DNA of 64,000 bases from Kordia antarctica (lineage in GTDB: Bacteria > Bacteroidota > Bacteroidia > Flavobacteriales > Flavobacteriaceae). The stretch spans positions 3,377,501 through 3,441,500 of the forward strand of contig NZ_CP019288.1 in assembly GCF_009901525.1 (NCBI RefSeq), in the 5' to 3' direction. Below, piece by piece: positions 1 to 64,000 of this stretch (within the stretch, counting starts at the first letter, position 1; every line of letters starts with the position of its first letter). The translations under genes were made by a program, and so were the position numbers. The notes under the pieces were generated by a model. It did not search any database. It saw only the letters and a program-made list of their open reading frames with translations, and had not been told where the DNA came from.

Positions 1-2341
1 TTCCAAAAATAGAAATTCTACGCGCTTCGTTCACACCTGTATTAAAATCTTGCGCAAATGAGATTGACGCTGCGTTTCTTCTCGCGTAAGCGTTATACAA
101 CCCAAAAACCCATTCGCCTTGCCAACGTCTATTTTTATTTTTTGTTGGTGTCAGCGTTGCTGCTAAATCTAGTCTGTGATAAGCTGGCAAACGATTTGCG
201 TTTCGTTCGTCAAAGCTTGCAATGGAGATTCCTTCATATTCATATTGTCCAGTTGGATACGTTACTGGACGACCAGTTTGATAGACAAAGTTTGCGCTAA
301 ATCGCCATTTTTCATTGAAATCGTACGTTCCCGTTACTGAGAAATCATGTGTTCTGTCATATGGCGTGTTGTACCAATTTCCACTATTTATTCCTGGTCC
401 GCCAGCATTTCCGCCAAGCGCTCTTTGCTCTGATTTTGAAAGTGTGTATGCAAACCAACCTTTGAATTTTCCTGTATTTTTCCGTAATAAAACTTCCAAA
501 CCGTACGCTCTAGCTTCTCCGTTTAGAATTTCAGTTTCTATATTATTTGTTCCGATTAATTCAGATCCGTCAATATAATCGATTCTATTATCTACATTTT
601 TATAGTATGCTTCTAATTCTAACGAATAGGTTTTGTCTTTTATATTTCGGTAATATCCAACAGCATATTGATTGGATTTTTGTGGTTTGATGTAACGTCC
701 GCTTGGCGCCCAAACGTCTAATGGTGTTACCGAAACCGTGTTGGAAAGTAAGTGTACATATTGAACCGATCTGGTATAACTTGCTTTTACAGAAGAATCG
801 TCATTGAGTTGATATGCAAGTCCTAATCTTGGCTCAAAATTGGCGAATGTTTTGATACTTTCACTTTTTTTGTAATCCGTAGTTCCTATTTGTTCGCCTT
901 CTTCATAGATTCCTATTTCTTCGTTGTATACAACAGGTTGATTGTTGGCGTACTCTGAGAGTGTTTGTCCGCCTAATCGGCTAAATGTACTGAAACGCAA
1001 GCCATATTGCGCGGTTAACTTGTCTGTTAATTCATGTTCGGCACTTATGTATGCAGCAGCTTCAAAAGCTCTTTTTTGATCAAGTTTTCTATAGTTAATT
1101 AACGAACTTGGCTCTGAAGGTCGTACTTCTCCTGGATTGAAATTGTATGAAATTCCACTGACTCCAAAATCAAGTTTTAGCTTGTCACTTGCATAGTAAC
1201 GCAGGTCATATTTTAGGTTGAAATTTTTAATGTCTGCAACCCAATCTAGTTTTATAAAATCGAGCACAATTTCATAATTGTATTTACTATAAATTAATGA
1301 TAGGTTTGAGAATAGTTTTTCATTGAAAACATGATTCCAACGTACGTTTGCTGTTGTGTTTCCGTAAGTGTTTTTGATGAATTGTGAAAGATCAAAAATG
1401 TCTCTTCCAAAGTATCCTGAAAGATATACCCGATTGTTTTCATTGATTTCGTAGTTTGCTTTTAGGTTTAGATCATAAAACGAAATTTTATCATCTTTTA
1501 TTTCTTCAATTAATGGCATAAATATATGCGCGTACGACGTTCGTCCTGCAACTAAGAAAGATCCTTTTTTGTTGAACATTGGACCTTCAACCGCCAAACG
1601 ACTCGAAATGATACCAACGCCACCATTTACTTCTAAGTTTTTACTGTTTCCATCTTTCTGACGTACGTCTAAAACTGACGAAATTCGTCCTCCATATTTT
1701 GCTGGAATATCTCCTTTATAGAGTTTGATATCTTTGATTGCATCTGCATTGAATACTGAGAAAAACCCAAAAAAGTGTGATGTATTGTAAATAATTGCTT
1801 CGTCTAGTAATACTAAATTTTGATCGGCTGCGCCACCACGAACGTTGAATCCGCCAGTTCCTTCGCCTGCGTTTGTAACGCCTGGCAACATTTGAATGGA
1901 TTTAATAATATCAACTTCTCCTAAAACCACAGGCATTTGTTTTATAGTTGCTGCGTTCAGTTTGGAAACGCTCATTTGTGGTTTCCGAATATTGGGTCGT
2001 TCCGTTTCTTCTGCTTCAATTACAACTTCGTCAAGTGACGTTGCTGCTTCTTGCATTTCAAAATTGATAGTTTGATCAACATTTAATGTGATTTCTTTGG
2101 CCACATCTTCATAACCGAGAAACGAAATGATAATTGTGTACGTTCCTTTTGGCGCTGTTAAGGAAAAGAAACCGTATTCATTGGTTACGGAGCCATTAGT
2201 TGTTCCTTTGAGATAGACTGTTGCGCCGAACAACGTTTCTCCATTTTTTTTGTCTTTTATGGTTCCGTTTACACTGAATTTTTCTTGCGCAAGTAGGAAT
2301 GTGGTCATTAAAAGAAAGATCCAGATAATACTGTTTTTCAT
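1..2341 (-). CDS. TonB-dependent receptor with carboxypeptidase-regulatory-like N-domain (3' end beyond window)
   Basis: Reading the minus strand from an ATG at 2339-2341 gives an open frame to the window edge, about 780 codons. The N-terminus (MKNSIIWIFLLMTTFLLAQ) is a signal peptide. Next come a carboxypeptidase-regulatory-like beta-sandwich (about residues 22-105) and a TonB plug domain with the typical motif FNVRGGAADQNLVLLDEA near residue 165. The rest is aromatic-rich transmembrane beta-barrel. Such outer-membrane receptors import large substrates using energy from TonB/ExbBD; nothing here identifies the substrate and no SusD partner is adjacent. Only the last barrel strands should be missing, since family members are usually about 800 residues. 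The next gene is divergent. Confidence 0.9.
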   Translation of the reverse strand, partial: MKNSIIWIFLLMTTFLLAQEKFSVNGTIKDKKNGETLFGATVYLKGTTNGSVTNEYGFFSLTAPKGTYTIIISFLGYEDVAKEITLNVDQTINFEMQEAATSLDEVVIEAEETERPNIRKPQMSVSKLNAATIKQMPVVLGEVDIIKSIQMLPGVTNAGEGTGGFNVRGGAADQNLVLLDEAIIYNTSHFFGFFSVFNADAIKDIKLYKGDIPAKYGGRISSVLDVRQKDGNSKNLEVNGGVGIISSRLAVEGPMFNKKGSFLVAGRTSYAHIFMPLIEEIKDDKISFYDLNLKANYEINENNRVYLSGYFGRDIFDLSQFIKNTYGNTTANVRWNHVFNEKLFSNLSLIYSKYNYEIVLDFIKLDWVADIKNFNLKYDLRYYASDKLKLDFGVSGISYNFNPGEVRPSEPSSLINYRKLDQKRAFEAAAYISAEHELTDKLTAQYGLRFSTFSRLGGQTLSEYANNQPVVYNEEIGIYEEGEQIGTTDYKKSESIKTFANFEPRLGLAYQLNDDSSVKASYTRSVQYVHLLSNTVSVTPLDVWAPSGRYIKPQKSNQYAVGYYRNIKDKTYSLELEAYYKNVDNRIDYIDGSELIGTNNIETEILNGEARAYGLEVLLRKNTGKFKGWFAYTLSKSEQRALGGNAGGPGINSGNWYNTPYDRTHDFSVTGTYDFNEKWRFSANFVYQTGRPVTYPTGQYEYEGISIASFDERNANRLPAYHRLDLAATLTPTKNKNRRWQGEWVFGLYNAYARRNAASISFAQDFNTGVNEARRISIFG

Positions 2342-2649
2342 TGTTTATTATATGTTCTAATTGATATTATTTAGTTACTGACGAATGATAGGGTAAAATG
2401 TTACACGTTTTTTGAAATTTTAAGCTACAAAAATAACTTTCTCAGAACGTAGTGTGTCTTTTTTAACAAAGTATTATAAAATCAAGTTTACCGATCATCG
2501 AATCAACTGAACCGTTCCTAAAACTACTCTATGTACTTGATTGTGCGTATATCATCTTTGCCTTCATAATTACGTAATGAAATTTAAGTAAGGCGGAAAC
2601 CGAAAAGCCTTTTTACAAAAGAGTAGGCAATTTATAAAAACAACTATTT
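2342..2649. other. Divergent intergenic region between receptor and Cys-rich protein
   Basis: No gene of convincing size is seen in these 308 bases. CAAAAATA at 2428-2435 is the reverse complement of a Bacteroidota -7 element (TATTTTTG) pointing towards the receptor gene, but I see no -33 element at normal distance. The region is AT-rich and also holds the upstream sequence of the plus-strand gene at 2650. Confidence 0.4.
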
Positions 2650-3816
2650 ATGGACAATGATAAAAATTGTGACCAGATAAGAGATATACAAGGAACATAT
2701 TGGTGTGACGATAATACTGATGTTTATATTGGCAATTGTAACACTGTTTCACAAAAAGTAAGCTCGCAAAACTATCCTGATCTAGAAAATTTTGGAGCTA
2801 TAGCAACATGTAACGATTATATTTATTTTGTATGCTGGAGTAACGATATAGGGAGAAATGGTTTTATAGCAGAATTGCACGGAACAAATTCTGCATTCTC
2901 AGGGTTGAATCCAAAATGGGAAGTTTTTCCAACAGGAATTGATTTTGATACTCCAACAGAAAGACCTTCAGAAGCTTTGGTAAATAATGAACTGAAAAAA
3001 GCCAATTGTAACAAATGGAAACCTGTATTTACAGGACAACCAAATACTGGAATAAGTAAACCTTTTAGTGGAATTAGCGGAATTAATGATAATGCTCATT
3101 TTATTTGGTATGATTCAGGAAAAGATACAAGACCTATATATCCTACATCTCCATATGTTCCTTTTGCAGGATTTGATCATGATGAGTTTTTGATTTTTAG
3201 ATTTCCCGTGAAGGAATTATTTAAAGAAGAATGCCTCAATTGTACTAACGAATGTGAATGTCAAGATGATTGTAATTGTTCTGTATGTGCAACAGAGATT
3301 ACAGAACAGCAAGAGGTTTTGAAAACAAAAGCTTTGAAAAAATCTTTTGTAATTATTGGAAAAGAAAACAATTCCAAAAGATGCAAAGCTCCATATTCAG
3401 ACGAAGCATGCTCAACACTCGATTTACCAACTTTAGAACCTTGCTTCTATTTACATTGGGGCGATGGTCCGAAAGATCAAATGGAAACACATGACGATGA
3501 AATTATGTATATCACAGCGTGCAATCCGTATGGAAATTTAAGTTTTAAAGGATTGACAATTACGAGTATTTCAATTATACCAACACCAACTGTTGGTAAT
3601 AATGGAAATGAAACTATTCAAATTATTCCAGATCGTTTGGTTCGTTTGGGAGATTTATGCGGATGTTCATGTGTGAGTCAAGCATTAACCTTATTAACAT
3701 GCGGTGCAAAGCCACAAGATTATGGAATTCACGTGGAGTATTGTATAGATCAGATTGTGATCAATCAAGATAATAAAGGAAAAACGCACTTTCCTATTTC
3801 ACTGATAAGCAGTTAA
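2650..3816 (+). CDS. Cysteine-rich hypothetical protein, 388 aa
   Basis: I do not recognise the family. The start ATG at 2650 is the first Met of the open frame, and no signal peptide or membrane segment is visible. The most distinctive feature is a Cys cluster near residues 195-215 (CLNCTNECECQDDCNCSVC), which suggests metal binding or dense disulfides; Cys also occurs in several other places, including a GCSC motif near the C-terminus. The protein is rich in Asn, Asp and aromatic residues. It is followed after about 100 nt by another unknown gene and then by a membrane sensor, kinase and regulator, all on the same strand, so a link to that signalling module is possible but unproven. Confidence 0.7.
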   Translation: MDNDKNCDQIRDIQGTYWCDDNTDVYIGNCNTVSQKVSSQNYPDLENFGAIATCNDYIYFVCWSNDIGRNGFIAELHGTNSAFSGLNPKWEVFPTGIDFDTPTERPSEALVNNELKKANCNKWKPVFTGQPNTGISKPFSGISGINDNAHFIWYDSGKDTRPIYPTSPYVPFAGFDHDEFLIFRFPVKELFKEECLNCTNECECQDDCNCSVCATEITEQQEVLKTKALKKSFVIIGKENNSKRCKAPYSDEACSTLDLPTLEPCFYLHWGDGPKDQMETHDDEIMYITACNPYGNLSFKGLTITSISIIPTPTVGNNGNETIQIIPDRLVRLGDLCGCSCVSQALTLLTCGAKPQDYGIHVEYCIDQIVINQDNKGKTHFPISLISS

Positions 3817-3828
3817 TTAAAAACTAAA

Positions 3829-3863
3829 AAATGTTCCGTTTGGAGTATGCAGGCGGAACATTT
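3829..3863 (+). other. Hairpin between two unknown genes
   Basis: AAATGTTCCG at 3829-3838 and CGGAACATTT at 3854-3863 form a perfect 10-bp inverted repeat with a 15-nt loop. No clean T-run follows, so it may be an attenuator, a processing site or a weak terminator. It overlaps the region that would encode an alternative upstream N-terminus of the next gene, which argues that this stretch is not coding. Confidence 0.5.
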
Positions 3864-3920
3864 AAATACAATTATAAAAAAAACACAATATATTTAACAA
3901 TTTTATTCTTACTTTTAATT

Positions 3921-4487
3921 ATGAATTCATATAACATTTTGAAATGGAACGGACAAGAACCTGAGGGTTTAATATCTCCGACTAGAGCAAGTTCTTTAGA
4001 AAAAAATTATAAAAACAATCAATACCAAATTATTAACAAAGCAGTTAATTTAAATAAAGAAATTATTGCTTCAAAAATAGTTTCGGGCGCTAATATTCAA
4101 GAAAATGAAACATTAGTTGCTCCAAGTATATACAAAGATACTCGTGAAGTATGGTTTTCTATGAACGATATCGTTGGTTACTTAACAATGGTGCAAAACC
4201 ATGCTGTAAAAAATGGATATCAAAACCTTGGTATTCGTATCTATAATGGTTCTTATATAAAAGATGGTGAACCTAAAACAACTGTGTTTTTAGTTCCTAC
4301 GTATGATAATAATGCGGATGACGTAGGCGATTCGAGCAGTTTTGACAATCTCATAAAGGAAAATACTAATGTACTAGGTTTTGATGATCCTACACAACAA
4401 CAAAACATGTATGACATGAAGTGTTTAAATTATGGAAACTCAGGAAAACCGCCTATTGAATATGATCCATCAAATGGTGAAAACTAA
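3921..4487 (+). CDS. Hypothetical protein, 188 aa
   Basis: No family is recognised. The frame is open from an ATG at 3831, but I prefer the ATG at 3921 (MNSYNILKWNGQEPEGLI), because residues before it would be encoded by a hairpin (3829-3863) and would add an isolated hydrophobic stretch. If the earlier start is used, the product gains an N-terminal membrane anchor. The body is soluble-looking and ends in a disordered, acidic, Pro/Asn-rich tail. The stop lies 10 nt before the next gene, a membrane protein, so the two are very likely cotranscribed with the kinase and regulator downstream. Confidence 0.65.
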   Translation: MNSYNILKWNGQEPEGLISPTRASSLEKNYKNNQYQIINKAVNLNKEIIASKIVSGANIQENETLVAPSIYKDTREVWFSMNDIVGYLTMVQNHAVKNGYQNLGIRIYNGSYIKDGEPKTTVFLVPTYDNNADDVGDSSSFDNLIKENTNVLGFDDPTQQQNMYDMKCLNYGNSGKPPIEYDPSNGEN

Positions 4488-4497
4488 AAAAAATATT

Positions 4498-5124
4498 ATG
4501 GATATTAACATCGTGCTTTATTGCATACGGAACTTTTCCATTTTGGCAGCATTAGTTGCTGCCATTTGGTTTTGGCCACATTATAAAAACAGTTCGCTGC
4601 GCTTTTTTTTACACTATTTAACGTATAGTTTTTTTACAGAATTACTAGCTTATATTATTATAACGCAATTTGACATTTCTAACTTTATTTTATTCAATAT
4701 CTATATGATTGTTAGCTTTTTATTTTACTTATATTGGTTTCAGCTCGTTTTAAAAAATAAGATGTTGGTATATATATTGACTGTCTTTTTCATAAGTTGC
4801 GCTGGCTACTCTATTGCTATGGAGCCAGGTAATGATCAACTTTTTCATGTTGCTTTTTTCTCTGGAGTGATTTGCATTATTATGCTTACGTTGTATTACT
4901 TTATCAAAGCATTGCGAAATGAACAAATAATTTCTTTTCACAAAGATTCAAAATTTTGGATTGTTACAGGTTTGTTTCTATTTCATTTAGGGTTTTTACC
5001 AATTCTACTTTTACAAAAAGAATTAGCCGATTTTGATACATCTTATCATGCCGCTGTAACATTCTTGAATATGGTACTTTATGGTTGTTATATAAAAGCT
5101 TTTGTATGTCTGAAGAAGAATTAG
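4498..5124 (+). CDS. Multi-pass membrane protein, putative sensor partner of the kinase
   Basis: The start at 4498 (MDINIVLYCIRNF) is chosen over an ATG at 4432 because the longer form would overlap the preceding gene by 56 nt and add a polar, non-membrane leader. The 208-residue product is made almost entirely of hydrophobic segments, six to seven by eye, joined by short polar loops. No enzyme motif is visible. It overlaps the downstream kinase gene by 19 nt, which suggests translational coupling. Such small membrane proteins beside LytS-type kinases may sense a membrane or redox state; that role is inferred from position only. Confidence 0.75.
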   Translation: MDINIVLYCIRNFSILAALVAAIWFWPHYKNSSLRFFLHYLTYSFFTELLAYIIITQFDISNFILFNIYMIVSFLFYLYWFQLVLKNKMLVYILTVFFISCAGYSIAMEPGNDQLFHVAFFSGVICIIMLTLYYFIKALRNEQIISFHKDSKFWIVTGLFLFHLGFLPILLLQKELADFDTSYHAAVTFLNMVLYGCYIKAFVCLKKN

Positions 5125-5888
5125 AACGTTTGTTTATGTTGCTTTCTGGAACAGCTTTTTTTGTTGGCGTTGCTGTCGTGATCTTATTTTTCGTTTTTAT
5201 TACACGTAAGAATAAATTAATTATGGACAAATCAACATCCGAAAAGAAAATGATTGAACTGGAATTACACGCCTTACGATCGCAGATGAATCCACATTTT
5301 GTATATAATTCACTAAACGCGATTCAATATTATATTCAACTCAATGATATTGATCAATCGGAGAATTATTTAACACAATTTTCAAAATTAGTGCGTCAAT
5401 TTTTTGAATATTCGCGGAAGAAAACTATTCCTATTGAGGAAGAAATAGATTTAATTTCTAATTATTTATCGCTTGAAAAACTACGGTTTGAAGACAAACT
5501 CACCTATGAAATTATTTGTGATGAAACTTTAGATAAAGAAGCTTCTATTCCGTCAATGGTATTGCAACCTATTGTTGAAAATGCAGTGAATCATGGCATT
5601 TTTCACAAAAAAACTTCAGGAAAAGTGACCGTTATGTTTTCGCAACTTTCAGAAGATACGTTTTGTGTAGTTGTGAAAGATGATGGAATTGGGATTAAAA
5701 AATCTCGAAAAATCTCGCAAAACACAATTCAAACACACGATTCTAATTCTTCTCAAGTATTAGACGAACGTCTGAAATTGTTGGAACAAATTGATAATTG
5801 GCATGTAGAATATACCATAAAAGATCGTTCGGAACTTGGAAACGAGCAAGGAACCATTGTAACCCTAATTTTTAAACTACCAAACTAA
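5106..5888 (+). CDS. LytS/YehU-type sensor histidine kinase
   Basis: The start at 5106 (MSEEELERLFMLL) overlaps the membrane-protein gene by 19 nt. The 260-residue protein has one N-terminal transmembrane helix (about residues 12-35), a short coiled linker, and the His_kinase domain with the phosphoacceptor motif MNPHFVYNSLN near residue 62. A HATPase_c domain follows with an N-box (LQPIVENAVNHGI) and a G-box (DDGIGI). There is no extracellular domain, so the input probably comes from the adjacent membrane protein. It ends one base before the response-regulator start and should phosphorylate that protein. Confidence 0.92.
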   Translation: MSEEELERLFMLLSGTAFFVGVAVVILFFVFITRKNKLIMDKSTSEKKMIELELHALRSQMNPHFVYNSLNAIQYYIQLNDIDQSENYLTQFSKLVRQFFEYSRKKTIPIEEEIDLISNYLSLEKLRFEDKLTYEIICDETLDKEASIPSMVLQPIVENAVNHGIFHKKTSGKVTVMFSQLSEDTFCVVVKDDGIGIKKSRKISQNTIQTHDSNSSQVLDERLKLLEQIDNWHVEYTIKDRSELGNEQGTIVTLIFKLPN

Positions 5889-5889
5889 T

Positions 5890-6636
5890 ATGACTGTAAC
5901 GGCTGTACTTATTGACGATGAACATAAATCGTTAGCAATTCTGAAAAATAAACTGGAGCGTTTGTGTCCAAATGTGAATATTGTTGGCGAAACGCAAGAT
6001 CCAGAAGAAGGAATTGAACTAATTAATACTTTAAAACCGCAATTGGTATTTTTAGACATTGCGATGCCTGGCATGAATGGTTTTGAAGTATTGCAAAAAA
6101 TCCAAGAACCACAATTTGAAGTCATCTTTGTAACAGCTTTTGATAATTACGGCATTGAAGCCATCAAACATTGTGCTATTGGCTATGTTGTAAAACCTAT
6201 TGATAGTCAGGATTTAATTCAAGCGGTTTCTATTGCGACACAAAATATCACGGATAAAACAGCCTTACAAAAGAATAAACAGTTGATTGAAAATTTAGGG
6301 ATTCAATCGTTTCAACAAAAAAAAATTGTAATTCCTTCACAAGATGGTTTAGAGTTTGTAAAAATTGAAGATATTATTCATTGTCAAGGAACCGATGGCT
6401 ATACAAAAATTTACTTTCAAAATGATAAACCAATTATGAGTTCGTATAGTATTGGGCATTTTCTAAAGTTATTGAAACATAAAGATTTTTACCTAATTCA
6501 CAAATCGCATTTAATCAATGTAAATTATATTTTGAAATATTTGAATGAAGGTTATGTGGTATTGCAAGACAATCACAAGTTGCCCGTTTCACGAAATAAA
6601 CGCACGGATTTTTTGAATATGATTCGAAATGTTTGA
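5890..6636 (+). CDS. LytTR-family response regulator
   Basis: This 248-residue protein has an N-terminal receiver domain (about 1-120) with acidic residues D9/D10, the phosphoacceptor D56 in the context VFLDIAMPGMNG, and the conserved Lys in VVKPID. A C-terminal LytTR DNA-binding domain follows (about 145-245; DIIHCQGTDGYTKIYF and the FYLIHKSHLINVNYI segment are typical). It begins immediately after the kinase stop and completes the two-component system. The likely targets are unknown; the operon itself and the flanking receptors are candidates by position. Confidence 0.95.
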   Translation: MTVTAVLIDDEHKSLAILKNKLERLCPNVNIVGETQDPEEGIELINTLKPQLVFLDIAMPGMNGFEVLQKIQEPQFEVIFVTAFDNYGIEAIKHCAIGYVVKPIDSQDLIQAVSIATQNITDKTALQKNKQLIENLGIQSFQQKKIVIPSQDGLEFVKIEDIIHCQGTDGYTKIYFQNDKPIMSSYSIGHFLKLLKHKDFYLIHKSHLINVNYILKYLNEGYVVLQDNHKLPVSRNKRTDFLNMIRNV

Positions 6637-6705
6637 TTTTTTAATTTGAAGATTTGAAAATCAATTAATTTGAAGATTCGGTTGAAGCTTTAAAAGTTTA
6701 AAAAA

Positions 6706-9111
6706 CTACTCTTTCAAACGTTCTTGCTCCGCAGAAGATTTTGTACGCTGATTGGTTGTCAATTTCGTATTTCCGAAGTTATAACGGAATCCTAAACGAA
6801 TGGTTTGCGTGTCAAAGTTTGCACGGTAAAAGTTATTTTGATTGAAATATCGTGTAGTTCTCGTCGTTTCTTGTCCGTTTAAAATATCATTTACGGTCAA
6901 TGAAAGTGTCGCTTTTTTATTCCATACTGTTTTGCGTAAAGACAAACTCAATAAGTTTCTTGAAGAAACTTCTGAAAACCCTAAAACCACTGGTGATAAG
7001 TATACAAATGTCACGTTCGCCGTTAAGCTTTTATCTTTTAAAAGCGTGAAGTTATTATCTATAGAAGTATAATTTGCCCATTTCTGTTGAGATACACGTA
7101 CATTCTCAGCCGTTGTGAATGTATCTTCATTATTATAGAAAGAAGTCGTTATGGAAACGTCCCAAATGTCTAGCATTGAAAAATATGTTACAAAATCCAA
7201 TCCGTAATATCTATTATTTTCTACATTAGAAGGTATATACTGTAAAGTAGTATTATCGTTATCTTGAATCGTTAGCTGGTAAATTTCGTTTTTATTATAC
7301 GTATAAAATGCTTCAATAAAAAACATCCCATTAATTTCTGTCCCTATTTTATAACTATTTGCAATAGATGGCTGTAATTTTGGGTTTCCAGTTACAAAAG
7401 AGAAATCCGTAAAATTGTATCGGAAAGGATTCAAATCATCAAAACTTGGACGTATTATTCGCCTACTAAAGTCTGCGTATACATTCAGCTTATCAGAAAT
7501 CGCATGATTAATATGTGCTGTTGGAAACAATTTAAAATAGTTTTGTGTATTTACTTGATTGGCAATGATTGAGTTTCCTTCAAGTTCCGTATGTTCTCCT
7601 CTAAACCCAACTTTAACACTCCACTTTTCCCAGCTTTTTGCATAACTCACATACGCTGCGTAGATAGCTTCATCATACTGGAAAGTATCTGAATTGGAAA
7701 CATCTAACACAGAAACACCATTTACAATGTCAAATTGCCATAAGTTGCTCTTGGTTTCAATATTTGCAGCTTTTATTCCTGTTTCAAAAGTTGCCGTTTC
7801 GCTTATTGGTAATTCATAATCAACTTGTCCGCTAAGAATATTTGTTTTCTGACTTGCATTTGTTGTAAACGCTGTGGAAAAATCTGGATTTGCTAAAACT
7901 GTATAATCTGTATATACGTTTTGGTCATCTCCTTTGTCGTAATCTGTATAATGTACGTTTGCCGAAAGCTTCTCGCCTTCTTTCTTAAATTGATGTACAT
8001 AATCTAAGTTCAGTCCTAAATTATGCATGTCTTTACTTGAAGAATTTCTTGCCCATAACGAGAAATCTTCATTGGCAGCAGTTTGATCGTCAACTACTGA
8101 ATTTGTTACCGTTTTTCGCTTCCAATACGGAAGATAAAGCAAGTTACCAGAAAAACTCAATGTATTTTTAGCATCAATTTCATAATCAACATTCAAGTTT
8201 ACATTGTGTTGATTTGATCGTGTATTTCGATTAATATCTGAATTCCAAAGTGAGGTTGTAGCACTATTATCTAAATAATTAATGTTTTCGTAATTATCTC
8301 TATTTATTTTTGAGTGCGTATAATTATAATTTGCGAAAAAATTCAGCTTGTTATGTTTGAAAAAGTGATTCATTCCACCATTATAACGCGGAAAAACACC
8401 TTGCGTAAAGTTTCCATAAATACTTCCATGATATCCTAGAATTAGGTTTTTATCCATCACAATGTTTAAAATTGTGCCACCTTGTGCATCATATTTTGCT
8501 GGCGGATTGGTAATTACCTCAACAGATTTTACAGTTTGCGCCGGCGTTCCTTCCAACAATTGGTATATTTCACTTGCAGAAAGATGCACTCTTCTGTCAT
8601 TGATATAAACTACTGGTGTACTGTTTTTTATAGATAATGTATTATTTATCACAATAACACCAGGCGTTCTGCGCAATACTTCCCATGTGTTATCTTCAGT
8701 TAATGCTGTTCCTTCTATAGTAAAAACCAAGCGATCAATTTCGCGTTTTAAACGCGGTTTTTTGGTTGTAATGTTTACATCATCCAACGATTCTATATCT
8801 TTTTGAAGCACTAATGTACCCAAATCAATAGTTTTGGTCACTTCAATTTCTTTGTGATATGTTTTGTAGCCTAAAAAACTAATGTCTAAATTGTATTTTC
8901 CAGAAGAAACATTGGAAATGGTAAATTTTCCAGAAGCATCAGAAGAACTTCCTTTCATAGCAGTGCCGTCTTGGAGTAAAACCGCATTGGCAAACGAGAT
9001 TGCGATTTCCGAATCGGAAGCAATCAGTTTACCGGAGACTTGATAGGTTTCTTGTCCAAAAGTGGTAAAAAATGTAAAAAGCACAAATAAACTTGTGATT
9101 TTTAAGTTCAT
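6706..9111 (-). CDS. TonB-dependent outer-membrane receptor (OMP_b-brl_3 type)
   Basis: The 801-residue protein starts with a signal peptide (MNLKITSLFVLFTFFTTFGQ) and a carboxypeptidase-regulatory-like domain (about 22-100). A plug-like region follows (VVYINDRRVHLSASEIYQLL, about 165-190), then a long outer-membrane beta-barrel of the OMP_b-brl_3 class ending in GFRYNFG near the C-terminus. It is shorter than SusC proteins and has no SusD neighbour, which suits a receptor for a small ligand such as a siderophore or peptide; the ligand cannot be told from sequence. It converges on the response regulator gene. Confidence 0.9.
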   Translation of the reverse strand: MNLKITSLFVLFTFFTTFGQETYQVSGKLIASDSEIAISFANAVLLQDGTAMKGSSSDASGKFTISNVSSGKYNLDISFLGYKTYHKEIEVTKTIDLGTLVLQKDIESLDDVNITTKKPRLKREIDRLVFTIEGTALTEDNTWEVLRRTPGVIVINNTLSIKNSTPVVYINDRRVHLSASEIYQLLEGTPAQTVKSVEVITNPPAKYDAQGGTILNIVMDKNLILGYHGSIYGNFTQGVFPRYNGGMNHFFKHNKLNFFANYNYTHSKINRDNYENINYLDNSATTSLWNSDINRNTRSNQHNVNLNVDYEIDAKNTLSFSGNLLYLPYWKRKTVTNSVVDDQTAANEDFSLWARNSSSKDMHNLGLNLDYVHQFKKEGEKLSANVHYTDYDKGDDQNVYTDYTVLANPDFSTAFTTNASQKTNILSGQVDYELPISETATFETGIKAANIETKSNLWQFDIVNGVSVLDVSNSDTFQYDEAIYAAYVSYAKSWEKWSVKVGFRGEHTELEGNSIIANQVNTQNYFKLFPTAHINHAISDKLNVYADFSRRIIRPSFDDLNPFRYNFTDFSFVTGNPKLQPSIANSYKIGTEINGMFFIEAFYTYNKNEIYQLTIQDNDNTTLQYIPSNVENNRYYGLDFVTYFSMLDIWDVSITTSFYNNEDTFTTAENVRVSQQKWANYTSIDNNFTLLKDKSLTANVTFVYLSPVVLGFSEVSSRNLLSLSLRKTVWNKKATLSLTVNDILNGQETTRTTRYFNQNNFYRANFDTQTIRLGFRYNFGNTKLTTNQRTKSSAEQERLKE

Positions 9112-9238
9112 GGCGGTAGTAAGGTTAATTTCGGCTCAAATATATAAATTTTTATTCAATGTAGAAAAAAAGCTACATGTATAATTAAAAAATCTTCGTA
9201 TCTCCTTATAAAACGTGCATACTTACTCTGTAATAAGC

Positions 9239-9246
9239 TATATTTG
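9239..9246 (+). promoter_or_regulatory. Candidate -7 element of lepA
   Basis: TATATTTG matches the Bacteroidota -7 consensus TAnnTTTG and lies 23 nt before the lepA start. No clear -33 TTTG is visible at normal distance. Confidence 0.5.
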
Positions 9247-9269
9247 CAAATTATTAGCTATAGATTTAG

Positions 9270-11066
9270 ATGAAGCACATTAGAAACTTTTGCATTATTG
9301 CACATATCGATCACGGAAAGAGCACGTTGGCTGACAGATTGTTAGATTTTACAGGTTCGGTAACTGAGCGAGAAAAGCAAGATCAATTACTGGATAGTAT
9401 GGATTTAGAACGTGAACGTGGAATCACGATTAAATCGCATGCCATTCAAATGGAATATACGTTTGAAGGTCAAGATTACATATTGAATCTGATTGATACG
9501 CCTGGACACGTAGATTTCTCCTATGAAGTTTCACGATCTATTGCTGCTTGTGAAGGCGCATTGCTTATTGTTGATGCTGCACAAAGCATTCAAGCGCAAA
9601 CGATTTCTAATTTATATTTAGCATTAGAGAATGATCTGGAAATTATTCCAATCTTAAATAAAGTAGATTTACCAAGCGCCAATCCTGAAGAAGTAACCGA
9701 TGATATTGTTGATCTATTAGGTTGTGATCCTGAAGAGATTATTCACGCAAGTGGAAAAACAGGTTTTGGTGTTGACAATATTTTAGAAGCTATTATTAAG
9801 CGTATTCCTCATCCAAAAGGGAATTATGATGAACCGTTACAAGCCTTAATTTTTGACTCTGTGTATAACTCTTTTAGAGGTGTTGAAACCTATTTTAGAG
9901 TTATGAATGGTTCTATTAAAAAAGGACAACGCATCAAATTCGTCGCAACCAATAAAGAATATAATGCTGATGAAGTTGGTACATTAAAATTGAGTCAAGT
10001 AGTTCGAAAAGAGATAAAAACAGGCGATGTTGGCTACTTAATTACAGGAATTAAAGATGCACGCGAAGTAAAAGTTGGTGATACGATTACGGATGCTAAA
10101 AACCCAACAACGAAGGTTCTCGCAGGATTTGAGGATGTAAAACCAATGGTTTTCGCAGGAATTTATCCAGTTGATACCGAAGATTATGAAGAACTTCGTA
10201 ATTCGATGGAAAAACTACAATTAAATGACGCTTCGTTGGTATTTGTACCAGAAAGTTCAGCCGCTTTAGGTTTCGGTTTCCGTTGTGGATTCTTAGGAAT
10301 GTTACACATGGAAATCATTCAAGAACGTTTAGAGCGCGAATTTAATATGACTGTGATTACCACGGTTCCTAACGTATCGTATCATGCGTTTAAGAGAAAA
10401 GATCCAGACGAAATTATTATTGTAAATAATCCTACTGATTTGCCTGATCCGTCAAGTTTAGATCGTGTAGAAGAACCATATATTAAAGCAACTATTATTA
10501 CAAAATCTGATTATATCGGAAATATAATGTCGTTGTGTATTGAAAAACGTGGTTTAATTACCAATCAAACATACTTAACTACAGAACGTGTAGAGTTGAC
10601 TTTTGATATGCCATTGGCAGAAATTGTTTTTGATTTTTATGATCGATTAAAAACGGTTTCCAAAGGATATGCTTCGTTTGACTATTCGCCAATCGGATTG
10701 CGCGCGTCAAAACTGGTTCGTGTTGATATTTTACTGAACGCACAACCTGTAGATGCACTTTCTTCCTTAATTCATGCGGATAATGCACACAATATTGGTA
10801 AAAAGATGTGTGAGAAGCTAAAAGAATTAATTCCAAGACAACAGTTCGATATTCCCATTCAAGCTGCGATTGGCGCAAAAATTATTTCGCGTGAAACGAT
10901 CAAAGCACTTCGTAAAGATGTAACTGCAAAATGTTATGGTGGAGATATTTCGCGAAAGCGTAAATTATTGGAAAAGCAGAAAAAAGGAAAGAAACGTATG
11001 CGCCAAGTTGGTAATGTAGAAATACCACAACAAGCATTTATGGCAGTGTTGAAATTGAATGATTAA
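9270..11066 (+). CDS. lepA: Elongation factor 4 (LepA), ribosome back-translocase GTPase
   Basis: The 598-residue length is normal for LepA. The G-domain motifs are complete: [15 protein letters not shown] (P-loop), the switch region with [22 protein letters not shown] (G3) and [10 protein letters not shown] (G4). The C-terminal hallmark of the family is also present ([20 protein letters not shown], ending [12 protein letters not shown]). The enzyme binds the ribosome and remodels stalled or mistranslocated complexes under ionic stress. It is a single-gene unit with its own promoter element and a strong terminator. Confidence 0.98.
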
Positions 11067-11085
11067 GCACATAAAACATATTAAA

Positions 11086-11122
11086 AATCGGCTGTAATTA
11101 TATAATTGCAGCCGATTTTTTT
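11086..11122 (+). terminator. Rho-independent terminator of lepA
   Basis: A 15-bp stem (AATCGGCTGTAATTA against TAATTGCAGCCGATT, one G-T pair) with a very short loop is followed by seven Ts. It lies 20 nt after the lepA stop. Confidence 0.9.
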
Positions 11123-11341
11123 GTTTTGTATTCATACGCACTTCTCGATACAATTTTTCTTCATTTCATTACAAAAAATTACTCGAAGAGACGGTTTAGA
11201 TATAAGATCATCGTCATTCTAAGCTTGACTCAGCGTTTCATTATAAATAGACAAATTAAAAAATTTGTAAATTCGTGATAGAAAAAAATATTTTTGAACT
11301 GGTTTGATCGTAATTTCAAACATACAGTTAAATTTGAGATC

Positions 11342-11851
11342 ATGAAACAACGCTACACAAACTTAATTTTCGTTTTAATTACTTTTTTATTTTTACAAAA
11401 TTGCACTTCAAAAAAAGCGACAATAATAGATTCAAGTAAACCTTCTATTCTTTTTCAATTTGAAGGAAATAAACCGCTATTCTTTAAAGCTTTAGAAGCT
11501 GATATTCGTAAATACTTTTCGAAAGAAGGCATTCTTGTTGGATTTGAATATAATTTTAAAGTTCCACCTCGTGATAATAACGATTATAAAAATTTACCCA
11601 AGTATGTATATGAAACTACTTTTGATCTTCGTTGGAATATAAACTTCATTGAAGTTGAAAACCTTCGATTTAATCTAAGAGAAAGAGAGAAAAATAGTAT
11701 ATATAAGTTCATACTAAATCTATATAATTCGAAAACGGATAAGCGCATAGAAAAGTCATTTGAAAGCCTAAGTATTAGCTATATTAAAGATGACAGAAGC
11801 TATGATTTGGCAAAAAAATTATTGAAAAAGTATAAAAAAATTCTGAAATAG
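11342..11851 (+). CDS. Putative lipoprotein, 169 aa, unknown
   Basis: The start at 11342 (MKQRYTNLIFVLITFLFLQ) is preferred over an ATG at 11294 because it begins directly at a lipoprotein signal peptide whose lipobox is LQNC. The mature part has no family I recognise. It is basic at the C-terminus (LAKKLLKKYKKILK) and contains alternating hydrophobic segments compatible with a small beta-rich domain. The gene stands alone, with lepA upstream and a non-coding repeat region downstream. Confidence 0.65.
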   Translation: MKQRYTNLIFVLITFLFLQNCTSKKATIIDSSKPSILFQFEGNKPLFFKALEADIRKYFSKEGILVGFEYNFKVPPRDNNDYKNLPKYVYETTFDLRWNINFIEVENLRFNLREREKNSIYKFILNLYNSKTDKRIEKSFESLSISYIKDDRSYDLAKKLLKKYKKILK

Positions 11852-12183
11852 AAATAGTTCATAAGCTAGCGCGATTTTGGAAATCACGCCGAAAAACCTA
11901 AAAGCAAAGCGATCTCAATTCTAAAAGCAGCAGCGGTCTAATTTCTATGAGCAAAGCGAAGTGTTAGACTTACTTGGACGTTATAGACTGGTTGGATTTA
12001 CTCTTGTGAGAAGCTGAATCAAGTTCAGCTTGACGAAAGAACCTTAAATATTAAAAAGTTAGTGAGAGGTTCTAACTGACGCCGAAAAATCTAAGAGATT
12101 CACGACTGCACGAGAAAAAGTCTAACAGTTACGAGCAAAGCGAATAAAGCGGTCTCAATTCTAAAAGCGAAGCGTTCTAAAAT
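11852..12183. repeat. Intergenic region built of short dispersed repeats
   Basis: No gene is seen here. The word TCTCAATTCTAAAAGC occurs twice exactly (11913-11928 and 12153-12168), ACGCCGAAAAA followed by CTAA occurs near 11887 and 12075, and variants of ATGAGCAAAGCGAA recur. A related word (CTATGAGCGCAGCGG) is found at about 35445. A small hairpin, GCTGAATCAAGTTCAGC at 12013-12029, matches a module found in four other intergenic sites of the window. Confidence 0.6.
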
Positions 12184-14028
12184 CTAAGTAGTTTCCGTAT
12201 TCTCCACATCAAACGGTTTCCCTAAATACACAAGTTTCCAGTCTTGCCCAATTTCGTCAATTTCCATATTATGTGAAGAAATAATATGAAACTCTCCATC
12301 TTCTTTTTTAATGAATAATGGAATAATGTCTTTGTCTTTATTTGTAATATCAATCAGGCCTTTGTAATGCTCTTTATCATTGATATCAATTTCTTGAATA
12401 GAAGGATATTTACGAGTTACTTCCGTTAATGTAGCGTAATCGTCGGTATTAGAAAATAAGCCTTCTTTCGGATTGTTATTGTCGTCTAACATTTCTTCTC
12501 GTGTCACCAATCGGAACGAACCATTTTCACCAAATTGTTTCGAAAATTTATTAATCGCATATTCATTAATGGCTGAATTTCCTGTCATTGCCATTACATA
12601 GCCAACATCATTCAGTTCTATATTATCCGTAAGCATTGTAGAATATATATCTGTATTAATGGCTTCTAAACCTAATTCTTTTGCTTTCGCGATGTTACTC
12701 TTATTGCTATCAATTAATACCACATGTCTTTCATTCGTCTCTAAATAATGACCTAATAAACGTGATACTTTTGAAGCGCCAACAATTAAAATTCCATCAG
12801 ATTTAGTCAAGAAAACACCAACAATTTTCGCAAATAAACGCGCTGTTGTTGCATTTAGTAAAACCGTTCCAAGTACAATCATAAATACTAATGGCGTAAT
12901 ATATTCAGCTCCTTCTACACCTTGTTTTACCAACTTACTTCCAAATAATGAAGCAATTCCTGCAGCGACAATTCCACGTGGTCCAACCCAACTTATGAAG
13001 AGTTTTTCGTTGATGTTTAATTTTGACCTGGCAGTACTCAAAAACACACCAATTGGTCGTATGACAAATACAACCACAATAAATAGTACCGCAGTTTTCC
13101 AACTGTAAAGTAACATTAAATCTTCCATGTTTATATTCGCGGCAAGCAGTATAAACAGTATAGAAATCAGTAAAATACTGAGCGATTCCTTGAAGTATAA
13201 AAGTTCTTTAATGTTTTCTAATTTTCCGTTTCCTAATACCATTCCCATGACAACAACGGCTAGTAAACCAGATTCGTGCGCAAAGATTTCCGATTGGACA
13301 AATACCAATAATACAGCCGATAATGAAACAACATTTAGCAAATAATGCGGAATGAATTTTTTATTAATCGCGAATGCCAATGCGTGCGCAAACGTAAATC
13401 CGAAGGTTGTTCCGAATAGTATAATTTTTCCAAACTCAATTAACGCAGTTTTAGTGAAACCGCTATCGCCTTCTACACTAATAAATTCAAATACCAAAAC
13501 GGCAACCAATGCACCAATTGGATCAATTAAAATTCCTTCCCATTTCAATACTGTAGAAATATCTTTTTTTAACGGAATATTTCTTAAAATCGGTGTGATT
13601 ACGGTTGGTCCGGTTACGATGATTAATCCTGAGAATAGAAATGATAATTCCCAACTCAATCCAAAAACTAGATGCGCTACAATTCCTGCTCCAAAAAAAG
13701 TAATTGCCGAACCAAGTGTAATAAGTTTTGTAATTACAGGTCCTACCGTTTTAATCTCGGAACGTTTTAACGTCAGTCCGCCTTCAAACAGAATAATACT
13801 AATGGCTAGCGATACAAAGTAATAGAGACTTTCGCCAGGAAAAAGTCCTTTTTCGCCATTCCATTTAGGTTCAATCCATTTGGTTCCATCTTCAGATAAA
13901 AATTCTGCTGCAATTGGTCCAACAAGTAAACCAATAAGTATTAAAGGTAAAATTGCTGGAATTTTAAGCTTCCATGCAACCCATTGTGCCAATATTCCTA
14001 AGATGATAATTCCCGCTAATTCGAGCAT
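12184..14028 (-). CDS. NhaP-type Na+(K+)/H+ antiporter with TrkA-N/RCK domain
   Basis: The 614-residue protein has about twelve transmembrane helices in its first 390 residues, with the cation:proton antiporter core (ILFEGGLTLKRSEIK and WVGPRGIVAAGIASLFGSKL are typical). A cytoplasmic NAD-binding TrkA-N domain follows (GILIVGASKVSRLLGHYLE, about 405-520), and then a short C-terminal regulatory portion. It exchanges monovalent cations for protons across the inner membrane, as expected in a marine organism. The ATG start at 14028 begins with a hydrophobic helix (MLELAGIIILGILA). It is a single gene, with a repeat region on each side. Confidence 0.93.
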   Translation of the reverse strand: MLELAGIIILGILAQWVAWKLKIPAILPLILIGLLVGPIAAEFLSEDGTKWIEPKWNGEKGLFPGESLYYFVSLAISIILFEGGLTLKRSEIKTVGPVITKLITLGSAITFFGAGIVAHLVFGLSWELSFLFSGLIIVTGPTVITPILRNIPLKKDISTVLKWEGILIDPIGALVAVLVFEFISVEGDSGFTKTALIEFGKIILFGTTFGFTFAHALAFAINKKFIPHYLLNVVSLSAVLLVFVQSEIFAHESGLLAVVVMGMVLGNGKLENIKELLYFKESLSILLISILFILLAANINMEDLMLLYSWKTAVLFIVVVFVIRPIGVFLSTARSKLNINEKLFISWVGPRGIVAAGIASLFGSKLVKQGVEGAEYITPLVFMIVLGTVLLNATTARLFAKIVGVFLTKSDGILIVGASKVSRLLGHYLETNERHVVLIDSNKSNIAKAKELGLEAINTDIYSTMLTDNIELNDVGYVMAMTGNSAINEYAINKFSKQFGENGSFRLVTREEMLDDNNNPKEGLFSNTDDYATLTEVTRKYPSIQEIDINDKEHYKGLIDITNKDKDIIPLFIKKEDGEFHIISSHNMEIDEIGQDWKLVYLGKPFDVENTETT

Positions 14029-14084
14029 GTATGCGTAATTTTAGATTGAAAAAGTAAATTTAATAATTATAATGTGAATGTGAG

Positions 14085-14243
14085 TTAACCCGTTGTGCAT
14101 TTTAAATTCAAAAGTATAATAAAGCGTCCGTTCGAGTGATTTTGAGGCACGAAAAATTGTATCGAGAACATTTTTAGTGTAAAAAACGCTATTCTCGATA
14201 CAAATTTTACTCATCTTCAATCGTAAAATCCACAACGGGTTAA
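14085..14243. repeat. Nested inverted-repeat element, about 159 bp (MITE-like)
   Basis: The outer arms TTAACCCGTTGTG (14085-14097) and CACAACGGGTTAA (14231-14243) are perfect 13-bp inverted repeats, and similarity continues inward for about ten more bases. Inside lies a second perfect 12-bp pair, TTGTATCGAGAA (14157-14168) and TTCTCGATACAA (14192-14203). No coding capacity or target-site duplication is evident. The inner word TTCTCGATACAA also occurs near 11147. Confidence 0.6.
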
Positions 14244-14300
14244 GTTAGATATCTTCATATCAAAGAAACAGTTTTTTAAATCTGGTTTTCTAGATAACTT

Positions 14301-14693
14301 TTATTGATCTACAACTCCAATAAATTTTAAATATTCAATTTCAGTATCGTAAATTTCTAATAAGTCATTTTTTGTCAATTCAACTTTTTCCTTATTCATA
14401 GCATATTCGACAAGTTGATTAATGTCAAATTCGACCTCTGATACGGTTTCGCCTTCTGAATTTGGATTCTCAGAAATCAGTCCAATAGTATTCATATAAT
14501 TTTCTTCCGCAATCAACGCTTCATGAATTAAATTCAAATCAGATGTTTTTTTGTTCAGTTCTAATGCAATAAAACAAGTTGCTTCGCCCAAATCATAGAT
14601 TTCTTTTCCAGCATTATTTTCATCTACAGAACAAATTGGTTCGTTTTTACAACTAAAAATTGAGAATAAAGATAATATGAGTATTTTTTTCAT
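14301..14693 (-). CDS. Small acidic lipoprotein, 130 aa, unknown
   Basis: The N-terminus MKKILILSLFSIFSC is a lipoprotein signal with Cys15 as the lipidation site. The mature part is acidic and predicted helical (Glu/Asn-rich; EVEFDINQLVEYAMNKEKVE), with two further Cys residues near its beginning and middle. I do not recognise a family. It is monocistronic by spacing, with the MITE-like element downstream and a repeat-family copy upstream. Confidence 0.6.
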   Translation of the reverse strand: MKKILILSLFSIFSCKNEPICSVDENNAGKEIYDLGEATCFIALELNKKTSDLNLIHEALIAEENYMNTIGLISENPNSEGETVSEVEFDINQLVEYAMNKEKVELTKNDLLEIYDTEIEYLKFIGVVDQ

Positions 14694-14779
14694 GTGTTAT
14701 AATAAAATTTTGGAAATCATTAAATAATCTGAATTCGATGTAATATTTATTCAAATAAAATTTTGAAAACACTAAAATT

Positions 14780-14911
14780 CAGTTTTTTATTTTCGTTTTC
14801 TTTGTGCGCACAAAGAATACTGAATCAAGTTCAGCACAGGCGTCAACAAAAGAAAGTGCGCTTTTCCAGAGGTATTTTTAATTTTTCTTTTAGGGAAAAG
14901 GAAAAAACTAC
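14780..14911 (-). repeat. Family I interspersed repeat, truncated copy F (minus orientation)
   Basis: On the minus strand this copy shows the family's 3' half: the conserved word ACCTCTGGAAAAG, then GCGCACTTTC, then the hairpin word TTTGTGCGCACAAAG and the AACGAAAATAAAAAA tail. The 5' half (TCCGCAGTG...GAAGCCTTGG) is missing. The nested 19-nt module TACTGAATCAAGTTCAGCA is present at 14818-14836. A diverged second copy of that module lies in inverse orientation at 14913-14942, so this copy is bracketed by module copies. Confidence 0.75.
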
Positions 14912-15001
14912 TGTTGACGCCTGTATTGGGCTTGATTCTGAGTTTCATCATATATTCTTTACTTATAAATATATGTAATCTTGAATTTCATTTTCTAAAA
15001 C

Positions 15002-17419
15002 TTATTTTTCCTCACTATAAGTTACCAACATACGAAGTTCGTTATACGAAAAATTAGCACCTGCAATTTCTTTAAGTTCGGTTAAACCTTCAAACGTATT
15101 ATTTTTGATGATTTCCAGTCCTTTTTTTACTTTTTCTTCTGATAATATTTCGGTAATATCTAAAACTCCTTCACTCACATAATGCGCCAAATGTCCTAAA
15201 ATCGTAGAAGCTGCCAAGGCTCTTTTTTTTGCAATTTCTTCTATAGAAAAACCTTCTTTAAAAAAGTCTAATGAAATCGTTTTTGTGTTTTTCTTCTCCA
15301 CTTCAATAACGACTTCTACCTCTTTTGATGTTAAGTTGTTTTTTGTAGTATACTCAGTTATGATTTCTAAAATTTCTTCTCCATATTTTTCTACACGTAT
15401 TTTACCCATTCCGTGTATTTTTCTAAGTTTTTTAGCGGTAGTTGGCAATAATTCGCACATTTCATACAATGAATTTTGAGTAAATACTTGAAACGGTGGA
15501 ATGTTATCAGAGCTAGAAATACTCGATCTAAATAATCGTAAGTTTTCAAATAATTCTTCGTGCGCTGTAGCTGTCGCTATTTTTCGTTTTACAACCTTGA
15601 TTTCTGAAACGTCTAAGAGTGATTTTGCGCGAATTTTTAAGTAATTTTCTGTTAAAAAATTATCCGATAAGGCTTCTAAAATCTTGGTTTTTATTGCTAA
15701 TTTATCTTCTAGATCTTTCAATTGCTTTTCAAAATCTTTTGAGACAGCTTTGTTATCCGTTGCAAAAGTTAGCGTACTTAAAGTAGTTGCAATGTGTTGT
15801 TTTGTTTGTGCTGTAAAGTATGTAATTGCTTTTTTAAACCGTTCTTGTATTGCGGCATCTTGTTCAGGATTTTCAATGTCTTTTGCAAACGTTGCTAATT
15901 GATTTTTGAACGAATTATTAATCTTCAATAAAGGTATAATTCCTTTATCTTTTATGGCTTCAAGCGGTTCCGAAATATTTCCCGTGAGTGTATTTCTATT
16001 ATTGTAATAAATATCAAGCAACCGTTTTACTGGATGCATAAACGAATGATAATCAAATACTTCTCCCATTAAATTTAACTGAAATGCTTTTTTAGAAGCT
16101 TGCAAATCGGCTTCATCAGGTTCGTTTTCTTCAAGCTGTTTTGTAAACGTATTTATAGTAGCATCACTAATTATACTTGCAGATTTTATAGGTGTTTTTA
16201 ATACAATGCCTTCTAAAGTTTTGCACCTGCTCAACGCTACATATGTTTGTCCATGCGCAAAAGAAGCTTCGGCATCAATAATCGCTTTTTCAAACGTTAA
16301 ACCTTGACTTTTATGAATGGTAATTGCCCACGCCAATCGTAACGGAATTTGCGTATATGTTCCTTCAATATTGTTAGAGATTTCTTTTGTTTCTTGGTTG
16401 AGTGTGTATTTTATATTTTCCCAAGTTTCATACGTTGCTTCTATAATATCATCATCTGAACATTTTACAGTGATGGTATCTTCATCTAAATGAATTACGG
16501 TGCCAATTTTTCCATTGTAATACCGCTTTTCGGGCGAACTATCATTTTTAATAAACATAACTTGTGCTTCTTTTTTGAGCACTAAATTTTCACTATTTGG
16601 ATATGTTTTTTCATTAAAATTGCCCGAAATAGCTGCTGTATATTTTTTTGACTTCCCTTTTAATTTTTCTAATTCTTTTTGGTTGATAGCATCTGCACGA
16701 TTGTTATGCGTAGTAAGTGTAATGTAACCATCTTCCTTTTTCGGATTAAAATCTGGTTGGTATTGTTTATTTAGAATTTCTGCGGAAGCGGGAGAAAGTT
16801 TATCGTTGCGAATTTCATTTAATATAGAAATAAATGCTTGGTTTTGCTGACGATAAATCAGTTTTAATTCAATAGATAAAACAGCTGCTTTTTGATATGC
16901 AATACTGCTAAAAAAATAAGCTGTTTTATAGTAGTTTTTCAGCAATTGCCATTCATTAGGACGAATAACTGGCGAAAGCTGCTGTAAGTCACCAATTAAT
17001 AATAGTTGTACGCCACCAAAAGGCTGCGTTCTATCTTTGTATCTGCGCAATACTTCATCTATTCCGTCTAAAACATCAGCGCGAACCATACTAATTTCAT
17101 CAATAATAACAAGGTCTAATGATCTTATAATATTGATTTTGGTTTTACTAAACTTCCGTTGAATTGTAGTGCTTTTTCCGGTAGCATCAGGAATAAACGG
17201 TTCAAAAGGCAACTGAAAAAACGAGTGAATTGTTACACCTTTTGCGTTAATTGCAGCAACACCAGTTGGAGCCACAACCACTAATCGTTTTAATGATTCG
17301 GCTTTTATTTTGTGTAAAAAAGTAGTCTTACCAGTACCTGCTTTCCCCGTTAGAAATAAATTTCTATTCGTTTTTTCTATAAAATTAAATGCTAACTCTA
17401 GCTCTTTATTAATTTCCAT
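15002..17419 (-). CDS. Pif1/RecD-like DNA helicase with HRDC and C-terminal HTH domains
   Basis: The start at 17419 (MEINKELELAFNFIEK) is preferred over one 87 nt upstream because it directly precedes the helicase core. The 805-residue protein has Walker A GKAGTGKT (25-32), the continuation APTGVAAINAKGVTIHSFF typical of Pif1 helicases, Walker B IIDEISM, and a late helicase motif AITIHKSQGLTFEKA. An HRDC domain follows (about 600-690, LPTTAKKLRKIHGMGKIR), then a C-terminal helix-turn-helix (FSIEEIAKKRALAASTILGH). Pif1-like enzymes unwind DNA 5' to 3' and clear G-quadruplexes and R-loops. HRDC plus this HTH is otherwise familiar from RecQ, so the protein merges features of both. Confidence 0.9.
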   Translation of the reverse strand: MEINKELELAFNFIEKTNRNLFLTGKAGTGKTTFLHKIKAESLKRLVVVAPTGVAAINAKGVTIHSFFQLPFEPFIPDATGKSTTIQRKFSKTKINIIRSLDLVIIDEISMVRADVLDGIDEVLRRYKDRTQPFGGVQLLLIGDLQQLSPVIRPNEWQLLKNYYKTAYFFSSIAYQKAAVLSIELKLIYRQQNQAFISILNEIRNDKLSPASAEILNKQYQPDFNPKKEDGYITLTTHNNRADAINQKELEKLKGKSKKYTAAISGNFNEKTYPNSENLVLKKEAQVMFIKNDSSPEKRYYNGKIGTVIHLDEDTITVKCSDDDIIEATYETWENIKYTLNQETKEISNNIEGTYTQIPLRLAWAITIHKSQGLTFEKAIIDAEASFAHGQTYVALSRCKTLEGIVLKTPIKSASIISDATINTFTKQLEENEPDEADLQASKKAFQLNLMGEVFDYHSFMHPVKRLLDIYYNNRNTLTGNISEPLEAIKDKGIIPLLKINNSFKNQLATFAKDIENPEQDAAIQERFKKAITYFTAQTKQHIATTLSTLTFATDNKAVSKDFEKQLKDLEDKLAIKTKILEALSDNFLTENYLKIRAKSLLDVSEIKVVKRKIATATAHEELFENLRLFRSSISSSDNIPPFQVFTQNSLYEMCELLPTTAKKLRKIHGMGKIRVEKYGEEILEIITEYTTKNNLTSKEVEVVIEVEKKNTKTISLDFFKEGFSIEEIAKKRALAASTILGHLAHYVSEGVLDITEILSEEKVKKGLEIIKNNTFEGLTELKEIAGANFSYNELRMLVTYSEEK

Positions 17420-17589
17420 ATGATATTTGTTGCCATAAAGGTAAAAGAAATAGATTACGTTGGTTTTATTTTGAAATATTTTTTTATTGGAAGCAATATC
17501 TGACAAATTTGGAAAAAAAGAGTGAAGTGGTTGTTTTGATTTTTCAAAAATATACTATCTTTAAAAACCAAATCAGAAAATAACCCTTT

Positions 17590-18438
17590 TTGCATAAAAA
17601 ACCATTTCATATTATAGGAATCGGAGTTGCGTTTTCTCCAAATTTGAAAGCTAATATTCACGAATCGGCAAGATTGTCTTTGCTTTTTGAAGCGAAGTTA
17701 GTGTTGATTCATGTTGGCGAACACTCTGCTCAAAAAGAACAAGAATTAGAAGAAATTCTACAACCATTTGTTGCGCAAAATCTTTCGTACGAATTGGTTT
17801 TTAAAACTGGAGATCCTGTCGAAGTTATTTTATCTACAAGTAAAGAAAAAAAGGTTGACCTCTTGATTTTAGGCGCTGTACAACGTGAAAATTTCTTAAA
17901 ATATTATGTAGGTTCCATTGCGAGAAAAATTACGCGTAAAGCAACTTGTTCCATTTTATTAATGATAAAACCGTCTATTGAACGTATTCCATGCGGACAC
18001 ATTGTTGTAAATGGTTTGCAAGATCAAAAAACGAAAAAAGCCATTGCTTCTGCGTTTTATGTTGGACATAAGTTAGGTGCTTCAAAAATTTCGATTGTAG
18101 AAGAAATTAGACAACAAGAAATTTCTGTAAATGTAGATGATGATAAATCACTACGGAAAGCCAATTTAATAAAAGAGCGCATTCGAAATAGAGAAAAAAG
18201 TAGAATTAAAAAAATTGTTGCGGAAATTCCTAAAGAACATCTTGAAAATATTGCCATAAAATCACAACCTATTTTTGGAAAACGAGGCTATTCCATCGGA
18301 CATTATGCACAAGTTGTACGTGCCGATTTGTTAGTGATGAATGCACCGACAAAAATGACGTTTTGGGATCGTTTATTTCCGCATGACATCGAACATATTT
18401 TAACCGAACTACCAACCGACGTATTAATTATTCAATGA
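17590..18438 (+). CDS. Universal stress protein, two UspA domains, TTG start
   Basis: No ATG is available near the N-terminus and an in-frame stop lies at 17581-17583, so translation most likely starts at TTG 17590 (MHKKPFHIIGIG). The 282-residue protein holds two UspA domains (about 1-135 and 140-282). The first ends with the nucleotide-binding-type motif GAVQRENFLKYYVGS followed by RKATCSILLM; the second retains LLVMNAP and ends TDVLIIQ. The stop overlaps the start of the SulP transporter gene by four bases (ATGA), so the two are co-translated. A role in tuning the transporter under stress or energy limitation is inferred from this arrangement. Confidence 0.85.
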   Translation: MHKKPFHIIGIGVAFSPNLKANIHESARLSLLFEAKLVLIHVGEHSAQKEQELEEILQPFVAQNLSYELVFKTGDPVEVILSTSKEKKVDLLILGAVQRENFLKYYVGSIARKITRKATCSILLMIKPSIERIPCGHIVVNGLQDQKTKKAIASAFYVGHKLGASKISIVEEIRQQEISVNVDDDKSLRKANLIKERIRNREKSRIKKIVAEIPKEHLENIAIKSQPIFGKRGYSIGHYAQVVRADLLVMNAPTKMTFWDRLFPHDIEHILTELPTDVLIIQ

Positions 18439-20669
18439 GTCCTAAAAAAAACACCTTTAAAGATTTTCTAAAAGCATTGCCAAAAAATATATTTTCTGGT
18501 TTTGTGGTAAGTCTTATTGCGCTTCCGCTAGGTTTAGGACTTGCAATGGCAAGTGAAGCGCCACCAATTTCAGGAATTATTGCCGCAGTTGTTGGTGGAT
18601 TTGTCGTGTCGATTTTAGGTGGAAGTTATGTGACTATTACAGGTCCTGGAAATGGATTGGTTGGTGTATTATTAATCGCAATAACTGCGTTAGGAATTAA
18701 TGATGCGTATGGCGCAATTATTTGTTCGGGCGCACTATTGTTGGTCTTAGGATTTTTGCGACTCGGAAAACTTGCCGACTTTTTTCCTTCGTCCGCAATT
18801 CAAGGAATGTTAGCCGCCATTGGATTGATTATTTTGGCAAAATCCATGCATATAATGTTGGGAAATGATGGATTTGAAGGCGTTCCTGTAAGTATTGGTT
18901 CGTTTACATTATTTGAAAAAGGAAGCGTTTTGGCGTTACTCTTTGGTATTCCTAAGACGATTATTGGATTGTTTTCTTATGAAGATGCTGGCTTAACGTA
19001 TGCCGCTTTGGCGGGAATTTTTAGCTTGATTATTATGGTTTTCTATCCGAAAATCAGAAATAAATATTTACAATTAGTGCCAGCACCAATGTGGATTGTA
19101 ATTATCTCTATTGCATTTAGTTACTATTACGAAATGGTATTAAATTTACCAAATCCGATTGCTGCAAGCGCGATGATTCCGGCAATTCCGAGTTTCAATG
19201 AAGTCATCACAGATTTGCCAACAATTAGCTTTTCGAAAGTGGGACAACTAGGTTTTTGGTCAAGTGTGTTTGCTTTGACACTAATTTCAAGTATTGAATC
19301 GTTATTAAGTATCAAAGCCGTTGATAAATTGGATCCTGAAAAGAGACGATCAAACGTAAATAAAGATTTAAAAGCATTAGGTTTAGCAACAATTGGAAGC
19401 GGGTTTTTAGGCGGATTGAATGTTGTAACCGTAATTGCGAGAAGCTCTGTAAATGTAAATAATGGCGGAAGTAATCGATCGGCAAACTTCTTTCATGCAT
19501 TCTTTTTGATTCTGTTTATTTTACTGTTCAGCACACAATTGACGCGAATTCCATTGCCAGCATTAATGGCAATTTTGGTGTATACAGGTTACAAATTAGC
19601 TTCGCCAAAGCTTGTAAATAAGATGTTTTCTATTGGAAAAGAACAACTAATTATCTTTTTTGTAACGTTATTAACAACTTTAAAAGTTGGATTGATTACT
19701 GGAATTGCCGTTGGTGTTTTTACAACATTTATCATTCATATTATCATTAACAAACGTTTTTCAATATTTGTTCGAAACTTGTTGAAACCGAACGTATTAA
19801 TGTTTAAAGAACAAGATACGAGTAATGATTATTTCTTAAGTGTGAAGCATTTTTGTAGCTTCTTAAACTATTATAAATTAAAAAACAAGTTAGACGCCAT
19901 TCCTGAAGATAAAGATGTAATTGTCGATTTTTCTATGTGTGAATTTGTAGATCATACCGTGATGGAAAACCTCAACGATTACCAAGAAATATTTGAAAAA
20001 CGTGGCGGACATTTTGAAGTCATCGGACTCGATATGCACGGAACAGATTCTAAACATCCGTTTGCATTGCGACGTATTTTGCCGATTCCGAACTTACTAT
20101 CAAACTTAACTAGAAGGCAAAAAACGATTGAAGAGTTGGCAGAAGATTACTGCTTGAGTTACGAATCTAACAAAAATAAGAATATTCATTTTTTAGAAGA
20201 TTTTTTATTCTTTCGAACCAAAAAAATAAATCATACCTACAATCAACTATCTGACGAAAGTAGTTCTGTTCGGTTATTTGATTTGGAATTTTCAGAAGGA
20301 GAATTCATTGCAAAAGAGGTCGTTCGTACGACAATGATGTATGTTGAATTGGATCATGAAATTCCTGAATTTACACTTGATCGCGAAGGATTTTTAGAAA
20401 AAGTATATGCTTTCGCGGGATTTCAAGATATTCCTATTGACAATCACACCGATTTCTCCAAACGTTTCTACTTATTGGGCGAAGATGTACAAGCAATTCA
20501 AACATTTTTCAATGATGATTTGGTTCATTTCTTTGAGAGCAATCCGTATTATCATGTAGAATCGAACGGAAAAGCGTTATTGATTTTCGGTAAAGAACGT
20601 TTGGCAAATATCAAGGAAATCAAAGTTATTTTAGATTTTGGAAAGCGTTTGGAAAAGGTGGTTCAGTAA
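18435..20669 (+). CDS. SulP-family anion transporter with STAS domain and long C-terminal extension
   Basis: The 744-residue protein has about twelve transmembrane helices (1-435) with SulP signatures (SGFVVSLIALPLGLGLAMA, YVTITGPGNGLVGVLL, SSIESLLSIKAVDKLD). A STAS domain follows (about 465-560; VIVDFSMCEFVDHTVMENL), then roughly 180 further residues of unknown fold containing FDLEFSEGEFIAKEV. SulP proteins carry sulfate, bicarbonate or other anions, and in marine bacteria bicarbonate/sodium symport is a frequent role; the substrate is not decided by sequence. It is coupled by overlap to the upstream Usp gene. Confidence 0.9.
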   Translation: MSPKKNTFKDFLKALPKNIFSGFVVSLIALPLGLGLAMASEAPPISGIIAAVVGGFVVSILGGSYVTITGPGNGLVGVLLIAITALGINDAYGAIICSGALLLVLGFLRLGKLADFFPSSAIQGMLAAIGLIILAKSMHIMLGNDGFEGVPVSIGSFTLFEKGSVLALLFGIPKTIIGLFSYEDAGLTYAALAGIFSLIIMVFYPKIRNKYLQLVPAPMWIVIISIAFSYYYEMVLNLPNPIAASAMIPAIPSFNEVITDLPTISFSKVGQLGFWSSVFALTLISSIESLLSIKAVDKLDPEKRRSNVNKDLKALGLATIGSGFLGGLNVVTVIARSSVNVNNGGSNRSANFFHAFFLILFILLFSTQLTRIPLPALMAILVYTGYKLASPKLVNKMFSIGKEQLIIFFVTLLTTLKVGLITGIAVGVFTTFIIHIIINKRFSIFVRNLLKPNVLMFKEQDTSNDYFLSVKHFCSFLNYYKLKNKLDAIPEDKDVIVDFSMCEFVDHTVMENLNDYQEIFEKRGGHFEVIGLDMHGTDSKHPFALRRILPIPNLLSNLTRRQKTIEELAEDYCLSYESNKNKNIHFLEDFLFFRTKKINHTYNQLSDESSSVRLFDLEFSEGEFIAKEVVRTTMMYVELDHEIPEFTLDREGFLEKVYAFAGFQDIPIDNHTDFSKRFYLLGEDVQAIQTFFNDDLVHFFESNPYYHVESNGKALLIFGKERLANIKEIKVILDFGKRLEKVVQ

Positions 20670-20733
20670 AAATCTCTTTAAAAAGTCTGCTTTTTAGCTT
20701 TGAGCCAAATCAAAACTTTCATAACAAAAGATA

Positions 20734-21102
20734 ATGGCTAAAATAACCAAAGAAATAATTCTGAAAGCAATTAAACAATCCAATCATACCTTAATAACAA
20801 CTCATAACAAACTTTGTCTTCCAATAATCAATAGAATTTACACAAAAATGGTACATGGAATAAAATTTGATGACATAAAAGTATGTGATGTTTTAATTAT
20901 TGATGGACATCATAGATATGTAAGTTCTTTATTAGCAGAAATAAAATTAGATCAAGCTAAATCATCTAAAACAATTGCAACAACTGAATATGACTGGACT
21001 GATGTTGAGTTTGATACCGAAGACAAAATAAAACGTCTGAATGAACTCGATGCAGAATTCAATAACATTTCGATAGAAGAGTTAATAAAAATGACAACAT
21101 AA
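20734..21102 (+). CDS. ParB/sulfiredoxin-like domain protein, 122 aa
   Basis: The central motif VLIIDGHHRYVSSLLAE (about residues 53-69) matches the DGHHR signature of the ParB N-terminal nuclease/sulfiredoxin fold, in which these residues bind nucleotide (CTP or ATP). The protein is short and lacks the ParB HTH and dimerisation domains. Its C-terminal part is acidic and helical (TEDKIKRLNELDAEFNNIS). The gene lies 20 nt upstream of a HAD-fold gene on the same strand, and the pair sits between a transporter and a hydrolase unrelated to either. A nucleotide-dependent role is inferred; the exact function is unknown. Confidence 0.6.
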   Translation: MAKITKEIILKAIKQSNHTLITTHNKLCLPIINRIYTKMVHGIKFDDIKVCDVLIIDGHHRYVSSLLAEIKLDQAKSSKTIATTEYDWTDVEFDTEDKIKRLNELDAEFNNISIEELIKMTT

Positions 21103-21110
21103 ATCTTTAG

Positions 21111-21118
21111 TATATTTG
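21111..21118 (+). promoter_or_regulatory. -7 promoter element four bases before the HAD gene
   Basis: TATATTTG is a perfect TAnnTTTG. Only four bases separate it from the ATG at 21123, so a transcript starting here would be leaderless or nearly so. Confidence 0.45.
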
Positions 21119-21122
21119 TAAC

Positions 21123-21593
21123 ATGTTAATTTACTTAGACATAGATGGAGTAATGGTTCCTGCTAATTCTTGGAGAAAACCTGAAATATTAGAAGGTGGT
21201 TTCCCTAATTTTAGTTCAAAGGCAATTGATTCACTTAATAGAATAATTTCTATTTCAAGTGCTGACATTATGTTGACTACTTCGCATAAGTTTAAATATT
21301 CACTGCATGAATGGGAAGAAATGTTTGAGCGGAGAAATGTTTGCATAAATAAGATATCTAGACTTCCTGAAAATATTGAGTACTTGAACAGAAAAAAAGA
21401 ACTTTTACGTTGGTTTGAAAATAATGATGTGGACGATGAATTTATTATCATTGATGATGATAAATCTCTAAACGGATTGCCAAACTATTTGAAAAATAAA
21501 TTAATACAAACAAATGCATCAGTTGGTCTGACAGATTTTTTAGCAGATGAAGTTATAGATAAAATTAAGAAATTAGAATATGTAATAGCTTAA
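21123..21593 (+). CDS. HAD-superfamily phosphatase-like protein (RNA-repair-type HAD)
   Basis: The 156-residue protein begins directly with HAD motif I, LDIDGVM (D6, D8). Motif II is likely MLTTSHKFK (about residue 60), and motif IV is the acidic IIIDDDKSL (about residue 115). The short, capless layout resembles the HAD domains associated with Swiss-army-knife RNA-repair proteins (HAD_SAK type), which act as polynucleotide phosphatases; this assignment is from motif memory. The ATG at 21123 must be close to the true start because motif I is at residues 5-9. It is paired with the ParB-like gene upstream. Confidence 0.7.
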   Translation: MLIYLDIDGVMVPANSWRKPEILEGGFPNFSSKAIDSLNRIISISSADIMLTTSHKFKYSLHEWEEMFERRNVCINKISRLPENIEYLNRKKELLRWFENNDVDDEFIIIDDDKSLNGLPNYLKNKLIQTNASVGLTDFLADEVIDKIKKLEYVIA

Positions 21594-21616
21594 CAAAAAG
21601 CATCATAAAAAACAAT

Positions 21617-21649
21617 AGCGACTTTGGTTTTAAATCAAAGTCGCTTTTT
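21617..21649 (+). terminator. Terminator after the HAD gene
   Basis: AGCGACTTTG (21617-21626) pairs with CAAAGTCGCT (21636-21645) around a 9-nt loop, followed by TTTT. It closes the ParB-like/HAD unit. Confidence 0.85.
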
Positions 21650-21821
21650 CATATTCAAAAGCCATCTTTAAACAGAATATTTAGATTTTAAAGAATAAAA
21701 TCAGCTCAAGCGTCTATCTGACATTAAAAATCTACAACGAGTTTTCTTAATAAATCCTTAACAAATACACATTTTCGTTGCGATTTTGTTAATTTGCAAC
21801 ACCAAAAATTCAAAGAATCGT

Positions 21822-22679
21822 ATGAAGCTTTATCCTATTGCAGCTGGAAATTTCAAATTAGATGGTGGCGCTATGTTTGGCGTCGTTCCAAAATCGTTGT
21901 GGCAACGCACAAATCCGGCAGATGCACATAACATGATTGATGTTGCAGCACGCTGTTTGTTAATTGAAGATGGAAATCGATTAATTCTTGTCGATACAGG
22001 CATGGGAAATAAACAAACCGATAAATTTTACGGCTATTACCATCTTTGGGGCGACGATTCTCTTGAAAAATCATTAAAAACATATGGTTTTCATAAAGAT
22101 GATATTACGGACGTTTTTATGACACATTTGCATTTTGATCATTGTGGCGGAAGTATTCAGTTTAATAAAGACAAAACTGGCTACGAACCTGCGTTTAAAA
22201 ATGCACGTTTCTGGAGCAATGAAAATCACTGGCAATGGGCAACTATTCCAAACCGACGCGAAAAAGCTTCTTTCCTAACGGAAAATATTATTCCAATGCA
22301 GGAAAGTGGTCAACTCAACTTTATTGCGCAACCAGAACTTGATATTGTAACAAAATCTGCGCTTGGTTTTGATGTGTTTTTCGCAAATGGACATACAGAA
22401 AAACAAATGATTCCAATGATTCATTACAACGGAAAAACCATTTGTTTTATGGCAGATTTGTTACCAACCGTCGGACATTTGCCAATTCCATTTGTCATGG
22501 GTTACGACACACGACCTTTATTAAGCTTAGATGAAAAAGAAAAATTTCTAAAAATGGCGGCAGATCATAACTATTATTTATTTTTAGAACACGATGCACA
22601 TCACGAAATTATCACCGTAAAACACACAGAAAAAGGAGTACGGCTCAACGAAGTATTTACTTGTAAAGACATATTTTAA
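21822..22679 (+). CDS. Metallo-beta-lactamase-fold hydrolase
   Basis: The start at 21822 (MKLYPIAAGNFKLDGGAMFG) is preferred over an upstream frame start at 21786. The 285-residue protein carries the zinc-binding signature THLHFDHCGG (HxHxDH, about residues 105-114) after VDTGMGNKQ. Further metal ligands are the His in FANGHTEKQ, the Asp in CFMADLLPT, and His residues near FLEHDAHHEI. The fold hydrolyses esters, lactones, phosphodiesters or thioesters; the pattern here resembles quorum-quenching lactonase or related hydrolases, but substrate cannot be assigned. No signal peptide is seen, so it should be cytoplasmic. Confidence 0.85.
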   Translation: MKLYPIAAGNFKLDGGAMFGVVPKSLWQRTNPADAHNMIDVAARCLLIEDGNRLILVDTGMGNKQTDKFYGYYHLWGDDSLEKSLKTYGFHKDDITDVFMTHLHFDHCGGSIQFNKDKTGYEPAFKNARFWSNENHWQWATIPNRREKASFLTENIIPMQESGQLNFIAQPELDIVTKSALGFDVFFANGHTEKQMIPMIHYNGKTICFMADLLPTVGHLPIPFVMGYDTRPLLSLDEKEKFLKMAADHNYYLFLEHDAHHEIITVKHTEKGVRLNEVFTCKDIF

Positions 22680-22702
22680 ACTCACTTTATATAATTAGAA
22701 TA

Positions 22703-24331
22703 ATGAAATTCATAAAACCCTCAATTTTTGTTGCTTCACTACTCCTATTAGTCGGTTGCGGAAGTACAGCTCCTATTTTATCGACTCCAATCGAAAACAT
22801 AGATTTAACGCCTATAAAAGAGCGTACACTTACTGAAAAAGAACTCCAAGTTTGGGGACACAAAGATTTGGTGACAGACACCATTCCTGGAATGAGTGTT
22901 GATAAAGCATACGCAGAAATCATCAAAGGAAAAAAAGGGAAGAAAATAATTGTTGCCGTATTAGATTCTGGAATCGATATCGATCATGAAGATTTAGACG
23001 ACGTAATTTGGACCAATACTAAGGAAATTCCCAACAATGGAAAAGATGATGATAAAAACGGATATGTTGACGACATTCACGGTTGGAATTTTGTAGGTGA
23101 TTCATACAACGAAAACCTTGAGATAACACGTATTGTAAAAAAAGGTACGAGTCATCCTGAATATACGAAAGCGAAAGCTGAACTTGATAAAAAATACGCT
23201 GAAAAAACGGCACTAAAACCACAGATGGAAAGCCTATTACAGCAAGTAAATCAAGTGCATGAAGCATTAACCAAACATTTCAAAAAAAGTAATTATACAA
23301 AAGAAGAGGTAAATACTATAAAAAATCCGAGTGAAGAATTAGCGCAATACATCGGAGCTGCAAAATACTTTTTTAGTATAAATCCAAAAAATAACACGCT
23401 AGAAGAGTTTTCAAAAGAACTTAAAAATTACATTGAAGAAGGTATAACTGATTATTTAAACTATCACCTAAATACAAACTTCAACGGACGAACGCCTGTT
23501 GGCGATAATCCTTATGATATTACCGATACCAATTACGGAAACGGAAATGTAAAACACGTTAAGAAAAGTGAAATGCATGGAACGCACGTTGCTGGAATTA
23601 TCGCTGCCGAACGTAACAATGGAAAAGGTGTAAATGGTGTTGCTAACAATGTAGCCATCATGGCTGTGAGAATGGTTCCAAATGGAGACGAATACGATAA
23701 AGATGTTGCCTTGGCAATCAGATATGCTGTTGACAACGGCGCACAAATTATCAATGCAAGTTTTGGTAAATACTATTCTCCTAATTCAGAATGGGTTCGG
23801 GATGCTATCGCTTACGCGGGAAAAAACAATGTATTAATTGTTAAAGGTTCTGGAAACGAAAACACAGATTTAGACACTATAAATGTATATCCAAACGATC
23901 AGATAAATAACGGTGTTGAAATAGCTGATAATTTTATTTCTGTTGGCGCACTAGATAACAAATACGGTTCGCAAATGATTGCAGATTATTCTAACTACGG
24001 AAAAATAAATGTAGATATTTTTGCACCTGGATCGGATATTTATTCTACATCTCCAGAAAATGAATATGTAGCTATTGATGGAACTTCTATGGCTTCACCT
24101 GGAGTTGCTGGAGTTGCGGCATTAGTTTGGTCACAATATCCAAAATTAACAGCAGCACAAGTGAAACAAATCATTATGCAATCTGGTCTTCCAATCAGCA
24201 GAAATGTTATTATAGATCAATCTAAAGGAGCAATGCAATTTTCAAAGTCATCACGATCAGGAAAAATTGTAAACGCTTATAACGCGCTTATTTTAGCAGA
24301 TAAAGTAAGTAGAGGACAAGTAAAATTATAA
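22703..24331 (+). CDS. Subtilisin-family (S8) serine peptidase lipoprotein
   Basis: The 542-residue protein has a lipoprotein signal (MKFIKPSIFVASLLLLVGC). The catalytic triad is visible: Asp in VAVLDSGIDIDHEDLDD, His in HGTHVAGIIAAE and Ser in DGTSMASPGVAGVAAL. About 180 residues separate the Asp and His motifs, mostly a charged helical insertion. It should be anchored to a membrane and degrade periplasmic or surface proteins. An M1-family peptidase follows 61 nt downstream on the same strand, so the two may form a peptide-degradation unit. Confidence 0.92.
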   Translation: MKFIKPSIFVASLLLLVGCGSTAPILSTPIENIDLTPIKERTLTEKELQVWGHKDLVTDTIPGMSVDKAYAEIIKGKKGKKIIVAVLDSGIDIDHEDLDDVIWTNTKEIPNNGKDDDKNGYVDDIHGWNFVGDSYNENLEITRIVKKGTSHPEYTKAKAELDKKYAEKTALKPQMESLLQQVNQVHEALTKHFKKSNYTKEEVNTIKNPSEELAQYIGAAKYFFSINPKNNTLEEFSKELKNYIEEGITDYLNYHLNTNFNGRTPVGDNPYDITDTNYGNGNVKHVKKSEMHGTHVAGIIAAERNNGKGVNGVANNVAIMAVRMVPNGDEYDKDVALAIRYAVDNGAQIINASFGKYYSPNSEWVRDAIAYAGKNNVLIVKGSGNENTDLDTINVYPNDQINNGVEIADNFISVGALDNKYGSQMIADYSNYGKINVDIFAPGSDIYSTSPENEYVAIDGTSMASPGVAGVAALVWSQYPKLTAAQVKQIIMQSGLPISRNVIIDQSKGAMQFSKSSRSGKIVNAYNALILADKVSRGQVKL

Positions 24332-24392
24332 TTTAAAACAAGAAATTTCTAAATAATTCCATCAGACAATACTATAAATTAAAAACGAATAG

Positions 24393-26231
24393 ATGAAAAT
24401 TTTCAGTAAAATAAGTATCCTACTCTTACTTGCTTTTGTGGCTTGCAAACCACAACAAGAAACTAGTAGTGGAAGTAAAAATATGACTTCGTACAGTACT
24501 TCTTCAACCTATTGGCAACAACACGTTGATTATAAAATGAGCGTTGACATGAACGTCAATAATTACCGATATACAGGCACGCAAAAGCTGGTTTACACTA
24601 ACAATTCGCCTGACGCTTTAGACAAAGTGTATTATCATTTATACTTTAATGCGTTTCAACCAGGAAGTGAAATGGATGTTCGTTCAAGAACTATTTCTGA
24701 TCCAAGTCCAAAAATTGGGAGTAGAATTAGTAAACTTTCTGATGCTGAAATTGGTTATTTAAAAGTGAAATCGCTTATGCAAAACGGACAAAAAGTAACC
24801 TACACTACTGAAGGAACTATTTTGGAAGTTACGCTCGCAAAACCTATTCAACCTGGAAAATCTGCAACGTTTGACATGAATTTTGATGGACAAGTTCCTG
24901 TTCAAATTCGCCGTTCTGGTCGAAATAACAGTGAAGGCGTTGCTTTATCTATGACACAATGGTATCCAAAAATGGCAGAATATGATTTTGAAGGTTGGCA
25001 CACGCCACCATATATTGGAAGAGAGTTTCACGGCGTTTGGGGAGATTTTGATGTAAAAATTACGATTGATAAAAAGTATGTTCTCGGTGGAACTGGATAT
25101 TTACAAAACCCAAATGAAATTGGATACGGTTACGAAACTGGAACTGTAAAAAGACCAGAAGGAAATACACTTATGTGGCATTTTAATGCGCCGAATGTAC
25201 ACGACTTTACTTGGGCAGCCGATCCTGATTATGTACACGATACATATAAAGGCGAAAACGGCGTAACTTTACATTTTCTTTATAAAAATGATCCTTCTAT
25301 AAAAGAAAACTGGAAAAATTTACAGCCCAAAACTGCTGAAATGCTTTCGTATTTCAACAAACACATCGGACAATATCCGTACAAACAATATTCTGTAATT
25401 CAAGGTGGAGACGGCGGAATGGAATATGCAATGTGTACATTAATTACGGGAAAAAGAAAGTTTGGAAGTTTGGTTGGCGTTACATCACATGAATTGGCAC
25501 ATACTTGGTTTCAGTTTTTGTTAGCAACCAACGAATCAAAACATGAATGGATGGACGAAGGATTTACTTCATATATTTCTGATCAATGTATGAATGAAAT
25601 CATGAATATGAATAGAGAAAACCCATATAAAGGTTCGTATGCTGCTTACTTAAGATTGGCAAAATCTGGAGGAGAACAACCATTAACAACGCATGCGGAT
25701 CGGTATGATTATAACAGAGCTTATGGCGCTTCTGCTTACGGAAAAGGAGAAGTTTTCTTGGCACAATTAGAGTATGTGATTGGAAAGGAAAATGTGGAGA
25801 AAACGTTGAAAAAGTATTTTAACGATTTCAAATTTAAGCATCCAACACCAAATGATATCAAGCGAACTGCTGAGAAAGTTTCTGGAATTCATTTAGATTG
25901 GTATTTGACAGATTGGGCGCAAACAACCAATACAATTGATTACGGAGTGAAAGAAATTAAAGGAAATACTATTGTTTTGGAACGTATTGGAAGAATGCCA
26001 ATGCCAATTGATTTGACTGTAAATTATACAGATGGATCAAGTGAAAACTTTTACATTCCATTACGCATGATGCGTGGCGAAAAGCCGACAAAAGCAACTA
26101 AAAAAGCTGATTGGGCTTGGGCATATCCAACGTATTCGTTAAAAGCTAGCAAAACTGTTAAAAGTGTAGAGATTGATCCTTCACAATTGATGGCTGATAT
26201 TAATAGAGGTAATAATGTTGCTAGACAGTAA
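24393..26231 (+). CDS. M1-family zinc metallopeptidase, lipoprotein
   Basis: The 612-residue protein starts with a lipoprotein signal (MKIFSKISILLLLAFVAC). It contains the M1 zinc motif HELAHTWFQ followed 18 residues after the second His by the Glu of WMDEGFTSY, and upstream the substrate-binding element GDGGMEYAM. These residues define gluzincin aminopeptidases, which remove residues from peptide N-termini. The domain order (N-terminal beta domain, catalytic domain, C-terminal beta domain) fits the bacterial M1 group found in Bacteroidota. It follows the S8 lipoprotein closely. Confidence 0.92.
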   Translation: MKIFSKISILLLLAFVACKPQQETSSGSKNMTSYSTSSTYWQQHVDYKMSVDMNVNNYRYTGTQKLVYTNNSPDALDKVYYHLYFNAFQPGSEMDVRSRTISDPSPKIGSRISKLSDAEIGYLKVKSLMQNGQKVTYTTEGTILEVTLAKPIQPGKSATFDMNFDGQVPVQIRRSGRNNSEGVALSMTQWYPKMAEYDFEGWHTPPYIGREFHGVWGDFDVKITIDKKYVLGGTGYLQNPNEIGYGYETGTVKRPEGNTLMWHFNAPNVHDFTWAADPDYVHDTYKGENGVTLHFLYKNDPSIKENWKNLQPKTAEMLSYFNKHIGQYPYKQYSVIQGGDGGMEYAMCTLITGKRKFGSLVGVTSHELAHTWFQFLLATNESKHEWMDEGFTSYISDQCMNEIMNMNRENPYKGSYAAYLRLAKSGGEQPLTTHADRYDYNRAYGASAYGKGEVFLAQLEYVIGKENVEKTLKKYFNDFKFKHPTPNDIKRTAEKVSGIHLDWYLTDWAQTTNTIDYGVKEIKGNTIVLERIGRMPMPIDLTVNYTDGSSENFYIPLRMMRGEKPTKATKKADWAWAYPTYSLKASKTVKSVEIDPSQLMADINRGNNVARQ

Positions 26232-26234
26232 TTA

Positions 26235-26418
26235 TACCAATTATCACTTAAAATGAACCTAATAATTTGTTTCTATTGCGTCCATACTTCGACTAGGCTC
26301 AGTACATGTATTTCAGTATAAAATAAAACCGTAACGATGCTATGCTTTAATTTTCTATTTCATCTGGACACACTATAATTCAAATTATTTTAGGCTCCTT
26401 TCAAATAACAATTGGTAT
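26235..26418. repeat. Inverted-repeat-bounded intergenic element containing a family II copy
   Basis: ATACCAATT at 26235-26243 and AATTGGTAT at 26410-26418 form inverted ends of a 184-bp non-coding segment. Within it, 26320-26392 is about 70 percent similar by eye (opposite strand) to 58905-58979; both share AAGCATAGCAT and TACGGTTTTATTTT. It looks like a small non-autonomous mobile element. Confidence 0.45.
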
Positions 26419-26435
26419 TAGATAAATTTATAACT

Positions 26436-26472
26436 AAAAAGCGCGATAACAAAAGATGTTATCGCGCTTTTT
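26436..26472. terminator. Bidirectional terminator
   Basis: AAAAAGCGCGATAAC (26436-26450) and GTTATCGCGCTTTTT (26458-26472) are a perfect 15-bp stem with a 7-nt loop, with A- and T-runs on each side. It serves the convergent M1-peptidase and S24-repressor genes. Confidence 0.9.
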
Positions 26473-26489
26473 AATTGAGTAATTTTTAA

Positions 26490-27293
26490 TTAGTTTTTTC
26501 GTTGCAATGCATTTTCTAGCAATACAATTTTACTTTCTAAATCGTGCAAACGGTCATACACATCTACAGGTTCTGGCATTTGTTTGGATGCAAACATTGA
26601 TACATACCAAACTTCCATAATTTCTTCTGCATTGATTGTATACGTTGGATAGTTTCCGTCTTTATTGTCCGATTTTAAAATGAGCTTTCCGCGTTCTTCA
26701 ATTCTATTAATGACACGTTTCAGCACAATTCCGTCATTACGACTCACTATAATATATACACGACCATCTTTTACATCGCTTAAATCTTCTACATATTTTC
26801 CAAAAACCAAATCGCCATCAAAAAATGTGCGTACCATTGAATTTCCTTGTACTTCAAAACAACGATACGTTCCGTTAGTCAAATGCGGCATACTAAATGA
26901 AGGCAAGGTTTCTATATAACCTGCGTCTCCGTAACCATCTAAATAACCGGCTCTGGCTTTGATAGGAACATATACAACATTTTCTTCTCCATCTTGATTT
27001 ACGGCAACAACTTGTGGAATTCCAGCATATGTTTGAAATTCTTTTTTATCGGATTTAAACATTTGCGAGCTTTTCCCAAATAAATAATCTGAATTTATTT
27101 CAAATTCATTGATAATACTTGTTAATAAATCGTAGCCTGGTTTTGTTCTTTTCCTTGAACCGTCTGATTGCGGCCTACCATTGGTAATACTATCAATAGT
27201 TGTGCTAGTCACTCCTATTCTTTTAGAAAAAGAATTGTTATTCAAACGAAAATGATCAATGATTTCTTTTATTTTTTCATGAATTCCTTCCAT
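26490..27293 (-). CDS. Phage-type repressor: HTH domain plus autocleaving S24 peptidase
   Basis: The 267-residue protein has an N-terminal XRE-type HTH (about 1-70; SFSKRIGVTSTTIDSITNGR). A linker carries a LexA-type cleavage site, ARAGY (Ala115-Gly116). The S24 catalytic domain has Ser152 in QGNSM and Lys192 in IVLKRV. The C-terminus is a short predicted coiled coil. Repressors of this type self-cleave when stimulated by RecA filaments and thereby release their targets. The gene is divergent from a small gene and the tail-collar gene. Two operator-like direct repeats lie upstream, and the same word recurs at the endolysin promoter. Confidence 0.92.
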   Translation of the reverse strand: MEGIHEKIKEIIDHFRLNNNSFSKRIGVTSTTIDSITNGRPQSDGSRKRTKPGYDLLTSIINEFEINSDYLFGKSSQMFKSDKKEFQTYAGIPQVVAVNQDGEENVVYVPIKARAGYLDGYGDAGYIETLPSFSMPHLTNGTYRCFEVQGNSMVRTFFDGDLVFGKYVEDLSDVKDGRVYIIVSRNDGIVLKRVINRIEERGKLILKSDNKDGNYPTYTINAEEIMEVWYVSMFASKQMPEPVDVYDRLHDLESKIVLLENALQRKN

Positions 27294-27307
27294 ATCTCTC
27301 TCACTAA

Positions 27308-27322
27308 TGTAAACATTTTACA
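27308..27322. promoter_or_regulatory. Inverted repeat at repressor transcript start
   Basis: TGTAAA (27308-27313), spacer CAT, TTTACA (27317-27322). It lies just upstream of the repressor start codon, next to a -7-like TTATTTTG on the minus strand (27321-27328), and could be an extra binding site. Confidence 0.35.
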
Positions 27323-27351
27323 AAATAATTCTGCTTTTTGTTTGAATATAT

Positions 27352-27385
27352 CTGTAATTTGTTTATGTTTGTACTGTAATTTGTT
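27352..27385. promoter_or_regulatory. Tandem operator-like repeats upstream of the S24 repressor
   Basis: CTGTAATTTGTT occurs exactly at 27352-27363 and 27374-27385, 22 bp apart and so on the same face of the helix two turns apart. The pair lies upstream of the likely -33 of the repressor gene. Nearly the same word, TTGTAATATGTTT, is found twice at the endolysin promoter. Confidence 0.6.
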
Positions 27386-27561
27386 GCTAATATAAGAATT
27401 TTTATTGAAAATCAAACATTTGTGAGGATAAATGTCGATTTTATTCTTCATAAATACAAAATAGGAGACAAAATATAGACTGACGGTTACGTATTTAAAG
27501 ACAACTTTTGAGTACGATTTGAACATATAAAACATGCATAACATCATATAATATAATAGCT

Positions 27562-27717
27562 ATGAAACGAAGTAAAACGTTATTAGACAAAAGAAAAACA
27601 TTTATTCATAATTACGTAGAAGATAACTCTACAAAACAAATGAAGGTAATTATTAACGAATTGGTTAATAAACTGTTCATTTCAGAAAAGACGATATATA
27701 ATATTTTAAAACAGTAA
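27562..27717 (+). CDS. Small basic protein, 51 aa, possible HTH
   Basis: An ATG at 27562 opens 51 codons ending in TAA at 27715-27717. The product is basic (MKRSKTLLDKRKTFIHNYV at the start) and its second half, LVNKLFISEKTIYNILKQ, has the shape of a helix-turn-helix recognition unit. It is preceded by the divergent repressor and followed within 50 nt by a strong terminator, so it is a separate transcript. Small Cro-like or excisionase-like regulators are common at this position in phages; that role is inferred. Confidence 0.6.
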   Translation: MKRSKTLLDKRKTFIHNYVEDNSTKQMKVIINELVNKLFISEKTIYNILKQ

Positions 27718-27758
27718 TTAGCTAGTCACTCAACGCTCATTAAAATATGTATATCCAG

Positions 27759-27793
27759 AAAACTCCTTTATTCAAGTAAAGGAGTTTTTTTTT
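27759..27793 (+). terminator. Terminator after the 51-aa gene
   Basis: AAAACTCCTTTA (27759-27770) and TAAAGGAGTTTT (27777-27788) form a perfect 12-bp stem with a 6-nt loop, followed by more Ts. Confidence 0.9.
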
Positions 27794-27912
27794 GAATCAA
27801 CTCTAAACAAAAGATTAATCCTTTATAAATGTAGGTTTATTCTTAAAATTATTCGTAAATTGAAGTATTAATCTTTAAAATATGTCATTAACGAATTATA
27901 ATATTACTTATT

Positions 27913-28524
27913 ATGAAACAATCACTAAGAACATTAAAATCCTATTTTGAAACAGGAGACACACCAACAGAATCCCAATTTATAGATTTATTAGACAGTT
28001 TGGCCATACCTATGATTGGCGAAATCAAAACTGTAAGTTTTGCCACAGTTCCAAGCGGTTGGGCAAAGTGCGACGGACAGTTGTTAAATACTTCCGATTA
28101 CAAAACTTTATTCAAATTGATTGGTACAACCTACGGTGGAGACGGAACAACCACTTTTGCTTTGCCTGATTTAAGAGGACGGTCTCCTATTCATGAAGGA
28201 CAAGGATCAGGACTTTCTAATATTACATTAGGTCAAATAAGTGGTTCTGAAACTAAAGTATTAACTGTTACAGAATTACCCAATCATACGCATTCTGGGA
28301 CAATTAAAGTTTCTAATGTAAATGCTGATGATGATGCAGGAGGCACTAGTTCGTCCATAGGAAAAACAGAAATCTTCGTAGAAAGTGCTCCTAATATAGA
28401 CTTAGCATCAGGAAGTGTAACTCTTGATAACACAGGAGGACAACAACCGTTTAATATTAGAAATCCATTTTTGGGGCTTAACTATATTATTGCTTTAGAA
28501 GGAATTAATCCTTTAGCAAGTTAA
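27913..28524 (+). CDS. Phage tail-collar domain protein
   Basis: The 203-residue protein has a short helical N-terminus and then the phage tail-collar domain (about 33-105), recognised by PMIGEIKTVSFATVPSGWAK, CDGQ and the GTTYGGDGTTTFALPDLRGR block. A Gly/Ser/Thr-rich beta region follows and ends in the conserved NIRNPFLGLNYIIALEG. Such proteins occur in phage tail fibres and in the microcystin-dependent-protein family of bacterial genomes. No other tail gene is nearby, so it may be a domesticated remnant or a stand-alone secreted adhesin. It is bounded by terminators on both sides. Confidence 0.85.
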   Translation: MKQSLRTLKSYFETGDTPTESQFIDLLDSLAIPMIGEIKTVSFATVPSGWAKCDGQLLNTSDYKTLFKLIGTTYGGDGTTTFALPDLRGRSPIHEGQGSGLSNITLGQISGSETKVLTVTELPNHTHSGTIKVSNVNADDDAGGTSSSIGKTEIFVESAPNIDLASGSVTLDNTGGQQPFNIRNPFLGLNYIIALEGINPLAS

Positions 28525-28547
28525 AATACAGTAAACAATACAAATTC

Positions 28548-28579
28548 AAAAAACCCCTTTCATTGTGAAGGGATTTTTT
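28548..28579 (+). terminator. Terminator after tail-collar gene
   Basis: AAAAAACCCCTTTC pairs with GAAGGGATTTTTT (one C-T mismatch and one bulged base), giving a GC-containing stem and a T-run. The gene is therefore transcriptionally separate from the endolysin cassette. Confidence 0.8.
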
Positions 28580-28673
28580 ATGATTAATTTCTTCAAGAAG
28601 ATGAGCTATTCTTCAGCTCGTCATAAGCATCAAAAGTAAATTCCAACATAAAACAGAAAAAACAATTATATTA

Positions 28674-28707
28674 TTGTAATATGTTTGTTTTGTGTTGTAA
28701 TATGTTT
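28674..28707. promoter_or_regulatory. Tandem operator-like repeats at the endolysin promoter
   Basis: TTGTAATATGTTT occurs exactly at 28674-28686 and 28695-28707, 21 bp apart. The first copy overlaps the -33 element and the second abuts the -7 element. The core TGTAATWTGTT is shared with the pair at 27352-27385 upstream of the S24 repressor. Confidence 0.65.
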
Positions 28708-28715
28708 TATATTTG
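28684..28715 (+). promoter_or_regulatory. Promoter of the endolysin-holin cassette
   Basis: TTTG at 28684-28687, 20 nt of spacer, TATATTTG at 28708-28715: an exact match to the Bacteroidota vegetative promoter. It is the best promoter in the window. It leaves a leader of about 275 nt before the endolysin ATG at 28997. I see small palindromes (ATTCATGAAT, TGTATACA) in that leader but no known riboswitch. Confidence 0.75.
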
Positions 28716-28996
28716 TATTCACTTTACTACTGAATAATACATCATTTTGTAAAATTCATAGTTAAAAGACACTGTTGAGAAGAATCTTATTACGCATGCA
28801 AAGCACTATTCTGGTTAAGAAAATATAAAATACTGTTGCATCAAATATACGTTTTTTTATTCTCAAATTTAATTCCAACATATTCATGAATATATACATC
28901 ATGCGCTAATACAAACAGCTGCAAAGGTGATTGTATACACAATTATTTTTCAGACAATGAGTCGTATTTGTCGCTTAATTAATAAAAATTAAAACT

Positions 28997-29431
28997 ATGA
29001 GCTTAATTCAAAAAGCATTATCACAATATGGTGTAAGAGAAGTTGATGGTAAAATAGATAATCCCAAAATCGTTGCATACTTTGAAATAGTAGGATTCGA
29101 TGGCAACAAATTACACGACGAAACTGCTTGGTGTAGCGCATTTGTAAACTGGGTTTCTAAAACCGAAAATTACTCTTACAGTGGAAAATTAAACGCCCGA
29201 AGTTGGCTAAATGTTGGCGAATCAACCGCAGTACCAACACAAGGAGATGTTGTCGTATTATGGCGCGAATCTCCAAGTAGTTGGAAAGGACACGTCGGTT
29301 TTTTTGTAAAAGAAACTAAACGGTACGTCTACATTTTGGGAGGAAATCAAAATAATAGAGTTTCTATAAAAGCCTATCCAAAAAATAGGGTTTTAGAGTA
29401 TCGAAAATTAGCTAAGCATGGAGAAAATTAA
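28997..29431 (+). CDS. TIGR02594-type peptidoglycan hydrolase (phage endolysin)
   Basis: The 144-residue protein is a compact CHAP/NlpC-like hydrolase: catalytic Cys46 in ETAWCSAFVNWV, His99 in WKGHVGFF, and the following GGNQNNRVSI block are characteristic. ARSWLNVG, TQGDVVVLWR and the GKLNARS segment fit the TIGR02594 family. It would cut the cell-wall peptide or amide bond. It has no signal peptide, so release depends on the holin encoded next, whose start overlaps it by 14 nt. Confidence 0.88.
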   Translation: MSLIQKALSQYGVREVDGKIDNPKIVAYFEIVGFDGNKLHDETAWCSAFVNWVSKTENYSYSGKLNARSWLNVGESTAVPTQGDVVVLWRESPSSWKGHVGFFVKETKRYVYILGGNQNNRVSIKAYPKNRVLEYRKLAKHGEN

Positions 29432-29903
29432 ACCATATCTATTTTGGGTATTCGCATTAATTGCGCCAATAGCTTCCATAATGTTAACCATTGGTTTCCT
29501 AATTATTGTAGATTTTATTACAGGAGCGTATGCTTCATATAAGAAAAAGATACCAATAACAAGTAAACGCATTGGAAATACAGTCTCTAAATTTTTCATC
29601 TATAATTTGGTGGTTTTGTCTGCCTTTTTATTAGAAAAATATATTGTAAAGGAAATTCCTTTTCAACGCATTATTACAGGATTTATAGCGATTGCTGAAA
29701 TTAAATCCATCTTAGAAAATTTCAACAAAATCTATGGAATAAATCCTTTTAAAGCATTAGTCAATTTAATCAAAAAAAAGTCTTTTGAAGGATTAGAAGA
29801 AACCATAAATATTCTTGTAAATGATAAAGAGAAACATCTAAAAACTCAAAAAAATGAACTAGAAAAAAATGAAAATTCAGAAAAAAGTATTGATTATAAG
29901 TAA
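29418..29903 (+). CDS. Phage holin (toxin-secretion/phage-lysis holin family)
   Basis: The 161-residue protein has two to three hydrophobic N-terminal helices with the family motif DFITGAYASYKKK followed by ITSKRIGNTVSKF, and then a membrane segment and charged cytoplasmic tail (KHLKTQKNELEKNENSEKS). Holins form inner-membrane pores that let the endolysin reach the wall. The 14-nt overlap with the endolysin gene shows translational coupling. Confidence 0.88.
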   Translation: MEKIKPYLFWVFALIAPIASIMLTIGFLIIVDFITGAYASYKKKIPITSKRIGNTVSKFFIYNLVVLSAFLLEKYIVKEIPFQRIITGFIAIAEIKSILENFNKIYGINPFKALVNLIKKKSFEGLEETINILVNDKEKHLKTQKNELEKNENSEKSIDYK

Positions 29904-29984
29904 TTGAAATTCAATTATTTAAACCAATATATAGTCTTCCTATAAAACATATATTAAGTACATATTACCCAAATTTTAATTATT

Positions 29985-30012
29985 GAGCCTTTGTACTGCA
30001 AAGGCTCTTTTT
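29985..30012 (+). terminator. Terminator after the holin gene
   Basis: GAGCCTTTG (29985-29993) and CAAAGGCTC (29999-30007) form a perfect 9-bp stem with a 5-nt loop, followed by TTTTT. Confidence 0.85.
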
Positions 30013-30025
30013 AACTCAAATCATC

Positions 30026-30637
30026 ATGAAAACTATAAAAATATCCAAAGATAGAATACTACTTGTCGTCATCATTATATTAGTCTGGTACACCACATTA
30101 CTAAAAGCGTGCGAAAGCGACATTAACATAAGTCCAGAACCAACTGTTACGATTGTAAGAGACACAGTTTGGCAAACAAAAATTGATACTTTACACATTA
30201 AAACGACAACCTTTGAACACGTTTACATTCCTATCGAAAATTCACATTTAGATCGGAAAGATTTTAAAAAAGAAATTACACTTGAAGAAACAACACAATT
30301 TGCCGCAGGAAAGTTATACAAAGACACACTTAGCACCGACGATATTGATATTTTCACCTATAATTTGGTTGATGGAACTTTGATTGACAGTAAGTTTTCG
30401 TATCAATTAAAAGTACCAAGAGAAATTACCATTACAAAAACCATTGAACATCCAAAAACGTACAGAAGCGGTTTGTATGTTTTTGGCGAAATTGGCGGAA
30501 ACAATCAAAAATTTGATAATCTGAGTCTTGGATTGCAATATCAAAACAAAGGAAAATGGTTTGCGTCGTATCGTATAAACCTCAACCAAATTGAAGCAAT
30601 AACGCATAATATTGGTGTTGGCGTTCGGTTTTGGTAA
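30026..30637 (+). CDS. Membrane-anchored protein of the lysis island, 203 aa
   Basis: An N-terminal transmembrane anchor (about residues 10-27, ILLVVIIILVWYTTLL) precedes a periplasmic domain rich in beta strands and Thr (RDTVWQTKIDTLHIKTTTFE). The domain ends with an outer-membrane-like C-terminal segment (IGVGVRFW). I recall similar proteins next to Bacteroidota phage lysis genes (DUF6808-like), but cannot confirm it. A spanin-like role bridging inner and outer membrane would suit its position after endolysin and holin; this is inference. A terminator separates it from the holin. Confidence 0.6.
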   Translation: MKTIKISKDRILLVVIIILVWYTTLLKACESDINISPEPTVTIVRDTVWQTKIDTLHIKTTTFEHVYIPIENSHLDRKDFKKEITLEETTQFAAGKLYKDTLSTDDIDIFTYNLVDGTLIDSKFSYQLKVPREITITKTIEHPKTYRSGLYVFGEIGGNNQKFDNLSLGLQYQNKGKWFASYRINLNQIEAITHNIGVGVRFW

Positions 30638-30658
30638 AAAACATTTTAAATTAGGTTT

Positions 30659-30973
30659 TTATACCAACACTACAAACGCGATAATCAATGCAATCAATAC
30701 AAGCGTTAATATAAGTTCAATTCTATAAGGCCTGTTATGCTTTTTGGAAGTCAATTTTTCTGTTTCCTCAAATTCTTTCTCTTTCAATTTTTCATTAATG
30801 ATTTCTACCAAAATAATATCTTTCTCATTAAAAAAATATTCAGAAAACTTCGAATCTGGAATTTCTCTTTTCACAAATTTTATTTGCTGTTCTTTCAACG
30901 AAGTATCAAAGAAGTGTTCTGCTTCTTCATTCGTAAATAATTTAAAATAACGCTCTAAGTTTACTTTCTTCAT
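30659..30973 (-). CDS. Tail-anchored hypothetical protein, 104 aa
   Basis: The start at 30973 (MKKVNLERYFKLFTNEEAEH) is preferred over an upstream frame start at 31033, whose extra 20 residues look like non-coding AT-rich DNA. The body is charged and helical. The last 20 residues (IELILTLVLIALIIAFVVLV) form a single transmembrane helix with no residues after it, a tail-anchor layout. Function is unknown. It converges on the membrane-anchored protein of the lysis island. Confidence 0.55.
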   Translation of the reverse strand: MKKVNLERYFKLFTNEEAEHFFDTSLKEQQIKFVKREIPDSKFSEYFFNEKDIILVEIINEKLKEKEFEETEKLTSKKHNRPYRIELILTLVLIALIIAFVVLV

Positions 30974-31051
30974 TTGTGGTCTGTGTACAATAAAGATAGT
31001 AAATAAGATGAATTTGATTAGAAAAAGGTACAAAATTACTCCTAACGAATT

Positions 31052-31266
31052 CTTTTTCCGAAGTATAGCGTTGATTTTTCGTTAAGAATTTTCGAAGCCT
31101 TGGAGAAATCAAAGATTCATGAACTCTTATTTAATAAAATAAAAAATTGTGAACTAAAATTTAGAAAAATGAATGCGATTTTGACTTTTTCAGTCAAAAA
31201 TACCTCTGGAAAAACGCACTTTCTTTTTGTTTCTGTTTTCTTTGTGCGAGCAAAGAAAATGAAAAT
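31052..31266 (+). repeat. Family I interspersed repeat, copy A
   Basis: It has the conserved blocks CGTTAAGAATTTTCGAAGCC, ACCTCTGGAAAAACGCACTT and the terminal hairpin word TTTGTGCGAGCAAAG. The internal hairpin is TTTTGACT/AGTCAAAA, the same version as copy B. About 45 nt are inserted between the CCTTGGAGAAA block and the TTTAGAAAAATGAATGCG block. It occupies most of the gap before rnpA. Confidence 0.8.
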
Positions 31267-31398
31267 TAGAAATTGATACTGAACTATTTAATAAATAATT
31301 TTCTAAAATACCTCAAAACGTTGTTCTCAATGTAATTAGAGGAACTTATGCTAAATACAATCTTATTTTCTATTTTTACCGAGATTCAACACATTTTC

Positions 31399-31791
31399 AT
31401 GAAATTAGGTTTTCCAAAAGAAGAAAAATTAAAGAGTAAAAAGTGCATTGAGCAGCTTTTCAGCGAAGGAAATTCTGTTTCAAAGTTTCCGCTACGACTT
31501 GTGTTTACAGCAACCAATTTACCAACTGATGTTCCTATTCAGGCAGGTTTTTCGGTAACGAAACGTAATTTTAAAAAAGCTGTCACGCGAAATAGAATCA
31601 AAAGATTAATGCGGGAAGCGTATCGATTGAACAAAAATGATGTTTTTAACAAAATATCAACAACCTATGCTTTTATGTTTTTGTATATTGGAAAACAAGA
31701 ACCGACTTTTGAAGAAATTGAAAAGTCAATGATTCGATTGTTGCAAAAATTTGTTGAAAAAACGGAAGCAACAATCACACCCGAAAAATAA
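31399..31791 (+). CDS. rnpA: Ribonuclease P protein component
   Basis: The start at 31399 (MKLGFPKEEKLKSKKCIEQL) gives 130 residues, the family's normal length; an ATG at 31348 would add an atypical leader. The signature RNR motif is present in AVTRNRIKRLMREAYRL, together with AGFSVTKRNFKKA. The protein helps the catalytic RNase P RNA process tRNA 5' ends. A CtpA-type protease gene follows after 43 nt. rpmH is not adjacent, unlike in many other phyla. Confidence 0.96.
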   Translation: MKLGFPKEEKLKSKKCIEQLFSEGNSVSKFPLRLVFTATNLPTDVPIQAGFSVTKRNFKKAVTRNRIKRLMREAYRLNKNDVFNKISTTYAFMFLYIGKQEPTFEEIEKSMIRLLQKFVEKTEATITPEK

Positions 31792-31834
31792 CTGTACGAA
31801 AGCTATATCTTATTAGCCGTTAACGAAATAAAAG

Positions 31835-33472
31835 ATGAAAAAAATATTCAAAAGAAAAATTATAATTCCTGTATTAGCAATTACAATTTTATTTGGCGCA
31901 GTAAGTTTTAAAAGTGACTTTTTTGAAATCGCGAAGCAAATTGAAATATTCACAACCATGTTTAAGCAATTAAATATGAATTATGTAGATGAAACAAATC
32001 CTGCCGAATTGATGGATGGAGCCATCAAAGAAATGCTCAGTGATTTGGATCCGTACACAAAGTTTTACAACGAACAAGACGTAGAAGCTGCCAAAATTAG
32101 AAATGCTGGCGAATATTCAGGAATTGGCGCATCTGTTCGTAGAAACAAAAATAAAATTACCATTATTGAACCGTATAAAGATTATCCTGCCGATAAAGCC
32201 GGAATGAAAGCTGGCGATGAAATTATAAAAATTGGCGACATTATAATTGCAAATTTTAAAGAAGATACTGGCGAATTGCTAAAAGGTACTGCCAATAGTA
32301 AAGTTACCATTGTGTACAAACGTCAAGGAAAAGAATACACAACCGAGTTGACGCGTAGTAAAGTTGAAATAGACGCAGTTCCTTTTTATAAAATGATTGA
32401 TGACAAAACTGGATATATTGTACTGGCTAAATTCAACAAAAAAGCAAGTGCACAAACCAAAGAAGCATTAGAAAAACTAAAAGAAGATGGCGCGGAACGT
32501 ATTATTTTAGACTTGCGAAGTAATCCTGGAGGATTATTGCGTGAATCTATTGATATTGTGAATCTTTTTGTGCCAAAAGGCGAAGTGATTGTGGTTACAA
32601 AATCGAAAGTAAAAAAATACAACCGAACGTATAAAACTAGAAAAAGTCCTGTGGATACAGAAATTCCATTAGTAGTTTTAGTAAATGGTAGAAGTGCCTC
32701 AGCAAGCGAAATTGTTTCTGGAGCATTGCAAGATTTAGACAGAGCTGTCGTAATTGGCGCGCGAAGTTTTGGAAAAGGCTTGGTACAACAACCAAAAAAA
32801 TTAACGTACGGAACACAAATAAAAATAACGATTTCAAGATATTATACACCTTCTGGACGTTGTATTCAGGCATTGGATTACTGGAATAGAGATGAAGAAG
32901 GAAAAGCCGTAAGAACCGATGCAAATGATTATACTGCGTTTAAAACGAAAAAAGGAAGAACAGTTTATGATGGTGGCGGAATCAATCCGGATATTGAAAT
33001 TAATTCACAAAAAACAAGTGATTTTACAAAGTCATTAATGGGAAATTTGGTCATTTTTGATTATGCAACCGAGTTCTACAATCAAAACTCATTTGCAACG
33101 ATGAATGATTTTTCTTTTGACGATTCAAATTATAATGCGTTTAAGCAAAGTGTCGTTTCTTCAGGAATGGATTACTACGAAACAAATACGGAGAAAGAGC
33201 TTCAAAAAATAATGAACACAAAAGAAGCGGAAGATTTTGGCGCTGGTGTTTCTAAAGAATATAGCGAATTGTTAGCTTCCATTAAACAAAGTAAATTAGA
33301 AGCGTTAGACACGTATAAGGCGCAAATTGAACAAGAGCTTCAAAACGAAATCTTAAAGCGTTACTTCTATCGTGAAGGTTTGTACGAGTATCAACTTACA
33401 CATGATGAAGCTATCAAATCAGCAACTGCGTTATTGGCTAATAAAAGTGAATATGAAGCAGTTTTGGATTAA
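31835..33472 (+). CDS. C-terminal processing peptidase (S41 family, CtpA/Prc-like)
   Basis: The 545-residue protein has an N-terminal membrane/signal segment (IIPVLAITILFGAVSF) and a PDZ domain (about 95-175; GIGASVRRN...GMKAGDEIIKIGD). The S41 catalytic core has Ser in NGRSASASEIVSGAL and Lys in GARSFGKGLVQQ. The C-terminal 150 residues are helical. These periplasmic proteases trim the C-termini of envelope proteins. It is likely cotranscribed with rnpA, 43 nt upstream. Confidence 0.95.
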   Translation: MKKIFKRKIIIPVLAITILFGAVSFKSDFFEIAKQIEIFTTMFKQLNMNYVDETNPAELMDGAIKEMLSDLDPYTKFYNEQDVEAAKIRNAGEYSGIGASVRRNKNKITIIEPYKDYPADKAGMKAGDEIIKIGDIIIANFKEDTGELLKGTANSKVTIVYKRQGKEYTTELTRSKVEIDAVPFYKMIDDKTGYIVLAKFNKKASAQTKEALEKLKEDGAERIILDLRSNPGGLLRESIDIVNLFVPKGEVIVVTKSKVKKYNRTYKTRKSPVDTEIPLVVLVNGRSASASEIVSGALQDLDRAVVIGARSFGKGLVQQPKKLTYGTQIKITISRYYTPSGRCIQALDYWNRDEEGKAVRTDANDYTAFKTKKGRTVYDGGGINPDIEINSQKTSDFTKSLMGNLVIFDYATEFYNQNSFATMNDFSFDDSNYNAFKQSVVSSGMDYYETNTEKELQKIMNTKEAEDFGAGVSKEYSELLASIKQSKLEALDTYKAQIEQELQNEILKRYFYREGLYEYQLTHDEAIKSATALLANKSEYEAVLD

Positions 33473-33482
33473 GAGATTAACT

Positions 33483-33926
33483 TTATCTAACCATTCCAAT
33501 ATGTGGAATTCCATCTTCTAAATATTCATCGCCAACTTGAGTAAAACCGTGTGATTCGTAGAATTTTTTCAAATACGTTTGTGCTGAAATTTTAATATTT
33601 TTTGTATTATAATGCTGTTCAATTGCTGCAATAGAAGCTTTCATAATTGCATGTCCGTATTTAAAAGCACGTGCGTTTTCTGAAACTACTACTCTACCAA
33701 TACTTGCGTTGTCAAAATAATCGCCTGCATTAAAAAGTCGCGTGTATGCTACAATTTTTTCGTTTTCGTCACAACCAATAACGTGCAATGCTTTTCGGTC
33801 TTTTCCGTCAATATCTTGGTATACGCAATCTTGTTCTACCACAAAAACTTCACTTCGCAATTGGAATACATCGTGTAATTCATCAATGGTAAATTCGCTA
33901 AATGATTTTACTTTTACTGTTAGCAT
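33483..33926 (-). CDS. GNAT-family N-acetyltransferase (ElaA-like)
   Basis: The 147-residue protein shows the ElaA-type order: LRSEVFVVEQDCVYQDIDGKD near residues 25-43, then the acetyl-CoA-binding segment ASIGRVVVSENARAFKYGHA, and a C-terminal FYESHGFTQVGDEYLEDGIP. It probably transfers an acetyl group to a small amine; the substrate is unknown. It converges on the CtpA-type gene, with stops only about 10 nt apart. Confidence 0.88.
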   Translation of the reverse strand: MLTVKVKSFSEFTIDELHDVFQLRSEVFVVEQDCVYQDIDGKDRKALHVIGCDENEKIVAYTRLFNAGDYFDNASIGRVVVSENARAFKYGHAIMKASIAAIEQHYNTKNIKISAQTYLKKFYESHGFTQVGDEYLEDGIPHIGMVR

Positions 33927-33953
33927 ACGTTATCGATATCAATTATTTTTTGA

Positions 33954-33961
33954 CAAATATA
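33954..33961 (-). promoter_or_regulatory. Candidate -7 element of the GNAT gene
   Basis: CAAATATA on the plus strand is TATATTTG on the minus strand, 28 nt before the start at 33926. No clear -33 element. Confidence 0.45.
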
Positions 33962-34019
33962 ATATAGAATAGCAGATTATTTTTGATTTAAAACCATGAA
34001 ACTCATTCACAAAAACATA

Positions 34020-34053
34020 AAAACCCGAAAACTAATCGAAGTTTTCGGGTTTT
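34020..34053. terminator. Bidirectional-looking terminator between rpiB and GNAT
   Basis: AAAACCCGAAAAC (34020-34032) and GTTTTCGGGTTTT (34041-34053) form a perfect 13-bp stem with an 8-nt loop. On the minus strand it ends the rpiB transcript. Confidence 0.9.
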
Positions 34054-34081
34054 CTATATATATAAAGTACTTATTAATAAC

Positions 34082-34516
34082 CTAACTACACCCAATCTTA
34101 GCAACTCTATTCTGATGTCTTCCACCTTCAAATTCGGTTTCTAAAAACGTATCAACCATTGCAATTGCTTGCGGAATTGACGTAAAACGTGCAGGAATAC
34201 TCAAAATATTTGCATCGTTATGTTGCCTGGCAAGCGCTACAATCTCTTTGGTCCAACAAAGTGCAGCTCGTACCTTTTGATGTTTATTCGCAGTCATAGA
34301 AGCACCATTTCCGCTTCCGCAGATAATAATTCCAAATTTGACTTTTCCACTTTCCACATCTGCAGCAACTGGATGTACAAAATCAGGATAATCTACACTT
34401 TCATTACTATCAGTTCCATAGTTTTTAACAACGTAACCTTTAGCTTCCAAATGTGCTACAATTGCGTTTTTATAATCGGTTCCGGCGTGATCATTTCCGA
34501 TGACAATATTTTTCAT
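34082..34516 (-). CDS. rpiB: Ribose-5-phosphate isomerase B
   Basis: The 144-residue protein matches the RpiB/LacAB fold: N-terminal IGNDHAGTDYK, VDYPDFVHPVA, the catalytic-loop ICGSGNGASMTANKHQKVRA with the conserved Cys, and HNDANILSIPARF. It interconverts ribose 5-phosphate and ribulose 5-phosphate in the pentose phosphate pathway. The gene has a promoter element upstream and a terminator directly downstream. Confidence 0.96.
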   Translation of the reverse strand: MKNIVIGNDHAGTDYKNAIVAHLEAKGYVVKNYGTDSNESVDYPDFVHPVAADVESGKVKFGIIICGSGNGASMTANKHQKVRAALCWTKEIVALARQHNDANILSIPARFTSIPQAIAMVDTFLETEFEGGRHQNRVAKIGCS

Positions 34517-34542
34517 AAATAAGGTGTTGTGTTTGTTGTAAA

Positions 34543-34569
34543 CAAAGGTATGAATCGAGTTTTGAACAA
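34543..34569 (-). promoter_or_regulatory. Promoter of rpiB
   Basis: On the minus strand TTG (34567-34569) and TACCTTTG (34543-34550) are separated by 16 nt, close to the Bacteroidota promoter layout, 27 nt before the rpiB start. Confidence 0.5.
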
Positions 34570-34739
34570 CCGAAAAAAGTCATTGTTAATTTCATTTTGC
34601 AATCGCTTCACGCTGAACTCATTATATAGTAGTACCAATTGTTGATAGTTTGTAGCTAAAAAGTGAGAAGTAAATTTTGTTACTTCAATAATTTTTACAA
34701 TACAAACAAATACCTGAGCTAACCTATTTAGTTAGCACT

Positions 34740-35045
34740 TCTTTTTAGCAAAGTTATAAAGAGTCGCTCTCTTGATTGTTAACAAAAATTTACCAACTAT
34801 TTATCACAAAAAAGCTGTGTATAAGAGTTGTTAATAACTGTTCATAACCTATCTAATGTTTCTTATGTTGAACACATTAGTCTTTTCATAACTTGTTCAT
34901 CAAATTCGATAACACACAATTCCTATCAAAAGTAAAAAAAGTTTTAGTAGCTATTCACACGCTATAATAACCACCAATAGTTTTTTTAAATTTATAAAAG
35001 AAAGAAATATATATATTATTAATGTTCATAACATTTGAAAGAAAT
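34740..35045. other. Candidate replication-origin-like region (DnaA-box-like and AT-rich)
   Basis: A 1.1-kb gap (34517-35630) without genes holds a cluster of origin-like words. TGTGTATAA at 34816-34824 is the reverse complement of TTATACACA, an exact DnaA-box consensus. TTTATCACA (34800-34808) and CTATTCACA (34951-34959) are one mismatch away. TGTTCATAAC occurs at 34839-34848 and 35023-35032, with TTTTCATAAC at 34883-34892, and GTTAATAAC lies at 34830-34838. An AT-only stretch (ATATATATTATTAAT) near 35008-35022 could be an unwinding element. This is suggestive only; skew or marker-frequency data would be needed. Confidence 0.35.
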
Positions 35046-35630
35046 CTATCTTTTTAAAAGAGAAAAATGACTGTTTTACTTAATTTGAAAATGTGTCAAT
35101 CTGAAGATTTGAAAATGCAATTTAGAATTATCAAATAAGCATTAAAGAAATCTTTAAAAATAATTAATCGATTACTTTCGCTTTCGCTAGAATAAAAAAA
35201 TAAGGTAATCATTCAATACGGTTTGAAGCTACTAAGAAATTATAAATGTTGAATTATAAATCATTAGTGTCCGATTAAAATCACTTAAAATGTTTCAAAG
35301 TCTATTTATAGTTGAAGTCTAAGTGTTTTAAAGCAATAACACCTTGCTTTTAAAGACAATTTTTGAAAAGATAGAAAACACAATATTATCTTTTAAATTA
35401 CTTCTGGTTGTCAAGTAGTTAACATAGAGTCTTTATTCTTGGCTCTATGAGCGCAGCGGTCTTATATCTTATATCGGACAACAATGATTTTAAATGTAAA
35501 GGTTTGGATAAAATAATCTGTTCATTGCATACCAAAACGTCACTTCGAGTTAAATTCTAAAAGAATTTAGTATCGAGAAGTACTTTAATTTTTCAATCTA
35601 ACTAGTCTAACAATCTAAGCAAGTCTAAAT
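35046..35630. other. Non-coding stretch with short dispersed repeats
   Basis: No gene is seen. GAAGATTTGAAAAT at 35103-35116 repeats the word at 6648-6661. CTATGAGCGCAGCGG near 35445 resembles words at 11945. A hairpin AATTCTAAAAGAATT with flanking CACTTCGAG and ATCGAGAAG near 35550-35580 belongs to the CTCGATAC-type intergenic words found at 11147 and 14157-14203. Confidence 0.4.
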
Positions 35631-35873
35631 TTAAACTATCCTCAAATGCGATTGCTTGCTATTAAAATCCTCCAAAATCTGTTTTGTGATGTCAACATCG
35701 TTTTTATGGACTTTCAACGAAATACCGCCTAACGCGTTCGAATAGAAAGGAAATACACTCAACATTAGTTCGTTTTCAAACACATACTGAATTCCTTTCT
35801 GATCTAACACAATTCGTAAAATTGCATATTCATAAGGATACGTAAAAGTCGCTACGGTCACAAAATTGATCAT
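35631..35873 (-). CDS. DUF2007-type small protein, 80 aa
   Basis: The sequence fits the DUF2007 putative signal-transducing fold: MINFVTVATFTYPYEYAILR at the start, a central LDQKGIQYVFENE, then GGISLKVHKNDVDITKQILE, the ferredoxin-like beta-alpha-beta layout with an aliphatic EYAILR helix. Function is unknown in the family; members often sit beside regulatory or transport genes. A second small gene follows upstream on the same strand. Confidence 0.7.
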   Translation of the reverse strand: MINFVTVATFTYPYEYAILRIVLDQKGIQYVFENELMLSVFPFYSNALGGISLKVHKNDVDITKQILEDFNSKQSHLRIV

Positions 35874-35917
35874 ATGCTAAAAATAATTAAAGATGTAATG
35901 TATTAAAAATAAGGAAT

Positions 35918-36091
35918 CTAGTTTAAATAATACGTATCAATTGCTGCATTTTTCAAAGAATCTTTCTGAATATCAACAGCTCTGGTATCATTATCTTTTT
36001 TCAAAGAAGAATTAATATAACTACCAAACGAGAAAATACCGATTAAAAAAATCGATACAAATAGAAGAATAACTTTATACACTCGTTTCAT
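35918..36091 (-). CDS. Small membrane protein, 57 aa
   Basis: An ATG at 36089-36091 opens 57 codons to a TAG at 35918-35920. The product has a basic N-terminus (MKRVYKVILLF), one transmembrane helix (about 7-26) and a short charged tail rich in Lys, Asp and Asn ending YYLN. It precedes the DUF2007-type gene by 44 nt on the same strand and may be cotranscribed with it. Function is unknown. Confidence 0.5.
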   Translation of the reverse strand: MKRVYKVILLFVSIFLIGIFSFGSYINSSLKKDNDTRAVDIQKDSLKNAAIDTYYLN

Positions 36092-36213
36092 AATTTTGAT
36101 AAAAATACATTGAGTACTTTCTATATAGACGAGACAAAAAGAGAAATGTTACACTTTTTTTAAGATTTTTTTAACTTTTCTGTAAGAAAGTTGTTTATTT
36201 TCGGAAAATATGT

Positions 36214-36406
36214 TCTTTTTCCGCAGTGTAGTATTTATTTTTCGTTAAGAATTTTTGAAGCCTTGGAGAAAATTTAGAAAAATGAATGCGATTTTGACTT
36301 TTTCAGTCAAAAACACCTCTGGAAAAACGCACTTTCTTTTGTTGAAGCCTGTGCTGAACTTGATTCAGTATTCTTTGTGCGAACAAAGAAAACGAAAATA
36401 AAAAAC
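36214..36406 (+). repeat. Family I interspersed repeat, copy B
   Basis: A full copy: TCCGCAGTGTAG, CGTTAAGAATTTTTGAAGCC, the hairpin TTTTGACTTTTTCAGTCAAA, ACCTCTGGAAAAACGCACTT and GTGCGAACAAAGAAAACG. The nested module TGCTGAACTTGATTCAGTA is present at 36352-36370, in place of the short TTTC link seen in copy C. It fills the gap between the small membrane protein and the lipid kinase gene. Confidence 0.85.
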
Positions 36407-36483
36407 TAATAATGAACAATTTAACTCAACTTATTCTTTATAATTTCAAAAATTACTTCAAAACTAATTATAAAGAAATTATG

Positions 36484-37398
36484 TTACGGAACAACAAATC
36501 TTAAAGATTTTGGTAAAATAGTTGCAGTAAAACCACCACATCCAATCAATTCGCCATCGGCTTGTATAAAAACTGCTGGTTCTGAAGTTGTAATCGTAAC
36601 TTCATTCGTTTTAAAAGTTTCCACCAATGGATGATTTGTAATAGATCCGTTAAACAAACCAAAAACATTTCGTATCAAATTAAACAATGTAAAATGTTTA
36701 GCAACCGAAACATCAAAGAAACTATCTGCAGGATTTACGTCTTTTGTTAACTGCATTCCGCCACCAGAAAACTGACAAATTCCAATGATAGTTAACAATG
36801 ATTTAGTTGTTAATTTCTGTTGAGTAGTTTCAATCGTAAACGAAGTTGCTTTATAACTCGCTAAACTCAACACCGTAGAAATCAAAAAAGAAGCTGCACC
36901 TAAAAATTTCAATCGTTCATTTCGTTTTACCACATAACCATCAAAACCCAAACCTGCAACATTATTAAAAAACACAGTTTTTGCTTCATTCAACAAAGAA
37001 ATCGTGCCAATATCTTGTAAAACAGTATGTTCAGTTTTAATAATAGCAACCGCTTTTTTAATATTCTTAGGAATATTATACGTTTTTACCCAATCATTTC
37101 CGGTTCCTAAAGGAATCACAGCAACTTTCAAATCCTGTTTTGGAACCGTTTTTTGTTGCATCAAACCATTTACAATATGATGCAAAGTTCCGTCGCCGCC
37201 AATGCTCACAAACTTTCGAAAACCGTTCTCTAAAGCTTCAATAACCAATTCATATTCGTGTTGAGGTTTAGTTGTAAACTCATAATCAAATTCAATATCT
37301 TGTACTTCAAACTCTCTAGAAATTTGCTTCCATTTTCGCTTTCCAGAGAAGCTTCCAGAAGTCGGATTCACAATCAAAAACCATTTATCTTTACACAT
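36484..37398 (-). CDS. YegS/diacylglycerol-kinase-family lipid kinase
   Basis: The start at 37398 (MCKDKWFLIVNPTSGS) is preferred over a TTG 27 nt upstream. The 304-residue protein has the family motifs NPTSG near the N-terminus, SIGGDGTLHHIVNGL (about 65-80), PLGTGNDWVKT and the C-terminal FIQADGE. It should phosphorylate diacylglycerol, sphingoid bases or a related lipid at the inner membrane. It is divergent from rnr. Confidence 0.92.
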   Translation of the reverse strand: MCKDKWFLIVNPTSGSFSGKRKWKQISREFEVQDIEFDYEFTTKPQHEYELVIEALENGFRKFVSIGGDGTLHHIVNGLMQQKTVPKQDLKVAVIPLGTGNDWVKTYNIPKNIKKAVAIIKTEHTVLQDIGTISLLNEAKTVFFNNVAGLGFDGYVVKRNERLKFLGAASFLISTVLSLASYKATSFTIETTQQKLTTKSLLTIIGICQFSGGGMQLTKDVNPADSFFDVSVAKHFTLFNLIRNVFGLFNGSITNHPLVETFKTNEVTITTSEPAVFIQADGELIGCGGFTATILPKSLRFVVP

Positions 37399-37448
37399 AC
37401 ATAACACGAATTTAAAGTGTTGCAAAATACGAATTGTAAAATATTAAC

Positions 37449-37456
37449 TATATTTG
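37449..37456 (+). promoter_or_regulatory. Candidate -7 element of rnr
   Basis: TATATTTG, a perfect TAnnTTTG, lies about 250 nt before the rnr ATG, implying a long leader. Confidence 0.45.
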
Positions 37457-37586
37457 CATCAGAATTTTTAATACTTCTCTCCTATTCGTTGTTTACAATA
37501 AGAAATAGTTAATTCCTAAAACAACAACATTCCTAACAGAATTAATTTGTACTTTTCAAGAGTAAATAGAGGTAAACTAGGAATAG

Positions 37587-37610
37587 TTAAATCTCGATTA
37601 TCGAGTAAAA
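37587..37610. repeat. 24-bp palindrome-containing site, copy 1
   Basis: The centre is the palindrome CTCGATTATCGAG. The full 24-bp block is identical to 56663-56686. It lies in the 5' leader of rnr. Confidence 0.6.
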
Positions 37611-37709
37611 TTCAACAAAAAGCAATTTCGGTATGCTTTTTAAACAATCAAATAAAATAATAATAACAAACCGAAATATACACGAAAGCGTGTAAAATAG
37701 AATGATATA

Positions 37710-39905
37710 ATGACAAGAAAGAAAAAAGAGAAATCGCACAAAATACCAAACTTAACAGATGCGATCCTTCAAATATTTAAAAAGTCTTCAAACAAAGTTT
37801 TTAACTACAAACAAATAGCCGCCAAACTTAATATTACAGACACAAGCGGAAGAAATCAAATTATAAAAACGATTAAAAAGCTTAAAGCAAAACAAAAAAT
37901 TGAAGAAATTGACCGTGGACAATACAAAGTAGTTGGCGATACGGAATATTTCACAGGAATTTTAGATTTGACTGCGCGCGGACAAGGTTATGTAATTTGT
38001 GAAGAATTTGAAGAAGATGTATTTGTTCCAAACAATAAACTGAACAAAGCATTAAATGGTGACGAAGTAGAAATTTATGTGTACAAACGTCGCAAAAACA
38101 ACAGACCAGAAGGTGAAATTACAAACATTATAAAACGCAAAAAGACGGAATTTGTCGGCGTTTTACAAATGCAGAAAAACTTTGCTTTTGTAGTAGCTTC
38201 TGATTCAAAAATGTATACTGATATTTTTGTTCCCAAGAATAAAATAAACAATGCTGAAGATGGCGACAAAGTAGTTGTCGAAATTGAAGATTGGCCAGCA
38301 AGAGCTGATTCTCCATTCGGAAAGATTATAAAAGTACTTGGAAAACCAGGTGAACACAATACTGAAATTCATTCCATTTTAGCAGAATATGGGTTGCCAT
38401 ACGAATTTCCTGAAGAAGTTGAAAAATTTGCAAACAAGATTGATACGTCAATTCAAAAAGAAGAAATCAAGAAACGTAGAGACATGCGGAACGTGTTAAC
38501 GTATACGATAGATCCGAAAGATGCCAAAGATTTTGATGATGCATTATCGTTTCAAGTATTAGAAAATGGAAACTACGAAATCGGAATTCACATTGCAGAT
38601 GTTTCATACTATCTAAAGCCAGGAACTATCTTGGATGATGAAGCATACGAACGTGCAACTTCCGTATATTTAGTTGATCGTGTTGTACCGATGTTACCAG
38701 AAATACTATCAAATGGCGCGTGTTCATTACGTCCAAATGAAGAAAAATATACATTCTCGGCCGTATTTGAAATCAACAAAAAAGCAGAAGTTCTCAACGA
38801 ATGGTTTGGACGAACAGTAACGTATTCAGACAAACGATTTGCCTATGAAGAAGCACAAGTAATCATTGAAACAAAAGGTGACGAAATTCCTGCAGATATC
38901 TCCATCACAGGAAAAGCATACAAAGTTGACAAAGCAATTGTAGAAGCAACATTGACGTTAGACAAACTAGCCAAAATAATGCGTGCAAAACGAATGCGTC
39001 AAGGTGCAATTTCGTTTGACAAAGTAGAAGTTCGGTTTAATTTAGATGAAAACAGCAATCCAGAAGGTGTCTATTTTAAAACACAACAAGACGCGAACAA
39101 ACTGATTGAAGAATTCATGTTATTAGCCAATAAAAAAGTAGCTGCTTTCATTGGTAAACAAGAACCAGAAAAAACATTTATCTATCGTGTGCACGACGAA
39201 CCAGATTCAGAAAAACTGGGGAATTTACAAAACATAATCTCTCGTTTTGGGTATTCATTAAACCTAAAATCAAGAAAAACTACAACAAGTTCTCTAAACC
39301 AATTACTAGAAGATGTAAAAGGAAAAGGCGAACAAAACATGATTGATACGCTTGCTATTAGAAGTATGAGTAAAGCAAAATATACGACTGATAATATTGG
39401 TCATTATGGATTGGCTTTCAATTACTATTCGCACTTTACATCGCCAATTCGTCGCTATCCTGATGTTATGGTACATCGATTATTACAACACTATTTAGAT
39501 GGAGGAAAATCGGCAGATGCGTCTGAATACGAAGTAAAATGTGAGCATTCATCAAGTATGGAAGGTTTGGCAGCAAGAGCAGAACGTGATTCTACCAAAT
39601 ACATGCAAATCAAATTCATGCAAGATCATAAAGATGAAGAATTTGTAGGTGTCATATCTGGTGTAACCGAATGGGGAATTTATGTAGAAATCATTGAAAA
39701 CAAATGTGAAGGAATGGTAAGTATCCGTAACATAAAAGACGATTATTACACCTTTGATGAAAAGCAATATGCATTAATTGGTGAAGTTACCAAAAACGTA
39801 TATCAACTTGGAGATGAAGTAGTTGTAAAAGTAAAAAGCACAGACTTAGTCAAACGTCACTTAGATTTTGATCTCGTTGGAAAAAATGTTGAAGTAGAAG
39901 CATAA
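37710..39905 (+). CDS. rnr: Ribonuclease R
   Basis: The 731-residue protein has an N-terminal winged-helix (about 5-70), two cold-shock domains (about 75-220), and the RNB catalytic domain with the metal-binding motif DPKDAKDFDDALSF. A C-terminal S1 domain follows (about 645-725; FVGVISGVTEWGIYVEI). The tail is short. It degrades structured RNA 3' to 5'. The leader of about 250 nt contains a 24-bp palindromic site, and a hairpin terminator follows the gene. Confidence 0.96.
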   Translation: MTRKKKEKSHKIPNLTDAILQIFKKSSNKVFNYKQIAAKLNITDTSGRNQIIKTIKKLKAKQKIEEIDRGQYKVVGDTEYFTGILDLTARGQGYVICEEFEEDVFVPNNKLNKALNGDEVEIYVYKRRKNNRPEGEITNIIKRKKTEFVGVLQMQKNFAFVVASDSKMYTDIFVPKNKINNAEDGDKVVVEIEDWPARADSPFGKIIKVLGKPGEHNTEIHSILAEYGLPYEFPEEVEKFANKIDTSIQKEEIKKRRDMRNVLTYTIDPKDAKDFDDALSFQVLENGNYEIGIHIADVSYYLKPGTILDDEAYERATSVYLVDRVVPMLPEILSNGACSLRPNEEKYTFSAVFEINKKAEVLNEWFGRTVTYSDKRFAYEEAQVIIETKGDEIPADISITGKAYKVDKAIVEATLTLDKLAKIMRAKRMRQGAISFDKVEVRFNLDENSNPEGVYFKTQQDANKLIEEFMLLANKKVAAFIGKQEPEKTFIYRVHDEPDSEKLGNLQNIISRFGYSLNLKSRKTTTSSLNQLLEDVKGKGEQNMIDTLAIRSMSKAKYTTDNIGHYGLAFNYYSHFTSPIRRYPDVMVHRLLQHYLDGGKSADASEYEVKCEHSSSMEGLAARAERDSTKYMQIKFMQDHKDEEFVGVISGVTEWGIYVEIIENKCEGMVSIRNIKDDYYTFDEKQYALIGEVTKNVYQLGDEVVVKVKSTDLVKRHLDFDLVGKNVEVEA

Positions 39906-40021
39906 TTTGGGCGTTACCAAAAAAAGACTTCGAGTTCCTCAGTCTTCTTTTGGTCAGGCTATTCGCTATATCTTCCGAAAAAAATCGGAAGGATGCCGCT
40001 GCTATCCTTAACGCAGAAAAT

Positions 40022-40058
40022 AAAAAGTTCACTGAGGTTTTCTCGAAGTGAACTTTTT
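40022..40058. terminator. Terminator downstream of rnr
   Basis: AAAAAGTTCACT (40022-40033) and AGTGAACTTTTT (40047-40058) form a perfect 12-bp stem with a 13-nt loop and T-rich end. Confidence 0.8.
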
Positions 40059-40130
40059 ATTTTCGTAACATTTCTTAAAAAATGGTACTAACTTAACGTT
40101 AGTTCGATATAAAAATTCAGAATTTTTTTG

Positions 40131-40307
40131 TCTTTTCCGCAGTATAGCAAGGATTTTTCGTTAAGAATTTTCGAATCCTTGGAGAAAATTTAGAAAAATT
40201 CATACGGTTTTAGTTTTTCCCTAAAAGAAAAACTAAAAATACCTCTGGAAAAGCGCACTTTCTTTTGTTTCTTTTCTTTGTGCGAACAAAGAAAACGAAA
40301 ATAAAAA
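40131..40307 (+). repeat. Family I interspersed repeat, copy C
   Basis: The shortest full copy, without the nested module: TCCGCAGTATAG, CGTTAAGAATTTTCGAATCC, the hairpin AGTTTTTC/GAAAAACT, ACCTCTGGAAAAGCGCACTT and TTTGTGCGAACAAAGAAAAC. The hairpin bases differ from copies A and B but still pair. Confidence 0.85.
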
Positions 40308-40419
40308 TATGAAAATCAGATGCTTAGCATTTATTTTAAATGTGTTCAAAATCTTATTTATGTAGACTTATATCGAATTCACATTAACAAAACAAACAAA
40401 CTAAAAACACACAACCATT

Positions 40420-40734
40420 ATGATATTTACAACAACCAATAACTTTGAGAATAGAGAAATTGCTGAATATTTAGGCGTAGTTTCTGGAATGACATACAAT
40501 GTTAATTACAGTTACAAAGGTGTATCGTTCAAAGATATGTTTAACATGAAAAAATATTACGCACAAATAGAAAGCGGAATTGAAGAAGTAAAAGAAGCAA
40601 CATTTCAAAAACTAAATGACAATGCTGCAAAATTAAACGCTGACGCAGTTGTAGGCATTTCTGTTGACATGGAAATAAGTGCTGGCGGCGCAGTCATGGT
40701 TAGTGTCACTGGAACAGCAGTAAAATTGAAGTAA
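40420..40734 (+). CDS. YbjQ-family protein, 104 aa
   Basis: The protein matches the YbjQ/heavy-metal-binding-domain family in length and pattern: an N-terminal beta strand, IAEYLGVVSGMTYNVNYSY, a helix with QIESGIEEVKEATFQKL, then ADAVVGISVDMEIS and a terminal VSVTGTAVKL. Members form pentamers and are of uncertain function. Monocistronic, with a clear terminator 8 nt after the stop. Confidence 0.85.
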   Translation: MIFTTTNNFENREIAEYLGVVSGMTYNVNYSYKGVSFKDMFNMKKYYAQIESGIEEVKEATFQKLNDNAAKLNADAVVGISVDMEISAGGAVMVSVTGTAVKLK

Positions 40735-40741
40735 AACAAAC

Positions 40742-40776
40742 AAGAAAGCTAGATTTTTCAAAAATCGGGCTTTCTT
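40742..40776. terminator. Terminator of the YbjQ gene
   Basis: AAGAAAGC (40742-40749) pairs with GCTTTCTT (40769-40776), with an inner ATTTTT/AAAAAT stem. It also faces the RiPP-like gene. Confidence 0.75.
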
Positions 40777-40798
40777 ATATTGTAAAAGTGGGTAAAGA

Positions 40799-40984
40799 TT
40801 AATATCCACACTCACAATCTATTTCACATGCCATTTTTCCATAACTTGTAGTTGGTCCTGCGGAGCAGTATACACCTGGATTATTAGATAAGGAGCCTCC
40901 TGTTCCTCCTTTTATTTCTTCTACACTTAATTTAGAAATTGTCTTTTTGTTAATCTTCAATAATTTTAAATTCTTTTTTTTCAT
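40799..40984 (-). CDS. Orphan RiPP precursor peptide with double-glycine leader, 61 aa
   Basis: The first part (KLLKINKKTISKLSVEEIKGG) is the leader pattern of Bacteroidota natural-product precursors (TIGR04149-like, often labelled class I lanthipeptide). It has a Lys-rich start, the LxLNKxTIxxLS-type helix and a GG cleavage site at residues 26-27. The core of 34 residues contains four Cys (YC, AC, DC, EC) and several Ser/Thr. Leaders of this type are processed by a C39 peptidase-containing ABC transporter and the core may receive thioether or other bonds. No modification enzyme or exporter is encoded nearby, so it must rely on genes elsewhere, if active. The gene has its own AT-rich promoter region upstream. 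Confidence 0.75.
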   Translation of the reverse strand: MKKKNLKLLKINKKTISKLSVEEIKGGTGGSLSNNPGVYCSAGPTTSYGKMACEIDCECGY

Positions 40985-41145
40985 GATATAATTTTTTAAA
41001 TTTCATACTAAATTTACTAATTTAAAACACATTTTTAGTAAGGTAAAACCATAATTAACAAGTAATTACATAAAATTTTAATAAAAACTGTAACAAACCG
41101 TTTTCTAAACACTCTTTATGTACAAACACTAAAACCATGATATTT

Positions 41146-41817
41146 ATGAAACATATTTGCACATTCGTTTTTTGCTTTCTAGCCTTTACAGTTTTTGCTC
41201 AAAAGCCACTTGAAAAACAAGTAGGTGATTTTGACGAAGTAAAAGTTTTTGATTTGATCGAAATAAACCTCATCAAGTCTACGGAAAACAAAGTTGTCAT
41301 TACAGGCGCTGATACAGAAGATGTAGAAATAATCAATAAAAATGGAAAACTAAAAATTCGCATGAAGTTTGATCGTATTTTCGATGGAACACAAACGTTT
41401 GTAGAAGTATATTACACAAAAATCAGTACAATTGATTCTAACGAAGGCGCTATTGTAGTTTCCAATGAAACAATAACACAACCCTATTTAGAGCTAAAAG
41501 CGCAAGAAGGCGGAAAAATTAATGTCGGATTAGAAGTAGAAAACCTAGACTGCAAAGCGGTTTCCGGCGGAATTATTGAAGCTTCTGGAAAAGCAACTCA
41601 CCAAGAAGTCATTTTAAATACTGGTGGAATTTACGAAGGAGAAAAATTAATAACCGAACAAACAAAAGTAAAAGTAAGTGCTGGCGGAAATGCAGTAATC
41701 TCTGCTTCTGTTTTAGCAGATGCAAAAGTGAGAGCTGGCGGATACATTGAAATTCACGGTGATCCAAAAACCATTAAAAAAGACAGACTTTTTGGAGGAA
41801 AAATCAAAGTGAAATAA
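41146..41817 (+). CDS. GIN-domain (DUF2807) secreted protein
   Basis: The start at 41146 (MKHICTFVFCFLAFTVFAQ) begins at a signal peptide; an ATG 9 nt upstream adds three residues only. The remaining roughly 200 residues form the putative auto-transporter adhesin, head GIN domain: FDEVKVFDLIEINLIKS, repeated short beta strands, and Gly-rich turns such as AQEGGKINVG and VSAGGNAVISA that build a right-handed beta helix. It is expected on the cell surface or in the periplasm; its role is unknown. Confidence 0.85.
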   Translation: MKHICTFVFCFLAFTVFAQKPLEKQVGDFDEVKVFDLIEINLIKSTENKVVITGADTEDVEIINKNGKLKIRMKFDRIFDGTQTFVEVYYTKISTIDSNEGAIVVSNETITQPYLELKAQEGGKINVGLEVENLDCKAVSGGIIEASGKATHQEVILNTGGIYEGEKLITEQTKVKVSAGGNAVISASVLADAKVRAGGYIEIHGDPKTIKKDRLFGGKIKVK

Positions 41818-41831
41818 TAGTATGTAAAGGA

Positions 41832-42030
41832 TTTTTTCCGCAGTGTAGTATTCACTTTTCGTTAAGAATTTTTGAAGCCTTGGAAAAAATTTAGAAAAAT
41901 GAATGCGGTTTTAGTTTTTCAGAGAAAAAACTAAAAACACCTCTGGAAAAACGCATTTTCTTTTGTTTCTGCTTGTCACATTGAGCGCAGTCGAAATGTT
42001 GTGCGAGCAAAGAAAACGAAAATAAAAAGC
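41832..42030 (+). repeat. Family I interspersed repeat, copy D
   Basis: Full copy with TCCGCAGTGTAG, CGTTAAGAATTTTTGAAGCC and the hairpin AGTTTTTCAGAGAAAAAACT. In place of the usual module it holds GCTTGTCACATTGAGCGCAG followed by TCGAAATGTT, a different inserted module. It occupies the gap before the LysE-type gene. Confidence 0.85.
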
Positions 42031-42225
42031 AAAAAATATTTTTTAGACACTTGAAATTATTTCACATATAATTTATATTGAACTTACGTTAAAATAAAAC
42101 ATTCATACCTTCATCAATCAATTTCGAAAAACGTCTAAACTACCATTCAGACGTTTTTCTTTTTTTAAAAACTACAAGCTCTATTATTTCCTATTGTATT
42201 AGAAATAAAATCATATAACTTTTAG

Positions 42226-42233
42226 TACTTTTG
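42226..42233 (+). promoter_or_regulatory. -7 element four bases before the LysE-type gene
   Basis: TACTTTTG fits TAnnTTTG and, as at the HAD gene, lies four bases before the ATG (42238), so the transcript may be leaderless. Confidence 0.45.
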
Positions 42234-42237
42234 TACT

Positions 42238-42909
42238 ATGTTTGACGGATTAGCATACGCTATACTTTACGGATTCATCTTAGCCTTTGCAGTAGGACCT
42301 GTTTTCTTTATCATCATAGAAACAAGTATTACCAAAGGTTTTAGAAGTGCACTCACATTTGATTTAGGCGCTATCTTCGCAGATATTGTCTTTATTATAT
42401 TTGCATATTATAGCACGAGTCAAATTCTAGAAAAAATAAAAGATGATCCAAATTTGATCATTTTTGGAGGTTTAATTTTACTTTCCTTCGGAGTTATCTC
42501 ATATATAAAAACATCCAAATCATTTCGAAAAATTGTGCGCGAGCATTACAATGTAGATCCTAAAAAGAATCTTCTCGGATTATTTGTAAAAGGCTTTCTA
42601 CTGAACTTTATCAACTTTGGTGTCTTAGCAGGTTGGATAGGTGTTATTATCATGGCAAACGCACTTACAAGCACTGATGAAGGAGTTATTGTATTCTTAG
42701 CAACGGTTTTGATAAGTATGTTGGTTACAGATATTGCTAAAATGTTATTGGCAAAAAAATTAAAAAGCAAAATGACACCACGTTTTATCTTCAAAACGAA
42801 AAAATGGGTCAGTATATTAATCATTTTATTTGGTGTTGTGATGATTTTACAAGGTGTATTTCCAAAAGGAAAAGACAAAATCAAAGAAAAAATAGAGCGT
42901 TACTTATAA
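42238..42909 (+). CDS. LysE-family translocator (amino acid exporter)
   Basis: The 223-residue protein has about six transmembrane helices and the LysE/RhtB start AYAILYGFILAFAVGPVFFI. Further family features are SITKGFRSALTFDLGAIFAD and NFINFGVLAGWIGVII in helix four. It probably exports an amino acid or related metabolite. The C-terminal tail is basic. A strong hairpin terminator separates it from tRNA-Cys on the other strand. Confidence 0.9.
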   Translation: MFDGLAYAILYGFILAFAVGPVFFIIIETSITKGFRSALTFDLGAIFADIVFIIFAYYSTSQILEKIKDDPNLIIFGGLILLSFGVISYIKTSKSFRKIVREHYNVDPKKNLLGLFVKGFLLNFINFGVLAGWIGVIIMANALTSTDEGVIVFLATVLISMLVTDIAKMLLAKKLKSKMTPRFIFKTKKWVSILIILFGVVMILQGVFPKGKDKIKEKIERYL

Positions 42910-42930
42910 AACTCATGTAAACTAAAAATA

Positions 42931-42960
42931 AAAAAACCTTCTGAATTTCAGAAGGTTTTT
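42931..42960. terminator. Bidirectional terminator between LysE gene and tRNA-Cys
   Basis: AAAAACCTTCTGAA and TTCAGAAGGTTTTT form a near-perfect stem with almost no loop. It serves both converging transcripts. Confidence 0.9.
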
Positions 42961-42970
42961 ACTTTTGTAG

Positions 42971-43041
42971 AGGCGTCGAGCGGATTCGAACCGCTGTAGA
43001 AGGTTTTGCAGACCTCTGCCTAGCCACTCGGCCACGACGCC
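42971..43041 (-). tRNA. tRNA-Cys (anticodon GCA)
   Basis: Reading the minus strand, the acceptor stem GGCGTCG pairs with CGACGCC, followed by discriminator U, the usual base for tRNA-Cys. The D arm (GCCGAGTGGCTAGGC), the anticodon loop with GCA in TCTGCAAAA, and the T arm (GCGGTTCGAATCCGC) are all present. The 71-nt length is normal and CCA is not encoded. Confidence 0.95.
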
Positions 43042-43182
43042 ATTATAGATGCAAATTTAATCAAATTTACATTTTATGCAACAAAAAAGAAACATTAAAT
43101 ATCCTCTAAGACGTATGAGAAAATCTAACCTATTTTTAATCCTTTCTTTTTGTGGACTATACAGGAGATTTTCCTTGTATAA

Positions 43183-43542
43183 TTAGGAACGTTCTAAAGA
43201 CATTTCTATCGTAACCATTTCTACATTGCCACCAATTGGCGGATTTATCTTAGAAACAGCTACCGTTGCTTTATTTGCAATTGCAATCTCATCAAAAATT
43301 CTGTTCAAAATACGTTTGGCAACATGTTCCAATAACTTAGAACGAATTGCCATTTCTTCCTTTACTATCTTGTTAATATGTACATAATCTACAGTTTCTT
43401 GTAAATTATCACTTTTTGCAGAAGGTTGTAAATCGGCAGAAACTGAAACATCAACGCGATAATCACTTCCTATTTTACTTTCTTCTACTAAGCAACCGTG
43501 ATATGCGTAGGCTTTAATATTGGTAACACGAATAATTCCCAT
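43183..43542 (-). CDS. folB: Dihydroneopterin aldolase
   Basis: The 119-residue protein has the FolB pattern: VTNIKAYAYHGCLVEESKIG with the active-site Tyr/His, the SDNLQETVDYVHINKIVKEE segment with catalytic Glu and Tyr, and C-terminal VAVSKINPPIGGNVEMVTIE with the catalytic Lys. It converts dihydroneopterin to 6-hydroxymethyl-dihydropterin in folate synthesis. It is monocistronic between tRNA-Cys and repeat copy E. Confidence 0.93.
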   Translation of the reverse strand: MGIIRVTNIKAYAYHGCLVEESKIGSDYRVDVSVSADLQPSAKSDNLQETVDYVHINKIVKEEMAIRSKLLEHVAKRILNRIFDEIAIANKATVAVSKINPPIGGNVEMVTIEMSLERS

Positions 43543-43605
43543 AGATTCATTTTAAAAATGTAAAAATAAACTATTCATTCCATTTATTGTTTTTTCCACA
43601 ATACG

Positions 43606-43806
43606 TTCTTTTTCCGCAGTGTAGTATTCATTTTTCGTTAAGAATTTTTGAAGCCTTGGAAAAAATTTAGAAAAATGAATACGGTTTTAGTTTTTCAGAG
43701 AAAAAACTAAAAACACCTCTGGAAAAACGCACTTTCTTTTGTTGAAGCCTGTGCTGAACTTGATTCAGTATTCTTTGTGCGAACAAAGAAAAAGAAAATA
43801 AAAAAC
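43606..43806 (+). repeat. Family I interspersed repeat, copy E
   Basis: A full copy and the clearest one. TATTCATTTTT (5' part) and AAAAATGAATA (43671-43681) form a perfect 11-bp stem enclosing the CGTTAAGAATTTTTGAAGCC block. The second hairpin is AGTTTTTCAGAGAAAAAACT and the third is CTTTGTGCGAACAAAG. The nested module TGCTGAACTTGATTCAGTA lies at 43752-43770. Confidence 0.9.
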
Positions 43807-43923
43807 TAGAAAATGAGGTAATTATTAAGATTTTTTCTTGAGACACGTTATAGTTTATTTATGAACTTACTAAGGTGCTTTATTGCAGTAAATTCAAAAT
43901 GATAAATGGTATTAGATTAACTA

Positions 43924-44133
43924 TTAATTCGTAAACAAATCAAAAATATTACTAATAGCGCTTGTTTTAGCTTTATAAAATTCGGTATATGAACAACGTT
44001 CACAACTTACAGACGTAAATTTTGCACTTTGTACATCAAAAATTTTAGACCAGCGTCCGCCAGTAGCGCGCATCTCTCCTACTTTATACGTTCTGTTGTT
44101 GCATTTAGGACAGGAATAATTAGAATGTTTCAT
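43924..44133 (-). CDS. Small zinc-ribbon protein, 69 aa
   Basis: The start at 44133 (MKHSNYSCPKCNNRTYKVGE) gives 69 residues; a longer frame start at 44229 is less likely because its extra residues are not zinc-ribbon-like. Two CxxC pairs (CPKC and CERC) form a zinc ribbon around the RATGGRWSKIFD segment, as in the COG3478 nucleic-acid-binding family. Function is unknown. Divergent from glnS. Confidence 0.75.
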   Translation of the reverse strand: MKHSNYSCPKCNNRTYKVGEMRATGGRWSKIFDVQSAKFTSVSCERCSYTEFYKAKTSAISNIFDLFTN

Positions 44134-44239
44134 TGTATTTTTACTATTTAAAATTAAACTTCTCTCTATACGTAGTGCATTGTGAGTGTTCGTTACAAGG
44201 AAGTAGCAAAGAAAATAGAAGCAATTCACAATAATTTGC

Positions 44240-44247
44240 TAATTTTG
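44240..44247 (+). promoter_or_regulatory. Candidate -7 element of glnS
   Basis: TAATTTTG fits TAnnTTTG and lies 28 nt before the glnS ATG. Confidence 0.45.
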
Positions 44248-44275
44248 CAGCTTAATTTGTTGAAGTACTATTACA

Positions 44276-46564
44276 ATGACAGAAGAAACAAAATCGCTCA
44301 ATTTTATTGAGCATATCATAGAAGAAGATCTTGCAAATGGAATGTCGAAAGATAAGTTACGCTTTCGCTTTCCGCCAGAACCAAACGGTTATTTGCATAT
44401 CGGACACACCAAAGCTATCGGTATTAGTTTTGGTTTGGGCGAAAAATACAATGCGCCTGTAAATCTTCGTTTTGATGATACAAACCCAGCCAAAGAAGAG
44501 CAAGAGTATGTAGACGCTATTAAAAAAGATATCTCTTGGTTAGGCTATCAATGGGCAAACGAACTGTATTCTTCTGATTACTTTCAACAATTATACGATT
44601 GGACAATTCAACTCATAAAAGACGGAAAAGCCTATGTAGATTCGCAATCGTCGGAAGCAATGCGCGAACAAAAAGGAACACCGACGCAAGTTGGTACCAA
44701 TAGTCCGTATAGAAATAGAACTGTTGCCAAAAATTTGGAATTATTTCAAGGTATGAAAGCTGGCGAATTTAAAGCAAAAACTCATGTATTGCGTGCAAAA
44801 ATTGATATGAAACATACAAACATGCACATGCGCGATCCGTTGATGTATAGAATCTTATTTTCGCATCATCACAGGACTGGTGACGTATGGTGTATTTACC
44901 CAACTTACGATTGGACACATGGTGAAAGTGATTACATAGAACAAATATCACATTCTTTATGCTCACTAGAATTTAAACCACACAGAAAACTCTATGATTG
45001 GTTCAAAGAACATGTGTTCATTTATCAGAATAGAGAAATATACAAAAACTTATTAAAAATAAAGTATATTGGAAAAGATAGAGCTACTAGAATCATATCT
45101 CAACTTTCAAATGAAGAAATTTATGATGCTATCAAAAATGAAAATGTATCTAAATTATTAGAAGTAAAATATATTGGAAAAGATAGTGCAAAAGAAATAA
45201 TTTCTAATTTTAGATTTAAAGAGATAGTTTTCAATCTAATTAATAATAATAATATTCAGTATGAATATTCAAATACCTTTAATAATTACAAACCCAATAT
45301 ACAGCCAAAACAACGTGAATTTGCACGATTAAACCTAAGTTACACCATAATGAGTAAGCGTAAATTACTCAAATTGGTAGAAGAAAATATAGTTTCTGGT
45401 TGGGACGATCCGCGAATGCCTACTATTTCTGGCTTACGCCGAAGAGGTTACACGCCAAATTCCATCAAGAAATTTGTGGAAACGGTTGGTGTTGCGAAGC
45501 GCGAAAATGTAATTGATGTTTCGTTGTTGGAATTTTGTATCAGAGAAGATTTAAACAAAACAGCCAATAGAGTCATGGCAGTTTTAGATCCTGTAAAGTT
45601 AATCATTGCGAATTATCCTGAAGGAAAAGAAGAATGGCTTGAAGCTGAAAACAATCCAGAAGATGCAGCTTCAGGAAGTCATAAAGTTCCTTTTTCAAGA
45701 GAATTATACATTGAAAAGGAAGATTTCAAAGAAGATGCAAGTAGTAAATATTTTAGATTGACACTTGGAAAAGAAGTTCGTTTAAAAAATGCATATATCA
45801 TTAAAGGAGAAAATGTTATAAAAGATGCGGATGGAAATATTACAGAAATTCACTGTACATACGACGTTGACAGTTTAAGCGGAAGTGGAACAGAAGCAAG
45901 TGTACGTAAAGTAAAAGGTACATTGCATTGGGTTTCTATTGCACATGCAGTAAAAGCTGAGGTTCGTGTATATGATCGTTTATTTTCTGATGAAGCGCCT
46001 GATAGTCACAAAGACAAAGACTTTATGGAGTTTGTAAATGCAGATTCTTTAAAAACGGTGATTGCGCATGTAGAACCGTATTTAAAAGAAGCCAACGTTG
46101 GAGATCGTTTTCAATTTCAACGTTTGGGTTATTTCTGTGTAGATAAAGATACAACGGCAGACAAATTGATTTTTAATAAAACGGTTGGTTTACGCGATAC
46201 ATGGGCAAAACAAAAGCCAAAACCAGCACAAAATCAAGGAAAACCTCAGCAAAAGCAAGAACATCAACGTCCGCCAATTGAGGAAATAAAGCAATTTGGA
46301 AAAAAATATACCAATCTTCCAGAAGAAAAGCAGGAAATTGCCAAAGCGAAGATTCAAGCATTAGCAGAAAATGTTCCGTATGAAGATGTAGAACCGTTAT
46401 TTGCAACAGCAGCTAAAAAAGCAGGAACGCGCATTGCAGTTATGATTACGTTAGGTGTTTTACTCAAAAATGGACAAGAACGCACTGATAACATTAATGA
46501 ATTCATTGAAAAAGCATTGGATGACAAAAACGAATTGTTAGTTGCGGAAGCGAAGCAAATGTAA
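44276..46564 (+). CDS. glnS: Glutaminyl-tRNA synthetase with internal RuvA-like HhH insertion
   Basis: The 762-residue protein is a class I GlnRS: PPEPNGYLHIGHTKA (HIGH loop, about 33-47), TYDWTHGESDYIEQISHSLC, SGWDDPRMPTISGLRRRGYT and MSKRK (KMSKS loop). Between YDWFKEHV (ending at residue 247) and QPKQREFARLNLSYT (from residue 343), where bacterial GlnRS has a few residues, there are about 94. This segment reads as two helix-hairpin-helix units, LLKIKYIGKDRATRIISQL and LLEVKYIGKDSAKEIIS, in RuvA spacing, and is more AT-rich than its surroundings. After the anticodon-binding domains a Gln/Pro linker leads to about 110 helical residues resembling a YqeY/GatB-tail-like domain. It charges tRNA-Gln. 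Confidence 0.92.
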   Translation: MTEETKSLNFIEHIIEEDLANGMSKDKLRFRFPPEPNGYLHIGHTKAIGISFGLGEKYNAPVNLRFDDTNPAKEEQEYVDAIKKDISWLGYQWANELYSSDYFQQLYDWTIQLIKDGKAYVDSQSSEAMREQKGTPTQVGTNSPYRNRTVAKNLELFQGMKAGEFKAKTHVLRAKIDMKHTNMHMRDPLMYRILFSHHHRTGDVWCIYPTYDWTHGESDYIEQISHSLCSLEFKPHRKLYDWFKEHVFIYQNREIYKNLLKIKYIGKDRATRIISQLSNEEIYDAIKNENVSKLLEVKYIGKDSAKEIISNFRFKEIVFNLINNNNIQYEYSNTFNNYKPNIQPKQREFARLNLSYTIMSKRKLLKLVEENIVSGWDDPRMPTISGLRRRGYTPNSIKKFVETVGVAKRENVIDVSLLEFCIREDLNKTANRVMAVLDPVKLIIANYPEGKEEWLEAENNPEDAASGSHKVPFSRELYIEKEDFKEDASSKYFRLTLGKEVRLKNAYIIKGENVIKDADGNITEIHCTYDVDSLSGSGTEASVRKVKGTLHWVSIAHAVKAEVRVYDRLFSDEAPDSHKDKDFMEFVNADSLKTVIAHVEPYLKEANVGDRFQFQRLGYFCVDKDTTADKLIFNKTVGLRDTWAKQKPKPAQNQGKPQQKQEHQRPPIEEIKQFGKKYTNLPEEKQEIAKAKIQALAENVPYEDVEPLFATAAKKAGTRIAVMITLGVLLKNGQERTDNINEFIEKALDDKNELLVAEAKQM
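45017..45298 (+). other. In-frame RuvA-like insertion within glnS
   Basis: This segment encodes GlnRS residues 248-341. The 17-mer TATATTGGAAAAGATAG occurs exactly twice (45065-45081 and 45170-45186), 35 codons apart and in frame, marking the two hairpin units. Runs such as TTAATAATAATAATATT near the 3' end show a sharper AT bias than the rest of glnS. No terminal repeats or intein splicing residues are visible. Confidence 0.75.
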
Positions 46565-46589
46565 CATAAACATTCATTCAAAATATTCT

Positions 46590-46619
46590 AAAGACTGTAC
46601 ACTTGTACGGTCTTTTTTT
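46590..46619 (+). terminator. Terminator of glnS
   Basis: AAAGACTGTAC (46590-46600) pairs with GTACGGTCTTT (46605-46615) with one G-T pair, followed by a T-run. Confidence 0.85.
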
Positions 46620-46669
46620 ATGTTTTTATTTAAAATTGTATCTTGAAAATTCATTGACATTAAAACTAC

Positions 46670-47971
46670 ATGAAAAACTTCAGTTACCATCTTATCGTTT
46701 TAGCTTTTATATGTGTATTTAGTAGCTGTTCTTTCTTAGAAGATGACAACCTTGCTCCTATTGAAAAAGAACGGTTAGAACTTGAAGAAAGTGTGTATAC
46801 ATATAAAGTATTACTATGGAAATACTTGAAAATGGCAAAAAAAGCAACATACATAAATGAAAATGTATATCCCGAATTGTTACCTGTAAAAGCAAAACTA
46901 GGAAACATTCAAAACATCGTAGATATGTATGATACTAAGGTAAAGAATGATGATTTATCTGCGTTGGATTACATCAATGTATTTAAAGATTTTACAGAAA
47001 TAAAAGAGTTTGTAAAAGTAACAGACGAAGATATTTTACCATCGTATTCGGAAATTAAAAATAAGAGCACAAAAACGCTAACTCAGGAAGAAAAAAAAGG
47101 TAAAAAAATGGGTGAACACCTAGCTTTTGCTGTACTTTCAATGCTTTCTAGAGATGCAGGAAGGGAAATTGCACTCTATGAAATTACAAAAGTAGATATA
47201 GAAAGCGCTCCAGAAAGTGAAGAAAAATGTTTATTTAGATTATTTAGAGGAATGTTATTTCTTGAAAAAGGAATGGTATACTTAACAGAAGAAGACTTAA
47301 CAAAAAACATCAACTGGATTGAAAACAATAACGATACTGACTTTTCTAACTATTACCTCTATTTATATGGAAAACGATGTACACCAGCGGTAGCAAAAAA
47401 AATTACCCTATCCATGCATTATCTATTTCGCGGAATAGATCGGTTAATCATTGGTGATGAAAAAGAAAAAGGCTGTTTGGAAGATTTTCAAGCATTTTTA
47501 GACATTATGAATGAATTTGGTGTACAAACCGAATTAACATTGGCAGTTGAAACCTATTTGCATTTAAAAAATGAAGATTCCGAAAAAGCAATTGTATCAT
47601 TACTGAAATTAAAACAAAGCAATATGCTTTCTGATAAAGAGAAAAAATCAATTGATGAAGCTGTTGTATATTTAAAAGATAGAGAAACCGGTAAAGTGCT
47701 AAATACGGTGTATGACAAATATTTTTTAAGTAAAATTGTAATGAAATATACATGGAATACGGTTTCTGAACTAGATTGGAGACGTTTTGCAAAAGAACAA
47801 GGATTCGAAAATGCGGATGCTGTTTTTGATAAAATAAATACAGTTGGGGAATTTATTGAAAACATAGAAAAATACACAACTGAAGACGGAATTAACGAGA
47901 CTGGAAAGCAACTTCAAGAAGGTGGAGAAGAACTTTGGGACAAAGCTAAAGATTTTTGGGATAAAAATTAA
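46670..47971 (+). CDS. Lipoprotein of unknown function, 433 aa
   Basis: MKNFSYHLIVLAFICVFSSC is a lipoprotein signal with Cys20. The mature protein is predicted all-helical, acidic and rich in Lys/Glu, with repeated amphipathic segments (YLHLKNEDSEKAIVSLLKLK) that suggest a TPR-like solenoid. The C-terminal 60 residues are very acidic and aromatic (GGEELWDKAKDFWDKN). I do not recognise a family. It stands alone between glnS and the T9SS subtilase. Confidence 0.65.
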   Translation: MKNFSYHLIVLAFICVFSSCSFLEDDNLAPIEKERLELEESVYTYKVLLWKYLKMAKKATYINENVYPELLPVKAKLGNIQNIVDMYDTKVKNDDLSALDYINVFKDFTEIKEFVKVTDEDILPSYSEIKNKSTKTLTQEEKKGKKMGEHLAFAVLSMLSRDAGREIALYEITKVDIESAPESEEKCLFRLFRGMLFLEKGMVYLTEEDLTKNINWIENNNDTDFSNYYLYLYGKRCTPAVAKKITLSMHYLFRGIDRLIIGDEKEKGCLEDFQAFLDIMNEFGVQTELTLAVETYLHLKNEDSEKAIVSLLKLKQSNMLSDKEKKSIDEAVVYLKDRETGKVLNTVYDKYFLSKIVMKYTWNTVSELDWRRFAKEQGFENADAVFDKINTVGEFIENIEKYTTEDGINETGKQLQEGGEELWDKAKDFWDKN

Positions 47972-48064
47972 TGTGCCAATAGATAATAAAAAGCCTACAA
48001 AACAGATCATTAACGAAATTATATCTTCAAAAAACTTAACATTTTTTTATAAACTTATTAGTAT

Positions 48065-48078
48065 ATTAGCATGCTAAT
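48065..48078. promoter_or_regulatory. Palindrome upstream of the T9SS subtilase gene
   Basis: ATTAGCATGCTAAT is a perfect 14-bp palindrome about 90 nt before the ATG. It could be an operator; no partner site was found. Confidence 0.35.
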
Positions 48079-48167
48079 TACTTTTTTGACAATATTTTAT
48101 CTCAAAATATAACAAAAAACTATTGTTGATAAGTAGTAGACCCTTATAAAACTTAATAAAAATTGTC

Positions 48168-51100
48168 ATGAAAAAAATTACGCAAGTAAAGAGTTTGCTA
48201 GGCTCTTTAATTCCTTTGCTAATAGTTGCAATCTTTTTAAATTGTACTGTAACTAAAGCACAAAACACAGTATATTTCCAGGATGAAGTCATTACGATGC
48301 CAACTAATATTGCATCATTTAACTGGAATTCAATGCCTGAATCTGCAAAATTCAATGGCGGATATTTTGGGTGGGCACGTTTTAGTCAAACACCAACGCA
48401 AGCTATTCAAGATCAATTTGCAGAAAGAAATCTCAAACTTATTGAGTATTTCCCAGACAAAACATACCTTTTCTATTTTCCTGCAAGTACGCAAGTATCA
48501 TATTTGCAACAATCAGGAGTTATTTCTATCATTCCAATAGAAAATAATTTTAAGAAATCTTCTCAAATTAAACTAAATAACATTGATAGTTACGCAATAG
48601 AAGGAAATAAAGTTATTATAATGCTAGAACATTATGACTTTATTAGTACTGACTATGTAATTTCTGAATTGCTAAGAAATAGTTCGGTAACTATCAAACA
48701 AGAATACAAAGGAAGTAGCACATTACAAATTGCAGTTCCTTACGGACAAATGGACGCAGTTGTATCACAACCTTTTGTAAAATGGGTAGAATTACTTCCT
48801 CCACCAGCAGTAAAAGAAGATACTAGAGGAAGAAGCTTACACAGAGCAGCAAACTTAGACACGCAAGTACCAACAGGAAGAAACTATACTGGAGCCGGTA
48901 TTGGCGTTATGGTAAGAGATGATGGAGTTGTAGGACCACATATTGATTTTCAAGGAAGAATTGATAACTCTGCGTCATCAACAGTTGGACAAACACACGG
49001 AGATGGTGTTGCAGGAATTATGACTGGAGCTGGTAATTTAGATCCAACAAAAAGAGGAATGGCAGCAGGCGCAAATGTTTTTGTGACGCAATATGGTGGC
49101 ACATTCTTAGATGCTGCAACAACAACTTTAATAAATGACGGATCTGTACAAATTACAAACTCATCATATGGTGATGGATGTAATGGCGGTTACACTTCAA
49201 ATTCTCGTACAGTAGATACACAAACAATTACAACACCAACATTACTTCACGTATTTTCGGCAGGTAACTCAGGAACGAGTGACTGTGGATACGGAGCTGG
49301 AGCAGGTTGGGGAAATATTACAGGTGGACACAAACAAGGAAAAAACGTAATTGCAACAGCAAATACATTCTTTAATGGATCGCGAGCAACTTCTAGTAGT
49401 CGTGGACCAGCTGCCGATGGACGTATTAAGCCAGATATTACAGCACACGGACAAAACCAAGAATCAACTGCAGAAAACAATACATACCAAACATTTGGTG
49501 GTACTTCAGGAGCTGCACCAGGAATTGCAGGAGTTTCTGCTCAATTATACGAAGCGTATGCAGGTTTAAATGGTGGAACACTTCCAGAATCAGCACTAAT
49601 AAAAGCTACATTATTAAACACAGCAAATGATTACGGGAATGTAGGACCTGACTTTAGTTTTGGTTGGGGAATGGTAAACGGATTAAGAGCAGCAATGCTT
49701 ATTGAAGAAGGACGTCACTTAAACAGCACAGTTGCGCAAGGAGCAAACAATAATCACTCAATTACAGTACCAGCAAACACAACGCAAGTTCGTTTTATGG
49801 TATATTGGAGTGATGCAGCTGCCGCGCCAGGAGCTTCACCAGCTTTAGTAAATGACTTAGATTTAGTAGTAACAGATCCAGGAAGTACAACATACCAACC
49901 GTGGATTTTAGATACAACTCCAAGTGCAGCATTTTTAAACTCACCTGCAACAACAGGAGCAGATCACTTAAACAACATGGAGCAAGTTTTAATAAACAAT
50001 CCTGCTTCTGGAACATATAATATCAATATTGCAGGATTTAATGTTCCTATGGGACCACAAAAATATTATGTAGTATATGAAATTATTACTGATGGAATTA
50101 CACTTACATATCCACAAGGAGGACAAAAATTTATTGCTGGAACGCAAGAAATTATTCATTGGGATGCCATCAATGCTGTAAATTCACATGTATTAGAATA
50201 TTCTACGGATAATGGAGCAATTTGGAATAACATGGCAACATTGCCACCAGCAACTACAAACTATACATGGAATGTACCAAGTGGACTTACTTCTGGAGAA
50301 TGTTTAATTAGAATTACTAATGGAACGTTAACAGATCAAAGTGCAAACAACTTTTCTATTGCTTCTCGTGTAACAGGTGTAAATATTACATCAGTATGTC
50401 CTACGGAAGCTACGGTATCATGGAATGCTGTTACAGGAGCAACTTCATACGATGTATATTTATTAGGAAACAAGTTTATGGAAGTAGTAGGAAACTCTAC
50501 AACAACATCATTAGCAATTCCAATATCAGATCCATTTGCTCCAATTTGGGTAGCAGTTACTGCCAAAGGTGGAAACGGATGGGAAACATTGCGCACAAAT
50601 GCTATAAACTACTTAGGAAGCGGATTGTTCAATTGTCCATTGGCTAAAGATTTATCAGTAGCAACTATAAATAACTCAGCAACAGATTTTGAAACAATTT
50701 GTAATACAAATCCAATTATTGTTTCTGTTGATTTACAAAATGACGGAACTGATCCACAATCCAATTTTGCAGTTTCTTACCAAATCGGGACAGACCCAAT
50801 AGTACAAGAAATGTACACGGCAACTTTAGCTTCTGGAGCTACAGACACATTTAACTTTACAACAGCAGTAACATTAACAGCTAATGGTGACAGGATTTTA
50901 CGTGTATGGACTTCATTAGCTGGTGACGAGTTTACTAACAATGATGAGAAAACATTAAATTTCTATTCACAAGTAAATGGTACAGCAATAGATTTTACAG
51001 AAGATTTTGAAAATGGTGCATTACCTGATGGTTGGTCACTTGACAATCCAGATAGCGCAAGAACTTGGCAAGCAAGAGCCAATGTTCTTGGAGTTGACGG

Positions 51101-51779
51101 AAACTCAACAAGTACAACTTTTGTTGACGGTGCAAACTATACAACAAGAGGTCAAGAAGATACATTCACAACAGAATATTTTGACTTAAACTTTAATGGA
51201 ACTGCCGAATTAACATTCGATTTAGCAAAAGCACAATGGTCAGCAAGTTACAACGATGCTTTACGTATAGAAATCTCTATTGATTGTGGTACTACATACA
51301 CACAAGTATATTTTAAAGATGCACTTGATTTAGCAACTGTTCCTTATACAAATTCAGCTTGGGCACCAAATGCCGCTGCAAACTGGAGAACAGAAATTAT
51401 TGACTTAACTCCTTTTGTGGGAGAAAACATTTTAGCAAGATTTATAAATATTAACGATTACAGTAACAGTACATTTATTGATAATATCGTTTTAACAAAA
51501 ACATTATCCGTTGGCGAAAATGCATTAGAAAAAGCAATTTCTATGTATCCAAATCCTGCGAAAAGTAATGTAGCTGTCATTATTAATACAACTATTGGAA
51601 ACACATACGAAATTGAACTACTAAATAGCTTAGGACAATTAATCTCTAAAATTGAAGAAACACGTTTTAGTGCAAGAGCACAACAAAACTTAGATGTTTC
51701 TAAATACGGAGCAGGATTGTACTTTGTGAAAATTAAAGTAGGCGATCAAGTAGTAACGAAAAAGCTACTTGTGAACTAA
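48168..51779 (+). CDS. Subtilisin-family (S8) protease with T9SS C-terminal sorting domain
   Basis: The 1203-residue protein starts with a signal peptide ending near TVTKAQ (about 32). A pro-region of about 190 residues precedes the S8 catalytic domain (about 235-510): Asp in VMVRDDGVVGPHI, His in THGDGVAGIMTG and Ser in GGTSGAAPGIAGVSAQ, with the oxyanion Asn region VFSAGNSG. Beta-sandwich domains follow, including a fibronectin-III-like part near 740-830. The last 80 residues are a type A T9SS sorting domain (SMYPNPAKSNVAVII; LDVSKYGAGLYFVKI; KKLLVN). It is exported through SecYEG and T9SS to the cell surface or medium, for protein degradation. Confidence 0.93.
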   Translation: MKKITQVKSLLGSLIPLLIVAIFLNCTVTKAQNTVYFQDEVITMPTNIASFNWNSMPESAKFNGGYFGWARFSQTPTQAIQDQFAERNLKLIEYFPDKTYLFYFPASTQVSYLQQSGVISIIPIENNFKKSSQIKLNNIDSYAIEGNKVIIMLEHYDFISTDYVISELLRNSSVTIKQEYKGSSTLQIAVPYGQMDAVVSQPFVKWVELLPPPAVKEDTRGRSLHRAANLDTQVPTGRNYTGAGIGVMVRDDGVVGPHIDFQGRIDNSASSTVGQTHGDGVAGIMTGAGNLDPTKRGMAAGANVFVTQYGGTFLDAATTTLINDGSVQITNSSYGDGCNGGYTSNSRTVDTQTITTPTLLHVFSAGNSGTSDCGYGAGAGWGNITGGHKQGKNVIATANTFFNGSRATSSSRGPAADGRIKPDITAHGQNQESTAENNTYQTFGGTSGAAPGIAGVSAQLYEAYAGLNGGTLPESALIKATLLNTANDYGNVGPDFSFGWGMVNGLRAAMLIEEGRHLNSTVAQGANNNHSITVPANTTQVRFMVYWSDAAAAPGASPALVNDLDLVVTDPGSTTYQPWILDTTPSAAFLNSPATTGADHLNNMEQVLINNPASGTYNINIAGFNVPMGPQKYYVVYEIITDGITLTYPQGGQKFIAGTQEIIHWDAINAVNSHVLEYSTDNGAIWNNMATLPPATTNYTWNVPSGLTSGECLIRITNGTLTDQSANNFSIASRVTGVNITSVCPTEATVSWNAVTGATSYDVYLLGNKFMEVVGNSTTTSLAIPISDPFAPIWVAVTAKGGNGWETLRTNAINYLGSGLFNCPLAKDLSVATINNSATDFETICNTNPIIVSVDLQNDGTDPQSNFAVSYQIGTDPIVQEMYTATLASGATDTFNFTTAVTLTANGDRILRVWTSLAGDEFTNNDEKTLNFYSQVNGTAIDFTEDFENGALPDGWSLDNPDSARTWQARANVLGVDGNSTSTTFVDGANYTTRGQEDTFTTEYFDLNFNGTAELTFDLAKAQWSASYNDALRIEISIDCGTTYTQVYFKDALDLATVPYTNSAWAPNAAANWRTEIIDLTPFVGENILARFININDYSNSTFIDNIVLTKTLSVGENALEKAISMYPNPAKSNVAVIINTTIGNTYEIELLNSLGQLISKIEETRFSARAQQNLDVSKYGAGLYFVKIKVGDQVVTKKLLVN

Positions 51780-51806
51780 AGAGTAACACCAATCAAACCA
51801 AACTAT

Positions 51807-51842
51807 AAAAATCCTGAGAATGTCAAATTCTTGGGGTTTTTT
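51807..51842 (+). terminator. Terminator of the T9SS subtilase gene
   Basis: AAAATCCTGAGAAT pairs imperfectly with ATTCTTGGGGTTTT (G-T pairs) around GTCAA, with a T-run. Confidence 0.65.
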
Positions 51843-52080
51843 CTGTCTAAAAGTTATCCATAAGATTTGATGATACTTTATTGCGGAACGATTTATAATT
51901 CTTATCAAAACCAACTTTAAATTAAGAGGTTTCTAGCATTTTAAACCAACTTGAAGCTACAATGTTATGTGAATAAAAATGAACACTTAAAATGGCTTTA
52001 AAACGAAAAATAATGTTGCTGAGGTGAAGTTTGATTGAAAATGATTCTACCAAGTTTGCTGAAGTAAACGTATTTCAAAA

Positions 52081-52117
52081 AAAAATGTCACTCCTGTTTT
52101 TAGGAATGACACTTTTT
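52081..52117. terminator. Terminator-like hairpin (GTCATTCCT family)
   Basis: AAAAATGTCACTCCT (52081-52095) pairs with AGGAATGACACTTTTT (52102-52117), one G-T pair. The core TGTCATTCCT is a familiar flavobacterial intergenic hairpin. It can end the minus-strand gene at 52171 as well. Confidence 0.65.
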
Positions 52118-52170
52118 GATGATTCTATAAATTGCTGCTTTCGCAGGAAATAACAATTACTTGAAAAACA

Positions 52171-52698
52171 TTACTCCTTAATATCTTCCATCTTCATTGT
52201 ATTCTCAGGAATCTTTAAAGAAGTTTCAAAATCTGGAAAATACGCAATAATAGTTCCTGTATCTTTCATTTCTTTAGCTTCCACAAACGTCCATTTCTTA
52301 GTCGTTTCATTATAAAAACCAAGCATATAACTTGTAGATTTAATGCGCTTATCTTTCATACGCATCTGATTGTAATTTTCTACATAACAACGGTATTCTC
52401 CTTGTTCTTTTACAACATCTGAAACTGATTTTGTTTCAACTTTTTCATACGCAAAACCATTGGCTTTCATTTGTGTAAATGTAGTTTTCAAATAAGATTC
52501 CATTACATCTGCGCCACCAGCAGCATCTAAAATATTTGGATGCGTATACGTTAGCAATGTTTTAAAATCTTCTTTTAAGGTGGCTTCAGTAGCTGCTTTT
52601 GCATCACGCGCTGCGCTTGCTTTAAGACCTTTCATATCTTGTGAAAACACCTGTGTAGCACAAAATACAAATAGAAGGAAAGTGATTTTTTTAATCAT
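52171..52698 (-). CDS. Secreted hypothetical protein, 175 aa, NTF2-like
   Basis: The N-terminus MIKKITFLLFVFCATQVFSQ is a signal peptide. The mature part (AATEATLKEDFKTLLTYTHP, then alternating beta strands and TKKWTFVEAKE) looks like an NTF2/SnoaL-like cone fold, in which a helix pair is followed by a curved sheet. There are no obvious catalytic residues. Periplasmic or secreted. It lies downstream of the SPFH gene on the same strand, but a terminator stands between them. Confidence 0.65.
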   Translation of the reverse strand: MIKKITFLLFVFCATQVFSQDMKGLKASAARDAKAATEATLKEDFKTLLTYTHPNILDAAGGADVMESYLKTTFTQMKANGFAYEKVETKSVSDVVKEQGEYRCYVENYNQMRMKDKRIKSTSYMLGFYNETTKKWTFVEAKEMKDTGTIIAYFPDFETSLKIPENTMKMEDIKE

Positions 52699-52742
52699 AA
52701 TTAATAGATTTTTAGAATATTAAATTTTTTATACCAAACAAA

Positions 52743-52770
52743 AAACCCAAAATCGTGCCATTTTGGGTTT
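52743..52770. terminator. Terminator between SPFH gene and NTF2-like gene
   Basis: AAACCCAAAAT (52743-52753) and ATTTTGGGTTT (52760-52770) are a perfect 11-bp stem with a 6-nt loop. Confidence 0.85.
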
Positions 52771-52790
52771 CTTGAAATTTTATATGTGTA

Positions 52791-53726
52791 TTATTCTTTT
52801 GTCTTTTTAGCGTTTTTAGCATTTTTCATGGCTTCACCAATTTGATTACTTGCTGTAAAACTAGCAACCATATCATTTAGCATCGTACTTCCTGCTTGTG
52901 GCGAATTTGGTAACAATATTAAATTACTATTTGTTGTTTGACCAATTGCTTGCAAAGTATCATAATGTTGTGTTACTACAATTAAGGCAGAAGCTTCTTG
53001 CGAATTGATTCCAACTTTGTTCAAAACCTCCACAGATTCTTCCAAACCACGTGCAATTTCACGACGTTGATCTGCAATACCTTGTCCTTGTAAACGCTTG
53101 CTTTCTGCTTCCGCTTTTGCTTTTTCAACGATTAAAATACGTTGCGCGTCTCCTTCATATTGTGCCGCAGTTTTTTCTCTATCAGCCGCATTAATTCTAT
53201 TCATCGCTTCTTTTACTTGCGCATCAGGATCAATATCTGTTACTAAAGTTTTAATAATATCATATCCGTAGTCTATCATCGCTTCATTCAATTCAGATTT
53301 TACAGCAATGGCAATATCATCTTTACGTAAGAATACATCATCCAAAATCATTTTTGGAACTTCGGCACGTACCACATCAAAAACATACGATGTAATTTGA
53401 TCGTGCGGATAATCTAACTTATAAAAAGCATCTTCTACTTTGTCTCTAATTACTTTATATTGAACAGAAACTTTTAAACGAACGAATACATCATCTTTCG
53501 TTTTTGTTTCGATAATAACGTCCAATTGTTGAATTTTTAAGCTTAATCTTCCAGCAATTTTATCAACTAGCGGAATTTTAAACTGTAATCCAGATTGACG
53601 AATGCTGCCAAAACGACCAAAACGCTCCACAATAGCAGCGGTTTGTTGTTTTACAGTAAAAACAGAAGAAATTAAAACGATAACTAAAAGAACAATAGCT
53701 ACGATTAGAATGGGATTAAATGGCAT
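52791..53726 (-). CDS. SPFH/Band 7 membrane protein (stomatin-like, QmcA type)
   Basis: The 311-residue protein has an N-terminal membrane anchor (ILIVAIVLLVIVLISSVF) and the SPFH domain (about 25-205; QTAAIVERFGRFGSIRQSGL, FVRLKVSVQYKVI). A coiled-coil segment follows (DREKTAAQYEGDAQRILIVE, then KAKAEAESKRLQGQGIA) and a C-terminal domain. The order and the RQSGLQFKIPLVD motif fit the QmcA/stomatin group, which forms membrane microdomains and regulates membrane proteases. No partner NfeD gene is adjacent. Confidence 0.92.
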   Translation of the reverse strand: MPFNPILIVAIVLLVIVLISSVFTVKQQTAAIVERFGRFGSIRQSGLQFKIPLVDKIAGRLSLKIQQLDVIIETKTKDDVFVRLKVSVQYKVIRDKVEDAFYKLDYPHDQITSYVFDVVRAEVPKMILDDVFLRKDDIAIAVKSELNEAMIDYGYDIIKTLVTDIDPDAQVKEAMNRINAADREKTAAQYEGDAQRILIVEKAKAEAESKRLQGQGIADQRREIARGLEESVEVLNKVGINSQEASALIVVTQHYDTLQAIGQTTNSNLILLPNSPQAGSTMLNDMVASFTASNQIGEAMKNAKNAKKTKE

Positions 53727-53821
53727 AATTTTGAAGTATTAAAATGTTAGTGTGACTAAAATAATTTTTTTTTGTGTAAAAAAGGATACTTTTGACAACT
53801 TTAATCTAAAGTTTATTTCTA

Positions 53822-54472
53822 ATGAACAAATTCCTTTTTCAGCTATTAGTAGTTGCAACACTACTTTTTGTTACAAATTCTTTTTCTCAAAGTCGTTATA
53901 ATGATTACAATCGATTCGGAATTTCAGCCGGAATTCATCAATTTGACATCAAAACGAATGACTTGGTAACTACCAAATCTACTGGCTTTCACGGCGGATT
54001 GTCAACCCGCGGAACTGTAGCAAGAAGTTTTGATATGATTTATTTTTTAAACTTAAATCGACATGAAGTAAATTTTGTTGGAAGAGAAAACATACTTGCA
54101 ATAACCGAAGAAATTCCGTTTAAACTATTAGCGGTAAAAATTGGCTTGTTGGGAAGTTACAAAATTATGGAGAAACATTTAAGTCTTGAATTTGGTTCTG
54201 CATTGCAACTTTCTGATAAATTTGAGTTTGAAAGTACATTTGACGACTACATTTTAGAAGGCTACGACACATTTACAGCAAAAGATGCACGCCAAACATC
54301 GCGCATAAATATTTTGGGAATCATTGGAATCTCAGCAGGATTTCAATCATTTAAAATATCGTTTCAATACGAATATGGAATTTCCAATTTTCTAAGCAAA
54401 CTCGAAGCAGATCAAAAAAAATTAAAAGGAAACACAACACAGTTAAGTGTTTTAGCGACTTTTTATTTGTGA
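53822..54472 (+). CDS. Putative outer-membrane beta-barrel protein, 216 aa
   Basis: MNKFLFQLLVVATLLFVTNSFSQ is a signal peptide. The mature chain shows alternating amphipathic beta strands (FGISAGIHQFDIKTND, HLSLEFGSALQLSD, SFKISFQYEYGISN) and ends with a short aromatic strand (LSVLATFYL), as in small PorT- or OmpW-like barrels. No enzyme motif is seen. Divergent from the SPFH gene. Its stop codon is part of a 50-bp perfect palindrome. Confidence 0.65.
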   Translation: MNKFLFQLLVVATLLFVTNSFSQSRYNDYNRFGISAGIHQFDIKTNDLVTTKSTGFHGGLSTRGTVARSFDMIYFLNLNRHEVNFVGRENILAITEEIPFKLLAVKIGLLGSYKIMEKHLSLEFGSALQLSDKFEFESTFDDYILEGYDTFTAKDARQTSRINILGIIGISAGFQSFKISFQYEYGISNFLSKLEADQKKLKGNTTQLSVLATFYL

Positions 54473-54519
54473 TTAGATATTAAAAAAGTGTCAATTGACA
54501 CTTTTTTAATATCTAATCA
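54470..54519. terminator. 50-bp perfect palindrome acting as terminator
   Basis: The left half starts TGATTAGATATTAAAAAAGT at 54470 and ends at 54494; the right half, 54495-54519, is its exact reverse complement with no loop (central GTGTCAATTGACAC). The left end includes the TGA stop of the preceding gene. A T-run in the right arm makes it a plausible terminator. Confidence 0.85.
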
Positions 54520-54580
54520 TGCTGAACTTGATTCAGTATCACACTTACTTTGATGCGATTCTGAAATAAATTCAGCATGA
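54517..54580. repeat. Stand-alone copy of the 19-nt module within an inverted repeat
   Basis: TGCTGAACTTGATTCAGTA at 54520-54538 equals the module nested in family I copies B, E and F. It is bounded by TCATGCTGAA (54517-54526) and TTCAGCATGA (54571-54580), which form inverted arms. Confidence 0.7.
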
Positions 54581-54583
54581 CAT

Positions 54584-55030
54584 TTATGATTTAAAAGCAG
54601 CAATTTCAACTCTTCTATTTGCTTTTCTACCTTTACTAGTTCTATTTGAGGCTAAAGGTTTTGTTTCTCCATAACCTTTAGCAACCAAACGAGAAGATTT
54701 GCAACCTTCTTTTACCAAAAGTTCCTTTATCTTATCAGCTCTTTTTTGTGATAATGCTACATTCAATTCTTCACTTCCAACAGAATCTGTATGACCAGAA
54801 ATTTCAAAAAATAAATTATCAGGAGCTTTCTTGATAATACTACTTATAGCAATAATTTCTTTGCTATAATCTCCAGCTAATTCATCTGTACTACTTTTGA
54901 AAATTAGGTTTTGTGTATGCTTTTCAAAAAAATTAAAATCTTCTATTAATGTATTTTCAGAAGAAGAAACTTGCGTTGAACTTCCGCAGGAAATCAATAA
55001 AAAACTAAGAATTACGAAACATCTTTTCAT
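54584..55030 (-). CDS. OmpA-family peptidoglycan-binding lipoprotein
   Basis: MKRCFVILSFLLISCGSS is a lipoprotein signal with Cys15. The OmpA-like domain (about 60-148) carries the peptidoglycan-binding pattern FEISGHTDSVGSEELNVALS, then QKRADKIKELLV and a C-terminal GYGETKPLASNRTSKGRKAN followed by RRVEI. It tethers the outer membrane to peptidoglycan, like Pal. Its start codon lies one base after the gltX stop, so the two are cotranscribed. Confidence 0.92.
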   Translation of the reverse strand: MKRCFVILSFLLISCGSSTQVSSSENTLIEDFNFFEKHTQNLIFKSSTDELAGDYSKEIIAISSIIKKAPDNLFFEISGHTDSVGSEELNVALSQKRADKIKELLVKEGCKSSRLVAKGYGETKPLASNRTSKGRKANRRVEIAAFKS

Positions 55031-55031
55031 A

Positions 55032-56543
55032 CTATATCATTTCAACAACCTTTTGAATCCGCTTGATGGTTTCCTGTTTTCCAATCATAAACATAATTTG
55101 AAACAAATCAGGTCCTTGTAATGCGCCAACTAATGCCAAACGCAATGGTTGCATTACTTTTCCAAAACCAATTTCGTTGCTTGTAATCCAACCTTTAATA
55201 TCGGTTTGAAGGTTTTCTACGGTGAAATCTTCTATTGGTTCAACAATCTGTATCAATTGCTGTAAAATCTCGCTTGTACCTTCTTTCAATGCCTTTTTAG
55301 ATGCTTTTTCATCGTATTCTTGTGGTTCAACGAAGAAAAAATGACTCAAATTCCAAAAATCACTCACAAAAGTGGCTCTTTCTTTAATCATTCCGACAAC
55401 TAATGCAATATAATTTACATCAATTCCAACCAATTCCGCTTGACTTTTTTGAAAAGCTTCCGCCAGACTTTCGTCAGATTGTAATTGCATATATTGCTGG
55501 TTGAACCATTTCATTTTATCAATGTCAAATCGAGCGCCAGCTTTATTAATTCGCTCCAATTCAAATGTTTCAATCAACTCATCTAAACTGAAAATTTCTT
55601 GTTCTGTTCCAGGATTCCACCCTAAAAATGCTAAGAAGTTTATCATTGCATCATTAAAATATCCTTCTTCACGGAAACCTTTAAAAGTTTCGTCTCCTTT
55701 TTGATCATTCCACTCAAGTGGAAATACAGGAAAACCAAATTTTGCACCATCACGTTTGCTTAACTTTCCTTTTCCAGTTGGTCTCAGAATTAAAGGTAAA
55801 TGTGCAAATTCAGGAGCTTCCCATTCAAATGATCTGTATAATAAATAGTGCAATGCTAACGACGGCAACCATTCTTCTCCACGAATTACATGTGTAATTT
55901 CCATTAGATGATCGTCTACAATATTTGCCAAATGATAGGTTGGCATTCCGTCACTTTTAAACAATACTTTATCGTCTAAAACGTTCGTGTTAACTTCAAC
56001 ATCTCCACGAACAATATCTTTTAAATTTAAAATTTCATCTTCTGGCGATTTGAAACGAATTACATACGCTTCTCCAGCTTCTAATTTAGCATTTACTTCA
56101 TCTTGCGTAAGCGATAACGAATTTGAAAGCTTCAATCGATTGTGCCAATTATAGATAAACGTTTTTCCGTTTGCTTCATGATCTTTTCTGTGCGCATCCA
56201 ACGTTTCTGCGGTATCAAATGCGTAATATGCATGTCCTTTTTCTAATAATATATCTGCATATTCACGATACAAATGTTTGCGTTCACTTTGCTTATAAGG
56301 ACCAAACCCGCCATCTTTCATTGTGCCTTCATCAACAGTAATTCCGCACCATGATAATGCTTCTGTAATATATGCTTCTGCGCCTTCTACAAATCTGTTT
56401 TGATCGGTATCTTCGACACGTAAAATAAAATCTCCGCCATGTTTTTTGGCAAACAAATAGTTAAATAAGGCAGTTCTTACGCCTCCAATATGTAAAGGTC
56501 CAGTTGGACTTGGTGCAAAACGAACACGAACTTTTTTAGTCAT
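55032..56543 (-). CDS. gltX: Glutamyl-tRNA synthetase
   Basis: The 503-residue length is normal. FAPSPTGPLHIGGVRTALFN contains the HIGH motif and KGKLSKRDGAKFG contains the KMSKS-like loop (KLSKR). The catalytic and anticodon-binding domains are complete up to a conserved C-terminal helical part. The enzyme charges tRNA-Glu. An OmpA lipoprotein gene follows one base downstream. A -7 element lies upstream. Confidence 0.97.
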   Translation of the reverse strand: MTKKVRVRFAPSPTGPLHIGGVRTALFNYLFAKKHGGDFILRVEDTDQNRFVEGAEAYITEALSWCGITVDEGTMKDGGFGPYKQSERKHLYREYADILLEKGHAYYAFDTAETLDAHRKDHEANGKTFIYNWHNRLKLSNSLSLTQDEVNAKLEAGEAYVIRFKSPEDEILNLKDIVRGDVEVNTNVLDDKVLFKSDGMPTYHLANIVDDHLMEITHVIRGEEWLPSLALHYLLYRSFEWEAPEFAHLPLILRPTGKGKLSKRDGAKFGFPVFPLEWNDQKGDETFKGFREEGYFNDAMINFLAFLGWNPGTEQEIFSLDELIETFELERINKAGARFDIDKMKWFNQQYMQLQSDESLAEAFQKSQAELVGIDVNYIALVVGMIKERATFVSDFWNLSHFFFVEPQEYDEKASKKALKEGTSEILQQLIQIVEPIEDFTVENLQTDIKGWITSNEIGFGKVMQPLRLALVGALQGPDLFQIMFMIGKQETIKRIQKVVEMI

Positions 56544-56569
56544 AAATAATAGTATCTGGTTATAAAGTG

Positions 56570-56577
56570 CAAATGTA
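56570..56577 (-). promoter_or_regulatory. Candidate -7 element of gltX
   Basis: On the minus strand TACATTTG, 27 nt before the gltX start. No clear -33 element. Confidence 0.45.
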
Positions 56578-56662
56578 ATATTATTTTTCCTTTAAAATTA
56601 GGTGTATAAAGCGGAGTTATTTTTTTAATAAGCAAAATAGGATATACAAGTATAAGAGCATT

Positions 56663-56686
56663 TTAAATCTCGATTATCGAGTAAAA
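56663..56686. repeat. 24-bp palindrome-containing site, copy 2
   Basis: Identical over 24 bp to 37587-37610, centred on CTCGATTATCGAG. Here it lies between gltX and the T9SS surface protein, beside a terminator. Confidence 0.6.
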
Positions 56687-56688
56687 GT

Positions 56689-56721
56689 GAAACCCTCAAA
56701 GTTTTTAATTTTGAGGGTTTC
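56689..56721. terminator. Terminator downstream of the T9SS surface protein gene
   Basis: GAAACCCTCAAA (56689-56700) and TTTGAGGGTTTC (56710-56721) form a perfect 12-bp stem with a 9-nt loop; T-rich on the minus strand side. Confidence 0.85.
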
Positions 56722-56788
56722 GGGTAATCAGCAAATATGAGAAAAAATGCTATTTTTTACAAGAATTCATTATAATTCTTGAAATTCA

Positions 56789-58729
56789 TTACTTTTTAAT
56801 AAACTTTTCTGTGTGATTGATTCCTGAAGCCGTTGTTACAGTTACAAAATACATGTTAGCACTTAATCTTGACACATCAATTTCTGAAACTTCAATGGCT
56901 TTACTTTGAACCAATTTTCCAGTTATATCTGTAATTTTGTATGATACAATAGTTTCATCTGACTTAAATCGCAATACATCTGAAGTTGGATTTGGATACA
57001 TTGTAAAGTCAACTAACTCGTTATCATCTCTTCCTAAAGTTCCTGTATTTGCTTCTCCCATTACGAATAAAGAACGGATATGATCTTTTACTTCTTGTGT
57101 AAATACATTCATTGCTGGCGGCGAATCACTTTCACTGCTAAATGTAATTTGGTACGACCAAGCTTCATCATAACAACTATCGCAACATGAGCCAACATAC
57201 AATCCAATTACATACAATTTGTTGTTTTCAAAAGTATAGTTAGGAAATGTTGTTGTTAATCCCCAAACTGGATTTGTCGAAGTTGGCAATTGATTGTTAA
57301 ATCCACCAATATTACTAGACCAAGCAAATGAATCTGGCGCCATATTTACAAAATCAATTGGCTGTGTTATTGGGTAACTTGCTAATTCATATACAAACCA
57401 GTTGTATTGATATCCGTTGTTTTGCTCTGCGCAAATATCTCCAACTAATACAGTATCATCTGTAGTAGCAATACTATTTATAGAACCTGTTAATTGTTGA
57501 GGATTTCCTTGGTGTAATACACTAATACTTAAGTTTTGATCTAATTTAGCTTGAAGCGAAATATCATCAATTGCTAAGTCGTTTCCATCGCCTAAGCCAT
57601 CTTCTTTTAAGTGAATTTTAATGTCTAACACATCTTGATCGCCTTCAAAACATTCTGAAATTTGTTGCCAATCGCAAGGATCGTCACTATTTGTATCAAT
57701 GGTAATCCATTCTGATAATTGTCCGTTAACTTCTAAGCGAATTTCTGGTTTTATATTGAATGTACATTGTGGTAAATCTTTAAAGTTTGCACAGAATTTA
57801 TAATTTTTTTCAGGATCAATCGTAACGGTTTGTTGCCAAATAACGGCAGTTGTTCCAGCTGGTTGTGTAGTTCTTCCATTAATTAATAAGAAATCGGTAT
57901 TCGAGCCATATTGAGTCGGATCAACACATGCAGAATGATCTGTAACTGTTGTTCCAAAAATGCTTGCATCGTCAGATACATTGTATACTCCAGGATATAA
58001 ACTTGCGTCTTCTGTATAATCGCTACCAAATCCTCCAGCACCATTTTCAAAGTTTCCATTTTCTACTAAGTTGTCACCTTCACAACAAAAAGCACCTTCA
58101 TCATTTGGTTCGCCACCTTGTGTATCACAATCTTGAATACAAATATTATCATACCCATATTCTTCAATTGGATACGAAGTTAAATCTAAGTAAAAACGAA
58201 TTCCACCAATATTGCTAAGTAATGTGTTCCAGTCTGTACATTCCAATCCACTGCTCATAACCCATTGTCCATTTGCGTTTGAAGGCAAATCGGCACCTTC
58301 GCAAATATCAATTGGCGCACAAACGTGCACCCAACCTTCGCCTTCAGCAATAGATACATTGGCAACAAAAGTTGCTGCTGCAGTTGGACTTGTTGGCGAT
58401 CCGCTGTAAATAATTAATCGTGGAGATAATGGTGTTCCTAAGTTTCCATCGTTGATAACTTTAAAATCCCAACACAGGCATTTTCCATCATATTCGCGCC
58501 AATCGCCGCCATAATCTACGTCGTTGTAAATGTATGATGAACCAGAAGCATCGTATGAATGTAAAAAGAAATCGTCAGCGTTTCCGCTTGGTCCAGGACT
58601 GTCTACTGTACTTGCGCCAGCGGCAACGCCGTTCCAGTTAGAAATGTTTTGTTGACTAAAATCTTCGCAGAATTGTCCAAAGCTTACTCCACAAACGAAG
58701 AGTAAACATAAAGTAAAAATGTTTTTCAT
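56789..58729 (-). CDS. Secreted protein with T9SS C-terminal sorting domain, 646 aa
   Basis: A signal peptide (MKNIFTLCLLFVCGVSFGQ) leads to several beta-sandwich, carbohydrate-binding-like domains. Two of them have jelly-roll patterns (NGVAAGASTVDSPGPSGNAD; DNLVENGNFENGAGGF), and Cys pairs (CDTQ, FCCEGD, SCCDSC) suggest disulfides. The last 75 residues are a type A T9SS sorting domain (TMYPNPTSDVLRFKSDE; SYKITDITGKLVQS; YFVTVTTASG; TEKFIKK). No catalytic motif is visible, so an adhesin or glycan-binding role is inferred. It is transported to the cell surface by T9SS. Confidence 0.85.
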   Translation of the reverse strand: MKNIFTLCLLFVCGVSFGQFCEDFSQQNISNWNGVAAGASTVDSPGPSGNADDFFLHSYDASGSSYIYNDVDYGGDWREYDGKCLCWDFKVINDGNLGTPLSPRLIIYSGSPTSPTAAATFVANVSIAEGEGWVHVCAPIDICEGADLPSNANGQWVMSSGLECTDWNTLLSNIGGIRFYLDLTSYPIEEYGYDNICIQDCDTQGGEPNDEGAFCCEGDNLVENGNFENGAGGFGSDYTEDASLYPGVYNVSDDASIFGTTVTDHSACVDPTQYGSNTDFLLINGRTTQPAGTTAVIWQQTVTIDPEKNYKFCANFKDLPQCTFNIKPEIRLEVNGQLSEWITIDTNSDDPCDWQQISECFEGDQDVLDIKIHLKEDGLGDGNDLAIDDISLQAKLDQNLSISVLHQGNPQQLTGSINSIATTDDTVLVGDICAEQNNGYQYNWFVYELASYPITQPIDFVNMAPDSFAWSSNIGGFNNQLPTSTNPVWGLTTTFPNYTFENNKLYVIGLYVGSCCDSCYDEAWSYQITFSSESDSPPAMNVFTQEVKDHIRSLFVMGEANTGTLGRDDNELVDFTMYPNPTSDVLRFKSDETIVSYKITDITGKLVQSKAIEVSEIDVSRLSANMYFVTVTTASGINHTEKFIKK

Positions 58730-59030
58730 AATGTAAAATGTTTAAGTTTATATTTTTTGTTTCAAGGCAAAGATGCGCAAGTATCAAAAAATAGGGAAGA
58801 AGCAAAGCACCGAGATTGCAAAAGTGTTTTGCCTTAAGGTTTTATGTGAAAACCGTACATGTTACAGGAAAAACACCCTAACAAATGGACTACAAAATGA
58901 AATTCAAATTATTTGAAGTATATGCGTGTATAGACGAGTCATAAAAATACAAGCATAGCATTAGCTACGGTTTTATTTTTTGAAGAAGTATAAGCGTGGT
59001 AGAAACTAATTATTAGTTTTATTTTGTGGT
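58730..59030. other. Intergenic region with family II repeat copy
   Basis: No gene is seen. A family II repeat at 58905-58979 is similar to the reverse complement of 26320-26392. Upstream of it, GCCTTAAGG and nearby short palindromes occur in a stretch with no further recognisable signals. Confidence 0.5.
58905..58979 (+). repeat. Family II repeat, copy 2
   Basis: Shares AATTATTTGAA-like start, AAGCATAGCAT and TACGGTTTTATTTT with the reverse complement of 26320-26392. Overall similarity is about 70 percent by eye. Confidence 0.45.
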
Positions 59031-60080
59031 TTATTTGGTAGTAGAAATCATTTCACTTGGAATGCGTTTATTCATCACTTTGAACCATAATGGAGGAATT
59101 AAAGCCAATATCATTGAAGTTGGATAACCATATGGCATTTGCGGACTTTCCTCGTGGCAATCTAACAATTGATATTTTTTTGAAGCTTTATAATGATGAT
59201 CGCTGTGACGCGTGAGTTCATACAAAACAATGCGTCCGATTGTATGATTGGAGTTCCATGAATGAACTTCACGAACACGCTCATACCGACCAGAAGGCAG
59301 TTTTTTTCGGAGCAATCCGTAGTGTTCTATATAGTTGATGGTTTCAAGCAGTAAAAAGCTTACAATAGCACTTCCAATCACAAAAATAAATCCGATACTT
59401 CCAAAAAAATAGAAAATAGTCGCCAGATACGCAACTTGTAAAACTGTAAACCAAAACATATTATTTTTAGGCGAGAAGAATGAAAATTTTTCACGTTTGC
59501 GTAAGTCTTTCTGAATTTTCCATGCTTTTCCATATTGTCTGATTGTAGAGGTAATCCAGAAAGAATATACAGCTTGATTGTATCGAGCAGTTGCAGGATC
59601 TTCTTTAGTTGCTGCGTGTAAATGATGTCCAAAATTATGTTCCACAAAAAAGTGCATATATAATGATGGTAATAACAGCAATTTTGCCATAATTTGTGCT
59701 GCTTTCGTTTGTCTGTGACCAAGTTCGTGTGCAACATTGATTCCGTTTGAACCTAATACAATTCCTGTGGAAAAGATCAATCCGACCAATTCGTAAGTTT
59801 CATACATTCCCGTGGAAACGTTGAATACTGTTATTAGCAACAATCCAAAAACAATAGGAATATTTAAGTATAACAACCAATCAAAAATAGGATTTGTAGA
59901 TTTTTTTGTTACTTCTTCAGGCGACAAATTTGCTTTACTTTGAGAAAAAATCAATTCCATAATCGGAATTATTCCAAAGGCATAAATTAGCGTTAAATAT
60001 GTGTAATATCCGCCTAAATACAAAGCTATAAAAGCAACTAATGGCGTAGAAAAAGCCGCTACATATTTCAAATCTTTCAT
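59031..60080 (-). CDS. Membrane-bound alkane-1-monooxygenase-like fatty-acid-hydroxylase-family protein
   Basis: The start at 60080 (MKDLKYVAAFSTPLVAFIAL) is preferred over the one 30 nt upstream. The 349-residue protein has about six transmembrane helices and the AlkB histidine boxes: HELGHR, EHNFGHHLHAAT, NYIEHYGLLRKKLPSGRYE and TRHSDHHYKAS. These His residues hold a di-iron centre, and the enzyme hydroxylates terminal carbons of alkanes or related lipids. No rubredoxin or rubredoxin reductase gene is adjacent. It is divergent from the coiled-coil protein gene. Confidence 0.9.
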   Translation of the reverse strand: MKDLKYVAAFSTPLVAFIALYLGGYYTYLTLIYAFGIIPIMELIFSQSKANLSPEEVTKKSTNPIFDWLLYLNIPIVFGLLLITVFNVSTGMYETYELVGLIFSTGIVLGSNGINVAHELGHRQTKAAQIMAKLLLLPSLYMHFFVEHNFGHHLHAATKEDPATARYNQAVYSFWITSTIRQYGKAWKIQKDLRKREKFSFFSPKNNMFWFTVLQVAYLATIFYFFGSIGFIFVIGSAIVSFLLLETINYIEHYGLLRKKLPSGRYERVREVHSWNSNHTIGRIVLYELTRHSDHHYKASKKYQLLDCHEESPQMPYGYPTSMILALIPPLWFKVMNKRIPSEMISTTK

Positions 60081-60248
60081 AAATTCAGTTCTTAATTTGA
60101 AGTTATTCAATGTACTGTTTTTTTTGTTTAAATGGAATTTAGTAGCTGAAATGTACTAGCAAACGAACACTTGCTCAAAAATCTTACAGAATCTTTAACA
60201 AGTCTAATACAAGAATAATTGCGCAAATATGTTATTTTTATCAGTTAT

Positions 60249-63200
60249 ATGAAGAATGCATATCAAGAAATACAAAAGAAGCTTGGACAATTTGTAACGA
60301 AATACTATACAAATGAGCTCATCAAAGGTGCAATACTGTTTTTCAGTATCGGACTCTTATATTTTATCATCACCTTATTGGTGGAACATTTTCTATGGCT
60401 AAACACTGGCGCAAGAACAGCTTTATTCTGGATTTTTATCTTGGTGGAATTGGCGCTTTTCGCGAAATTTATTGTGTTTCCATTGATAAAATTGTTAAAG
60501 CTACAACAAGGAATTAGTTTCAAAGAAGCATCTACAATTATCGGAAATCATTTCCCAGAAGTGAACGATAAGCTGTTGAATGTTTTGCAATTGTCTGAAA
60601 CGTCTCAGGAATCTGAATTACTTTTGGCAAGTATTGAACAAAAATCGGAAGAATTACAACCAATTCCGTTTCAAGTAGCGATTAACTTTAAGAAAAACGT
60701 CAAATACATAAAATATGCAATTCTGCCATTGGCAATTGTGTTGTTCGTGTGGATTTCTGGAAACAGTTCGCTATTTAGCAAGAGTTATGAACGTGTAATC
60801 AATTACAAAACAGCGTATGAACCGCCTGCACCTTTTCAGTTTATAGTCGTAAATGATACATTGCAAGCTATTGAAAATCAAGAATATAAATTGCAAGTTC
60901 AAACCTTAGGTGATGTTATTCCGGAAGAAGTTCAAATTACGTTGGGCGATGAAACCTATTTTCTTCAAAACAAAGGAATTGGAACGTTCGAATATACATT
61001 TGCACAACCAAAAGAAGCAACAACATTTACGTTAACGGCGAATGAAGTTACTTCAAAACCGTATATATTAGAAGTTGTAAAAGTTCCGTCATTAGTGAAC
61101 TTTCAAATGGTGTTGGATTATCCTGCATACACAAAACGTAAAGATGAGGTTTTAAAAAGTACTGGAAATGCGACAATTCCCGAAGGAACAAAAGTTACTT
61201 GGGAAGCGAAAGCAAAACAAACGAATCAATTAGAATTAATTTCTAGCGATAGTACATACGTTTTTAACAAAGAAGAAAATGATTTTAAACTAGAAAGAAT
61301 AATTTATCAAAAACTTGATTATGAGATAAGTACAAGTAATTCTGAACTTAAAAACTATGAAAATTTAAGTTTTAATATTAGTGTAATAAAAGATGAATAT
61401 CCTAAAATGGATTTGCAATCCAAACGTGATACAGTAGATCAACGTACATTATATTTCTTAGGTCAAGTTTCAGATGATTACGGATTGAAACGTTTGCAAT
61501 TAGTATATTTTCCATCGGAAAGTGCTCAAACCAAAACTAGAGAAAACATTCCGATTAATGCTTCCAACATTGATCAATTTCAATACACATTTCCAGGAAA
61601 TCTTCAACTTACGAAAGGCGTAAACTATGAATTCTATTTTGAATTAACAGATAACGATGGAATTCGTGGTGGAAAGAAAGTAAAAAGTGAAATCTTCAAC
61701 TATCGAAAACTTACCGATAATGAACTAGAAACGGAACAATTACAACAACAAAACGAGACAATTCAAGATCTAGACAAATCGTTGGAAAAACTTCAAAAAC
61801 AACAAGAAGAACTGAAAAAGATTTCGAAAAATCAAAAAGAAAAGAGTGAATTGAACTTTAATGATCGTAAAAAGCTTCAAAAATTCTTGCAACGACAAGA
61901 ACAAAATGATCAAATGATGGAGAAATTTTCTAAGCAATTGCAAAAGAACTTAGAAGAATTTCAAGAAGATGAAACAAAAGAAGATGAAGATAAAGAGTTA
62001 CTGAAAGAACGTTTAGAACGTCAACAAAAAGAATTAGAAAAGAATGAAAAGTTGATGGAAGAATTGAAGAAACTCGCTGAAAAAATAAGCGAAGAAGAAC
62101 TTTCTGAAAAACTGGAGCAACTCGCAAAAAAACAACAAAACAGCAAAAAGAATTTACAGCAAATTGTAGAATTGACGAAACGCTTTTATGTAACGAAAAA
62201 AGCGGAAAAGATTCAAAAGGAACTTGCTGAACTTGCGAAAGAACAAAAAGAACTTTCAGAAAAAAGTGGTGATGAAAACACCAAAGAGAAGCAAGAAGAG
62301 CTCAATAAAAAGTTTGAAGATTTGCAAAAGCAAATGGACGATTTGGACAAAGAAAATGAGGAACTTAAAAAGCCAATTGATTTAGAACGTAAAAAAGAAG
62401 AAGAAGAAGACATCAAAAAAGAGCAGGAAGATGCTTCTGATGATTTAGAAGAAAGTGAAAAATCTGAAGCAGAACAACAGAAAAGCGATAAACAAAAAAG
62501 CGCCAAAAGCAAACAAAAGAAAGCTGCTCAAAAAATGCAGCGTATGAGTAAAGCGATGCAAAGTTCTATGCAAATGAGTGGCGAAGAAGGCATGAAAGAA
62601 GACGCAGAAATGTTGCGCCAAATTTTAGATAATTTGGTTTTATTCTCGTTTGATGAAGAAAAACTAATGAAAGGTTTTCAAGAAATTGACAACACAAATG
62701 CGAGTTATGCATCCAAGTTAAAACGTCAACAAGAACTTCGAAAAATGTTTGAACATGTAGATGATAGCTTGTTTGCATTGTCGTTGCGTCAGCCAAAAAT
62801 CTCGGAACAAATTAATGGAGAAATTACAGATATCTATTTCAACATTGACAAATCAATGGAGTTATTAGCGGAAAACAATGTATATCGCGGTGTTGGAGCG
62901 CAACAATATGCACTAACTGCTACCAATAAACTTGCCGATTTTCTAAGTAGCGCATTGGACAATATGCAACAAAGCATGGGACAAGGTCAAGGACAAGGTT
63001 CTTCTGGAATGGGACAAAGTGGACAAAACCAAGGGCAAGGAAAAGGGTTTCAGTTGCCTGATTTAATTCAGTCGCAAGAAGAATTGAACAAGCAAATGAA
63101 AGAAGGAGCAAAGCAAGAAGGTCAAGGAAAAGATGGAAAAGGCGGTAAGAAAGATGGCAAAGAAGAAGGCGAATCTGGTAAAGGTGGAAAAGACGGTAAA

Positions 63201-63674
63201 TCCGGAGAAAATGGTCAACAAGGTGGCGGATCTGGAAGCGGCGATGAAGATTCTTCAGGAAAACTATATGATATTTACAAACAACAACAAGCGTTGCGCG
63301 GTCAATTAGAACAGCAATTAAAAGATAAATACGGCGAGAAAATTGACAATCCACAAGCGAAAGAATTGCTAAAGCAAATGGAGCAAGTTGAAACGGAATT
63401 GCTAGAAAAAGGGTTCAATGATGAAACGATGAAAAAGATGATTGAACTCAAGTATAAATTGCAAAAACTGGATAAAGCTGCCTTCGAACAAGAAAAAGAA
63501 AACAAACGAGAATCTTCCTCAAATCGCAAGGATTTTACCAATACTACAAACGAGAAAATGCCTGATGTTAGACAGTATTTCAATCAAATTGAGATATTAA
63601 ACAGACAAGTATTACCTTTGCGCAATAATTACAAAAAGAAAGTACAAGAGTATTTCAAGAAAAAAGATGATTAG
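60249..63674 (+). CDS. DUF4175-like large coiled-coil membrane protein, 1141 aa
   Basis: The start at 60249 (MKNAYQEIQKKLGQF) is preferred over one 30 nt earlier. Three hydrophobic segments lie near residues 26-80 and 147-165, followed by a beta-rich domain (about 170-480). A very long Gln/Glu/Lys-rich coiled coil follows (about 495-770), then a helical part and a Gly/Gln/Ser-rich low-complexity region (about 900-1015; GQGQGQGSSGMGQSGQN). The family is widespread in Bacteroidota and its function is unsettled; membrane organisation is possible. Its stop overlaps the ybeY start by 8 nt, so the two are coupled. Confidence 0.75.
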   Translation: MKNAYQEIQKKLGQFVTKYYTNELIKGAILFFSIGLLYFIITLLVEHFLWLNTGARTALFWIFILVELALFAKFIVFPLIKLLKLQQGISFKEASTIIGNHFPEVNDKLLNVLQLSETSQESELLLASIEQKSEELQPIPFQVAINFKKNVKYIKYAILPLAIVLFVWISGNSSLFSKSYERVINYKTAYEPPAPFQFIVVNDTLQAIENQEYKLQVQTLGDVIPEEVQITLGDETYFLQNKGIGTFEYTFAQPKEATTFTLTANEVTSKPYILEVVKVPSLVNFQMVLDYPAYTKRKDEVLKSTGNATIPEGTKVTWEAKAKQTNQLELISSDSTYVFNKEENDFKLERIIYQKLDYEISTSNSELKNYENLSFNISVIKDEYPKMDLQSKRDTVDQRTLYFLGQVSDDYGLKRLQLVYFPSESAQTKTRENIPINASNIDQFQYTFPGNLQLTKGVNYEFYFELTDNDGIRGGKKVKSEIFNYRKLTDNELETEQLQQQNETIQDLDKSLEKLQKQQEELKKISKNQKEKSELNFNDRKKLQKFLQRQEQNDQMMEKFSKQLQKNLEEFQEDETKEDEDKELLKERLERQQKELEKNEKLMEELKKLAEKISEEELSEKLEQLAKKQQNSKKNLQQIVELTKRFYVTKKAEKIQKELAELAKEQKELSEKSGDENTKEKQEELNKKFEDLQKQMDDLDKENEELKKPIDLERKKEEEEDIKKEQEDASDDLEESEKSEAEQQKSDKQKSAKSKQKKAAQKMQRMSKAMQSSMQMSGEEGMKEDAEMLRQILDNLVLFSFDEEKLMKGFQEIDNTNASYASKLKRQQELRKMFEHVDDSLFALSLRQPKISEQINGEITDIYFNIDKSMELLAENNVYRGVGAQQYALTATNKLADFLSSALDNMQQSMGQGQGQGSSGMGQSGQNQGQGKGFQLPDLIQSQEELNKQMKEGAKQEGQGKDGKGGKKDGKEEGESGKGGKDGKSGENGQQGGGSGSGDEDSSGKLYDIYKQQQALRGQLEQQLKDKYGEKIDNPQAKELLKQMEQVETELLEKGFNDETMKKMIELKYKLQKLDKAAFEQEKENKRESSSNRKDFTNTTNEKMPDVRQYFNQIEILNRQVLPLRNNYKKKVQEYFKKKDD

Positions 63675-64000
63675 TTTTAACTATGAAACCCAATTTGAAC
63701 TTCCAAATGAAGCGCAAATTGAATACTGGATTCGCAAGGTAATTGCATCGGAAAGTAAGCGTGAAGGAGAAATCAATTATATATTTTGTGACGATGCATA
63801 TTTGCACAAACTTAATGTAGAATTCCTCAATCATGATACGTTAACTGATATTATTAGTTTCGATAATACTGTGGGAAACGAATTACACGGAGACATTTTT
63901 ATTTCAGTAGAACGTGTTGCTGAAAATGCGAAAGATTTTGATGTTTTGTTCGATGAAGAACTCAAAAGAGTCATGGTTCACGGTGTATTACATTACTGTG
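63667..64000 (+). CDS. ybeY: Endoribonuclease YbeY, 5' part (runs off window)
   Basis: An ATG at 63667 opens 111 codons to the window end. The product MISFNYETQFELPNEAQIEY... contains the UPF0054 features LNVEFLNHDTLTDIISF and LHGDIFISVERV, and ends at MVHGVLHYC, the start of the metal motif HGVLHLxGYDH. YbeY matures 16S rRNA 3' ends and takes part in ribosome quality control. The ATG overlaps the upstream gene by 8 nt. Confidence 0.9.
   Translation, partial: MISFNYETQFELPNEAQIEYWIRKVIASESKREGEINYIFCDDAYLHKLNVEFLNHDTLTDIISFDNTVGNELHGDIFISVERVAENAKDFDVLFDEELKRVMVHGVLHYC

Follow-up and report, generated by a model that had tools for sequence, protein, structure and literature searches.

A RuvA domain II-like helix-hairpin-helix segment inserted in frame in the glutaminyl-tRNA synthetase of Kordia antarctica

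Introduction

Domain insertions in the cores of tRNA synthetases are mostly known as old events, which makes their beginnings hard to study. The glnS gene of Kordia antarctica raises the question of what such an insertion looks like when ten other members of the genus are without it. Its glutaminyl-tRNA synthetase (GlnRS) carries an extra segment near the substrate site. No bypass of this enzyme was found, and the ten genus mates lacking the segment form a natural before-and-after set. This would allow a direct test of whether the gain of a domain is neutral or useful, or comes at a cost that is compensated.

An earlier note, made from the letters of the window (the whole analyzed stretch of 64,000 nucleotides), had described the segment as a RuvA-like tandem helix-hairpin-helix (HhH) domain gained in frame by an otherwise intact enzyme, and had proposed for it either an added nucleic-acid contact or a nature as mobile element. 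The descriptive part of this interpretation held in our analysis, the mobile element did not, and the nucleic-acid contact came out weakened.

Results and Discussion

An extra in-frame segment in glnS

The following features are needed here (window coordinates):
44276-46564, + strand: glnS, glutaminyl-tRNA synthetase with insertion, 762 aa (ORF, TIGR00440, Pfam)
45017-45298, + strand: extra segment, residues 248-341 (alignment, composition; right border uncertain)
45260-45301, + strand: YEYSNTFNNYKPNI, the old GlnRS loop, lengthened, or a RuvA linker

In the ORF list, the glnS frame runs without a stop from 44276 to 46564 and is intact on either side of the segment, in agreement with the intact reading frame noted earlier. 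The protein passed the curated cut-off of the TIGR00440 glnS model (696.5 bits in two stretches; cut-off 425.8 bits), and Pfam recognized tRNA-synt_1c together with both anticodon-binding domains. Alignment to the E. coli GlnRS structures (1gsg, 1o0b) stops at residue 248 and restarts at 338, and the TIGR00440 alignment restarts at residue 331 after the segment. While both flanks align with bacterial GlnRS, about 80-94 additional residues are present here at E. coli positions 248-251, 4-7 residues ahead of the equivalent of position 255. Y211 and Q346 align to E. coli positions 211 and 255, which we take to be glutamine-binding positions.

The RuvA similarity described below begins at residue 250-251, and two readings compete for the right border. 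The stretch YEYSNTFNNYKPNI is similar to the corresponding loop of the genus mates (YEYSKDEYPL, between V and Q), which together with the TIGR00440 restart at 331 speaks for the old loop. In contrast, the RuvA profile alignment runs through SNT in YEYSNTFNNYKPNI, which speaks for a RuvA linker. If it is the old loop, the foreign part may comprise only 45017-45259.

The segment is AT-rich, as the earlier note had pointed out: its GC content is 19.9% (GC3 13.8%) versus 36.6% (GC3 26.6%) for the remaining glnS. Equally low values occur in 0.036% of the 282-bp windows across the 64 kb, all of which begin at 45005-45022 or 34976-34985; at the latter spot, no ORF of at least 80 aa overlaps 34700-35500. 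This composition suggests that the donor was AT-rich or that the segment changed rapidly once captured. Shuffled inserts were open in frame in 3 of 200,000 trials, yet the open frame alone is little proof because any stop would disrupt a gene that appears to be essential.

The segment is found in one genome

For comparison, GlnRS was aligned with 98 relatives, consisting of 18 loci and of 80 further loci, which are the best 80 among 587 stretches confirmed. One of them (L140) was excluded from the site count since its row is empty of residues there. Residues 248-341 were without counterpart in all 97 readable relatives (80 being the best 80 of 587), including 10/10 genus mates, which bears out both the missing counterpart and the in-frame gain. 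The loop region measures 113 residues in this GlnRS. Of the 97 relatives (best 80 of 587 included), 63 have 23 or 24 residues and 34, among them all ten genus mates, have 28. Eleven further loci outside the 97 (L026-L036), inspected by eye, lacked the segment as well. With a threshold of E 1e-50, GlnRS was matched in 44/60 genomes, own included; in the other 43, the match pieces stop at or before 254 and restart at or after 338. Scanning 11 genomes of the genus with HHH_5 gave a single match in a GlnRS-sized frame, only in this genome. The architecture, suspected to be without precedent, was present in no other GlnRS of the genomes searched, and we found no publication describing a GlnRS with such an insertion in the open-access literature. 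What we observe is a real domain insertion in GlnRS, known from one genome.

The gene itself is in its usual place. Its two upstream neighbors in the window are taken to be folB and a gene for a zinc-ribbon protein, and at least one of them adjoins glnS in 8/10 loci of the genus mates; in the other two (L010, L015), neither was seen beside glnS.

Occurrence in a single genome is what an assembly or sequencing artefact would produce. However, the genome is a single contig with 100% completeness, the frame is intact on both sides, and a DNA search of the genome revealed no second copy of the segment and no source for a misjoin, the next match being 22 bases long (E 8e-4). We therefore regard an artefact as extremely unlikely.

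The natural length of the loop differs by 5 residues among the 97 relatives (80 being the best 80 of 587), and one locus of a family member (L030 of genome G033, 2416-2484) carries a different in-frame GlnRS insert, IPTPALPKGEGSNIPPTPLQRGS, in the same loop, parts of which are found at 9 further places in the G033 genome. The latter insert indicates that the loop accepts unrelated insertions, and the two observations are best read as those of a GlnRS loop that would tolerate insertions.

The segment resembles domain II of RuvA

Within the segment, we assigned the following parts:
45026-45223, + strand: RuvA domain II-like core, TIGR00084 positions 69-134 (NCBIfam, RuvA profile, hhalign)
45050-45106, + strand: HhH unit 1, LLKIKYIGKDRATRIISQL (Pfam HHH_5, RuvA alignment)
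45107-45154, + strand: connecting stretch, SNEEIYDAIKNENVSK, aligning to the RuvA inter-hairpin stretch
45155-45211, + strand: HhH unit 2, LLEVKYIGKDSAKEIISNF (Pfam HHH_5, RuvA alignment)
45065-45081, + strand: 17-mer copy 1, encoding YIGKD of hairpin 1
45170-45186, + strand: 17-mer copy 2, encoding YIGKD of hairpin 2

The proposed likeness to the tandem HhH in domain II of RuvA, a DNA-repair protein, was borne out by the profile searches. The NCBIfam ruvA model (TIGR00084) matched the segment at positions 69-134 with 47.4 bits (E 1.7e-12); this score is below the curated 85-bit cut-off for a whole RuvA and covers domain II only, so that the segment is RuvA-domain-like and not a RuvA. Pfam HHH_5 (PF14520) reached 35.5 bits with the segment alone and 31.1 bits in the whole protein, compared to a gathering score of 27. 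A profile built from 41 RuvAs (40 from the family, 1 from another) gave 56 bits, versus at most 16.7 for shuffles (n=4702; 5000 shuffled proteins, 298 without score) and 1.0 for the reversed segment. This profile score and the identity comparison lean to insert-like RuvAs, because RuvAs of other genera had been selected as the best matches of the segment. Hhalign of the segment against four RuvAs resulted in 97.1%.

The segment shares with RuvA domain II (TIGR00084; PF14520) two HhH units 35 residues apart, a hairpin spacing identical to that in 7 RuvAs compared, as well as a similar connecting stretch and a similarity that starts at RuvA residue 67-69. Unlike RuvA, it is without domains I and III, is embedded in GlnRS and is only distantly related by identity, ranging from 19.5% to 35.3% across 53 RuvAs (best: L051; L047 was left out of the set since it gave no RuvA frame). 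The 17-mer TATATTGGAAAAGATAG, reported as a repeat with a spacing of 105 nt, has exactly two occurrences in the genome (window positions 45065 and 45170), versus 0 for the control read backwards.

HhH pairs are common across proteins, and the segment could derive from another family such as LigA or RecD2. The low identity to RuvA (at most 35%) and the missing placement in the RuvA tree would fit this, and among solved structures archaeal topoisomerase V (E 6e-4) follows the RuvAs closely, with E. coli RuvA as best match (E 9e-5). On the other hand, the ruvA model is far ahead of the next NCBIfam families (RecD2 E 6.8e-5, LigA E 0.025), the similarity already starts ahead of hairpin 1, and the spacing of the hairpins equals that in the 7 RuvAs. 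A source in another HhH family appears improbable to us.

Searches for a donor or a mobile element

We rejected a recent copy of the host's own ruvA as the source, the identity being 24.7%; host RuvA is less like the segment than most RuvAs compared, of which the non-genus ones were chosen as best matches. In a RuvA tree based on 85 columns, the segment formed the longest branch and received no donor placement. Searches with the segment in 397 genomes of the family (E <=1e-6), 395 of the phylum and 395 of the order (both E <=1e-7), in overlapping draws that included the own genome, returned nothing but its own glnS and RuvA-sized frames of 193-236 aa. Scanning 11 genomes of the genus gave a RuvA-sized frame in each, plus a weak 94-aa frame in one (G006, E 0.009). 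The plasmid search yielded a best E of 2, and scans of viral contigs and genome contigs, from which the own and near genomes were possibly excluded, confirmed no relative.

A phage origin was rejected as well. The two weak matches in a phage collection (E 0.006 and 0.2) lie in unverified 'phage' records, OR844993.1 (L077) and MT836546.1 (L078), where the matching frame is a putative bacterial ruvA with ruvB or ruvC as its neighbor, and both records resemble host sequence.

The mobile in-frame element of the earlier note has a precedent in the Rickettsia palindromic elements, which, according to the excerpt of PMC10969869, insert in frame within protein-coding genes. Like these, the segment is an in-frame insertion in a coding gene, here a housekeeping gene, and a dispersed repeat occupies the same loop in G033. 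However, the Rickettsia elements are palindromes of about 150 bp in many copies, whereas the segment is one copy, longer, and a RuvA-type domain. The segment is not strongly palindromic either: its inverted arms reach 20 nt at 70% and 14 nt at 86% at the longest. Its RNA fold is ordinary (z -0.79; 24/100 shuffles equally stable). The searches of 11, 397, 395 and 395 genomes likewise gave RuvA-sized frames and the weak 94-aa frame, although relatives weaker than E 1e-6/1e-7 would escape the three large ones. With one copy in the genome, a multi-copy mobile element is rejected, and an origin of the segment from a mobile or selfish in-frame element appears quite improbable to us.

Could the segment be removed from the RNA, as an intron or by bypass, or from the protein? 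Nothing except the location within an enzyme favors this. The segment is in frame and its homology is at the protein level, Pfam at E <=10 revealed no intein, and Rfam at E <=1 gave one match, which is below the gathering score, belongs to an unrelated family and lies on the opposite strand. Based on this match and on a fold no more structured than that of shuffles, an intron or structured RNA was rejected, and removal at either level is hardly credible.

The host enzyme is conserved and presumably active

The gatB gene was found in 0/11 genus genomes, with the control search positive in 12/14 named genomes. PF00749 is represented in this genome only by glnS and one 519-aa frame, presumably GluRS. 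Since no gatB was found in the genus and no second GlnRS in this genome, GlnRS is presumed to be active with the segment and to charge tRNA-Gln. The other PF00749 gene, the presumed GluRS, is located in the same window (55506-56534, - strand), about 9 kb from glnS. The excerpt of PMC3927822 concludes from the lack of gatCAB that the Bacteroidetes surveyed there (14 species), with the exception of S. ruber, have a functional and essential GlnRS.

The rest of the enzyme proved intact, with 45/46 columns that are invariant among the 97 relatives (best 80 of 587 included) retained and G168K as the exception. In comparison to a relative (L008), dN was 0.054 and dS 0.51 in residues 1-247, and 0.049 and 0.495, respectively, in residues 343-762, showing that glnS outside the segment is under normal purifying selection.

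Altered hairpins and the possible fate of the module

One further feature is of importance here:
44555-44911, + strand: residues 94-212, holding 10/15 genus-unique substitutions outside the segment (alignment)

In RuvA, the hairpin glycines and lysine carry the backbone contact, and the G-x-G motif serves nucleic-acid binding. Both hairpins of the segment read Y-x-G (Y-I-G), in contrast to G-x-G in both hairpins of 53/53 RuvAs. Moreover, the lysine right after hairpin 2 is replaced by Asp and the glutamate ahead of the first helix by Asn, each invariant in 53/53 RuvAs. Several core HhH positions are retained. The twofold Y-x-G together with the Lys to Asp change speaks against plain nucleic-acid binding, and our best reading of these residues is that the module would have lost its canonical DNA contact. 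With the first glycine of both hairpins and the invariant lysine of hairpin 2 replaced, the nucleic-acid contact put forward earlier is weakened. The two HhH units agree in 12/19 residues, compared to 6-8/19 in the 7 RuvAs, a hint that, instead of decay, conversion or selection towards a shared hairpin may have acted on them.

AlphaFold2 predictions were of too low confidence to inform on the fold. The model of the full protein (32 relatives) had a mean pLDDT of 68.6 and a pTM of 0.51, with ten-residue blocks of the segment at 29-54 and much of the neighboring catalytic part equally low. Helices were predicted at 254-263, 268-276, 279-287, 291-298 and 302-311, in the order expected of two HhH units, at a pLDDT of only about 35-54. 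The segment alone reached a pLDDT of 40.9 and came out as a mixture of strands and helices unlike an HhH pattern, with strands where HhH helices were expected.

Residues 94-212 would correspond approximately to the part of E. coli GlnRS that binds the acceptor. They contain 10/15 of the genus-unique substitutions in this species, compared to 12/60 for the ten mates together (Fisher p 0.0009; region picked post hoc), and a plain split of residues 1-247 versus the rest gave only p 0.037. The substitutions in this part include KHTNMH for EDPNML and M210T; position 210 is Met in 96/97 relatives (best 80 of 587 included) and Thr here.

With moderate confidence, we favor a single capture on the terminal branch. 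The lineage of this species would have acquired, in one event, a fragment homologous to RuvA domain II that comprises two HhH units and the connecting stretch; its place is the GlnRS loop immediately ahead of the equivalent of E. coli position 255. Relative to the genus, the event would be recent. The segment would be translated within the enzyme, and its fold is probably still that of a small helical module. For the most part, this module may be a guest that the enzyme tolerates and that has lost the RuvA manner of binding nucleic-acid backbones. Changes elsewhere in the catalytic half perhaps accommodate it.

Alternatively, the HhH module might be functional, contacting the tRNA acceptor end, another nucleic acid or a protein by the active site and thereby altering affinity or regulation. 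Its position 4-7 residues ahead of the equivalent of 255, the open frame, a net charge of +4 over 94 residues, the retained core HhH positions and the substitution excess in the post hoc region 94-212 are in agreement with this, and the likeness of the two units speaks for recruitment. As precedent, the excerpt of PMC3927822 describes a YqeY paralog on D. radiodurans GlnRS that raises tRNA affinity. The twofold loss of the first hairpin glycine, the change of the invariant lysine to Asp and the occurrence in one species only among those examined argue against such a role, which we consider rather unlikely. Similarly doubtful is the more specific idea that on one branch a RuvA-type module acquired through recruitment a new task at the active site, in contact with the tRNA acceptor or a protein, and that the acceptor-binding domain co-evolved; if true, it would present an aminoacyl-tRNA synthetase at an early stage of domain gain via insertion.

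The GlnRS of Deinococcus with its appended YqeY (NCBIfam PRK14703) resembles the case reported here in carrying an added domain. That addition is C-terminal and non-HhH, whereas here the catalytic part is interrupted by HhH units. Independently of the segment, the present GlnRS has a C-terminal extension (window 46223-46564, about residues 650-762) that some relatives have and others lack, their GlnRS matches ending near 646 or near 760. This extension gave no Pfam YqeY match at E <=10, yet the NCBIfam GlnRS/YqeY fusion model is the top match of the whole protein.
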